Part shown: positions 1-41,179 of the stretch, piece after piece
Numbering within the stretch: the first letter of the stretch is position 1
Layout: each line of letters begins with the position of its first letter
From: an uncultured Pelagibacteraceae bacterium
GTDB taxonomy: Bacteria > Pseudomonadota > Alphaproteobacteria > Pelagibacterales > Pelagibacteraceae
NCBI GenBank assembly: GCA_902587295.1
Contig: CACIKS010000008.1
Location: 1-41,179, forward strand
Direction: 5' to 3'
Length of the DNA: 41,179 nt
Made by a program: the position numbers and the translations under genes
The notes under the pieces: generated by a model
Databases searched by the model: none
Seen by the model: only the letters and a program-made list of their open reading frames with translations
Told to the model about the DNA's origin: nothing

Positions 1-1
1 G

Positions 2-982
2 GGTGATGAGTCCTTGAATAAGAGAAATATGTCTAGACTTATCAAAGTAATGAACCGTTTTGGCGCAGAATTCCTGCCAAAAAATAAATATAATTTTCCG
101 TTGACCTTAGTTTCATCAGAGATGCCAATTGGAATAGATTATATTTCTGGAGACTCTGCTCAAATTAAAAGTTCCGTTATTTTAGCTGGTTTAAATTCAT
201 ATGGAAATTCAGAAATTATAGAAAAAAAAGAGACTAGAGATCATACTGAGAAAATTTTATCGTTGAATTCTAAAAGTATAAAAATAGAAAAAAATAAAAA
301 TTTAATAAAAGTTTTTGGCAAAAAGAGTCTTGGAAATTTAAATATTCAAATTCCTTCAGATCCATCTTCTGCTGCATTTTTTTCTACTTTATGTTTGTTA
401 ACTAAAAACTCTAAAATTATAATTAAAAATGTTTGTTTAAATCAAAAAAGATTAGGTTTTTACAATCTGCTAAAAAAATCAGGTGCAAGGATAAAAATGG
501 TAAATGTTAAAAAAAAAAATAATGAACTTGTTGGAGATATTTTGGTAAGAAGTAGTAAAATTAGACCTATTAAAAGTGGATCTAAACATTATCTTTCAGC
601 CACAGACGAATATCCAATTATGTTTATAATTGCTGCACTTACTAAAGGAATTTCAAAATTTACCGGAATAAAAGAGCTAGCAAACAAAGAATCAAATAGA
701 ATTTTAGAAATGAAAAAAATATTGAAAAAAATTGGTGTAAAATGTAAATCAAATAAAGACTCGATGACTATATCTGGAAACGTTATTTCAAACAAAAAAA
801 AACATATTATTAAAGTTAACAGTATGCACGATCATAGAATAGCAATGTCCTGTGCCGTTCTAGCTTTGATAACTGGAATTAAATTTTCTATAAAAGGGTT
901 TGAGACTGTTGATACATCTTTTCCGTCTTTTCTAAAGATAGTAAAAAATTTAGGTGGTAAATATGAAATTAAAAAAAAGTGA
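2..982 (+). CDS. aroA: 3-phosphoshikimate 1-carboxyvinyltransferase (EPSP synthase), 5' truncated
   Basis: Sixth step of the shikimate pathway: joins PEP to shikimate-3-phosphate, in the cytoplasm. The reading frame is open from base 2 and begins inside the conserved GDESL segment, so the N-terminal part lies outside the window. Visible family motifs are the DEYP segment with the catalytic Asp, a NKESNR segment matching the usual KESDR, MHDHRIAM, and a C-terminal TSFPSF of the class II (CP4-like) kind. The start codon is not in the window. Its 3' end overlaps cmk by 20 bp, the usual alphaproteobacterial aroA-cmk-rpsA order. Identification is firm. The KESDR-to-KESNR change is a mild oddity. 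Confidence 0.95.
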   Translation, partial: GDESLNKRNMSRLIKVMNRFGAEFLPKNKYNFPLTLVSSEMPIGIDYISGDSAQIKSSVILAGLNSYGNSEIIEKKETRDHTEKILSLNSKSIKIEKNKNLIKVFGKKSLGNLNIQIPSDPSSAAFFSTLCLLTKNSKIIIKNVCLNQKRLGFYNLLKKSGARIKMVNVKKKNNELVGDILVRSSKIRPIKSGSKHYLSATDEYPIMFIIAALTKGISKFTGIKELANKESNRILEMKKILKKIGVKCKSNKDSMTISGNVISNKKKHIIKVNSMHDHRIAMSCAVLALITGIKFSIKGFETVDTSFPSFLKIVKNLGGKYEIKKK

Positions 983-1625
983 TAAACTAATAATAGCTGC
1001 TGACGGTTCTGCTGCTAGCGGAAAAACCACTGGTGCAAAAAAAATTTCTAAAAAATTCGGTTTAAATTTTCTTTCTTCAGGTTTGTTATATAGATACGCA
1101 AGTTATAGACTATTAAAAAGTAAACCAAAAAATAAAATTCTTTTTTTAAAAAAAATTTTTAAAAAAACAAATTACAATAATTTAAAAAAAATTGATTTGT
1201 ATTCATCAAAAATTTCTGAGTACACATCAATTATAGCTAAAGAAAAAAAGATAAGGCTAATATTAAAGTCGTTTCAAAAAAAATTTGCAAAAAGGTATAA
1301 TAAAGTTTGTATTGAGGGCCGAGATATTGGCACAGTAATTCTTCCTAAAGCAGATATTAAATTTTTTTTTGTATGTGATCTAAATACTGCCGCAAAAAGA
1401 CGTTTTAAAGAACTAAAGAAAAAGAATAAAAAAATTAAATTTTTAAGTGTCAGAAAACAACTGCAAATACGTAATTATCGGGATGTGTCACGAAAAAACA
1501 GCCCTTTACTTAAAAGCCCTGGTGCGGTAATTGTGGACACCGGTAAATTAAAAAATATACCGAATATGATAAAAAAAATGTCAGAAATTGTAGAGGATAA
1601 AATAAAAAGTAAATATGGAAGGTAA
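963..1625 (+). CDS. cmk: Cytidylate kinase
   Basis: Phosphorylates CMP/dCMP with ATP. The 220-aa protein has an N-terminal P-loop of the form DGSAASGKTT (residues 14-23) and the family segment EGRDIGTVILPKAD, followed by an Arg-rich lid region with RDVSRKNSPL near the C-terminus. I chose the ATG at 963 because it is preceded by AGGTGG at a good ribosome-binding distance and fits the family N-terminus. A GTG nine bases upstream is in frame but less likely. It overlaps aroA by 20 bp and rpsA by 11 bp, so the three are probably translated from one message. Confidence 0.94.
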   Translation: MKLKKSDKLIIAADGSAASGKTTGAKKISKKFGLNFLSSGLLYRYASYRLLKSKPKNKILFLKKIFKKTNYNNLKKIDLYSSKISEYTSIIAKEKKIRLILKSFQKKFAKRYNKVCIEGRDIGTVILPKADIKFFFVCDLNTAAKRRFKELKKKNKKIKFLSVRKQLQIRNYRDVSRKNSPLLKSPGAVIVDTGKLKNIPNMIKKMSEIVEDKIKSKYGR

Positions 1626-3348
1626 GTTAGAAACCGTAAAAAAAGAGAGTATAAAAGAATTTGAGAATCTTTTAAATGAAGATTTTAAAAAAAGGGATTT
1701 AAAAGAAGGTAATATAATAAAAGCAACTATTAGCGAAATAGGCAAAAGACACGTCTTTGTAGATTTAAAAGCGAAGAGCGAAGGAATCATTCCCATTGAA
1801 GAATTTAAAATATCAAAAGAACTTGACTCTTTAAAAGTTGGTTCGAAAATTGAAGTTTATCTTGAAAGGATTGAAACTTATAAAGGTGAAATAATTGTGT
1901 CTCGTGAAAAAGCACGTCGTATGTCCTCGTGGAAACGAATGGAGAAAGCTTTTGCAAATCAAGAAGAAGTGGAAGGTATTATAACAAACAAAGTTCGTGG
2001 AGGAATGGTAGTAAATATTGACTCATGTTTATGTTTTTTACCAGGCTCACAAATCGACACGAAACATTTGAAAAATTTTGACCACTTAATGAACACGCCA
2101 TTAAAATTTTTATGTGTAAAACTCGATAAATTGAGGGGAAATATCGTGGTTTCAAGAAGAGCTATTTTAGAAAAAGGTAAAAATGAAGATTTAAAAAAGG
2201 TTTTAGCAAAAATTAAAGAGGGAGATATTGTTGAGGCCCAGGTGAAAGCAATTTTAGATTGGGGCGCATTTTTGGATTTAAATGGTGCGGATGCCCTTTT
2301 ACATGTTACAGACCTATCGTACTCACGCGTAAAAAAAACATCAGATCTATTAACAGTTGGCCAGTCTATTAAGTGTAAGATTATAAAAATCGACCAAGAA
2401 ACAAAAAGAATAAGTTGTGGAATAAAACAAATGCACGAAGATCCTTATAAAGACCTAGAAAAGAAGTATAAAGTGAATGAGACTTATAAAGGTGTAGTGA
2501 CTAAGTGTGTTGAATATGGAGCATTTGTAAAATTACAAGAAGGTTTGGAAGGCTTAGTGCATGCAAGTCAAATTTCATGGACTAATAAAAATGTGCAGCC
2601 TAGCAAAATACTTTCTCCTTCACAGGAAATAAATGTAAAGGTTGTTGAACTAGACCCAGAAAAAAAACGAATTTCCCTTTCTTATAAACAAACTTTAGAC
2701 AATCCATGGGATACTTTCATTAAAAAATTTCCTGTTGGTTCAAGTGTGAAATCTAAAGTTACTAATATTGCTGATTTTGGTTTATTTGTTAAATTAGAAA
2801 ATTCCGAACTTACTGGGATGATACACAAAAATGATATTTCTTGGCGTCCATCAGATGGAGATTTACAAAAATATAAAAAACAAGACTTGGTTTCTGCAAA
2901 GATTCTTGAAATAGATAGAGAGAAAGAAAAGATACGATTGGGAGTAAAACAGCTAGAGAAAGATCCATTTGACTATTTTGCCTCAAAAAATAATGGTGAT
3001 GTAGTTACTGCGGTTGTGAAAGAAGTTTTAAAAAACGGTATAAAAGTATCTGTTGGAAAAGATGAAAACTCCCTTTTTACAATAAAAAAATCTGATTTAG
3101 CTAAAGAACCAGAAAACTGTAGGCCAGAGGTCTTCAATGAAGGTAACAAAATCGATTGTATGATAGTTGGTCTAGATAAGGAAAAAAGGAAAGTCTCTTT
3201 ATCAATAAAAGAATTAGAAATAGAAAATGAAAAGATTGCTATCAAGAAATATGGTAAAGGTGGGACTAGCTCGGGTCAAATGCTTGGTGATATATTAGGT
3301 AAAGCATTTGGTTCAAAGAAAAATAAGAAAAAAGAGGATAAAAAATAA
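1615..3348 (+). CDS. rpsA: 30S ribosomal protein S1
   Basis: mRNA-binding protein of the small ribosomal subunit. The 577-aa product is close to the usual alphaproteobacterial length and consists of about six S1 (OB-fold) repeats, roughly residues 30-97, 115-180, 200-268, 285-355, 372-442 and 458-525. Typical repeat signatures include WGAFLDLNGADALLHVTDL, YGAFVKLQEGLEGLVHASQ and FGLFVKLENSELTGMIH. The C-terminus is a Lys-rich tail. It starts inside the end of cmk and is followed after 6 bp by ihfB, a conserved order in this bacterial class. Confidence 0.97.
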   Translation: MEGKLETVKKESIKEFENLLNEDFKKRDLKEGNIIKATISEIGKRHVFVDLKAKSEGIIPIEEFKISKELDSLKVGSKIEVYLERIETYKGEIIVSREKARRMSSWKRMEKAFANQEEVEGIITNKVRGGMVVNIDSCLCFLPGSQIDTKHLKNFDHLMNTPLKFLCVKLDKLRGNIVVSRRAILEKGKNEDLKKVLAKIKEGDIVEAQVKAILDWGAFLDLNGADALLHVTDLSYSRVKKTSDLLTVGQSIKCKIIKIDQETKRISCGIKQMHEDPYKDLEKKYKVNETYKGVVTKCVEYGAFVKLQEGLEGLVHASQISWTNKNVQPSKILSPSQEINVKVVELDPEKKRISLSYKQTLDNPWDTFIKKFPVGSSVKSKVTNIADFGLFVKLENSELTGMIHKNDISWRPSDGDLQKYKKQDLVSAKILEIDREKEKIRLGVKQLEKDPFDYFASKNNGDVVTAVVKEVLKNGIKVSVGKDENSLFTIKKSDLAKEPENCRPEVFNEGNKIDCMIVGLDKEKRKVSLSIKELEIENEKIAIKKYGKGGTSSGQMLGDILGKAFGSKKNKKKEDKK

Positions 3349-3354
3349 AACTCT

Positions 3355-3651
3355 ATGGTGAGATCTGAGATAATCTCAATATTATCTAAAAAAATTCACC
3401 GAAAATTAAAAAAATCTGACTTAGAAAAAATATTACAAATATTCATCGATACAATTGTTGATGGTATAAAAAATGATAAAGCAACTGAAATCAGAAGTTT
3501 TGGTCGATTTGCTAGTAAAAAATTGAGAGCAAAGTTGGGTAGAGATCCAAGAACAGGAGAAACAATTCAAATTTTGGAAAAAAAATCAATTGCCTTCAAG
3601 ATGTCAAAAGATTTAAAAAAAAGCCTTAATGAAGGAAGTATGATAAATTGA
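3355..3651 (+). CDS. ihfB: Integration host factor subunit beta
   Basis: DNA-bending HU/IHF-family protein of 98 aa. The N-terminal helical dimerisation part begins MVRSEIISILSKK. The beta-arm region carries the signature RSFGRF...RDPRTGE, and the C-terminal helix FKMSKDLKKSL closes the fold. IHF-beta is favoured over HU because it lies directly behind rpsA, its standard place in proteobacteria, and because of the arm sequence. Its stop overlaps the TTG start of pyrF. Confidence 0.93.
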   Translation: MVRSEIISILSKKIHRKLKKSDLEKILQIFIDTIVDGIKNDKATEIRSFGRFASKKLRAKLGRDPRTGETIQILEKKSIAFKMSKDLKKSLNEGSMIN

Positions 3652-4304
3652 AAAAGAATATTTTTGTTGCCCTGGATTTTTCAAACTTTGAAAAAGCTCT
3701 AGATATTGCTAATAGCGTTAAAAATGATGCAGCTGGGCTTAAAATTACAAATGAATTATTCGCAATTTGCGGAAAAGAGGGTTTAAAAAAACTTTCTGAT
3801 TTTGGACTAGAAATTTTTCTTGATTTAAAAATTCTTGATATTCCTAACACGGTAAAAAAAACTGTAGCAAGTATCGCATCTTTGAAAACTGTAAAATATT
3901 TAACCGTTCATACAAGTGGAGATTCTGATATGTTGAAAGCGGCAAAGGAAAGCTCGGGTCAATTAGAACTGTTAGGGGTCACTGTATTAACTTCACAGCT
4001 CTCATCAAAAGATAAAGTCAAAACTTTAACTGACCTCGCTATCAAATCGGGCCTTAGTGGTGTCATTGCTTCAGCTCAAGAATATGATTTAGTAAGATTG
4101 ATGTCTAAAGATTTAAAAATCTTTTGTCCTGGAATACGGGGTGCTTATGATAAGAAAGATGATCAAAAAAGGGTTAAAAGCTATTCTGAATTTTGTAAAA
4201 TCTCAAAAAGTGACGCTAAGGCCTTTTGTGTAATTGGTAGACCTATTTACGAAAACGGCGATGCTGGCCAAAACATCAAAAAAATTATACAATCAGCTGA
4301 TTAG
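3648..4304 (+). CDS. pyrF: Orotidine 5'-phosphate decarboxylase
   Basis: Last step of UMP synthesis. The 218-aa TIM-barrel protein carries the OMP decarboxylase tetrad: K32 (GLKI), D59, K61 and D64 in the segment DLKILDIPNT, plus the late phosphate-binding GRPI near residue 198. The start is a TTG at 3648 that overlaps the ihfB stop (TTGA). No in-frame ATG gives the family N-terminus (KNIFVALDF), and GAAGGAAG upstream can serve as ribosome-binding site. It sits between ihfB and trpB, where related genomes, as I recall, also carry trpF. No trpF is present here. Confidence 0.93.
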   Translation: MKKNIFVALDFSNFEKALDIANSVKNDAAGLKITNELFAICGKEGLKKLSDFGLEIFLDLKILDIPNTVKKTVASIASLKTVKYLTVHTSGDSDMLKAAKESSGQLELLGVTVLTSQLSSKDKVKTLTDLAIKSGLSGVIASAQEYDLVRLMSKDLKIFCPGIRGAYDKKDDQKRVKSYSEFCKISKSDAKAFCVIGRPIYENGDAGQNIKKIIQSAD

Positions 4305-4325
4305 CAAAATTAATCGAATTAAATA

Positions 4326-5540
4326 ATGAAAATTAGAAAAGGTATACCTTTAATCGATCAGCACGATAAAAATGGTTTTTACGGTGGTAAATTTGGTGGA
4401 AATTTTATTGCCGAAACAGCTATAAAACCCATACAAGATTTATCAAAGTTATTTGAGAAGCTCAGAAAAGATAAAAAATTTCTAAAACTTAAAGATTATT
4501 ATTTCAAAAACTACTTGAAGGGAGAGACACCTCTTTTCAAATTAGAGAATTTAACTGATCACCTCGGTGGTGCACAGATCTGGTGTAAAGATGTATCGGC
4601 CATACATGGAGATGCTCATAAGGCTTATCATGCAACGGTAAACGCGCTTATTTGTAAAGCTGCAGGTAAAAAATATATTGTAGGCGACACAGGAGCTGGC
4701 ATGTTTGGAAAAAACTTAGCGATGGCTGCCCGTGAACTAAAACTAAAATGCAAAATCTTTATGGGAACAAAAGATATAAAACGTCAGGCACCTAATGTTA
4801 AGTTTATGAGAGAAGCTGGTGCAGAAATTATTCCTGTAAGCAGTGGTAGTGCAACTTTAGTTGATGCTGTATCAGAGTGTATGAGATATTATGTTAGTAA
4901 CTGTGATACAACTCACCTAGCAGTGGGGTCTGCAATTGGAGCAAACGTGTTTTTAAAAATTTGCGCATATTCAACCGCACAAATATCAAGAGAATTAAAA
5001 AAACAATTGTTAGAAGAATTTGGTGAAATTCCAAAAATGAAGCTTGTAAATGTGATCGGTGGTGGCTCCAGCGCAGCAGGATTTTGGAGTGAGTTTATAC
5101 ATTATCCAAAAAAACATATTGAGCTAATCGGTGTTGAAGCAAAATATTGTGCTCCTCTTACAACAAATGCAAAACTAGCAATTTTACATGGAGCTGCTCA
5201 ATATTGTTTGACTGACAAAAATGGTCAGATAAAAGAAACTCACTCAATCTCTGCAGGTTTAGATTATCCAGGCGTCTCACCTCTTCACTGTTTTTTAAAA
5301 GACACAGGCCGTGCACGTTACTGTTCTGCGAGTGATGAGCAGGCGTTAGCTGCTTTTAAATTAGTTACACAACTTGAACCATCCGTTAAACCTAGTCTTG
5401 AACCTTCTCATTGTCTTCACGAAGTAATACGTTTGGCACCAAAATTAAATGAGGATGAAATAATAATTTATAATAATTGCGGTCATGCATACAAAGATCG
5501 AAAAATAATTCAGGAAAAAATAGGATATTATCCTACATGA
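4326..5540 (+). CDS. trpB: Divergent tryptophan synthase beta chain-like PLP enzyme
   Basis: Fold-type II PLP enzyme of 404 aa, about normal TrpB length. Clear homology to TrpB runs end to end: GGNFIAET near residue 24, the Schiff-base H98-K99, TGAG at 122-125, SGSATL at 173-178, SISAGLDYPGV with D313, and LKDTGRA. Key positions differ from canonical TrpB (Salmonella numbering): E109 is Asp (D121), Q114 is Met, H115 is Phe, the GPHPYP segment is GANVFL, GGGSN is GGGSS, K167 is Val (V179), S377 is Cys (C385), and the residues around the lysine (HTGAHKINN) read HGDAHKAYH. It is coupled to the TrpA-like gene by ATGA. A PLP lyase/synthase is certain. Whether it still makes tryptophan from serine and indole is open. 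Confidence 0.8.
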   Translation: MKIRKGIPLIDQHDKNGFYGGKFGGNFIAETAIKPIQDLSKLFEKLRKDKKFLKLKDYYFKNYLKGETPLFKLENLTDHLGGAQIWCKDVSAIHGDAHKAYHATVNALICKAAGKKYIVGDTGAGMFGKNLAMAARELKLKCKIFMGTKDIKRQAPNVKFMREAGAEIIPVSSGSATLVDAVSECMRYYVSNCDTTHLAVGSAIGANVFLKICAYSTAQISRELKKQLLEEFGEIPKMKLVNVIGGGSSAAGFWSEFIHYPKKHIELIGVEAKYCAPLTTNAKLAILHGAAQYCLTDKNGQIKETHSISAGLDYPGVSPLHCFLKDTGRARYCSASDEQALAAFKLVTQLEPSVKPSLEPSHCLHEVIRLAPKLNEDEIIIYNNCGHAYKDRKIIQEKIGYYPT

Positions 5541-6337
5541 GGAATGCAATAGATTTAGCTTTTCAAAAAGGCAGGGTTGAAAAAAAACCACTTTTAATTT
5601 CCTACACTGTTTGTGGGGACCCTAATAAAAAAAAATCTCTTGAAATTTTAAAGTCGATCTCAGAATATGTAAATATTGTAGAATGGGGCTTTGCCCACAA
5701 CTGTCCAACAGCTGATGGTCCTGACATACAAAACAGCTCTTATAGAGCAATTAAAAATGGGGTAAATTTAAAAGATACTTTTAAATTAGTTAAAGATTAT
5801 AAAAAATATAAAAATTCAAAACCGTTAATTTTGATGGGCTATTATCAAATGATTTTTCACTATGGTGAAAAAAGATTTGTAAAAAAATGTAAAGAGGTTG
5901 GTGTTGATGGATTAATCGTAGTTGATCTTCCTTGGCCTAATAATAAAGATATTGCTAAACTTTGTAAAAAAAACTCGATTTGTTTTATTCAGTTGGTTGC
6001 ACCTACAACAACCAAAAAAAGAATGAAAATGATAATTAAGGACAGTCACCAAATTCTGTACCAAATTTCTATGATAAGTACGACTGGAAAGAAGTTGAAA
6101 GTTTCGTCCAAAGAAATTATTAAAAATAACAAGATAATAAAACGAATTAATCCCAAAAAAAACGTTGTAGTAGGCTTTGGTATTAACAAAAAAAATATAT
6201 CATCACTTAAGAAATGTGACGGATTAGTAGTAGGTTCTGCTATATGTAAAGAAATATCAACATCGCTAAAGAACCGTCAAAATCCTGTCAAAAAGTTGAA
6301 TAAAATGGTAAAAGAATTAAAAAGAAAAATGTCATGA
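5537..6337 (+). CDS. trpA: Divergent tryptophan synthase alpha chain-like aldolase
   Basis: TIM-barrel protein of 266 aa, the usual TrpA length. In canonical TrpA this subunit cleaves indole-3-glycerol phosphate into indole and glyceraldehyde-3-phosphate. Both catalytic acids remain at the same numbers, E49 (VEWG) and D60 (ADGP), as do Y175 and T183 and the phosphate-binding VGFGI and VGSAI segments. The loop before D60, normally PFSDP, reads AHNCP, so D56, which pairs with beta K167, is Cys. SRSGVTG is replaced by SMISTTG. I chose the ATG at 5537, which overlaps the TrpB-like stop as ATGA. An upstream in-frame ATG at 5477 would add a non-homologous 20-aa extension. It overlaps accD by ATGA. 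Confidence 0.8.
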   Translation: MRNAIDLAFQKGRVEKKPLLISYTVCGDPNKKKSLEILKSISEYVNIVEWGFAHNCPTADGPDIQNSSYRAIKNGVNLKDTFKLVKDYKKYKNSKPLILMGYYQMIFHYGEKRFVKKCKEVGVDGLIVVDLPWPNNKDIAKLCKKNSICFIQLVAPTTTKKRMKMIIKDSHQILYQISMISTTGKKLKVSSKEIIKNNKIIKRINPKKNVVVGFGINKKNISSLKKCDGLVVGSAICKEISTSLKNRQNPVKKLNKMVKELKRKMS

Positions 6338-6822
6338 ATTGGATAAAAAATTTTATTAAACCAAAAATTAAATCTTTATTTAAAAAAAAATCTTCAGATA
6401 GCAAAGATGCATTATGGGCAACATGTGAATGTAAAAATCTAATTTATAAGGAAGATCTTTTTAAAAATTTAAGTGTCTGTCCAACTTGCGGGTCCCATCA
6501 CAAACTTACACCCGATGAAAGATTTAAAATTTTCTTTGATAAACAGCAATACGAAATTTTGGAAGTGCCTTTACCTAAGGATGACCCTTTGAATTTTAAA
6601 GATACAAAAAAATATACAGAGAGATTAAAAAAAGCCAGAGAACAAACAAAGCAATCAGACGCTATAGTAATTGCAAAAGGAAAATTAAATGGAATTGATG
6701 TTACAGTAGGTGCACAAAATTTTTCTTTCATTGGTGGGTCATTAGGCGCAGCTGCTGGAGAGGCTTTTATACATGGTATTCAAAACTCAATTGATAATAA
6801 AAATCCTTTTATTTTTTTTTAG
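6334..6822 (+). CDS. accD: Acetyl-CoA carboxylase carboxyltransferase beta, N-terminal part (frame broken)
   Basis: N-terminal half of AccD, the carboxyltransferase beta subunit that with AccA moves carboxyl from biotin to acetyl-CoA for fatty acid synthesis. After a basic leader it shows a zinc ribbon whose first cysteine pair is CEC (spacing one) rather than the usual CxxC; the second, CPTC, is normal. It then runs through FSFIGGSLGAAAGEAF and stops at TAG right after a nine-T run, at the point where the family continues SASGGARMQ. The start ATG overlaps the TrpA-like stop (ATGA). Removing one T restores a single frame of about 308 aa. Confidence 0.88.
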   Translation: MNWIKNFIKPKIKSLFKKKSSDSKDALWATCECKNLIYKEDLFKNLSVCPTCGSHHKLTPDERFKIFFDKQQYEILEVPLPKDDPLNFKDTKKYTERLKKAREQTKQSDAIVIAKGKLNGIDVTVGAQNFSFIGGSLGAAAGEAFIHGIQNSIDNKNPFIFF

Positions 6823-7261
6823 CTGTAGCGGGGGAGCTAGAATGCAAGAGAGCGCTATTGCTCTTATGCAAATGACACGATCTGTTTTAGCTGTGCATGA
6901 ACTTAAAAAAGCAAAAGTACCCTACGTTGTTGTAATGACGAATCCAACAGCTGGTGGAGTTACAGCTTCTTTTGCTGGTCTAGGTGATATTTTAATTGGG
7001 GAACCAAAAGCTATAATCGCATTCGCAGGACGCCGAGTTATACAAGATACTGTAAAAGAAGAATTGCCGGAAGAATTTCAAACAGCAGAATTTGTAAAAG
7101 AACACGGTGGGATTGACTTGGTAGTGGAAAGAAAATATCTAAGGTCAACAATTTCAACACTTTTATCAATTCTATTGAAGAAAAAAGAAGCTCAAGCTAT
7201 ATCTACAACTGATGTCGCAACCTTCGAAGAAACTTTACCAAAAACTTCAAAAGCAGTATAG
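6773..7261 (+). CDS. accD: Acetyl-CoA carboxylase carboxyltransferase beta, C-terminal part (frame broken)
   Basis: Continuation of accD in the +1 frame. Homology begins at 6821 (SCSGGARMQES); codons from 6773 to 6820 in this frame are not AccD-like. The part contains NPTAGGVTASFA, the oxyanion-type GRRVIQDT segment and EHGGIDLVV, all typical of the AccD carboxyltransferase core. No good independent start or ribosome-binding site is seen, so this half is unlikely to be a free-standing gene. The tail overlaps folC by 50 bp. The protein is essential in most bacteria, and the flanking halves are well conserved, so a functional product through slippage or an uncorrected base is likely. Confidence 0.85.
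   Translation: MVFKTQLIIKILLFFFSCSGGARMQESAIALMQMTRSVLAVHELKKAKVPYVVVMTNPTAGGVTASFAGLGDILIGEPKAIIAFAGRRVIQDTVKEELPEEFQTAEFVKEHGGIDLVVERKYLRSTISTLLSILLKKKEAQAISTTDVATFEETLPKTSKAV
6812..6820 (+). other. Nine-T homopolymer at the accD frame break
   Basis: Nine consecutive T follow ATT at 6811. With nine T the frame reads Ile-Phe-Phe-stop. With eight it would read Ile-Phe-Phe-Ser-Cys-Ser-Gly-Gly-Ala-Arg, matching the conserved AccD core. Either a one-base insertion error in sequencing or assembly, a true recent frameshift, or a slippage site used by RNA polymerase or ribosomes could explain it. The sequence cannot tell these apart. Confidence 0.85.
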
Positions 7262-8468
7262 CCGAAGGATTAATTTAGATCTTAAAAGGATAAAAAGAGC
7301 TTTAGAAAAATTAAACTATCCAGAAAATCAACTTGAAAATGTTATAAACATAATTGGTAGTGATGGGAAAAATAGTGTTTTAACTTCATTAAAATATTTT
7401 CTTGAAGCAAATAATCAAAAAGTAAATACTTTTACCAGTCCACATTTATATGATGTTCGACAAAGATTTTGGTTAGGAAATAAATTTATTTCACTCAAGG
7501 AAATAAAAAAATACAAAAAAAAAATAGAGCAAACAAAACAAAAACTTACTCTATTTGAGTTGCTTACCTGTATTTATATTTTAGCAGCCGCTAAAACAGA
7601 TTCTAACTCTTATAACCTTATAGAAAGTGGATTATTGTTTAAAAAAGATAGTACAAATCTATGGTCTTATCCTTTAGCACAAATAGTGACAAATATTAAT
7701 TACCAGCACCAAGAGTGGGTAACCCCAAAAACAATAGGTGAAATATGTAGACAAAAAGTGGGGTCTTTAAGTGAAAATACTAAAATTTATATGGGCAAAC
7801 AAAAACCAAAAACATTAAAAATTATTAAAAATATTTTAAAAAAAAATCCAAGTACTAAAGTGCTTTATGGATCTTGGAAGATCATAAATAAAAATAAAAG
7901 AAAATATTACAAGGATGATAATAATTTAATAGAACTTAATTCTAAATTTATTAATTCGGATGGTTTGTGGGAAAATGTGAGCTTAGCAATAAAAGTGGCT
8001 TTAGATTTAGGGGTAAATATTAAAATAATTAAAAAAACTCTTCCGAAAATACAGTTTGAGGGTCGAGTACAATTTATTAAAGGTAATTTAACTAAAAACC
8101 TAAAAAAAACCAGAGTTTTAGTGGATGGTTGTCATAGTGATGCATCTACTAAAAATTTAGCTAGGTATTTGAAAAAATTTAAAATTCCTGTTTATGGAAT
8201 TTGGGGAAGTCTAAAAAATAAAAACCCAGACCAGCTTATAAAAAATTTTAAAGGTATTTTTAAAAAAGTTGTAACGATAAAAATTCCAAATGAGCCTAGT
8301 GCAGTAAGCTCTTTTGATTTATATAAAATAGCCAAAAAAAATAGTTTTCTTACTATTGAATCTAAAGATATCAAAGATGCTTTAAAAAAAATTTCAACAA
8401 AAGAAAATAAATTGATTGTCATATTTGGAAGCCTCTATCTTGCGGGATATGTTCTTAGTATAAATTAA
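7212..8468 (+). CDS. folC: FolC-like folylpolyglutamate/dihydrofolate synthase
   Basis: Mur-ligase-family enzyme of 418 aa that would add glutamate to (dihydro)folates. Order of motifs: P-loop region IGSDGKNSV (canonical GTNGKGST), TSPHLYDVR, ESGLLFKKDSTN (canonical EVGLGGRLDATN), TNINYQHQEWV and DGCHSDAS (canonical DGAHNP). Core residues (the P-loop Lys and Ser, the Glu, the His of QHQE, the Asp-Gly-x-His) remain, but several small conserved residues are changed, so it is a divergent member. The ATG at 7212 lies 50 bp inside accD, and the resulting N-terminus fits the family. It is convergent with trxA, with stops overlapping by 4 bp. The accD-folC neighbourhood supports the assignment. Confidence 0.86.
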   Translation: MSQPSKKLYQKLQKQYSRRINLDLKRIKRALEKLNYPENQLENVINIIGSDGKNSVLTSLKYFLEANNQKVNTFTSPHLYDVRQRFWLGNKFISLKEIKKYKKKIEQTKQKLTLFELLTCIYILAAAKTDSNSYNLIESGLLFKKDSTNLWSYPLAQIVTNINYQHQEWVTPKTIGEICRQKVGSLSENTKIYMGKQKPKTLKIIKNILKKNPSTKVLYGSWKIINKNKRKYYKDDNNLIELNSKFINSDGLWENVSLAIKVALDLGVNIKIIKKTLPKIQFEGRVQFIKGNLTKNLKKTRVLVDGCHSDASTKNLARYLKKFKIPVYGIWGSLKNKNPDQLIKNFKGIFKKVVTIKIPNEPSAVSSFDLYKIAKKNSFLTIESKDIKDALKKISTKENKLIVIFGSLYLAGYVLSIN

Positions 8469-8785
8469 ATATTTTCTTTTATCCAAGAAACAATGTTAGA
8501 TTTTGTAGTAGCGCCAACTTTAGTTGCTTTAAGTTCCCCAGATTTAAATAAAAGCATTGTCGGGATTCCTCTGATTCCGTACCGAGTCGGAATATTTGGT
8601 TCTTGATCAATATTATGTTTAGCAATCACAACATCATTAGACATCTCGTTTGAAATCTCTTCAAGAATCGGGCCAATTTGTTTGCAAGGACCACACCACT
8701 CGGCCCAAAAATCTACAATAGTTGGTTTTTGTGATTTAATTACGTCTGACTCAAAACTCTCATCAGTTACTTTTTTAGTAGCCAT
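8465..8785 (-). CDS. trxA: Thioredoxin
   Basis: Cytoplasmic disulfide reductase, 106 aa, standard length. The redox site WCGPC is at residues 30-34 inside VDFWAEWCGPCKQ. The cis-proline loop is RGIPTMLLF. It follows the four-gene nuclease cassette on the same strand after a 31-bp AT-rich gap and is convergent with folC. No separate promoter is clear in the gap, so read-through from the cassette is possible. Confidence 0.97.
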   Translation of the reverse strand: MATKKVTDESFESDVIKSQKPTIVDFWAEWCGPCKQIGPILEEISNEMSNDVVIAKHNIDQEPNIPTRYGIRGIPTMLLFKSGELKATKVGATTKSNIVSWIKENI

Positions 8786-8816
8786 AAAAATATAAATAAA
8801 GTTTTTTTTAAAAATG

Positions 8817-9122
8817 TCAATTTAACAATTTTGTTTTATTATCAATTTTGTTAATTTCTTTTCTTAAATATCTAGCTTCTATACAAATTTTTTCATATTG
8901 ATAATTCCATCTAAATCTATTTATTAAATACACAATATTGGTAGGAAGGTTTATTAGGTAAACAATTGAAAATATTAACGGTCGTTGTTTAAAGAATTCT
9001 AATTCTGCTTTATTCTCTATTTCTATAAATTTTTTATACCTATAAGCTTTTACAATCCAATCCATTTTATATTTCAAATTCTCTTTTAAAAAATCTGCTT
9101 GTCTATATTCGCCCCACGACAT
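8817..9122 (-). CDS. Hypothetical 101-aa protein, last gene of nuclease cassette
   Basis: I do not recognise this family. The ATG at 9122 overlaps the exonuclease stop by one base (TGATG), implying translational coupling; an in-frame TTG three bases earlier is the only alternative. The protein is basic and aromatic-rich, with a central hydrophobic stretch at about residues 47-68 (PLIFSIVYLINLPTNIVYLI) that could be a single membrane segment or a hydrophobic hairpin. Charged helices flank it. The location suggests it works with the exonuclease and DUF2130 proteins, but nothing in its sequence shows how. Confidence 0.65.
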   Translation of the reverse strand: MSWGEYRQADFLKENLKYKMDWIVKAYRYKKFIEIENKAELEFFKQRPLIFSIVYLINLPTNIVYLINRFRWNYQYEKICIEARYLRKEINKIDNKTKLLN

Positions 9123-10537
9123 CAAGCTACCTCATATTTTTTTTGTATATCCATAACAAGAGTATTGTAATCTTCAAGCAACGCAAGTTTTTTGCTATCA
9201 TTTTCATATTTGGCTCTAGCATCATCAATTTGTTTCATAAAGTCTCCAACTGTAGTCCAATTTTCATTTTTGTCAGAAAAAATCCTTTTTGCTATATCAC
9301 GTCTAACATCTTTATAAATTCTTTCTGAAGTAGACTGAAGTATATCAGGCCTTTCAGCATGGCAGATATGTGCTGCAAAAAAATTATATTTGTCCTGTTC
9401 AAAACTACCAATTAATTTTATTTTATTTTTCCAATCAGAAGAATGAAATTTTTCCATTAAGATTTCATCTTTTTTATCAGCAAATTTACCGTCATATATA
9501 GTTTCTTCTGGTTGAAGATTTGGCTTATCTTCTTTTAAACTAATTTTCTCTTGAGCTTGCTCTTCAATAATATCTAAGACTAAATTTTTAAATTCATTAT
9601 TTGCATTTAAAGCGTTAGCTCTTTCAATAAGGGTTTTAGTGCCAATTTTTTTATAAATTTCATTTTGCAGCGCATATTCCTGTTGTAGGAGAACAATGCT
9701 TTTATTAGTTCGAATAGTTCTAATTGGACGAGGGGTTTTTTTTAATTCACGAGCTAAATCTTTTTTATTTAAGTTAAAATAGTCCTCGGGTGGATTAGCA
9801 AGATCCCATGCTAGACCCCATCTATAAATTTTATGAAAACCGATAAAAGTCACAGCGTAGGCACGAAGACGCCCGTAAAACCATTCGTGATTACAAAAAA
9901 TTTTTTCTTTCTTAATAAAGTTTTCGGCCCCTTCCTTATAAAGAGTATTTAAATAATTGTTCCAAAGCATTTTATTTTTTTTGTAAACAAGTTTAAGCAA
10001 AGACTCACATGCAATAGTGTCAGAACGTGCTCCATGACTATCCTCCCTGGGTATTAAGGTATCAAGTTTAAATATTGGATTATTTTTTTCAGACATTTTT
10101 GTTTTTATAATTTTGTCATCAATTAACTTGGCGGATCTTATAATATTTAAAATATCGCCTTGCTTATTACCGTTAGTATTTGTTAAGTAGGGTTTTTTTA
10201 AAGATTTAAACAACCACTTCCTTATTACCTCAATGTCATAATTTGTCGAATTATACCCAAAGAAAATAACTTTTCCCCAAGACTGAAATTTCTTTTCTGC
10301 ATCAAGTAAAAGTTGAAAATTACTTTTGTTTGTATTTCTTAGAGTATCAGCACTAATTTTACAGACTTCCATCACGGCAGTAAGATTAGGTATTACACCT
10401 TCTGTTAATCTTGCGCGCCCATGAAATTCATCTAATTCATTAAATTCATCGTCAACTAATTTGGCATAAATTTCCAAGACAGAATCAAACGATGTACTGG
10501 CCCCGCTAGCTTCTAGGTCAAAAATTACATAATTCAT
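9122..10537 (-). CDS. sbcB: Exonuclease I (SbcB-like 3'-5' ssDNA exonuclease)
   Basis: DEDDh-type exonuclease of 471 aa, about the length of E. coli ExoI. ExoI digests single-stranded DNA 3' to 5'. The metal-binding set is visible as D7 and E9 (FDLEASG), D101 (NSTNYDIE) and H168/D173 (HGARSD). The C-terminal half has ExoI-type features, including WGLAWDLANP and a TPRPIRTIRTNKS segment that matches the SH3-like/extended region. It is coupled to DUF2130 upstream (ATGA) and the 101-aa protein downstream (TGATG). Fold and activity class are clear. Its role with these partners is not. Confidence 0.85.
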   Translation of the reverse strand: MNYVIFDLEASGASTSFDSVLEIYAKLVDDEFNELDEFHGRARLTEGVIPNLTAVMEVCKISADTLRNTNKSNFQLLLDAEKKFQSWGKVIFFGYNSTNYDIEVIRKWLFKSLKKPYLTNTNGNKQGDILNIIRSAKLIDDKIIKTKMSEKNNPIFKLDTLIPREDSHGARSDTIACESLLKLVYKKNKMLWNNYLNTLYKEGAENFIKKEKIFCNHEWFYGRLRAYAVTFIGFHKIYRWGLAWDLANPPEDYFNLNKKDLARELKKTPRPIRTIRTNKSIVLLQQEYALQNEIYKKIGTKTLIERANALNANNEFKNLVLDIIEEQAQEKISLKEDKPNLQPEETIYDGKFADKKDEILMEKFHSSDWKNKIKLIGSFEQDKYNFFAAHICHAERPDILQSTSERIYKDVRRDIAKRIFSDKNENWTTVGDFMKQIDDARAKYENDSKKLALLEDYNTLVMDIQKKYEVA

Positions 10538-11649
10538 TTCTTATCCTTTTTTTTTAAACCATATTCAGCTGTCATTGCAAAAAACTCATCGAGATAGCTA
10601 TCAAAATTAAGATATTGCTTTTCTAAATCTCTGGTCAATTTTTTTTGTTTTCCAACTATATCCTCAAAACCAAACATATTGTTCTGGATTAACCCCATTA
10701 AATTTTGAAAGTCAGGTGAGCTAAAAAATTCAAGAGCAGATTTCTTGTTATCTTTATTCTCATTCTTATTCATAAGATCGTATTTTTCTAAAAACTTTCT
10801 TTGAAGTTCAGCTAACATTCTGAGTTTTTCAAAATTATAATTACAAATAAAAATATTACCTTTTTGTATAAATGCTTTTTTTGGATTGAATTCTTTTGGA
10901 ACTGCAGTAGTAAATATGATTCCAGCATCTGCTTTTGTCTCTTTCATATCTTGTTGTAATTTATCTATCCAATTCTTTGAAAAGGATTTGGTTTTTTTGC
11001 TCTCATATAAAATTCTACCGATTTCTACTCCTCCATTTTTTACCTTTTGCAGCCAATCGGCACCTGGCTCACCTTTTTCATAAGCGGTAATTTCATCATC
11101 TTTATCATCGAATACTTCTTTTAATAGTTTCCCTATTGTAATTTCTTGAGCAGAACCTTGATCGGCAGTTAAACCTTGGTTTCCTCTTTCTTTCGCCTTT
11201 TCCATATCTTTCTGCATTCTCTCTATTTTAAGTTTATAAACATTTTCTCTCTGTTCAGACTGCCTTTTTTCCTGTTTTAACTTCTCATCAATTTTTGCTT
11301 TTGAAACAGACTCAGCGGCTTCTACTGCGGCTTTGATATCTTTTTTCTTATCTGACTCTAGTTGTTTTATCTTAAGATCTTTTTCTTTTTGGACTTTTAA
11401 AAAATCCTTTTTTGCTTCTTCTCTTGCATTTTTCTTGTTATCTTCTATTTCTCTCTTTTTTAAACTTTCAAGCTTCTGTCTTTCTTTGATAATCAGATCC
11501 TGAGCTTTTTTATCTGCCTCTTTTATTCTTTTGTCTGCAAGATCTTTAAAATTTTTTTCTTTTTGAGCAGCGAGGGACTGAGCTCTTTTTTCAGCTACCT
11601 CGCCTAACTCAATTTCTTTTTTACAGTGTGGACATTTAAACTTTTCCAT
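10534..11649 (-). CDS. DUF2130 family coiled-coil protein with PD-(D/E)xK-like nuclease core
   Basis: 371 aa. It opens with a short Cys pair (CPHC, residues 6-9), probably half of a zinc ribbon, followed by a long Lys/Glu-rich coiled coil (about 20-155). Residues 157-250 form the DUF2130 core, with E169 in a helix, D198 (GEPGADW), and E216-x-K218 (RILYESKKTKSF). This spacing fits a restriction-endonuclease-like active site. The C-terminal helical part (260-371) is less conserved. Start and stop are coupled to both neighbours (TAATG and ATGA). DUF2130 proteins are widespread and uncharacterised as far as I know; nuclease activity is inferred from the motif. Confidence 0.8.
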   Translation of the reverse strand: MEKFKCPHCKKEIELGEVAEKRAQSLAAQKEKNFKDLADKRIKEADKKAQDLIIKERQKLESLKKREIEDNKKNAREEAKKDFLKVQKEKDLKIKQLESDKKKDIKAAVEAAESVSKAKIDEKLKQEKRQSEQRENVYKLKIERMQKDMEKAKERGNQGLTADQGSAQEITIGKLLKEVFDDKDDEITAYEKGEPGADWLQKVKNGGVEIGRILYESKKTKSFSKNWIDKLQQDMKETKADAGIIFTTAVPKEFNPKKAFIQKGNIFICNYNFEKLRMLAELQRKFLEKYDLMNKNENKDNKKSALEFFSSPDFQNLMGLIQNNMFGFEDIVGKQKKLTRDLEKQYLNFDSYLDEFFAMTAEYGLKKKDKK

Positions 11650-12035
11650 TAGTGGATAGTATCCGACTCCTGTTTTGCCATTGATAATTCTGGGAAATTT
11701 TCTGCCAGAAAATCTGAGTGATTTCGTGTCACTTCCTCTGTACTGCCTTTATCAAGATACTTAAATGCAGGATAAGAAAGTTTCATTATCACAGCCTGTT
11801 TTATGTAGAAAAGGAAGTTGTAATAAAACCTCTCAACATCAATTCCTGCATTTGAAGCAAAATCATCAAGATTTTTACAAACTTCTTTTGCATAATCATT
11901 TACACGAGCAGTTTCTACTTCCTGTTTGTTCATTGGAGTAACATTTTTTATTATCTCCAACTTCTTGGATTTAAAAGGAATAACGTTGTTTTTAACGTTT
12001 TTAGATCCTTTATTGCCTTTTTTTACTTTAGACAT
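11649..12035 (-). CDS. Hypothetical 128-aa protein, first gene of nuclease cassette
   Basis: Not a family I recognise. The N-terminal 25 residues are strongly basic and likely disordered (Lys, Asn, Ser, Gly). The rest looks helical, with acidic stretches and a YYNFLFYIKQAV segment around residues 86-97, and no signal peptide or clear membrane span. The ATG at 12035 has a good AAAGGT ribosome-binding site. Its stop overlaps the DUF2130 start by one base (TAATG). As the leader gene of a tightly coupled operon with two nuclease-type proteins, it may bind DNA or regulate the others; that is inference only. Confidence 0.65.
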   Translation of the reverse strand: MSKVKKGNKGSKNVKNNVIPFKSKKLEIIKNVTPMNKQEVETARVNDYAKEVCKNLDDFASNAGIDVERFYYNFLFYIKQAVIMKLSYPAFKYLDKGSTEEVTRNHSDFLAENFPELSMAKQESDTIH

Positions 12036-12117
12036 AACTTACCTTTCTAAAGCATTACTGTTTTTATATTCGATTATTTAATTTTAAGCGTATATTACAA
12101 TAATAGCTTCATAAATT

Positions 12118-12146
12118 AATATATACATTGTTTTTTAAAAAGTCAA
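12118..12146 (-). promoter_or_regulatory. Sigma70-type promoter for the nuclease cassette
   Basis: On the minus strand, TTGACT (12146-12141) and TATATT (12123-12118) are separated by exactly 17 bp, close to the consensus -35 and -10. Transcription would begin near 12110, giving a leader of about 75 nt before the 128-aa gene. The region also lies in front of the divergent DUF3047 gene. Confidence 0.55.
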
Positions 12147-12165
12147 GGGTTAAATATATTTTTTT

Positions 12166-12783
12166 ATGAGAACTTTAATATTTTTTTTTATATCACTATT
12201 ATTGTTTAACAATCTAAGCGCGAAAGAATTCCGAATCGATTTTAGTGATGAAGGTATGAAGCTTTTAAAAAAAAGAGGATTTGGAAAAAAAACTCTTTAT
12301 ACAAATGGTAAAGATAAAAAAGGATGGTATTTAAAAGCTGAAGCAGTAGATAGTGCAACAGGTTTGGGTATGGAAATCGATGAAGATCTTCTTAATGAAA
12401 TGCCGTTTTTAAATATCACTTTCAAAATTGAAAAGGATTTTACAAATATCAATCAAAAGACTAAAGACGGCCACGATTGGACTGCAAGAGTAATGGTTGG
12501 GCATGGAAAAAAAATCGGTGCTAAATTGGTAAGCTTGGCGCACTCATCATTTTTAGAGGAGGGTTTTCTACAACAAAGTCCTTGGACTAAAGGAAGCAGA
12601 GATTATGTTATTTCGAATGACAAAAGTGGTGAATGGCATACAAGAAAGATAAATGTGCAGGAATTACTTGAGGAAACTCACGGAATTTCTTTTACCAACT
12701 TTATTGCTATATTTTCTGACTCGAATAACTCAAAACAAAAAATTATTGCATATTACCGGGATATCTATTTTAGTAGTGAGTAA
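12166..12783 (+). CDS. DUF3047 family secreted protein
   Basis: 205 aa with a cleavable signal peptide (about residues 1-19, ending LSA). The mature part matches the DUF3047 pattern: a SATGL-type segment after GWYLKAEA, an ITFKI strand, HDWTARVMV, a WHTRKINV segment and the closing IAIFSDSNNS...AYYRDIYF, which corresponds to the family's DTDNT and GDI motifs. The family has no established function known to me; it probably adopts a carbohydrate- or lipid-binding-like beta fold in the periplasm. No ribosome-binding site is evident before the ATG. The stop overlaps the dioxygenase start (TAATG), so the two are co-translated. Confidence 0.78.
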   Translation: MRTLIFFFISLLLFNNLSAKEFRIDFSDEGMKLLKKRGFGKKTLYTNGKDKKGWYLKAEAVDSATGLGMEIDEDLLNEMPFLNITFKIEKDFTNINQKTKDGHDWTARVMVGHGKKIGAKLVSLAHSSFLEEGFLQQSPWTKGSRDYVISNDKSGEWHTRKINVQELLEETHGISFTNFIAIFSDSNNSKQKIIAYYRDIYFSSE

Positions 12784-13580
12784 TGAATATAAAAATAGAG
12801 CCATTTAGAAATGATATTGGTGCATCAATTTCTTACAATCTTAAGTTGGCAGACTCAAAAATTATTGATCAAATTAAAGCAACACTTAATAATTATGGTT
12901 TTGTTTGCTTCAGAGATCAAAATTTAGAACCAGGAGAATATTTAAAATTTGCAGAACAACTAGGCAAAATTAAAGAGTACCCGATGTTAAAAGACTTAGA
13001 AAATTATAAAGGCATCACTGTTGTTGAAAGAAAAGAAGAAGATAAAGGAAAGTCTTATGGTGAAGGGTGGCACACAGATAGTAGTTATCTAGAAAAAACA
13101 CCAAAATATACTTGTCTTATGGGTAAAATAGTTAAAAGAGATCAAGGTCAAACACTTTTCGCCTCACAATTAGCATCCTATGAAGCCTTAGATCAAGAAA
13201 CTAAGGATAAAATTCAAAATCTTGTAGGTATATTTAGTTCAGCGGGACCGATATCTGTAACAAGGCTTGAGAGAGAAGCCGAGAGAGGAACTGGAAAGTC
13301 AAAAGATTTTATAGCAGAACATCCAATAGTAAAAAAAATCGGAAGTAGAAAAGCACTTTATCTAAGTCCAGGTCATACAATCGCCATAAAAGACTTAAGT
13401 GAGGAGAGTTCAAAAAAACTTTTAAAATTTTTATTCAACCATCAAACGAAAAAAGAGTTTCAAAATAGCTTTTTTTGGGAAAAAAATACTATAGTTATTT
13501 GGGATAACCATTCTGTCATTCACTCTGCTACCCCCTTTCAAGGAAGAAGAATGATGCATAGAATTATTTTAGACGCATAA
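12783..13580 (+). CDS. TauD/TfdA-family Fe(II)/2-oxoglutarate dioxygenase
   Basis: 265-aa double-stranded beta-helix oxygenase. Iron ligands are H97 and D99 (GWHTD) and H247 (HSATPF); the 2-oxoglutarate-binding Arg is likely R260 in MHRII. EHPIVKKIGSRKALYLSP is typical of the taurine/2,4-D/clavaminate group. TauD proper makes sulfite from taurine, but without the tauABC transporter nearby the substrate cannot be assigned. It is coupled to DUF3047 upstream by TAATG. The fold and cofactor requirements are clear; the substrate is unknown. Confidence 0.87.
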   Translation: MNIKIEPFRNDIGASISYNLKLADSKIIDQIKATLNNYGFVCFRDQNLEPGEYLKFAEQLGKIKEYPMLKDLENYKGITVVERKEEDKGKSYGEGWHTDSSYLEKTPKYTCLMGKIVKRDQGQTLFASQLASYEALDQETKDKIQNLVGIFSSAGPISVTRLEREAERGTGKSKDFIAEHPIVKKIGSRKALYLSPGHTIAIKDLSEESSKKLLKFLFNHQTKKEFQNSFFWEKNTIVIWDNHSVIHSATPFQGRRMMHRIILDA

Positions 13581-13634
13581 AAAAAACAAAATTCAGCCCC
13601 TCTTAAAACAAAAATCGCATTTAAATCTTTAGAT

Positions 13635-13847
13635 ATGAAAAATATTATAATCGTTTTAGTATGTGGATTGTTTCTTGCAAACTGTAGTAATCGTTACGTT
13701 TTGGGTACAAAGTGTACAAATCCTGATAAGTTAACTGGGGCTTACGAAAAATCATTCATATGGTCTGTAGATAGAACTATGAGTGATGACGCTTTTGGAA
13801 AAAGAATTTCAAAAGAAAACTGTCCTAAAGTAGCTAAAAAATCCTAA
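13635..13847 (+). CDS. Small putative lipoprotein (70 aa)
   Basis: A short ORF with an N-terminal signal of lipoprotein type: hydrophobic core and lipobox LANC, with Cys17 as the predicted lipidation site. The mature part of about 54 aa has two further Cys (CTNPDK and ENCPK), which could form a disulfide in the periplasm. I do not recognise the family. It lies between the dioxygenase and a 33-aa membrane ORF on the same strand, probably in the same transcript. A real gene is likely because of the intact lipobox. Confidence 0.68.
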   Translation: MKNIIIVLVCGLFLANCSNRYVLGTKCTNPDKLTGAYEKSFIWSVDRTMSDDAFGKRISKENCPKVAKKS

Positions 13848-13867
13848 TTAAGCACAGTTTTTAAAAG

Positions 13868-13969
13868 ATGATAACTATTGGTCTTTTACTGCTTGGATGT
13901 GCCGCATTTCTGGTGTCTTTTTTAATCGTGAATTTCAAATCAAAACACGATAAAGAAGACACCAAATGA
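13868..13969 (+). CDS. 33-aa single-span membrane microprotein
   Basis: Short ORF MITIGLLLLGCAAFLVSFLI..., one hydrophobic span (about residues 2-21) and a charged C-terminus ending KEDTK. Its TGA overlaps the next gene's ATG as ATGA, the same coupling used throughout this window, which argues it is translated. The ribosome-binding site is weak (TTAAAAG). It could be a small inner-membrane subunit, or a leader whose translation drives the hydrolase gene behind it. Confidence 0.5.
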   Translation: MITIGLLLLGCAAFLVSFLIVNFKSKHDKEDTK

Positions 13970-15048
13970 TAAAATATTTCCTATTTATACTTCTCTTTTT
14001 TTCTTTTAATAATTTAAGCGCAATGGATAAAAAACCATACCATCATATTTATAAAGATGGAAAATTACATTCGTTTAGGAATCTAGAGGGGGGTCCAAAA
14101 AGAGATCCTAATTTTAAGTGGGATTGGAAAGTTTTTAGAGAAGAAAAAAAGAAACTTAAAATTGATTATCCCCCTGAACATGTAATTGATAAACAATTAG
14201 TTTTAAAAAATCTTGAGAAACATAAATCAGACTCGTATGTTATGTGGCTTGATCACGCGAGCTTCATAATTAAGCTTGGAGACACTACAATTATTACTGA
14301 TCCAGTTTTTGAAAGGAACTATGGTCCATTAATATTTGGCCCAAAAAAATTTGTAGACTCCCCTTTAACTCTTAAAGAAATTCCTAAAATAAATTTATTT
14401 TTACTAACTCATAATCATTATGATCATATGAGTATACGTACAATAAAAAATTTTCCTTATAAGAGTGCCAAAGTCCTTATTCCTCTAAAACTTGGAAAAT
14501 ATTTCACCAGAAATGGATATAAAAAAGATACTGTTAAAGAAATGGATTGGTTTGATAAAATTAAAATTAATGATGAAATCACAGTTACGATGCTTCCAAG
14601 CCAACATTGGTCAAAGAGATGGATTTGGGGAGATGGAGATAATAATAGAAGTCTTTGGGGGAGTTTTTTAATCGAATACAAAGGTAAAAAAATCTTTTTT
14701 GCCTGCGATACTGGACCAGCCCCCTTTTATAAAAAATTAGGAGAAAAATATGGCCCAATTGATTTGGGGTTTGGAAATTTGGGTGCCTACAATTTCTATC
14801 CAATTGTTCCCGTCAAAGATAAATCTACAGCTCATGCAAATCCTGAAGAGCTTTTGTCATTAATGAAAGATTTAAGAGTAAAAAAAATTATTGGAATGCA
14901 TTGGGGTACGGCAATCTTGAGTTTGGAACCAATCTGGGAACCTCCAGTAAGATTTAAAGCTAATGCTGAAAAATTTGGCTATAAAAAAGAGGATGCTGTT
15001 ATATTTAAAATTGGTGAAATTAAAAAACTAGACGATCTTATTAACTAG
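13966..15048 (+). CDS. NAPE-PLD-like metallo-beta-lactamase-fold hydrolase, secreted
   Basis: 360 aa with an N-terminal signal peptide (cleavage around LSA-19). The metallo-beta-lactamase motif HNHYDH is at 149-154. Other metal-site segments are LPSQHWS, FACDTGP and MHWGT. The spacing and the IWEPP region match the N-acyl-phosphatidylethanolamine phospholipase D/RomA-like branch rather than lactamases. A role on phospholipids or another phosphodiester in the periplasm is plausible. It is coupled to the 33-aa ORF and converges with the Lys-rich coiled-coil gene with an 8-bp overlap. Confidence 0.84.
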   Translation: MIKYFLFILLFFSFNNLSAMDKKPYHHIYKDGKLHSFRNLEGGPKRDPNFKWDWKVFREEKKKLKIDYPPEHVIDKQLVLKNLEKHKSDSYVMWLDHASFIIKLGDTTIITDPVFERNYGPLIFGPKKFVDSPLTLKEIPKINLFLLTHNHYDHMSIRTIKNFPYKSAKVLIPLKLGKYFTRNGYKKDTVKEMDWFDKIKINDEITVTMLPSQHWSKRWIWGDGDNNRSLWGSFLIEYKGKKIFFACDTGPAPFYKKLGEKYGPIDLGFGNLGAYNFYPIVPVKDKSTAHANPEELLSLMKDLRVKKIIGMHWGTAILSLEPIWEPPVRFKANAEKFGYKKEDAVIFKIGEIKKLDDLIN

Positions 15049-16120
15049 CTTTTTTCATCTTTTCACGAGCTCTCTCTAAGTATAAAATTAAACTGTCCGT
15101 CAAATCATCTCCAAATTTAAATATAGCATTTCGATTATACTCTCGAGTTTCTTGTTTGATTTTATCTTCAACTATAATTTCTTTTTTAGCATCTTGATCT
15201 TTAACATAAATTAAAATTAAAAAATTTTCATTTTGTTCTTGATCCTCTCTTATTATTATTTCAGATTGCTCATAAACTAGATTGATTACTCTTAATAAGT
15301 CTGAATTCTTTGGTAAAAATTTTTTGTTAATTTGATATACCAGAGATGTAGCACTTCGTGTAAAACTTTCTAAACTTGTCTCTATTAATTCTCTTCTTTT
15401 AAGGTATTCTTTTTCTTTTTGTCTAATTTCTTCAACACTCGCCTGGTCTGAGAGAGTCACGCCTAACTCCTCAACTCTTTTTCTTAATCGTTCGTTTCTT
15501 AAATTTTTATACTTTTCTCTAACTTGATCAATTCTTTCTTGAAAAGCCTTGTAATCTTCTTTTTCAATATTGAGTGTATATTTTTCTATTGATTTAATTT
15601 CCTCCATCTCTCGATCTCTGAAACGTTCTAGGGTTTTTTCAAGTTTTACTTCTTCTAAAAACTTTCTTTGTTTTTGTTTTTCTTTTTCACGAATTGCTTT
15701 TTGTTCCTCCTTTAAAAAGCTTTTCAACTCTGCGGCTCTAGTCTTAGCAAGAGCTTTTTCCTCTTTTATCTCTTTTTTTAAAAGTTCTTCACGTAATGAA
15801 GTCTGGATTTTTTTTTGTTTTTCGGCGTCAAGTTTTTTCTTAAGATTGTCCTTGTCCCTGTTTTTTTTCAAATTTTGTATTCGCTTAATTATTGGGGAAG
15901 TCAATTTTTTTAATAGATCTTTTAAACTAAAACTAAATTTAATTTTTAACTTAATAGAATCCTTAAGTTTAATTAATTTTAAACCTTTTAAGAAAATTTT
16001 AGTCTTTTTAGATTTTTTTTTATTTTTTTTTCTTCGAAAAACCTTTTTTTTTAGTATCTTTTGCTTAATTCTACGTTTAATTTTTTTTTTTAGCTTTTTT
16101 GGTTTTTTCTTTTTTTTCAT
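15041..16120 (-). CDS. Lysine-tailed coiled-coil protein, unknown function
   Basis: 359 aa. The first 60 residues are almost entirely Lys/Arg with some Ile/Leu. Residues 90-240 are a long charged Lys/Glu/Arg coiled coil with repeated EKEKQKQRK-type heptads. The C-terminal 110 residues look globular (alpha/beta, containing NENFLILIYVKDQD). There is no signal peptide, and an in-frame TAG lies two codons before the ATG, so the start is secure. The tail suggests nucleic-acid or membrane-phosphate binding. I do not recognise a family. It precedes nothing on its strand but faces the NAPE-PLD-like gene. Confidence 0.68.
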   Translation of the reverse strand: MKKKKKPKKLKKKIKRRIKQKILKKKVFRRKKNKKKSKKTKIFLKGLKLIKLKDSIKLKIKFSFSLKDLLKKLTSPIIKRIQNLKKNRDKDNLKKKLDAEKQKKIQTSLREELLKKEIKEEKALAKTRAAELKSFLKEEQKAIREKEKQKQRKFLEEVKLEKTLERFRDREMEEIKSIEKYTLNIEKEDYKAFQERIDQVREKYKNLRNERLRKRVEELGVTLSDQASVEEIRQKEKEYLKRRELIETSLESFTRSATSLVYQINKKFLPKNSDLLRVINLVYEQSEIIIREDQEQNENFLILIYVKDQDAKKEIIVEDKIKQETREYNRNAIFKFGDDLTDSLILYLERAREKMKKAS

Positions 16121-16148
16121 CTGCTACTTTATTAATAACAGATAGTTA

Positions 16149-17360
16149 TTAAGAGTAAATGTAGTCTCTTCGATTGCTTGGAATAGCGTCGAAGTTTTTC
16201 ACAAGTTGATATTGAAAGACTACCAAATCTCGATATTTAAAAGCTGCGCTGCAACCTGCTAGATACATTTCCCACATTCGACAAAATTTTTCATCAAATA
16301 AATCTTTGGCGATATTCTTTTTATCTAAAAATCTTTTCAACCAACTTTCAAGTGTCTTATCGTAATGTCTTATTAATGTTTCACGATCAGACATTATTAA
16401 TCCTGATTTTTCTATATTTTTAGACATATCTGACTCGTGAGGGATTTCACCATTAGGGAATACGTATTTTTGTATGAATGGTGCATTTGGTTGTGGTGGT
16501 AAGATACTGCCGATAGTATGTAAAACACAAACGCCTTTATCAGATAAAATTTCATAAATTTTTTTTAATGCTTTAAAGTAATTTCTTTTTAAGAAATGTT
16601 CCCACGCACCAACGCTAACAATAAAATCATATTTACCTTTAATCTCTCGATAATCTTTAAGTTCAAAGTTTACTTGATTGTCTAGCTTTAACTCTCTAGC
16701 TTTCTTATTACAGTAATCAATTTGGTTTTTGCTGAGTGATATTCCTGTTACTTCACAGCCTTTTTGTTTTGCCAATTCAAAAGCCATACCACCCCATCCA
16801 CACCCTATGTCTAAAATCCGTGAGCCAGGTTTTATGTTTCCCAGCTTTTTAATTATGTGATCAATTTTATTTTGTTGTGCTTGCTCTAAAGTTTCATCAT
16901 CTGATTTCCAATAGGCGCAAGAGTATTGTCGATGCTTTTTATCTAAAAAAAGATCATAAAGTTTTTCTCCTTTACTCCCGCCAATATCATAATGATATTG
17001 AATATCAGATTTTGATTGTGACAAATCAATGAAAGAAAAAAACTTTCTAAGATTAGCAATTTTTTTTAAAATGAAAGCAGATTTAGTGATTTCTTCATTC
17101 CCTAAATTTTTAAATGTTAAATTCAAAAATTCTAACAAAGAAGCGTTTTCGATTATGATATCACCTCGAATGAAAGCTTCAGGAAATTCTAAATCAGGAT
17201 TTAAAAGTAATTTCCAATTTAAATTTTTTTTTAAAAGTTTAAGGATAATTGGATTATTTTTATTAGGATTTCCACAAATGTACTTTTGCCCAGTATGATC
17301 AATTAATATTATCCCACTGTGTTTTTTATAAATTTTAGAAAGTAATTTAGCAAGTAACAT
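16149..17360 (-). CDS. cfa: Cyclopropane-fatty-acyl-phospholipid synthase
   Basis: 403-aa SAM-dependent enzyme that adds a methylene bridge to unsaturated acyl chains of membrane phospholipids. The N-terminal lipid-interaction domain is followed by YHYDIGG (123-129), YSCAYW (146-151) and the SAM motif ILDIGCGWGG (182-191). The conserved GAWEHF and YIFPxGxxP-like YVFPNGEIPH segments follow. It is preceded by the DapA-like gene with 5 bp between them, so the two may be co-transcribed. Other SAM-dependent methyltransferases of this fold exist, but the full Cfa signature is present. Confidence 0.92.
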   Translation of the reverse strand: MLLAKLLSKIYKKHSGIILIDHTGQKYICGNPNKNNPIILKLLKKNLNWKLLLNPDLEFPEAFIRGDIIIENASLLEFLNLTFKNLGNEEITKSAFILKKIANLRKFFSFIDLSQSKSDIQYHYDIGGSKGEKLYDLFLDKKHRQYSCAYWKSDDETLEQAQQNKIDHIIKKLGNIKPGSRILDIGCGWGGMAFELAKQKGCEVTGISLSKNQIDYCNKKARELKLDNQVNFELKDYREIKGKYDFIVSVGAWEHFLKRNYFKALKKIYEILSDKGVCVLHTIGSILPPQPNAPFIQKYVFPNGEIPHESDMSKNIEKSGLIMSDRETLIRHYDKTLESWLKRFLDKKNIAKDLFDEKFCRMWEMYLAGCSAAFKYRDLVVFQYQLVKNFDAIPSNRRDYIYS

Positions 17361-17365
17361 AAAAA

Positions 17366-18253
17366 TTATGCAGCAATATTTTTATTATTTAGAACACCCA
17401 GTCCTTTTAATTTTTTAATTAATTCATCTTTTTTATTTTTGTTCAGCAGCTCTAAAGGTGGAAGTAAGTTTGAATATGATGGATTTTCTAAACTTTTTAA
17501 AGTATGTAATGCTGATATTAGGTTTCCGGTCTCATCAAATGCACTTCTTATAGCTTTAAGTTTTTCATTTTCAGATGAAGCTCCTTTTTTTTTAAAATCG
17601 TCATATACTTTTTTTGCCAAGGAGCCTGTGAAGTTTGTAGTAGCTGATATACAACCTGCTCCACCAATTTTCAAATTATCTAATAATTTTTTTTCACTTC
17701 CTACAAACATTGAAAAGTTTTTAGCTTTAAAATTCTCCCATAGATTTCCTGTGGAATCTTTCATTCCAACTATATTTGGAAAGTCTTTAATTAATTTTTT
17801 GGTAACATCGGACGAAAACTCATAACCGCTTAATTTTGAAAAATTATAAAGTATGATTTTAGATTCTGGTGCTGCTTTAATAATATTTTTGAAAAAATCA
17901 TAAACCCCCGAGTCTTCGTTTTTATAATACGCAACATTCATAATTAGGAAATTTTTTAAACCTTTTTTTATAGAATGTTGCATTAAATCTATCGTATCGT
18001 ACAAACTGTTACTTGAAGTACCTATTAAAATCTTTTCTTTAAATTTTTCTTTCGAAAGTTCACTAATGAATTCTTTTTTCATTCGAATCCCAATCAACTG
18101 TCCAGCTCCCGTACTGCCAAAAAAAGCCGAGCCAACACCATTTTCATCTAAATTTTTCTTTGCATGGCTAATTGTTGCCTCTATGTCCAAACTTAGATCA
18201 GCCTTTAATACTGACATTGACGCAGCAAATACCCCTCTAAAATCTTCCGACAT
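17366..18253 (-). CDS. Dihydrodipicolinate synthase/N-acetylneuraminate lyase family protein
   Basis: 295-aa class I aldolase/lyase of the DapA/NanA superfamily. The Schiff-base Lys is K165 (GMKDSTGN) and the catalytic Tyr is Y136 (ILYNFS). The loop usually reading GTTGE is GSTGAG (46-51), so the pocket differs from true DapA. It is probably not the housekeeping lysine enzyme; the substrate could be a 2-keto-3-deoxy sugar acid or a related pyruvate adduct. It is divergent from the glycosyltransferase gene and 5 bp ahead of cfa. Confidence 0.83.
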   Translation of the reverse strand: MSEDFRGVFAASMSVLKADLSLDIEATISHAKKNLDENGVGSAFFGSTGAGQLIGIRMKKEFISELSKEKFKEKILIGTSSNSLYDTIDLMQHSIKKGLKNFLIMNVAYYKNEDSGVYDFFKNIIKAAPESKIILYNFSKLSGYEFSSDVTKKLIKDFPNIVGMKDSTGNLWENFKAKNFSMFVGSEKKLLDNLKIGGAGCISATTNFTGSLAKKVYDDFKKKGASSENEKLKAIRSAFDETGNLISALHTLKSLENPSYSNLLPPLELLNKNKKDELIKKLKGLGVLNNKNIAA

Positions 18254-18299
18254 TTTTTTACCTAATTTTGTATATAAAGGTACTATAAATTAAAAAAGA

Positions 18300-19220
18300 A
18301 TGAAAATTCTTATAATCCAGCAAAGACGGGGCATAGGGGACTGTATTATTTTCCTGCCCTATATTCATGCCATTTCAAAAAAATTCAATTCAAAAGTTAG
18401 TCTTTTGATCAAGGAAAATTCTAGAGCAGTAGATTTATTAGCTGAGGATGAACACATAGGGGAAATAATTACTTTGAGTGATGAAAAAGATGGTTTGATG
18501 GGAATTTTCAAATTATCAAATGAAATTAAAAATAAAAAATTTGATAAAGTTTTTATTTTTAATAGTTCTTTAAGGTATAATTTAATTGCAAAATTCGCAG
18601 GTATTAAATCTATATATCAGTATCCATTGTTTAGATCAAAAGATAACATTGTTAATAGTGCTAAAATTTTCACTGAAAGTGTAATTGGTAAAATTGTTTC
18701 AACGGAGGCTAATTTAAAAATAAAAAGTTCTGGAGATAATACTAATAAAAATATAAAAAAAATTTGTATTGCAATTGCAGCTTCAGGACCAACTAAAATT
18801 TGGCCAATACAAAATTTTATTAGGCTTTGTGAGGAGCTATCTAAGAACCAAAAATGTAAGTTTTATATAGCTGCTGGAAAAAATGATATCGAATTAATAA
18901 AAAAATTTAAAAATTCTAACGTGGGAGAAAATTCTGAGTCTTTTGAGGAATTAACTATTAAAGAAACTTTACCTATTATAAAAAGTTGTAATTTAACAAT
19001 TGCTAACGATACTGGATTTGCTCATATCAGTGCTGCGCTTGGTGTAAAAACTTTAACACTTTTTATGGACAGCCCAGTACTCTCTTATGGACGTTACTCC
19101 ACAAGAATGGTTACGATTGAACCTGATGGAGAAAAAAATAGCACGAAACACGATACACTCGGAAAAGACAAAATATCTTTCACAAAAGTATTATCAGAGA
19201 CTTTAAAGCTATTAAATTAA
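18300..19220 (+). CDS. Glycosyltransferase family 9 (heptosyltransferase-like)
   Basis: 306-aa GT-B fold enzyme. N-terminal RRGIGDCIIFLPYIHAI is the ADP-heptose:LPS heptosyltransferase signature, and the C-terminal nucleotide-sugar site reads NDTGFAHISAALGVKTLTLF. These enzymes build the lipopolysaccharide inner core at the cytoplasmic face of the inner membrane. Acceptor and sugar cannot be told here. It starts 46 bp from the divergent DapA-like gene and ends overlapping the DnaJ-domain gene by 4 bp, tail to tail. Confidence 0.88.
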   Translation: MKILIIQQRRGIGDCIIFLPYIHAISKKFNSKVSLLIKENSRAVDLLAEDEHIGEIITLSDEKDGLMGIFKLSNEIKNKKFDKVFIFNSSLRYNLIAKFAGIKSIYQYPLFRSKDNIVNSAKIFTESVIGKIVSTEANLKIKSSGDNTNKNIKKICIAIAASGPTKIWPIQNFIRLCEELSKNQKCKFYIAAGKNDIELIKKFKNSNVGENSESFEELTIKETLPIIKSCNLTIANDTGFAHISAALGVKTLTLFMDSPVLSYGRYSTRMVTIEPDGEKNSTKHDTLGKDKISFTKVLSETLKLLN

Positions 19221-19729
19221 CTTAAATCTTTTAAAATAGTTTCTTTTGCCTCTGAAACCATTTGAGCTAATTTAGTTGTGTCAGTATCATTATTTTTATC
19301 TGGATGTAATTTTGACATTATTTTTTTATATTTAGATAAAACTTCACTCTTTGAGCATCCTTTTTTACAATCCAAAATTTTATAAGCATCATCTAATTTC
19401 ATTGACGAAGATGCTTTTGAATAATTTGCTCCTGACGTAAATGAATATCTGCCTGTCTGTCGAAGATAATTAATTAATCTCCATAATTGAAATAATTGAA
19501 AAAGGCCTCCTATGCCTTTTAATTTTATTAGAGGAACTAAAAACAGTAAGATAGGAATACTAAATGCGTATCTTCCAAGCAAAAATAAGGTAATAGCCAA
19601 CAGAATTCCGACAGAAAAAATTATATACCTAATGCCTTTTGCGATTTTTTTGCTACTTGCTTTGGCAAAAAAATTCAATAAAAGATATAAAACGACAAAA
19701 GAAATTCCGATGATTAAAAATAAATTCAT
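19217..19729 (-). CDS. Membrane-anchored DnaJ-domain protein
   Basis: 170 aa. Two to three hydrophobic spans occupy residues 3-20, 36-51 and about 56-68, followed by a Leu/Arg-rich linker and a C-terminal J domain with the HPD triad at 142-144 (LHPDKN). Such proteins recruit DnaK to the membrane. The size and J domain at the C-terminus resemble DjlA-like proteins of alphaproteobacteria. The ATG lies only 6 bp from the divergent start codon of oligopeptidase B. The co-chaperone role is inferred from the intact HPD. Confidence 0.86.
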   Translation of the reverse strand: MNLFLIIGISFVVLYLLLNFFAKASSKKIAKGIRYIIFSVGILLAITLFLLGRYAFSIPILLFLVPLIKLKGIGGLFQLFQLWRLINYLRQTGRYSFTSGANYSKASSSMKLDDAYKILDCKKGCSKSEVLSKYKKIMSKLHPDKNNDTDTTKLAQMVSEAKETILKDLS

Positions 19730-19735
19730 AATTAG

Positions 19736-21796
19736 ATGATACCACGATTAAAGAAACAACCAGAAAAGAAAACTTGTCACTCGTACACTTGGGTAGATGA
19801 ATACTCTTGGATTCACCAAGATAACTGCCTAGAAATCTTAAGAGATACATCTAAACTCAATCCGGAGGTAAGAAAATACCTTGAAGATGAAAATGCTTAT
19901 ACAAAAAAAAATATGAAAGATACCGAGGATTTACAAAAAAAACTTTTTAAAGAGATTGAGGGCAGAATTAAATTGGACGATGAAAGTTTACCTTATAAAG
20001 ATAAGCGTTATGAGTATTTTACAAGAACGACTTCTAAAGGTAATTATTCTAAAAAATTAAGAAGAAAAATAGGTGGCAATAAGATTGAGTGCTATTTTGA
20101 TGGAGATGTTGAGGCTAAAGGAAAAAAATTTTTTAGCACGGGTGATCTTACAGTATCTTACAACGATGAATTTTTGGCTTTTTCTGTGGATGATAAAGGA
20201 GGAGAGTATTTTACAATTTATATAAGAAAAATATCAGACAATAAAATAATTGAAAAAATTGAAGATACAGCAGGTGGAATAGTTTGGGCTTACGATGACA
20301 AATCTTTTTTCTATAGAAGACATGATTCACAAAAAAGACCACGTCAAATTTTTCAACATAAATTAGGAACACCCGTAAGTGAAGATAAATTAATTTTTGA
20401 AGAGAAAGAAGAAAGTTTTACATGTTCTATTGATACGACTTCTTGTGAACAATATTATTTAATCGAAACTGGGGAGCATACAACTTCAGAGGTTTTTTAT
20501 TTTAATAAAGATGAGAAAGACTTTATTCCAAAACTATTTATAAAAAGGGAACAAGGTATTCTTTACACTATAGATAGTTTTAATGGTCATTGGTATATGC
20601 ATACAAACAAAGACGCCGAAGATTTCAAGATAATGAAATGCAAAAATGGAAAAAATGACTGGAAAGATTTCATACCTGCAAGAAACGGAGTTTTAGTTGG
20701 TGGTTTTACTTTTTTAAAAGATTGGATTGTAAGGACAGAAGTTTCAGATGCCCTACAAAAAGTTTTTGTGAGAGACATTAAAACAAATAAAGAAGAACAA
20801 ATAATTTTTACTGAGGAAAAAGTAATATCTCCCAATATTTCACTTATGCAAAAGGATAAAAATACGGATTTAATAAGAATAGGATATGAGTCTCCAAAAA
20901 CACCAGCTAGAACTTTTGAATATAATCTGAGAACTAAAGAAAAAAAACTTGTAAAGGAACAAGTGGTTCCATCTGGTCATAAAAGAGATGATTATTTAGT
21001 TGAGCGATTAAATTGTCCAAGTCATGATGGTCGCCAAATTCCTATAACTATAACTTATCACAAAAATACAAAGCTAGATGGGAATGCAAATTTGCTTCTT
21101 TACGGATACGGATCTTATGGGTCAATGCAAGTGCCCTCTTTTTCATCATCAAGATTATCTTTGATTAACAGAGATGTAATTTGGGCAACCTGTCACGTTA
21201 GAGGCGGTATGGAAAGAGGAATGAAATGGTGGAAGGAAGGAAAGATGCTTAATAAGAAAAATACTTTTGAAGACTTTATAAGCTGTGCAAAATTTCTTAT
21301 TAAGAAAAAATATACAAGTGAAAAAAAAATTATTGCTTACGGTGGTTCAGCTGGGGGTCTTTTGATTGGAAGTGTAATAAATAAAAAACCAGAACTATTT
21401 TTGAGTGCAATACTTGCTGTTCCATTCGTAGACAACTTAACAACAAATATGGATCACTCTTTACCTTTATCAAAAGGTGAACTTTTAGAGTTCGCCGATG
21501 CAAGAGGTAACAAAGAACACTTTGAGTATATTCGTTCATACGCTCCTTATGACAACATCGAAAAAAAAGATTATCCTCACATACTAATTACAACATCTTT
21601 ATCTGACTCGAGAGTTTTGTTTGATGAACCAACGAAATATTGTGCAAAGCTAAGAGATTACAAAACTGACAGTAATTTACTTTTATTAAAATGTGAAATG
21701 GAAGCTGGGCACGGATCTAGGACTGGTAGGAAAAATATAATTGAAGATGTCGCTTTTGATTATGCATTTGCCTTAAAAACAGCGAATAAAACCTAG
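19736..21796 (+). CDS. ptrB: Oligopeptidase B (S9 prolyl oligopeptidase family)
   Basis: 686-aa serine peptidase, about the usual OpdB length, cleaving small peptides after basic residues. An N-terminal seven-bladed propeller precedes the alpha/beta-hydrolase domain. The triad is Ser538 (GGSAGG, 536-541), Asp624 (SLSDSRV) and His659 (EAGHGSRTGR). The segment LLYGYGSYG is typical of the family. The start at 19736 fits the family N-terminus (PRLKKQ...DEYSW). It ends 1 bp before the stop of a small lipoprotein gene on the other strand. Probably a peptide-recycling enzyme. Confidence 0.92.
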   Translation: MIPRLKKQPEKKTCHSYTWVDEYSWIHQDNCLEILRDTSKLNPEVRKYLEDENAYTKKNMKDTEDLQKKLFKEIEGRIKLDDESLPYKDKRYEYFTRTTSKGNYSKKLRRKIGGNKIECYFDGDVEAKGKKFFSTGDLTVSYNDEFLAFSVDDKGGEYFTIYIRKISDNKIIEKIEDTAGGIVWAYDDKSFFYRRHDSQKRPRQIFQHKLGTPVSEDKLIFEEKEESFTCSIDTTSCEQYYLIETGEHTTSEVFYFNKDEKDFIPKLFIKREQGILYTIDSFNGHWYMHTNKDAEDFKIMKCKNGKNDWKDFIPARNGVLVGGFTFLKDWIVRTEVSDALQKVFVRDIKTNKEEQIIFTEEKVISPNISLMQKDKNTDLIRIGYESPKTPARTFEYNLRTKEKKLVKEQVVPSGHKRDDYLVERLNCPSHDGRQIPITITYHKNTKLDGNANLLLYGYGSYGSMQVPSFSSSRLSLINRDVIWATCHVRGGMERGMKWWKEGKMLNKKNTFEDFISCAKFLIKKKYTSEKKIIAYGGSAGGLLIGSVINKKPELFLSAILAVPFVDNLTTNMDHSLPLSKGELLEFADARGNKEHFEYIRSYAPYDNIEKKDYPHILITTSLSDSRVLFDEPTKYCAKLRDYKTDSNLLLLKCEMEAGHGSRTGRKNIIEDVAFDYAFALKTANKT

Positions 21797-21797
21797 T

Positions 21798-22094
21798 TTA
21801 GAAACAATTTTTGCTTTTGAAAGAAATTACTATGTTTTTTGGATCTACTTCAAATCTCCTTTCGCATTTGATTTTAAATTTCGAGTCATAATAAACTAGT
21901 ACCTTATTTTTATTGCTTAAGACTTCTATCAAATCTGGTTTGCCAAATTCTATCTTTAATTCAGACTCGGTCTTTTTTAAAAATTTACTAAGATTTTCTG
22001 TTTCCTTTTCTGAAGCTTCATCTACTTTTTTAGAAACTGTCTTACAACCCAAAAGTAAAGTTACAAATAAGCAAAAAATTATTATTTTCTTCAT
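21798..22094 (-). CDS. Small putative lipoprotein (98 aa)
   Basis: Signal of lipoprotein type with lipobox LLGC (Cys17). The mature part is about 82 aa, with an acidic Lys/Glu helix followed by a beta-rich end containing LVYYDSKF and three more Cys-region residues (KCERRF, KNCF). The GKPDLIEV segment recalls the SmpA/OmlA (BamE-like) fold loosely, but I would not assign it. It converges with ptrB and lies back to back with the purine permease across a 140-bp AT-rich gap. Confidence 0.65.
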   Translation of the reverse strand: MKKIIIFCLFVTLLLGCKTVSKKVDEASEKETENLSKFLKKTESELKIEFGKPDLIEVLSNKNKVLVYYDSKFKIKCERRFEVDPKNIVISFKSKNCF

Positions 22095-22234
22095 AAGTTT
22101 TTCAAAATTAATTTATAACAAATAAGTTATTAACAAAAAACAACCTAAGATTTAATTTAAACCCGTTTTGAACTTTTACTTTTTTTAAAAACAAATACAT
22201 TAAGGACAAATTAAATAATTAAAGGAGTCATTTT

Positions 22235-23593
22235 ATGATGGATAAGTATTTTGAGTACAGAAAACATAAAACAAATTTTAAAACTGAGGTTATTGCTGGG
22301 GTCACAACCTTTTTAACTATGGCATACATTATGTTTTTAAATCCTTTTATTCTTTCTGGAGAATTTGCTGGAACAGAAAAAGGTTTTTTTGATTTTGGCG
22401 GTGTCTTTACGGCAACAATTGTCGCTGCAGCTTTATCATGTTTTATAATGGGATTTGTAGGACGTTCATGGCCCGTCGGTCTTGCAAGCGGTATGGGTTT
22501 AAATGCTCTGGTAGCTTTCGGTATAGTTGCTGGTATGGGTTTCACACCTGCTGAAGCATTATCCGCAGTATTAATTGCTGGAATTCTTTTCTTACTAGTT
22601 TCTCTTACACCCATAAGAGCTTGGATTATTAATTCTATTCCAAAAAGTTTAAAACTCGGTATTGGTGCTGGAATAGGTTTGTTTCTTGCAATTATTGGCT
22701 TAGAAATAATGGGAGTAGTTGGAGACCATCCAGTTACCCTAGTCACTTTAGGCGATATAAAGAATCCTCTTGTTTTATTGGGTTGCCTAGCTTTAGTTGT
22801 AATGATTGCTTTGGAAAAACTTAAAGTCAAAGGAAATATTATAATAGGAATTTTGTTCTTTAGTATTTTGGCTTGGTTACCTATGTGGGAATGGACTGGT
22901 GCAACAATTAAAGATGGAGCATCGCTAGCAAAATTTAATGGTATCTTTTCGGCGCCTCCTTCAATGATGTATTTGTTTGATGCATTTGAAGGTTTCAATA
23001 CTGGAAAAGTTTTTACTGCTAGTGGTCTAACAGTTATTTTTACTTTATTCTTTGTAGATTTCTTTGATACTGCCGGAACTTTAACTGCCGTGGCAAATGT
23101 TGCAGGAAAAGTTGATAGTAAAGGAAAAGTACAAGATATTGAAAAGGCTATGCTTGCAGATAGTATTGGGACTGTGGCTGGCGGACTTATGGGTACGACT
23201 ACTGTAACAAGTTATGTTGAGTCTGGAGCCGGAGTAAAAGCTGGAGGAAGAACAGGAATGACCTCGATAGTTATAGGTGTTCTTTTTCTTTTATGTTTGG
23301 GCTTTGCACCTCTAGCAACTAGTCTTCCAAAAGAAATCGATGGTGCAGCGCTTGTATATGTATCTGTTTTATTCGTAAGAAATATTGTAGATATTGAATG
23401 GAATGATATTGCTGAGTCTGCTCCGGCAGTAATAGCAATGATAGTAATGCCTCTGACATATAGTATTAGCAACGGTATTGCTATGGCGTTTATAGCTTAT
23501 GCATTAATCAAAATTTTAAGTGGAAAATCAGCAAAAACTTCACCAGCCATATGGGTTGTGGCAGTACTTAGTGTATTAAGTTTTACTCTTTAG
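22235..23593 (+). CDS. NCS2 family purine permease (AzgA-like)
   Basis: 452-aa inner-membrane transporter with 12 or more hydrophobic segments. Family signatures are TEVIAGVTTFLTMAYIMFLNP near the N-terminus, GLNALVAFGI, FVDFFDTAGTL and GTTTVTSYVESGAGVKAGGRTGM. This group takes up adenine, guanine or hypoxanthine with protons. The ATG at 22235 is backed by the strong site AAAGGAG 7 bp upstream; the ATG at 22238 is an alternative with longer spacing. It converges on a purine phosphoribosyltransferase gene, supporting a salvage role. The 140-bp upstream region shows no purine riboswitch core that I can see. Confidence 0.92.
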   Translation: MMDKYFEYRKHKTNFKTEVIAGVTTFLTMAYIMFLNPFILSGEFAGTEKGFFDFGGVFTATIVAAALSCFIMGFVGRSWPVGLASGMGLNALVAFGIVAGMGFTPAEALSAVLIAGILFLLVSLTPIRAWIINSIPKSLKLGIGAGIGLFLAIIGLEIMGVVGDHPVTLVTLGDIKNPLVLLGCLALVVMIALEKLKVKGNIIIGILFFSILAWLPMWEWTGATIKDGASLAKFNGIFSAPPSMMYLFDAFEGFNTGKVFTASGLTVIFTLFFVDFFDTAGTLTAVANVAGKVDSKGKVQDIEKAMLADSIGTVAGGLMGTTTVTSYVESGAGVKAGGRTGMTSIVIGVLFLLCLGFAPLATSLPKEIDGAALVYVSVLFVRNIVDIEWNDIAESAPAVIAMIVMPLTYSISNGIAMAFIAYALIKILSGKSAKTSPAIWVVAVLSVLSFTL

Positions 23594-23610
23594 AAAATAA
23601 TAATTATTAA

Positions 23611-23645
23611 TAAAGGCCGGACTTTTTGTCTGGCCTTTATTTTTT
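23611..23645. terminator. Bidirectional intrinsic terminator between purine permease and phosphoribosyltransferase
   Basis: A 12-bp stem (TAAAGGCCGGAC pairing with GTCTGGCCTTTA, with one G-U pair) closes a five-T loop and is followed by six T. It is the clearest Rho-independent terminator in the window. Read on the minus strand, it also has a T-rich tail, so it can end both convergent transcripts. The TAA of the phosphoribosyltransferase lies inside the 3' arm. Confidence 0.9.
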
Positions 23646-24161
23646 ATGTTTCGATTTTAGCTCTTCAATTCTTATTTCTTCATATCGCTCAAAAGGCTGC
23701 ACAATCCATGGATTATTTTTTAGTGTAACAGCACAAAAATCTGGATTGAAAGTTGATTTTGCTTTTTTCCATAAAATAGCAGTTTTAATTGAATTAATTT
23801 TATCTTTTAATGGTTTATATTTTCTCAACCAATCCATACTTCTATTTAAAGTAACACCAGTATCTGATAGATCGTCACACAAAAGTAAATTGCCGCCTAA
23901 ATTTTGAACTGTTGAACTCATTTCTCTCGAAAAAGTCAGTTTACCTTGTTGATCCTCTATTCCTGTGCCCGAGTAAGACTCTACAGCCAAATAGGCGCAT
24001 TTTAATTTCATTACTCTACTTAAAACATCTATGATTGGGAGTCCGCCTCTTGCTATACCTATTAGTAAATCTGGTTTGAATCCACTATCAGCTATTTGGA
24101 TTGCAAGTTTTTCAACTATTGAATTATATTCATCCCAAGATATGAAAAGTTTTTCAGCCAT
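23637..24161 (-). CDS. Purine phosphoribosyltransferase (Gpt/XPRT-like)
   Basis: 174-aa type I phosphoribosyltransferase with the PRPP-binding motif LLLCDDLSDTG around residues 93-103 and an early LIGIARGGLP loop. It transfers a purine base (guanine, xanthine or hypoxanthine) to PRPP in the cytoplasm. The base specificity cannot be fixed from the sequence; the C-terminal WIVQPFERYEE is reminiscent of xanthine/guanine PRTs. It converges with the purine permease and stops inside their shared terminator. Together they would import and capture purines. Confidence 0.85.
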   Translation of the reverse strand: MAEKLFISWDEYNSIVEKLAIQIADSGFKPDLLIGIARGGLPIIDVLSRVMKLKCAYLAVESYSGTGIEDQQGKLTFSREMSSTVQNLGGNLLLCDDLSDTGVTLNRSMDWLRKYKPLKDKINSIKTAILWKKAKSTFNPDFCAVTLKNNPWIVQPFERYEEIRIEELKSKHKK

Positions 24162-24200
24162 AAAAAAAATTATATCATTTTAAAGAATATGTAAATAAAT

Positions 24201-24818
24201 TTAATATTGTACTGGCTCATTGTCTACTGAGTACCATAAAGCCATTACTGCTAGAGTACAGAATGGTGAAAATTTTTTTTGAAGTTTTTTCACAAAAGAT
24301 TTTGGAGGTAGATATTTCTTATGATAATTGTTTGAAATTGCCCTTAATAAGCCTATATCCTGGACTGGCCATATATTTGGTCTATTGTAAAAAAATATAA
24401 GAACCATTTCACTTGACCATCTTCCTATTTGTCTTAAAGATGACAAATAGTTTATTGCATCCTCATCAGACATTTTTTTGATTAATTTAGGATCAAATGA
24501 TTTATTTAAAATTTTTTCTGCTAAGCTTTTTATACCTTTGGCCTTCATTCTGCTAAGACCGCACTTTCTTAAATCAGATATAGATAATTTTGAAATAGTT
24601 TTTGGTTTAATTTTGCTTTTACACTTTTTTTCAAATTTTAGAAAAACAGAATCTGCAGCCGAAACTGATATTTGCTGTGAGATTATAGATCTGCATAATG
24701 AATAAAAAAAATTATTTCTTGAAGTTAAATGGCCTTTGTAGACTCTAAGAAGTTTTTTTATTACCTTATCTCTTCTAGAGAGATGACTTTTTCCTTTATT
24801 CCACCACTTAGGTTTCAT
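24201..24818 (-). CDS. DNA-3-methyladenine glycosylase II (AlkA-like)
   Basis: 205-aa HhH-GPD base-excision enzyme. The helix-hairpin-helix reads LSSLRQIGRWSSEM (125-138), followed by WPVQDIGLLRAI with the catalytic D154. The early SIISQQIS segment is typical of the superfamily. No iron-sulfur Cys cluster is present, so it is AlkA-like rather than Nth. It is short because the extra N-terminal domain of E. coli AlkA is absent, which is common in other bacteria. The start overlaps the exporter gene's end by 11 bp. Confidence 0.86.
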   Translation of the reverse strand: MKPKWWNKGKSHLSRRDKVIKKLLRVYKGHLTSRNNFFYSLCRSIISQQISVSAADSVFLKFEKKCKSKIKPKTISKLSISDLRKCGLSRMKAKGIKSLAEKILNKSFDPKLIKKMSDEDAINYLSSLRQIGRWSSEMVLIFFYNRPNIWPVQDIGLLRAISNNYHKKYLPPKSFVKKLQKKFSPFCTLAVMALWYSVDNEPVQY

Positions 24819-25692
24819 ATCTTGGAGGAACTACTTGTTTTTTTAAAGTTTCTTCTCTTCTAAAGATTATATAAGAACCAACAACGATGAACAAAGCACC
24901 AATTAAAGTTGATGTTTTCAGTGCTTCGTCAAATAAAAAATACCCAGCAGTTGCTGCAAAAACTAGTGATAGATACTTTATAGGAGTTACTAACCCAGTG
25001 TCTGCCATACGTAATGATTGGGTGAGAAGTATGTTGGCATATCCGCCGGCTAATCCTAATACAACAAATAAAAATGCTTCATAAAAATTCGGCCAAACCC
25101 ATCCATCAACTATTGTTGCTAATCCAATTAACATTGATAAAAGGGAAAAGTAAAAAGCTATTAAATAATTTGGCTCTGTTTTCGATAAGGATTTAATAGA
25201 TAGTGCCACTTGCGCAAAACCAAATGCAAAAATTAATGGCATAAAATAAAAATAGTTAAATTCATTAAAAGTTGGTTTAATAATAATTATACCACCAATT
25301 ATTCCAAGAATAATTGCTGAAATCCTTTTCATTCTTATTTTTTCTCCAAGAAAAAGTGCTGATAAAATAGTTACAAAAACAGGACCAAGAAAAGTCAAAG
25401 AAATACAATCAGCTAACTCAACATTTCTTAGACCTATGAACAAGGCTATAATTGCTACTGCACCCCAAGTTGCTCGCCAAGCATGGAGTCCGGGTCTTTT
25501 TGTTTTATAAAAAGTAAAAATTTTTTCTTTAGGAATTAATAGAAAAATGGGTATCATTCCAAAGAAAAAACGCATAAAAAGCACTTGGCCAAACGGAGCA
25601 TCTTTCAAATACTTAACAATTATATCCATTACACTGAAACAAGCTACACTTGCGATCATATAGAGAATTGCTAATTGAGATTTTGTGAGCAT
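24808..25692 (-). CDS. EamA/DMT family transporter
   Basis: Ten-helix inner-membrane protein, about 294 aa, made of two EamA repeats (beginning near residues 5 and 145 of the chosen protein). Typical segments are FSVMDIIVKYL, FMRFFFGMIP and, in the second half, YLSLVFAATAGYFLFDEAL. It exports or takes up small metabolites of unknown type. I chose the ATG at 25692, with AAAGGTAG just upstream, over one at 25722 that lacks a ribosome-binding site. It is divergent from msrA. Confidence 0.86.
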   Translation of the reverse strand: MLTKSQLAILYMIASVACFSVMDIIVKYLKDAPFGQVLFMRFFFGMIPIFLLIPKEKIFTFYKTKRPGLHAWRATWGAVAIIALFIGLRNVELADCISLTFLGPVFVTILSALFLGEKIRMKRISAIILGIIGGIIIIKPTFNEFNYFYFMPLIFAFGFAQVALSIKSLSKTEPNYLIAFYFSLLSMLIGLATIVDGWVWPNFYEAFLFVVLGLAGGYANILLTQSLRMADTGLVTPIKYLSLVFAATAGYFLFDEALKTSTLIGALFIVVGSYIIFRREETLKKQVVPPRYET

Positions 25693-25739
25693 TTTACTAC
25701 CTTTAATTAATTGTAATAACATATTAGAATTTTATAATA

Positions 25740-26192
25740 ATGAAAACTGCTTATTTTTCTCTTGGATGTTTTTGGAGCCCTCAACTGGAGTTTGAAAAAA
25801 TAAATGGAGTTAAAAAAACTGAAGTAGGATATTGTGGCGGAGATGACCCAAATACAACCTACGAAAAAGTTTGCTCAGGTTCAACAAACCACGCTGAGAC
25901 TGTTAAAGTCGATTTTGACGAAAATATTGTTTCGTACGAGGAACTTGTAAGATTTTTTTTTAAAATTCATAATCCTACTGAACTTAATAGACAAGGACCC
26001 GATATTGGAACTCAATATAGGTCTGAAATTTTTTATAGTGATGAAAATCAAAAAAAAATTGCTGAAAAAATTAAAGTGGAGTTTAATGATAAACTAAAAG
26101 GTAAAATCGTTACTAATATTTCTAAGGAAAAACTTTATCAACCTGCTGAGGCGTATCATCAATATTATTTAAAACGTAAAGGATTTTTATGA
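25740..26192 (+). CDS. msrA: Peptide methionine-S-sulfoxide reductase MsrA
   Basis: 150-aa protein that repairs oxidised methionine. The catalytic Cys is C10 in the GCFW motif, and GYCGG, YEKVCSGSTNHAE and IGTQYRSEIFY are canonical. It ends soon after AEAYHQYY, so the usual C-terminal resolving Cys found in some members is absent; C32 or C49-type residues or thioredoxin could reduce it. First of a four-gene chain joined by ATGA or TAATG overlaps: msrA, sulfurtransferase, RND adaptor, RND pump. Confidence 0.95.
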   Translation: MKTAYFSLGCFWSPQLEFEKINGVKKTEVGYCGGDDPNTTYEKVCSGSTNHAETVKVDFDENIVSYEELVRFFFKIHNPTELNRQGPDIGTQYRSEIFYSDENQKKIAEKIKVEFNDKLKGKIVTNISKEKLYQPAEAYHQYYLKRKGFL

Positions 26193-27028
26193 GTTTAGTT
26201 ACAACAGACTGGCTTGAAAAGAATTTAAATACAGTGAGGATATTTGATGCAAGTTGGCATATGCCATCCTCAAAAAGAAATGCAAAAAAGGAATTTGAGG
26301 AAAAACATATAAAAGGTGCTTTGTTTTGGGATGTTGATCAGCATAGTGATAAGGACTCGCCTTATCCTCATATGATGTCAAATTCGGATTATTGGAACAG
26401 AATGCTTTGGTCTTTTGGAATTCAAAACAATGATCATATAATTGTTTACGACTATAGTGATACATATAGCTCTTGTAGATTATGGTTTTCTTTAAAATAT
26501 TTTGGACATAAAAAAGTTTCTGTTTTAGATGGAGGTATGAAAAAATGGTTAAGTGAGAATAGACCTACAAGTAAAGTGGTGGATACCAATTTTGGTAAAT
26601 TTAGTAATATAGAAAAATTAAATCCCGAGAATAAATATAAGGTCAAGGAAAATAGTGAATGGATTAAAAATAAAAAACAAATTGATGATAATATTAAAAG
26701 TAAAATTTTTCAAACAGTTGACGCCAGAAGTCGGGAAAGGTTTGATGGAAAGATGGATGAACCTCGTCCTGGTTTAAAAAAAGGGTGTATATTAGGATCT
26801 AAAAATATCCCGTTCAAGGATTGTATTAATTCTAAAACAAATACTTTCAAAACAAAAAATGAATTAAGCGAAATTTTCAAAGTAAATGAGGTAGATATAT
26901 CAAGACCCATAGTTTTTACATGTGGTTCGGGAATGACTGCTTGCGTTTTAGGTCTAGCATATTCTCTGATAAGTGATAAAAATGCTGTGATTTATGATGG
27001 TTCGTGGTCGGAGTATGGAAAAAAATGA
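26189..27028 (+). CDS. sseA: 3-mercaptopyruvate/thiosulfate sulfurtransferase (tandem rhodanese)
   Basis: 279 aa with two rhodanese domains; only the second has the active Cys, C245 in CGSGMTA. The segment DASWHMPSSKRNA near the N-terminus and the active loop match mercaptopyruvate sulfurtransferases, which move sulfur from 3-mercaptopyruvate to an acceptor such as thioredoxin or cyanide. Translationally coupled to msrA (ATGA) and to the RND adaptor (ATGA). The exact donor is inferred. Confidence 0.9.
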   Translation: MSLVTTDWLEKNLNTVRIFDASWHMPSSKRNAKKEFEEKHIKGALFWDVDQHSDKDSPYPHMMSNSDYWNRMLWSFGIQNNDHIIVYDYSDTYSSCRLWFSLKYFGHKKVSVLDGGMKKWLSENRPTSKVVDTNFGKFSNIEKLNPENKYKVKENSEWIKNKKQIDDNIKSKIFQTVDARSRERFDGKMDEPRPGLKKGCILGSKNIPFKDCINSKTNTFKTKNELSEIFKVNEVDISRPIVFTCGSGMTACVLGLAYSLISDKNAVIYDGSWSEYGKK

Positions 27029-27891
27029 AAAGGTCTAAAAAAGTAACTATAGGTATTATAATATTTTTCATCATTGTTGCTACCGTTATTGGCGGCAGGA
27101 CAGCAATGGGATTATATTTTAAAAAGAAATTTGGAAATAGACCTCCGCCAGGTATTGTTATAGAGGTTGTATCTAAAAAAAATTTTAGCCAGACTATTGA
27201 AAGTTATTGTACTGCCCTTAGCAGTAAATCTAAATCCTTTAAAATTAACAAAAGTGAACTTTTAGAACCAATAAAATCGGGATTAAAAGTTAAAAAAGGA
27301 GAAATAATTGCCAAATTGACATCAAAAAATATTTTAGCGCCTTTTTCGGGTAAACTTGGAACAAGAGGTATTTCAAGCACAACTTTGGGAACAAATTCTA
27401 TAATGTTAACTCTTGATGACACAGGTAATATTCTTTGTGATTTACAAATACCCGAGGTATATGCGGGCGTTTTAGAAAAAGGACTTAAGGTTAGTGGAAG
27501 ATTTTCAGCCTACAAAGAAAAAGAGTATGCTGGAGTAATACAGTCAGTTACTTCAAGAATCGACGCTCAAACACGTTCTATTTTAGTTAGAGCAAAAATT
27601 AAAAATGAAAATAATGAAATTTTACCCGGTTCACTTTTAGAAATCGGAGTAAATTATAATAGTGGAGAAGCCTTAAGTATTCCTGATACTAGTGTGATGT
27701 TAGAAGGAAACAAAGCTTATGTATATAAAGTTTCAAAAGAAAATATTGCTAACAAAACCGAGGTTTCTATTGGTCTTAGAAATAAGGGGAACTTACAAGT
27801 TTTATCTGGTCTTGATGAAGGGGATATTATAGTGGCAGAAGGTCTTAAAAAAGTTAGACCAAAAGGAAAGATTAAACCAATTAATAAATAA
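27025..27891 (+). CDS. RND efflux periplasmic adaptor (membrane fusion protein)
   Basis: 288 aa: one N-terminal membrane anchor (residues 8-29), split lipoyl half-motifs, a shortened hairpin and a beta-barrel domain (VSGRFSAYKEKEYAGVIQSV, RTRSILVRAKI-type RSILVRAKI). The alpha-helical hairpin is much shorter than in AcrA. I chose the ATG at 27025, which overlaps the sulfurtransferase stop, over one at 27004. Stop and next start overlap as TAATG. Partner of the RND pump behind it; no outer-membrane channel gene is present in the window. Confidence 0.88.
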   Translation: MKRSKKVTIGIIIFFIIVATVIGGRTAMGLYFKKKFGNRPPPGIVIEVVSKKNFSQTIESYCTALSSKSKSFKINKSELLEPIKSGLKVKKGEIIAKLTSKNILAPFSGKLGTRGISSTTLGTNSIMLTLDDTGNILCDLQIPEVYAGVLEKGLKVSGRFSAYKEKEYAGVIQSVTSRIDAQTRSILVRAKIKNENNEILPGSLLEIGVNYNSGEALSIPDTSVMLEGNKAYVYKVSKENIANKTEVSIGLRNKGNLQVLSGLDEGDIIVAEGLKKVRPKGKIKPINK

Positions 27892-30800
27892 TGTATATAA
27901 CTGAACTAAGTATTAGAAGACCAGTTGTCGCTTGGGTTTTATCGCTTATTTTAATTGTCTTTGGAATTTTTGTTTTTTCAAAATTACCTGTTCGTGAACT
28001 TCCTTCGGGTATTCAACCGCCTGTTGTTCAGGTAAAAGTAGATTATAAGTCAGCTTCTGCAGATATAATTGACGAAGAAGTTACTACTAAGATTGAGGAA
28101 GTAATAGGAGGGGCTGAGGGAATTAAAAATATTGATGCTAAATCTGAATATGGAAAAAGCACAATAAATATTGAATTCGATCCAGAAATTGATCTTGATG
28201 ATGCCGCAAATGATGTTAGAGAACGAGTTGCTAGAGTTGTAGATAATTTACCATCCGAATCTAGCCCTCCTCAAATATTAAAGCAGGCTGCAGGATTCAC
28301 AACAACTTTATGGATTTCTCTATCATCTAAAACTTGGAGTGATTTAGAATTAGGAGATTACGTTGATCGATACTTGATTGACCAATTTTCCTCGATTCGT
28401 AACGTGGGTAGAGTAAGAACTGGAGGTTTAAGGGAGTTAAGCGTTAGGGTTTGGATTGACCCAATAAAATTAGCAGCTAATAATTTGACAGTTCAAGAAG
28501 TTGAACAGGCTGTTAGGAATGAAAATATAAGTTTACCCTCAGGAAGCTTAGAGTCTGCAAATATTGATCTTACACTTAATTTGGATAAATCTTATAACGA
28601 TTTAGAGAAGCTTAAGCAGCTTCCAATCAAAAAAAATAGAAATAGTTTGGTAAGGCTGTCAGAGGTTGCGAATATAGAGTTTGGTCCAGTTTCAGAAAAA
28701 GCGGTATTTAGGACTCAAAGCAAAGAGTCCTTAAACTTAAACACAGTAGGTATTGGTATTTATGCAAGAAGCGGAGCCTCAACAGTTGAATTGGCTAAAG
28801 AAATTAAAAAAAAAATTGAGGAAATCAAACCCAACCTTCCTGAAGGTTTAGAGCTGGAAATAGCGTTCTCGAGAGCAACTTATATCAAATCAGCAATAAA
28901 TGAAGTTTATAAAACATTGATTATTGCATTTATTTTGGTTGTTGCAATTATCTATTTATTTCTTGGGAACTTAAAAGCAGTAATTGTACCTGCCATAGCC
29001 TTACCAGTAAGTTTAATTGCAACTTTTCTAGGTCTTTATATTTTTGATTTATCTATAAATATATTTGTTTTATTAAGTTTTATTCTTGCAATAGGAATAA
29101 TTACTGATGACTCGGTAATAATGACCGATGCAATATATAGGAGGATAGAATCAGGGGAAAATTCATTAGTTGCAGCTTATAAAGGATCAAAACAGATTAC
29201 TTTTGCGATTATTGCAACTACATTAATTCTGGTGGCAGTTTTTTTGCCACTAATTTTTATTGAAGGAATTGCTGGAACATTATTTAGAGAAACAGCAATC
29301 GCTTTGAGTTTTGCAATAGTTATTTCCTCATTTGTTGCATTAACATTATCTCCAATGCTGGGAAGCAAATTTTTAATTAAAAAACCAAAGACAAATTATT
29401 TTGTTATTAAATTTGACAAATTTTTCAAAGGCTTTTTAAGTTTTTACAGTGATACGCTTAAGTTTTGGTTAAATAAGCAAAAGATGGTCATAGTATTTAT
29501 AATATTTATGATAATTGGTTCGGGATTACTATATAATTTCACAAAAAAAGAATTGCTTCCGATGGAAGATAGAGGGGCATATTTAGTAATAGGATTCACT
29601 GATGAAGGAAGTTCCTTTCAATATACACAAAATCGTGCAGAGGATGTAGAAAAAAGACTTATACCTTTGTTGCAAAATGATAAAAGTCCATACAAAAAAC
29701 TACTGGTAATTACTCCAGGATTTGGTTCGGACAATAGTTTCTTAATAATCGCTTTATTAGATAATTGGAAAAATAGAGGTGAGAATTCTCAAATAATTAT
29801 GAGAAAAGCTATAGGTAAAATTGTAACCGTTCCTCAAACTTTAGCATTTCCGATATCTCCGCAAGCTATTCGAGTATCAAATTATAATAAACCTATCCAA
29901 ATGGTTATATATGGAAATACATATGAAGAATTAGAGCAAACTCAATCTAAGGTGATGGGAATTTTATATAAAAATAAAAACTTATCTAGAATTGAGTCTG
30001 ATTATACTAGGAATAAACCTGAGGTTAAACTAATTATAAATAAGAATAAAGCTAAAGACTTAGGCATATCAATTCAATCAATAGGTCAAAGTTTAGAAAC
30101 TTTATATGGGGGAAAAAATGTAACCACTTTTAATAAGCTTGGTAAGGGCTATCCTATAATCTTTAAGACCTATCTAGAAGATAGAAGAGATAAAGAGAGT
30201 TTAAGCAAAGTGTTTGTTAGATCAACAACGACTGGGAAATTAGTTTCTTTGGCAAATTTAGTCGAATTGAAAGAGGTTGGTTCTTCCAATAAATTGTCAA
30301 GATATAATAGGCAAAGAGCTATTACTATATCTGCAAATATAAGTGAAAATTACACATTAACTGAAGCAATAAAATATTTAGAGGAAACGATGTCAAGAGT
30401 TGCACCCGAAAAGCAAATAACTTGGAAAGGAAAATCAGAGGAACTAAAGGAAACCAGCAACGAACTATACATAATTTTTGCATTAGCTCTTTTAACAGCT
30501 TTTCTCGTAATGGCTGCAACTTTTAACTCATTCGTTCATCCATTTATAATAATGCTTACTGTTCCTCTTGCTGTTTTTGGTGGGCTTGTTTTTATATTAT
30601 TTTTGAATAGTTCAATAAATATCTTTTCACAGATTGCTCTAATAATTTTAATTGGAATAAGTACAAAGAATTCTATATTAATAGTAGACTATGCTAATCA
30701 ATTAAGAACTCTTGGAAAAAACATTCAAACAGCTGTTGAGGAAGCTTGCACACTAAGATTTAGACCGATCATAATGACATCCCTAAGCACTATGATTGCA

Positions 30801-31004
30801 ATGATTCCGTTGTGTATAGGTAATATAGGGCCAGGAGCTGGTGAGGGATCGAGGCTTGCGGTAGGATCCTGTATTCTAGGTGGTACACTGATATCAACGT
30901 TCTTTACATTATATGTAACACCCACGATGTATTTAATTTTAGCTAAAAATACAAAAAGAATTGATGCTGTTGATTTAAAACTCAAAAAAGAACTTAATAA
31001 ATAA
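27891..31004 (+). CDS. RND family efflux pump (AcrB/MdtF-like inner-membrane subunit)
   Basis: 1037 aa, standard length for hydrophobe/amphiphile RND pumps. Twelve membrane helices, with large periplasmic loops after TM1 and TM7. The proton-relay residues are kept: the Asp pair in GIITDDSVIMTDA (TM4) and the Lys in GISTKNSILIVDYA (TM10). Motifs such as SIRRPVVAWV at the N-terminus and LPVRELPSGIQPP are typical. Coupled to its adaptor by TAATG and converges with the transglycosylase gene over 11 bp. Substrate unknown. Confidence 0.94.
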   Translation: MYITELSIRRPVVAWVLSLILIVFGIFVFSKLPVRELPSGIQPPVVQVKVDYKSASADIIDEEVTTKIEEVIGGAEGIKNIDAKSEYGKSTINIEFDPEIDLDDAANDVRERVARVVDNLPSESSPPQILKQAAGFTTTLWISLSSKTWSDLELGDYVDRYLIDQFSSIRNVGRVRTGGLRELSVRVWIDPIKLAANNLTVQEVEQAVRNENISLPSGSLESANIDLTLNLDKSYNDLEKLKQLPIKKNRNSLVRLSEVANIEFGPVSEKAVFRTQSKESLNLNTVGIGIYARSGASTVELAKEIKKKIEEIKPNLPEGLELEIAFSRATYIKSAINEVYKTLIIAFILVVAIIYLFLGNLKAVIVPAIALPVSLIATFLGLYIFDLSINIFVLLSFILAIGIITDDSVIMTDAIYRRIESGENSLVAAYKGSKQITFAIIATTLILVAVFLPLIFIEGIAGTLFRETAIALSFAIVISSFVALTLSPMLGSKFLIKKPKTNYFVIKFDKFFKGFLSFYSDTLKFWLNKQKMVIVFIIFMIIGSGLLYNFTKKELLPMEDRGAYLVIGFTDEGSSFQYTQNRAEDVEKRLIPLLQNDKSPYKKLLVITPGFGSDNSFLIIALLDNWKNRGENSQIIMRKAIGKIVTVPQTLAFPISPQAIRVSNYNKPIQMVIYGNTYEELEQTQSKVMGILYKNKNLSRIESDYTRNKPEVKLIINKNKAKDLGISIQSIGQSLETLYGGKNVTTFNKLGKGYPIIFKTYLEDRRDKESLSKVFVRSTTTGKLVSLANLVELKEVGSSNKLSRYNRQRAITISANISENYTLTEAIKYLEETMSRVAPEKQITWKGKSEELKETSNELYIIFALALLTAFLVMAATFNSFVHPFIIMLTVPLAVFGGLVFILFLNSSINIFSQIALIILIGISTKNSILIVDYANQLRTLGKNIQTAVEEACTLRFRPIIMTSLSTMIAMIPLCIGNIGPGAGEGSRLAVGSCILGGTLISTFFTLYVTPTMYLILAKNTKRIDAVDLKLKKELNK

Positions 31005-31593
31005 TATATTTTTTTCTATTCAGACTATCTCTACAGACTGTAAGTTGTTTTCTGTAAGTAGAGGCAATATCTTTTGTAGATTTCGCGTATATGATTGCTT
31101 TTTTGTCCTTTGCATAGTTCTTATAATCGCCCCACCCTTTGTAATAAGCTAAATATTGTCGGTACGCATCATTCTTAGGTATTTTCAATAATTTGTGGGT
31201 CTTGTTCACGTACCAACCCACGAAATCTACACTCGATTTGAAACTTGTTCTTAGAGCTAATTTGTTTCCGGTTTCTTTTTTATATTGTTCCCAAGTACCT
31301 TTTATAGCTTGGGAGTAACCAAAGGAGCTAGATTTGCGTTTGTATGGGATAACTTTGAATAATTTGTGACGAGGAGGTTTAGCTAAAAAATTGAAATCTG
31401 ATTCTTTTTTTATAAATGCTAACTGAATATAAACTGGAACACCCCACTTCTCTTCTACCTTTTTAGTATGTTTGTACCACAAATATCGATCTTCAAATAT
31501 TGCGCAACTATTTTTTGTATTTTTTGGGACAGAAGAACAAGCAGCAAGAAAGAATAATAAAGTTAATAAATATAGATTTGTTTTTCGAATCAC
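30994..31593 (-). CDS. Lytic transglycosylase-like lipoprotein (SLT domain)
   Basis: 199 aa, with a lipobox LAAC (Cys19), so attached to a membrane on the periplasmic side. The SLT fold is seen in FIKKESDF (catalytic Glu), SSFGYSQAIKGTW and the later YLAYYKGWGDYKNY. It would cut peptidoglycan glycan strands. The start is GTG at 31593; no ATG gives a signal sequence. It is the last gene of the cutA-VanZ-zeta-nuclease-SLT minus-strand run and converges with the RND pump. Confidence 0.84.
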   Translation of the reverse strand: MIRKTNLYLLTLLFFLAACSSVPKNTKNSCAIFEDRYLWYKHTKKVEEKWGVPVYIQLAFIKKESDFNFLAKPPRHKLFKVIPYKRKSSSFGYSQAIKGTWEQYKKETGNKLALRTSFKSSVDFVGWYVNKTHKLLKIPKNDAYRQYLAYYKGWGDYKNYAKDKKAIIYAKSTKDIASTYRKQLTVCRDSLNRKKYIIY

Positions 31594-31607
31594 CTAAACA
31601 TTATAAA

Positions 31608-32162
31608 TTATTTATTTTTTCTTCTCCATTGTTCCGGTCTTTCAAATTCACCTCGCCACACTCCATTTTTATTTGTTTTAGCTTCTTCCTCAAATTCTAT
31701 AAACAATTTAGAATACCTATTATATGCAACAGCATATCCATTTCTTACCATCCATGCATTTAATGTAAAATCATTGATTGGCATTAGTAAATCATTGTGT
31801 TCGACGGCACATATACCTAATATTCTTTTATATCTATCTTTTCCTTTTGTAATACACCAAACTTCATTATTAGGTTCATATTTTACATTAAGATTTTTTG
31901 GCTTAGGCAGTTTTTCTAAAATTGCCCTTTCTAATGCCTTTTTACTTTCTATCCCACAATTATAATTTTTTTTAAATTCATTTTTACAAATTTGATTCAT
32001 TTCTGGCGCATCAATCCCCCATAATCTAATTTTTTGATTTTTAATTACAATTGAATCGCCGTCTACAATTCTTAGTTTTCCATAAATAAATTCTTCGGCG
32101 CTGGCAAAAGATTTTAAAAATAATATTAAACTAAATAAAATCAGACTTAGCTTTTTCATCAT
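31608..32162 (-). CDS. Thermonuclease-like (SNase) secreted protein
   Basis: 184 aa with a signal peptide (about residues 1-22). The staphylococcal-nuclease fold shows VDGDSI, IRLWGIDAPE, a central DRYKRILGIC with the catalytic Arg region, and NAWMVRNGYAVAYNRYS. The C-terminal GVWRGEFERPEQWRR is standard for this branch. It would act on nucleic acids in the periplasm, or serve a non-nuclease role. Two successive ATGs (32162, 32159) compete; the first is listed. It begins 32 bp inside the zeta gene. Confidence 0.86.
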   Translation of the reverse strand: MMKKLSLILFSLILFLKSFASAEEFIYGKLRIVDGDSIVIKNQKIRLWGIDAPEMNQICKNEFKKNYNCGIESKKALERAILEKLPKPKNLNVKYEPNNEVWCITKGKDRYKRILGICAVEHNDLLMPINDFTLNAWMVRNGYAVAYNRYSKLFIEFEEEAKTNKNGVWRGEFERPEQWRRKNK

Positions 32163-32439
32163 ACTCTTTCATTTTGTTTCTTATGTCTTCATCTGAAACA
32201 CTATGATCTTTTAAATCTGCTTTTATTTTTCTAAAAACATCTTCATCGCCTGCCTCTTGGAAATCTGCTTTTATAACTGATTGAATATATTCTTTTTCTT
32301 TCTCTGCATCATAACCAAGTTTTTGTGATACCCACTGACCAAGATATTTATTTCGTTTTGATGCAACCTTAAACTTTAATTCTTCGTCGTGAGCAAATTT
32401 TTTCTCAAAAGATTTTTTTCGTTCGTCAAATTTTTCCAT
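32131..32439 (-). CDS. F1-ATPase inhibitor zeta subunit (DUF1476)
   Basis: 102-aa helical protein. FDERKKSFEKKFAHDEELKFK at the N-terminus and the RNKYLGQWVSQKLG segment are the DUF1476 signature. In alphaproteobacteria such as Paracoccus this protein blocks reverse rotation of the F1F0 ATP synthase. It overlaps the VanZ-like gene by 14 bp upstream and the thermonuclease gene by 32 bp downstream. The family is essentially limited to Alphaproteobacteria, which supports the assignment of the source organism. Confidence 0.92.
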   Translation of the reverse strand: MEKFDERKKSFEKKFAHDEELKFKVASKRNKYLGQWVSQKLGYDAEKEKEYIQSVIKADFQEAGDEDVFRKIKADLKDHSVSDEDIRNKMKEYDEKAKSDFI

Positions 32440-32824
32440 TTTTAAATTTTTTATAAATTAATATTATAACAATAGCTGACAATGTTCCAAGTAAATTTGC
32501 AATAACATCTAAATATTGAAAAGATCTATTGGGAATGAACAAATGAGACAATTCTAATGATAAAGATATAGCTATTAAAAAAATCAAATTTTGTTTAAAA
32601 CTTTTTTGCCCCATATAAGTCAAGAGACCAAGTAATGACAAATAAAAAAAAGCCAATGCGTGATTAATAGATGTGCCTAAAGGATTTGGAATTAAATCTA
32701 GTTGTCTTGTAAAATCTCCATAAAGAAAATATCCGATTATACTTCCTGGAAATAGATACAGAACTAATAGCCCCATAAGAGAGAAATAATATAGGTAAGT
32801 AATTATACGGATTTTATAATCCAT
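32426..32824 (-). CDS. VanZ-like membrane protein
   Basis: 132 aa with four predicted membrane helices (about residues 8-30, 48-68, 75-92 and 105-125). The motif NHALAFFYLSLLGL followed by ELSHLFIPNRSFQYLDVIANLLG is the VanZ signature (E..H and D..N). Members include teicoplanin-resistance VanZ, but most have no known role. It overlaps cutA by 22 bp upstream. Confidence 0.84.
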   Translation of the reverse strand: MDYKIRIITYLYYFSLMGLLVLYLFPGSIIGYFLYGDFTRQLDLIPNPLGTSINHALAFFYLSLLGLLTYMGQKSFKQNLIFLIAISLSLELSHLFIPNRSFQYLDVIANLLGTLSAIVIILIYKKFKNGKI

Positions 32825-33117
32825 TTTAAAAAATCTACATTCCCATTTTTTATATCAAAAAAAATAACGCAAGGAACTTCATAGCTGTGTAATTTCTTGA
32901 CACTCTGAATAACTTTTTGAACATTTTTATTCATTGTTTTTCCGACAATTAAAACCTCTTTTTCTTTTGTTATTTTTCCTTTCCAGTTAAAAACTGAGTC
33001 AACATTTTGGATAATATTTGCACAGGCTACGAGTTTCTTTTTTACAAGTAATTCAGCTATTTTGTGTGCTTCTTTTTTCTTTGAGCAGGTTATGTAAAAG
33101 AATTTAATACCCTTCAT
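32803..33117 (-). CDS. cutA: Divalent-cation tolerance protein CutA
   Basis: 104-aa trimeric ferredoxin-like protein. Typical segments are VACANIIQNVDSVFNWKGKI and EVPCVIFFDI near the C-terminus. CutA1 proteins bind copper and have been linked to metal tolerance, though their role is unclear in general. First gene of a minus-strand run of five with overlapping or nearly touching ends. It starts 35 bp from the divergent gpmA, so the promoters share this AT-rich gap, which holds a near-perfect AT palindrome at 33129-33145. Confidence 0.93.
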   Translation of the reverse strand: MKGIKFFYITCSKKKEAHKIAELLVKKKLVACANIIQNVDSVFNWKGKITKEKEVLIVGKTMNKNVQKVIQSVKKLHSYEVPCVIFFDIKNGNVDFLKWIIKSV

Positions 33118-33152
33118 ATAATTTTTTTAATATATTAAATATATTATATTCA

Positions 33153-33866
33153 ATGAGCAAACTCATAGCAATTAGGCACGGACAGAGTACCTGGAACGCG
33201 GAAAATCGTTTCACAGGTTGGGTAGATGTTGATTTGTCTGAAAAAGGCGTTCAAGAAGCTGAGAAGTCTGGAAAATTATTGAAAGAATTGAATTTGAATT
33301 TTGATATTTTTTTTACTTCTTATCTTAAACGAGCAATAAATACCTTAGAGATAGTGTTGAAAGTTATAGGAGATAATAATAATTACATCAAAGCTTGGGA
33401 ACTTAACGAAAGACATTATGGAGCTTTAACTGGTTTGAATAAAGCTGAAACTAAAAAAAAACTGGGAGACGAACAGTTCAAAAAATACAGAAGATCTTGG
33501 AACATTCCTCCTCCAAAACTTGATAAAAATTCAACCTATAGTTCACACAAAGATCCCATATTTAAAGATTTAAAAAATATACCTGATACTGAATCGTTAA
33601 AAAATACCTATGAACGTGTTGTGCCTTATTTTGATATGAATATAAAAAAGCACTTAGAGCAAAATAAAAATATTATAATTTCAGCTCATGGAAACACTAT
33701 AAGAGCTTTGGCTAAGAAAATTTTTAATATATCAGATAAAAAAATAACTTCACTGGAGATTCCAACAGGTAATCCTTTAATAATTGACTTTGATAATTCA
33801 GGAAAAGTATTGAGTGCCAAATATTTGGATAGTACGAGAAAAAAAGAAATAATATCTAACGAATAA
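33153..33866 (+). CDS. gpmA: 2,3-bisphosphoglycerate-dependent phosphoglycerate mutase
   Basis: 237 aa. Interconverts 3- and 2-phosphoglycerate in glycolysis/gluconeogenesis. The phosphohistidine motif is RHGQSTWNAENRFTGW, with catalytic His9, and the second His lies in HGNTIRAL. KPPPKLD-like PPPKLDKNSTYSSHKDP is also typical of dPGMs. The tail overlaps murU by 11 bp (convergent). Confidence 0.95.
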   Translation: MSKLIAIRHGQSTWNAENRFTGWVDVDLSEKGVQEAEKSGKLLKELNLNFDIFFTSYLKRAINTLEIVLKVIGDNNNYIKAWELNERHYGALTGLNKAETKKKLGDEQFKKYRRSWNIPPPKLDKNSTYSSHKDPIFKDLKNIPDTESLKNTYERVVPYFDMNIKKHLEQNKNIIISAHGNTIRALAKKIFNISDKKITSLEIPTGNPLIIDFDNSGKVLSAKYLDSTRKKEIISNE

Positions 33867-34554
33867 TTTTTTTAATCAATTTTTTATAAACTTTATGACT
33901 ATTAATATGAAAGAATTTTTGTTTACTTATAACTCCTAATAGTTCTTTGTTCTTTATTAATTCATCCCAAATTACATTCATAGAAAAGGGATTAACTTTT
34001 CTTTTTTTAAAAACTGATCTATTAATAATTTGGGCTCCGGTAAAAATTAGCTTATTATTCTTTTGCCTTAAAATCTGGTTTTTTTGATTTAAATTGAAGT
34101 CTCCTTTAAATGATTTATCAAAGCTTTTTCTTTTTGATACCAAAAGCATCGTTGCTTTTTTATTCTTTAAGTAAACTTTTTCCAAATTTCTAAATTCTTT
34201 TTTATATTCTTTCCTCCAAACAGTATCAGGATTTAAAACAAAAAAAGGATGTTTTTTAAATTTTTTTGATGCATTTAAAATTCCACCACCTGTATTCAAA
34301 ATTTTTTTCTTTTCTACAACTACTTTTACACTCGAAGAAAATTTTTTTCTTTTTAAGAAATTGGTAATCTTGCTATGAAGATAATGTGCATTAACCAAAA
34401 TATGTTTCACTCCTAAAGAAGTCAAAAACCTTATACTATTTTCCAATAAGGTTATACTATTGATTGTTACAAGTGGTTTTGGAGTTTTTTTTGTAATAGG
34501 GTACATTCTTTTCCCAAAGCCTGCTCCTAAAATAATTGCTTTTTTTATTCTCAT
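33856..34554 (-). CDS. murU: N-acetylmuramate-1-phosphate uridylyltransferase-like nucleotidyltransferase
   Basis: 232-aa GT-A nucleotidyltransferase with GAGFGKRMYPITKKTPKPLV at the N-terminus. Next to an AmgK-like kinase it fits the MurNAc recycling route, forming UDP-MurNAc from MurNAc-1-P and UTP without passing through MurA/MurB. The start overlaps the amgK stop by ATGA, so both are made together. General sugar-nucleotide synthases share the fold; the pairing makes MurU the best name. Confidence 0.88.
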   Translation of the reverse strand: MRIKKAIILGAGFGKRMYPITKKTPKPLVTINSITLLENSIRFLTSLGVKHILVNAHYLHSKITNFLKRKKFSSSVKVVVEKKKILNTGGGILNASKKFKKHPFFVLNPDTVWRKEYKKEFRNLEKVYLKNKKATMLLVSKRKSFDKSFKGDFNLNQKNQILRQKNNKLIFTGAQIINRSVFKKRKVNPFSMNVIWDELIKNKELLGVISKQKFFHINSHKVYKKLIKKIIR

Positions 34555-35516
34555 TTAAAAATTTTTTTTCTCCTTATTTTTTTGTTTACGGCCTTGTTGA
34601 GTATAATTTCTAAATTTTTAAAAATTTTATTTTTTATTCTTAATTCGATTAACCTCCATGTATAAGGTAAATATTTTAAATATTGGGATTTGGAGTCCCG
34701 CTTATACAGTCTATAGAAAATTCCAAGAATCTTTAGGTTTCTCTGAATAGATAAAATATCAAAATCATTTTTTAATTGAGCTGTCTGCATTTTTTTTATG
34801 GAACATTTTTTTAAATAATACTGGAAAATTTTATCTTTTATATTAAATGGAGTGTAAACCCGCACATCATCTATTAAAGAAGCAAGATCATACATAGGGT
34901 TACCCTGTATTAAATCTTGGGTATCTATGACTCCAAGTTTATTTTTGATCGACATAATATTAGATATATGAAAATCTCTGTGAACAATAAATTGATTTTT
35001 AAAAAAAATTTTTTTATATAACTTGTTCAATTCATTTTTTATTATTCTTTTGTATTTAGAAGATTTTTTTTTACCTATAATACCTAAAAGATACCAATCA
35101 AAAAACAAATCAGACTCTTTATGTAAATTTCTAGTATTATAATTACTTATTTTAAAATATTTTCTTGGACCGTATTTAATTTTTTTTGGTGGTTTAATTC
35201 TTTGAATTTTTAATATTACATCTACACATTTCTTATAAAGACTTAATTTATTTTTAGAAGTTTTTACACTATGTAGAAGTGTATTAGTCCCCAAGTCTTC
35301 CACTTCAATAATTCCTTCTCTAAAATATTGGCTAATTAATTTAGGAGTATAAACACCCTTTTTTCTTAAAAACTTATTTACTGCTGAATAAATTATAAGA
35401 TTTTTAAATCTCTCTTTTTTAGCTGTAACAATTATTGAGGTTTTACTTCCTTTGTAAAGTCTGTAAAATTCTCTGAAAGAAGCATCACTTCTAATTTTCT
35501 TAAGTTTAAATTTCAT
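34551..35516 (-). CDS. amgK: AmgK-like anomeric sugar kinase (aminoglycoside phosphotransferase family)
   Basis: About 321 aa, kinase fold of the APH family. The catalytic loop is VHRDFHISNIM and the metal-binding motif is GVIDTQDLIQGNPMYDLASLIDD. With MurU downstream (ATGA overlap) it should phosphorylate MurNAc (and GlcNAc) at C1. I chose the ATG at 35516 over a TTG at 35543 because of its homologous N-terminus. It overlaps tsaE by 11 bp, a gene order common in Alphaproteobacteria. Confidence 0.86.
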   Translation of the reverse strand: MKFKLKKIRSDASFREFYRLYKGSKTSIIVTAKKERFKNLIIYSAVNKFLRKKGVYTPKLISQYFREGIIEVEDLGTNTLLHSVKTSKNKLSLYKKCVDVILKIQRIKPPKKIKYGPRKYFKISNYNTRNLHKESDLFFDWYLLGIIGKKKSSKYKRIIKNELNKLYKKIFFKNQFIVHRDFHISNIMSIKNKLGVIDTQDLIQGNPMYDLASLIDDVRVYTPFNIKDKIFQYYLKKCSIKKMQTAQLKNDFDILSIQRNLKILGIFYRLYKRDSKSQYLKYLPYTWRLIELRIKNKIFKNLEIILNKAVNKKIRRKKIFK

Positions 35517-35961
35517 TGATTTTAAAATTTTTCCATTTTCCAAAACCTTTGAATTTTATTTTTCTATTATCTTCCTTAAGGTCATAATAAAATGTAATCT
35601 CAAGCCTATTCTCAAAACCTTTTTTTATTTTTTCAGGCCATTCGACAATTATAATTGAATTTTTTGAATTTTCGAAAAAACCTAATTGATACAATTCTTC
35701 TATAGTTTTTAATCTATATAAATCATAGTGCATAATTTTGAGAGAATTCACTTCATACTCATACAGTAAATTAAAGGTTGGACTTAAAACTTCTGTTTTC
35801 TTAACTTTATGCTTTTCCTGTAATTGATGAATTAAACTTCTTGTAAAAGTTGTCTTTCCGCTTCCTAATTCTCCAAAAAGAAAAATGCATTCCTTGCTAG
35901 ATAGATTTGATAAAACTTTTTCTGAGATTTTATTTATTTGAGATAAATTGTATTTTAACAT
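35506..35961 (-). CDS. tsaE: tRNA threonylcarbamoyladenosine biosynthesis ATPase TsaE
   Basis: 151-aa P-loop ATPase, LFGELGSGKTTFTR (28-41), with the family segments SPTFNLLYEYE and HYDLYRLK, and the late VEWPEKI. With TsaB and TsaD it makes t6A at position 37 of ANN-decoding tRNAs. It sits 10 bp after ahcY and overlaps amgK. Confidence 0.95.
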   Translation of the reverse strand: MLKYNLSQINKISEKVLSNLSSKECIFLFGELGSGKTTFTRSLIHQLQEKHKVKKTEVLSPTFNLLYEYEVNSLKIMHYDLYRLKTIEELYQLGFFENSKNSIIIVEWPEKIKKGFENRLEITFYYDLKEDNRKIKFKGFGKWKNFKINEI

Positions 35962-35971
35962 TGGCTACTTT

Positions 35972-37261
35972 TTAGTAGCGATAGCTGTCAGATTTAAATG
36001 GTCCCTTAACATCTACACTGATATAATCTGCTTGGTTCTTTGTGAGTTTTGTTAATTTCGCCCCTACTTTCTTTAAATGTAACATCGCAACTTTTTCATC
36101 AAGATGTTTTGGCAAAACATAGACTTTTTTTTCATAATTTTTGTAATTATTCCAAAGCTCTATTTGAGCCATCACTTGGTTAGTAAAAGATGCACTCATA
36201 ACAAAACTTGGATGACCTGTTGCGCAACCAAGATTAACTAATCTTCCTTCGGCCAAAAGTATTATTCTTTTTTTATCTGGGAATTCTATTTCATGAACCT
36301 GTGGCTTTACCTCGCTCCATTTATAGTTTTTTAATGCCTCTACCTGTATTTCGTTATCAAAGTGTCCTATATTGCATAGTATTGATCTATCTTTCATTTT
36401 TCTCATATGATCGGCAGTTACCACATCTTTGTTTCCAGTGGCAGTAACAACTATATCGGCATCGCCTATTGCTTCATCCATTAATACAACTTCGTAACCT
36501 TCCATCGCTGCCTGTAAGGCACAAATAGGGTCTGCTTCTGTTACCATTACCCTTGCTCCACTTTGTCTTAAAGAGGCGGCGCTACCTTTCCCTACATCAC
36601 CGAATCCAGCCACGATTGCCGTTTTACCTGACATCATAACATCTGTGGCTCTCTTAATTCCGTCTACTAAACTTTCTCTACAACCATATAGGTTATCAAA
36701 CTTGGACTTAGTAACAGAGTCATTAACATTTATTGCTGGAACTAAAAGTTTTTTTTCTGACTCCATTTTTTTTAAAGCTTTAATTCCTGTTGTGGTTTCC
36801 TCTGATACTCCTTTAACCGATTTCAACAGATCTTTATAATCTTTGTGCATTAACGCAGTAAGGTCTCCGCCATCATCTAATAACATATTAGGTTTCCAAT
36901 CTTTTTTGCCTTCGATAGTTTGTTTAATACACCACCAATATTCTTCTTCGGTTTCTCCCTTCCAAGCAAAAACTGGAATACCCTTTTTTGCTATCGCTGC
37001 AGCTGCATGATCTTGGGTTGAAAAAATATTACAAGAAGACCATCTAACCTCGGAACCTAATTCAACTAAAGTCTCAATTAAAACTGCTGTTTGAATTGTC
37101 ATATGGAGGCATCCTAAAATTTTTGCTCCCTTTAATGGCTTCTTCCCCTGATATTCTTTTCTAAGTGCCATTAGTCCTGGCATTTCACTTTCTGCTATTG
37201 AAATTTCTTTTCTTCCAAATTCTGAAAGGTTTATATCTTTTACTTTAAAATCTTTATTCAT
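35972..37261 (-). CDS. ahcY: Adenosylhomocysteinase
   Basis: 429-aa NAD-dependent enzyme that splits S-adenosylhomocysteine into adenosine and homocysteine, so it removes the product inhibitor of methyltransferases. Signatures include [16 protein letters not shown], the NAD-binding [18 protein letters not shown] and the C-terminal FKSDSYRY. The 52 bp between it and chvG shows no SAM/SAH riboswitch core. It leads a run into tsaE, amgK and murU. It lies near cfa, a SAM consumer, but that is 20 kb away. Confidence 0.97.
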
Positions 37262-37313
37262 AATTAAAATCTTTTAACAATTTAATTTATAGCAATCAAG
37301 GAATTGATTATTT

Positions 37314-38852
37314 CTAACCTCTTTTTGGAAGCTGTAATTCAATTTCAGCTCCACTATTGATGTCAGATCTATTTAAAGCTCTAACGTTACCGCCGTGCAT
37401 TTCAACAATACTTTTGACAATGTTTAACCCTAAGCCCGAATGTTCTCCAAATTTTTCTGGCCTGTTGCTATAAAACCTCTTAAAAACTTTCTCAGTATTT
37501 ATTTCTTTAAAGCCTGGACCCTTGTCCTTAATTCTTATTAAGATGATATCTTTTGTACTTTCTAGCTCAATAATTATCTCACTGTTCATAGGACTGAAAG
37601 AAACTGCATTATCTAATAAGTTGGCTAAGACTTGCTCTAATCTATTTTTAATTCCAAATAATTCAAGCTTATAACCATTTAAATTTTTTCTTTTGACTGC
37701 AAATTTTATTTTTTTTTCAATAACAGTGCTGTTATTGTTAAATTCCTCTATTACATCACTAATTAAATTTTCTACATCTAAAATTTTCATTTTTTCTCTA
37801 GATAATGAGGCTTCGTCTTTTAGCATTTGTGAATAGTCAGTTATTAATCTTTCAATTCTTTCAACGTCATGACTTAAAAGTTTAATTAATTTTGTTCTCT
37901 CGTCTTGATGGGTGCTACTATCCAATAATTCTGATGCCCCTTTTAAAGATGCTAAAGGGTTCCTTATTTCATGTGCCAAATCCGCAGAGGAATTTTCTGC
38001 TCTTTGAGTTCTTTGCTGTAAATCTTTTGTCATATTATTTAGTGATCTAGATAAAAGACCCAATTCATCACTTCTGTATAGAAATCTCTCAATTTTACCT
38101 AGTGACTCATCTTTAGCCTTAATAGATTCGGTATATGCAACTAATCCTGCAATTGGATTTAAAATATATCTATTCAAAAATATCAAAAAAATGAAAATAA
38201 CCATAGCGATTGCTAAAACGGTTCTTATAATGAAATTTTTTCTTTCTTCTACTGCAGTAAGTATTTCATTAGCCTGTTCTGTAACCATAATGTATCCTAG
38301 GATTTGATTTCCTACATTAACACTGTCTAAAGTTTTTATATAAAGATTGTCGCCCTCCAATAATTCAAAGGATATCGATTCATTCTCTTTTTTTTTTATT
38401 ATCATATTTTTTATTGAATTAGTTTCTTGTAAATTTATTTCCTCAATTTTTTTTTCTACACTTTTTGGTGTCATTGAGTCGTTTGGAATTTTTTCTTCAA
38501 AAACAGTCTCTGTTTTTTTAAAAACATCTCGATCTAAATCAAGTACATTTGTATCTGCAATTAAATTGCCATCTAAGTTATAAAATTGAACTCTCTCCAA
38601 ATTTTGAAAAAGAAATCTTGTTGATAATAAAAAATTTTTTAATTCATCAATTTTAAAGCCGATTTTTAGTCTCTCTAAATGATTCGAGGTATTATTTATT
38701 ATAATCGAGTGTTTTTCAGTACGCTGCTTGACTAGATTTGGCTGAATTCCTTTTAGATAAAAAAAAGTAAATAACCCCAAAATCAAAAAAGCAAAAAAAT
38801 TAAAAATTAGAAACTTTCTTAAGATAGATGATGAGCTTTTAACTAACTTCAT
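37314..38852 (-). CDS. chvG: Sensor histidine kinase (ChvG-like)
   Basis: 512 aa. TM1 about 14-34, a periplasmic sensor domain of about 170 aa, TM2 about 207-228, a HAMP linker, HisKA with His294 in DLAHEIRNPLASL, and an ATPase domain with LDNAVSF (N box) and GLGLNIVKSIVEMHGG. It pairs with the response regulator upstream (TAATG overlap). The order next to ahcY and the sensor layout fit ChvG/ExoS, which senses envelope stress or acidity in Rhizobiales. The sensed signal is unknown here. Confidence 0.87.
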   Translation of the reverse strand: MKLVKSSSSILRKFLIFNFFAFLILGLFTFFYLKGIQPNLVKQRTEKHSIIINNTSNHLERLKIGFKIDELKNFLLSTRFLFQNLERVQFYNLDGNLIADTNVLDLDRDVFKKTETVFEEKIPNDSMTPKSVEKKIEEINLQETNSIKNMIIKKKENESISFELLEGDNLYIKTLDSVNVGNQILGYIMVTEQANEILTAVEERKNFIIRTVLAIAMVIFIFLIFLNRYILNPIAGLVAYTESIKAKDESLGKIERFLYRSDELGLLSRSLNNMTKDLQQRTQRAENSSADLAHEIRNPLASLKGASELLDSSTHQDERTKLIKLLSHDVERIERLITDYSQMLKDEASLSREKMKILDVENLISDVIEEFNNNSTVIEKKIKFAVKRKNLNGYKLELFGIKNRLEQVLANLLDNAVSFSPMNSEIIIELESTKDIILIRIKDKGPGFKEINTEKVFKRFYSNRPEKFGEHSGLGLNIVKSIVEMHGGNVRALNRSDINSGAEIELQLPKRG

Positions 38853-39550
38853 TAGTCAATGTTCCATCTATAACCGCTTCCATAGCGAGTTTCAATTGAG
38901 GAAAACTTTTCATCAACCTTTTTGAATTTTTTTCTTATTCTTTTAATGTGAGAATCAATAGTTCTATCTTCAATTTCAGTATTTTCTTTATAAGCAATAT
39001 CCATTAAGTGAGCTCTTTCTTTTATCACGCCTGGTCTTTTTGCTAATTCTTTTACAATTAAAAATTCTGTAGTGGTTAATTTTTCCGGCAAAGGTTTCCC
39101 GTTCCATTCGCATTCTAATTGGGTAGGATCAAGTTTTAGCTTGCCGTGGACGATTAAACTTTTAGATTCCTCTGTTGGATTGCTTTTTTTTCTTAATTGT
39201 ACTCTTATTCTTTCAATTAAGACCTTGATTGAAAAACCTCCTGACTTTTTTATAAAATCATCGGCGCCAAGTTTTAAACCTAGAAGCTCATCTACTTCCT
39301 CGTCTTTTGAAGTAAGAAATATTATTGGTATAGACATTTTTTTTCTTATTTTTTTTAACAATTCTTCTCCGTCCATCCTGGGCATTTTGATGTCGACTAC
39401 TGCTAAATCAGGGGGATTTCTTGAAAGTCCTACTAATGCACTCTCCCCATCTATATAAGTTTGAACTTTGAATCCCTCTCTTTCAAGGGCCATACTGATA
39501 CCAGTAAGAATGTTCCTATCGTCATCAACGAGAGCTATAGTTTTAGACAT
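38852..39550 (-). CDS. chvI: Response regulator, OmpR family (ChvI-like)
   Basis: 232 aa with a receiver domain (phosphoacceptor D53 in VVDIKMPRMDG, the Lys of the TSKDEE region) and a C-terminal winged helix of the OmpR type (TTEFLIVKELAKRPGVIKER, then DSHIKRIRKKF). It is the cognate partner of the kinase immediately downstream. Its own start at 39550 has an AGGA ribosome-binding site and a promoter candidate upstream. Confidence 0.9.
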   Translation of the reverse strand: MSKTIALVDDDRNILTGISMALEREGFKVQTYIDGESALVGLSRNPPDLAVVDIKMPRMDGEELLKKIRKKMSIPIIFLTSKDEEVDELLGLKLGADDFIKKSGGFSIKVLIERIRVQLRKKSNPTEESKSLIVHGKLKLDPTQLECEWNGKPLPEKLTTTEFLIVKELAKRPGVIKERAHLMDIAYKENTEIEDRTIDSHIKRIRKKFKKVDEKFSSIETRYGSGYRWNID

Positions 39551-39554
39551 TTCT

Positions 39555-39585
39555 ATTATCCTAATAGTTTAAAACAAATTGTCAA
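39555..39585 (-). promoter_or_regulatory. Possible promoter for chvI-chvG
   Basis: On the minus strand a perfect -35 hexamer TTGACA (39585-39580) is followed by a GATAAT at 39560-39555, with a 19-bp spacer, longer than optimal. The transcript would begin close to the chvI ATG. The -35 is good but the spacing leaves doubt. Confidence 0.33.
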
Positions 39586-39595
39586 AATTTAGGCA

Positions 39596-41179
39596 TCAGT
39601 GTGCTTCTTCCCAAGAATTTCCTGAATTAATATTAACCTCTAAAGGAATTGTAAATATATGATGTTCTGAACTTGAAACTGACTCCATTGTTTTTTTAAT
39701 AGCCTTCTCAACAGCAGATTGATTGTTTTTGAGACATTCAAAAACTAATTCATCGTGTATTTGTAAAAGCATTTGTGCATCGTATATTTTTTTTAAATTG
39801 ATTTGATTATGTAATTTAATCATTGCAAGTCTTATTATATCAGCTGCAGAGCTTTGTATCGGTGCATTTATAGCTGCTCTTTCTTGAAAACTTCTTACAC
39901 TAAAATTTTTGTCGTTAATTCCTTTTAAATGAATTCTTCTTCCAAAAATATTATTTACATAACCATTTTTTCTACAAAATTTAATTGTTGACCGCATATA
40001 ATCTTTGATTTCAGGGAATTTTTTAAAATAGGAGTTGATAAAATCTAATGCCTCATTATTAGAAACTGATATTTGCTTTGCAAGCCCATACTGTGTAATT
40101 CCATAAATAATTCCAAAGTTAATTGCTTTTGCTTTTCTTCTTAAGTTTTGGTCAACTTTGTTTATAGGAACATTAAAAACTTGGCTTGCTGTCAAGCTAT
40201 GAATATCATCTTTATTAATAAAAGCTTTTTTTAATTCTTTTACTTCTGCAAGATCGGCAAGTATTCTCATCTCTACTTGATTGTAGTCAGCGGAAATTAA
40301 AATATTATTTTTTTCTGCAACGAATGCTTTTCTTATTTCTCTACCGTCTTCTGTTTTAATAGGTATATTTTGTAAGTTAGGATCGCTGGAAGCTAATCTT
40401 CCAGTATTAGTAGCTGCTAAAAGAAATGATGTGTGCACTCTATTTGTTTTTAAATTTATATGGTCTTGAAGTGCATCCGAGTAAGTATTTTTTAGTTTAG
40501 ATAACTGTCTCCAATCTAGCACTAAACGAGGAAACTTATGACCTTTAAAAGCTAAATCTTCCAATATACTAGCACTAGTAGCTAAACTTCCTTTTTTTGT
40601 TTTTTTGAGGTTAGCAATCTTAAGTTCATTATAAATAATTTCTCCAAGTTGTTTTGGAGATCCAATATTAAATTCTTTTTTAGCCAAAAAGTAAATTTCT
40701 TTCTCTATTTTTGTAATTTTGTTTTGAAAATTTTTAGATAATTTTTTTAAATAATTCTTATTAACTTTTACACCATTTATTTCAATATCTGAAAGAACTT
40801 TCACCATAGGTTTTTCTAAAATTTCGTAAATTTTAGTAAGTTTTTCTCGATCTAGTCTTTTTTTTAATAAATTATATAATCTGAAAGTTACATCTGCATC
40901 CTCACCTGCATATTTTGTTGAGGTTTTTAAATCAACCTCTTCAAAAGAAATTTTCTTCTTTCCAGTTCCAACTAAATCTTTAAAAGAAATTGTTTTGTGT
41001 CCTAAATGAATTTCAGATAATGTATCAAGGTTATGTCGGTTTAATCCTGCATCTAAAGTATAAGAAGCAAGCATTGTATCTTCGATAGGATTCACATTAA
41101 TATCATTTTTTTTTAATATAATATTGTCAAACTTAATATTCTGTCCGATTTTCTTAATACTTTGATCCTCAAGAATGGG
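39596..41179 (-). CDS. polA: DNA polymerase I, 5' truncated
   Basis: The frame is open to the right window edge, so the N-terminal 5'-nuclease domain and part of the proofreading domain are outside; an internal GTG at 41095 is not the start. The visible part has the 3'-5' exonuclease segments DTMLASY and AGEDADVTFRLY with metal-binding Asp residues, then the family A polymerase motifs A (SADYNQVEMR), B (RRKAKAINFGIIYG) and C (QIHDELVFE). It functions in Okazaki fragment maturation and repair synthesis. It is 45 bp ahead of chvI on the same strand. Confidence 0.96.
   Translation of the reverse strand, partial: PILEDQSIKKIGQNIKFDNIILKKNDINVNPIEDTMLASYTLDAGLNRHNLDTLSEIHLGHKTISFKDLVGTGKKKISFEEVDLKTSTKYAGEDADVTFRLYNLLKKRLDREKLTKIYEILEKPMVKVLSDIEINGVKVNKNYLKKLSKNFQNKITKIEKEIYFLAKKEFNIGSPKQLGEIIYNELKIANLKKTKKGSLATSASILEDLAFKGHKFPRLVLDWRQLSKLKNTYSDALQDHINLKTNRVHTSFLLAATNTGRLASSDPNLQNIPIKTEDGREIRKAFVAEKNNILISADYNQVEMRILADLAEVKELKKAFINKDDIHSLTASQVFNVPINKVDQNLRRKAKAINFGIIYGITQYGLAKQISVSNNEALDFINSYFKKFPEIKDYMRSTIKFCRKNGYVNNIFGRRIHLKGINDKNFSVRSFQERAAINAPIQSSAADIIRLAMIKLHNQINLKKIYDAQMLLQIHDELVFECLKNNQSAVEKAIKKTMESVSSSEHHIFTIPLEVNINSGNSWEEAH

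Follow-up and report, generated by a model that had tools for sequence, protein, structure and literature searches.

DUF2130 in the place of RmuC: a variant of the SAR11 exonuclease I–RmuC pair exchanged by recombination

A four-gene cassette beside trxA

The window (the whole 41-kb contig analysed here, from an 852-kb, 76% complete Pelagibacterales (SAR11) assembly) carries on its minus strand four genes in the order U128 (11649–12035), DUF2130 (10534–11649), sbcB (9122–10537) and U102 (8817–9122), which lie between trxA (8465–8785, minus strand) and a gene at 12166–12783 (plus strand) that we take to be of the DUF3047 type. As a preliminary description of this DNA had read them, stop and start codons overlap at the three junctions (TAATG, ATGA and TGATG). 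All four genes are under purifying selection by their dN/dS values. The good promoter that the preliminary description had placed in front of them was not borne out: the site TTGACT-17-TATATT (12146–12118, minus strand) does not rise above chance, the region holding 14 promoter-like sites against a mean of 16.3 in shuffled sequences. Comparison with relatives, the named ones with the same cassette being Pelagibacteraceae single-cell genomes, firmly shows these genes to be a version of the SAR11 exonuclease I (ExoI)–RmuC pair that was exchanged by recombination, in which DUF2130 replaces RmuC and two dedicated small genes are added.

The product of sbcB (471 aa) is an exonuclease I homologue with an N-terminal exonuclease region and an Exonuc_X-T_C domain that scores above the Pfam cut-off (PF08411; 44.9 bits, cut-off 27). 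All five DEDDh residues noted earlier are intact (D7, E9, D101, H168 and D173) and are invariant in 45 of 45 SAR11 SbcBs. The score against the NCBIfam equivalog model NF008746, in contrast, was 95.7 bits, far under the cut-off of 260, and we therefore treat the protein as a divergent homologue rather than a certified equivalent. A match to the PADLOC model RTasSbcB at 1.7e-48 is a match to the SbcB family in general. Members of this family digest single-stranded DNA in the 3'→5' direction.

The 371-aa protein encoded upstream belongs to DUF2130 by curated score (PF09903; 85.7 bits, cut-off 26.7), a family that we take to be COG4487. It has an N-terminal, zinc-ribbon-like CxxC pair (C6/C9), followed in the predicted model (pLDDT 69) by a helix of ~138 residues, read as a coiled coil, and an alpha/beta domain. 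The preliminary description was right about the residues E169, D198 and E216-x-K218, which are invariant in nine homologues; they form an E...D...(D/E)xK motif in the alpha/beta core, with the strands and helices of the model placed accordingly, as in PD-(D/E)XK-type domains. The best PDB matches to the model, all weak, were restriction endonucleases (E 0.009–0.06) and SPARDA complexes, and searches of a viral structure library returned Mrr-like endonucleases (best E 3e-7, with low TM-scores). We infer nuclease activity for DUF2130. The RmuC domain PF02646 was not matched in the window's protein (Pfam); homology between DUF2130 and RmuC was not established, a profile comparison giving 4% probability. 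No published function for DUF2130 was found in the literature searched.

U128 and U102 had no match among the Pfam, PADLOC, PHROG and NCBIfam models. Purifying selection argues that both small open reading frames are real genes (dN/dS among four genomes of 0.08–0.43 for U128 and 0.13–0.38 for U102). U128 (128 aa) is probably helical: its AlphaFold2 model has three helices at low confidence (pLDDT 60), and its sequence profile gave chance matches only against the PDB. Homology of U128 to a PDDEXK family was considered and not accepted, the clusters being joined via one weak edge (5e-5, 94 columns). The U128 family has so far been seen in Pelagibacterales only, and was not found outside this order in the samples searched. 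U102, of 101 aa from ATG or 102 aa from a TTG one codon upstream, is helical, with an L-P motif and a variable hydrophobic segment. This segment, pointed out in the preliminary description, is strong in the window's clade (mean hydropathy 1.9–2.3) and weaker in other members (0.8–1.8); because it is strong only in that clade, we caution against reading it as a true membrane span. The U102 family is more widely distributed in SAR11, in the neighbourhood of nuclease genes; away from trxA it also lies by PD-(D/E)XK, Cas4-like and TM0106-type nuclease genes.

The distribution of the small genes was compared across 397 Pelagibacterales genomes, of which 20 carried U128, 44 U102 and 21 DUF2130. U128 and U102 occurred together in 14 genomes (14 of the 20 with U128) against 2.2 expected (p 1e-10), U128 and DUF2130 in 7 against 1.1 (p 2e-5), and U102 and DUF2130 in 8 against 2.3 (p 8e-4), although these p-values overstate the case because the sample includes related, non-independent genomes. 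SbcB was encoded no more than four genes from U128 in all 23 distinct U128 loci examined, and RmuC or DUF2130 was present in all but one, a 4.5-kb contig fragment (G011) from a genome with RmuC on another contig. U128 offers a marker for finding such loci in marine genomes.

The resident RmuC–SbcB pair and its exchange

No system of this makeup was known to the preliminary description, but a counterpart emerges from related genomes: in SAR11 this place is normally occupied by SbcB, usually partnered with RmuC, and the window holds the variant with DUF2130. SbcB was found in 89 of 101 related SAR11 genomes and adjoins trxA–folC in nearly all loci read, with other genes intervening in some relatives; an alphaproteobacterium of another family (G439) has sbcB–trxA–folC as well, so the position is old. 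RmuC was found in 85 of the 101 relatives (one a weak partial match), beside SbcB in most loci read. The cassette shares with this pair its place and its orientation, and in both SbcB is coupled to a coiled-coil protein that is encoded upstream and has a PD-(D/E)XK-type motif. It differs in having DUF2130 for RmuC, with the CxxC pair instead of an N-terminal membrane helix (no hydrophobic N-terminus was seen in DUF2130, whereas nearly all RmuCs examined have a strong one), in the addition of U128 and U102, and in an SbcB that is ~35% identical to the SbcB of same-genus genomes.

DUF2130 lies upstream of SbcB in the window and three sisters of one genus (G000, G008, G013 and G026) and in a genome of a second genus (G042). 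RmuC was not detected in these five assemblies and is likely absent from them, which is short of proven because they are 63–92% complete. The exchange of one partner for the other recurs where the layout U128–X–SbcB–U102 is kept, X being RmuC in G033 and G142 and DUF2130 in the window and G256. A second swap separates RmuC–PDDEXK–SbcB–trxA, with U102 nearby (G190), from U102–DUF2130–PDDEXK–SbcB–trxA (G161 and G353). The stand-in of DUF2130 for RmuC is the main new point of this analysis: the window's protein shares the conserved E-D-ExK pattern of its family but is tied to ExoI in RmuC's place, and the repeated presence of DUF2130 in that slot gives the family a concrete, testable role. Strict mutual exclusion of RmuC and DUF2130 was considered and set aside, both being near SbcB in G107, G114 and G255. 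Two further arrangements were observed: in G072, DUF2130 lies away from the RmuC–SbcB of that genome, and the sbcB of G256 is split into two frames.

Phylogeny and DNA identity both bear on how the variant arrived. SbcB sequences of the window's genus fall into three clades, a single-clade constraint being rejected (AU p 7e-71), and the SbcB tree conflicts with the FolC tree, in which the window groups with G029, a sister genome with plain RmuC–SbcB. Identity between the window and G029 stops just after trxA, where the left limit of the exchanged segment is placed at 8786–8823, and is regained where the DUF3047-type gene begins, giving a right limit at 12036–12165 that contains the promoter-like site. 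RmuC–SbcB and the four-gene cassette are thus alternatives between shared flanks, namely trxA with convergent folC on one side and, in the window's genus, the DUF3047-type gene on the other. The tree conflict and the breakpoints together show that the cassette was exchanged by recombination. A second exchange is visible inside it: silent-site differences from the sister cassettes are ~0.2–0.35 in U128 and DUF2130 and near or beyond saturation in sbcB, which is ~65–79% identical to its sister copies over 9300–10540 and is a mosaic.

The exchanged versions may also differ in catalytic potential. The motif that is D-x-K in canonical RmuC reads D-S-H or D-A-H in 13 of 40 copies, including that of G029; D-x-K is present in 16 of 17 genomes with RmuC in U128 loci versus 10 of 22 without U128 (counted by genome), and DUF2130 keeps E-x-K. 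On the basis of this one motif in related genomes, the cassettes seem to carry canonical nucleases, whereas the resident copy may not be one.

The trxA site in relatives and possible functions

Related genomes have a defence hotspot at this site. In genus g3 it is bounded by hisG and trxA and is often large, and its contents in relatives include a RecB-like/RNase H/SF1-helicase protein (TIGR03491), an S24 repressor-like protein, Pif1 helicases, a WGR protein, phage-type exonucleases and a 530-aa protein with an HExxH motif and an N-terminus that is GHKL-like by eye; this last protein adjoins RmuC in several SAR11 islands. At the site in G168 are DrmA (E 3.6e-123 to solved DrmA), DrmB (4.5e-80), a C5 methyltransferase and an AspBHI-Mrr endonuclease, all on the same strand as PDDEXK–SbcB–U128–RmuC, to which the DISARM genes are adjacent, and G205 has MzaB (2e-28) and a methyltransferase. 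No known defence gene was found beside the window's own locus. Together with the co-occurrence of U128 and U102 and the constant proximity of U128 to SbcB, the anti-phage genes in relatives sustain the early proposal that the cassette is a defined system, and since the same place collects such genes, foreign DNA may be what the cassette processes or destroys. Defence and DNA-processing genes thus seem to share a compact hotspot at trxA in one of the ocean's most abundant groups of bacteria, the phage-defence content of SAR11 being, to our knowledge, poorly described. SAR11 hypervariable region 3, considered as a candidate for the same site, has a 'recb-like' and a 'possible exonuclease' gene listed for it (PMC2217521).

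We favour, at a probability of roughly 0.55, the reading that the cassette is an exchangeable variant of the ExoI–RmuC pair and that exchange of the cassette is driven by phage pressure. SbcB would digest single-stranded DNA 3'→5'; DUF2130 would be the partner nuclease instead of RmuC, cutting or holding DNA ends or secondary structures; and U128 and U102 would be small proteins dedicated to an accessory task, as regulator, tether or adaptor. Most likely the cassette would serve to clear DNA that is foreign or replicates aberrantly. This reading presumes that the cassette proteins are physical partners and act against phage, and we regard defence as plausible. More tentatively, U128 and U102 may mark an undescribed, SAR11-restricted modular system against phage or foreign DNA, in which ExoI would work with an exchangeable PD-(D/E)XK coiled-coil nuclease (canonical D-x-K RmuC or DUF2130) at the trxA hotspot and which would spread by homologous exchange in the flanks.

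The presence of U128 and U102 in few genomes, the repeated swapping of the partner nuclease, the accumulation of known anti-phage genes at the site in relatives and the exchange of sbcB alleles even within otherwise similar cassettes all sit poorly with the main rival, plain housekeeping, which we consider less likely. Under it, the cassette would have nothing to do with phage: it would supply alternative repair or recombination nucleases (for the removal of hairpins, 3' tails or short-repeat inversions), and the free recombination of SAR11 would account for their passage between strains. Its strength lies in the near-universal SbcB of SAR11, usually with RmuC too, which points to a housekeeping role and against defence, in a position common even to another family of the class, in the purifying selection on every cassette gene, and in the role of Escherichia coli RmuC in limiting inversions at short inverted repeats (PMC1189080). 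A conserved housekeeping position without co-occurrence of the two small proteins had been named in advance as telling against a defined system; the position is indeed conserved, but the two proteins do co-occur.

It seems to us improbable that the cassette began as a recombination module of a phage or mobile element that was captured beside trxA, its nucleases serving the element's replication or integration. DUF2130 does neighbour DNA ligase and DNA polymerase genes in phage replication modules, and an S24/CI-like repressor and phage-type exonucleases are present in the extended islands, but the locus showed neither an integrase nor a structural gene nor a tRNA target, no U128 was found in viral contigs, the window's DUF2130 had no PHROG match, and the exchange resembles homologous recombination in the flanks. 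Least probable is toxin–antitoxin-like control, in which U128 and/or U102 would restrain a harmful nuclease (DUF2130 or RmuC) until infection: the small genes are coupled to nuclease genes, an accessory protein restrains the RmuC-domain nuclease of the Shield system (PMC10270631), and the 530-aa HExxH protein beside RmuC recalls the metallopeptidase-like ShdB of that system, but most SAR11 have plain RmuC–SbcB with neither U128 nor U102 beside it, and the resident nuclease therefore does not depend on a partner of this kind.

Comparison with known defence systems

The favoured reading, a nuclease cassette directed at foreign or aberrant DNA, has parallels in three known types of locus. SbcB and RmuC are both partners in reverse-transcriptase-linked defence loci of the DRT class (PADLOC RTasSbcB and RTasRmuC), from which the cassette differs in that no reverse transcriptase was found among its four genes (Pfam, PADLOC). 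DISARM occurs at the same chromosomal site in the relative G168, whereas no DrmA, DrmB or DNA methylase was found among the window's four genes by the same searches. In Shield, described in Pseudomonas, an RmuC-domain protein (ShdA) degrades DNA and protects against phage, and RmuC homologues inside DISARM loci were reported in the same work (PMC10270631). The cassette differs from Shield in that DUF2130, which has neither the RmuC domain nor a membrane anchor, takes the place of ShdA, ExoI is the constant partner, and the accessory genes and the bacterial group are others. Common to both are a coiled-coil PD-(D/E)XK-type nuclease and variable accessory genes in defence islands, and the cassette may work like Shield.

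Divergent and interrupted reading frames in and around the cassette

Among the cassette genes (encoding U128, DUF2130, the exonuclease I homologue SbcB and U102), sbcB (window 9300-10540) alone is strongly diverged from its counterparts in the sister cassettes, while its neighbours within the cassette are 86-98% identical to theirs; divergence amid such similar neighbours is a sign of allele exchange within the cassette. In two sister genomes, G008 (L046:4641-5060) and G013 (L045), the thioredoxin frame of the trxA copy adjoining the cassette is diverged and interrupted by an internal stop, which leaves just a 59-aa ORF of this cassette-side gene. Elsewhere in the window, accD (6334-7261) consists of two overlapping 162-aa ORFs in different frames, with the break point at a long T run near 6811-6819, and relatives carry an undivided ORF of ~309 aa; the split accD is either a frameshifted gene or an assembly error.

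DISARM, U102 and DUF2130 in other genomic settings

On contig C9 of the SAR11 genome G168 (L122, L222, L223), a locus of the anti-phage system DISARM lies between hisG and a thioredoxin gene. It comprises DrmA, DrmB and a C5 methyltransferase, plus an AspBHI-Mrr endonuclease, and shares one common strand with PDDEXK-SbcB-U128-RmuC. U102-like genes are also present in other variable places away from trxA, where they directly adjoin PDDEXK_1 genes (L188, L182, L185, L200), so U102 may accompany small nuclease genes generally in SAR11 as their partner. DUF2130 itself is present in two phage contigs (L220:3935-5152 and L221:3650-4831), in the first of which it adjoins ORFs reading as DNA ligase and family A DNA polymerase.

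RmuC motif variants and a neighbour with an HExxH motif

Many SAR11 RmuC proteins (L055, L056, L057, L059, L063 and L211, among others) have D-S-H or D-A-H in place of the D-x-K of the PD-(D/E)XK motif, a substitution that may alter catalysis. Near RmuC, we also observed a family of ~530-aa proteins (L116:7066-8658, L184:6124-7713, L053:5201-6805) with an HExxH motif, HELSHATG or HELGHATG, and a possibly GHKL-like N-terminus. The proximity of this family to RmuC recalls the metallopeptidase-RmuC pairing of Shield, an anti-phage system with the RmuC-domain protein ShdA.
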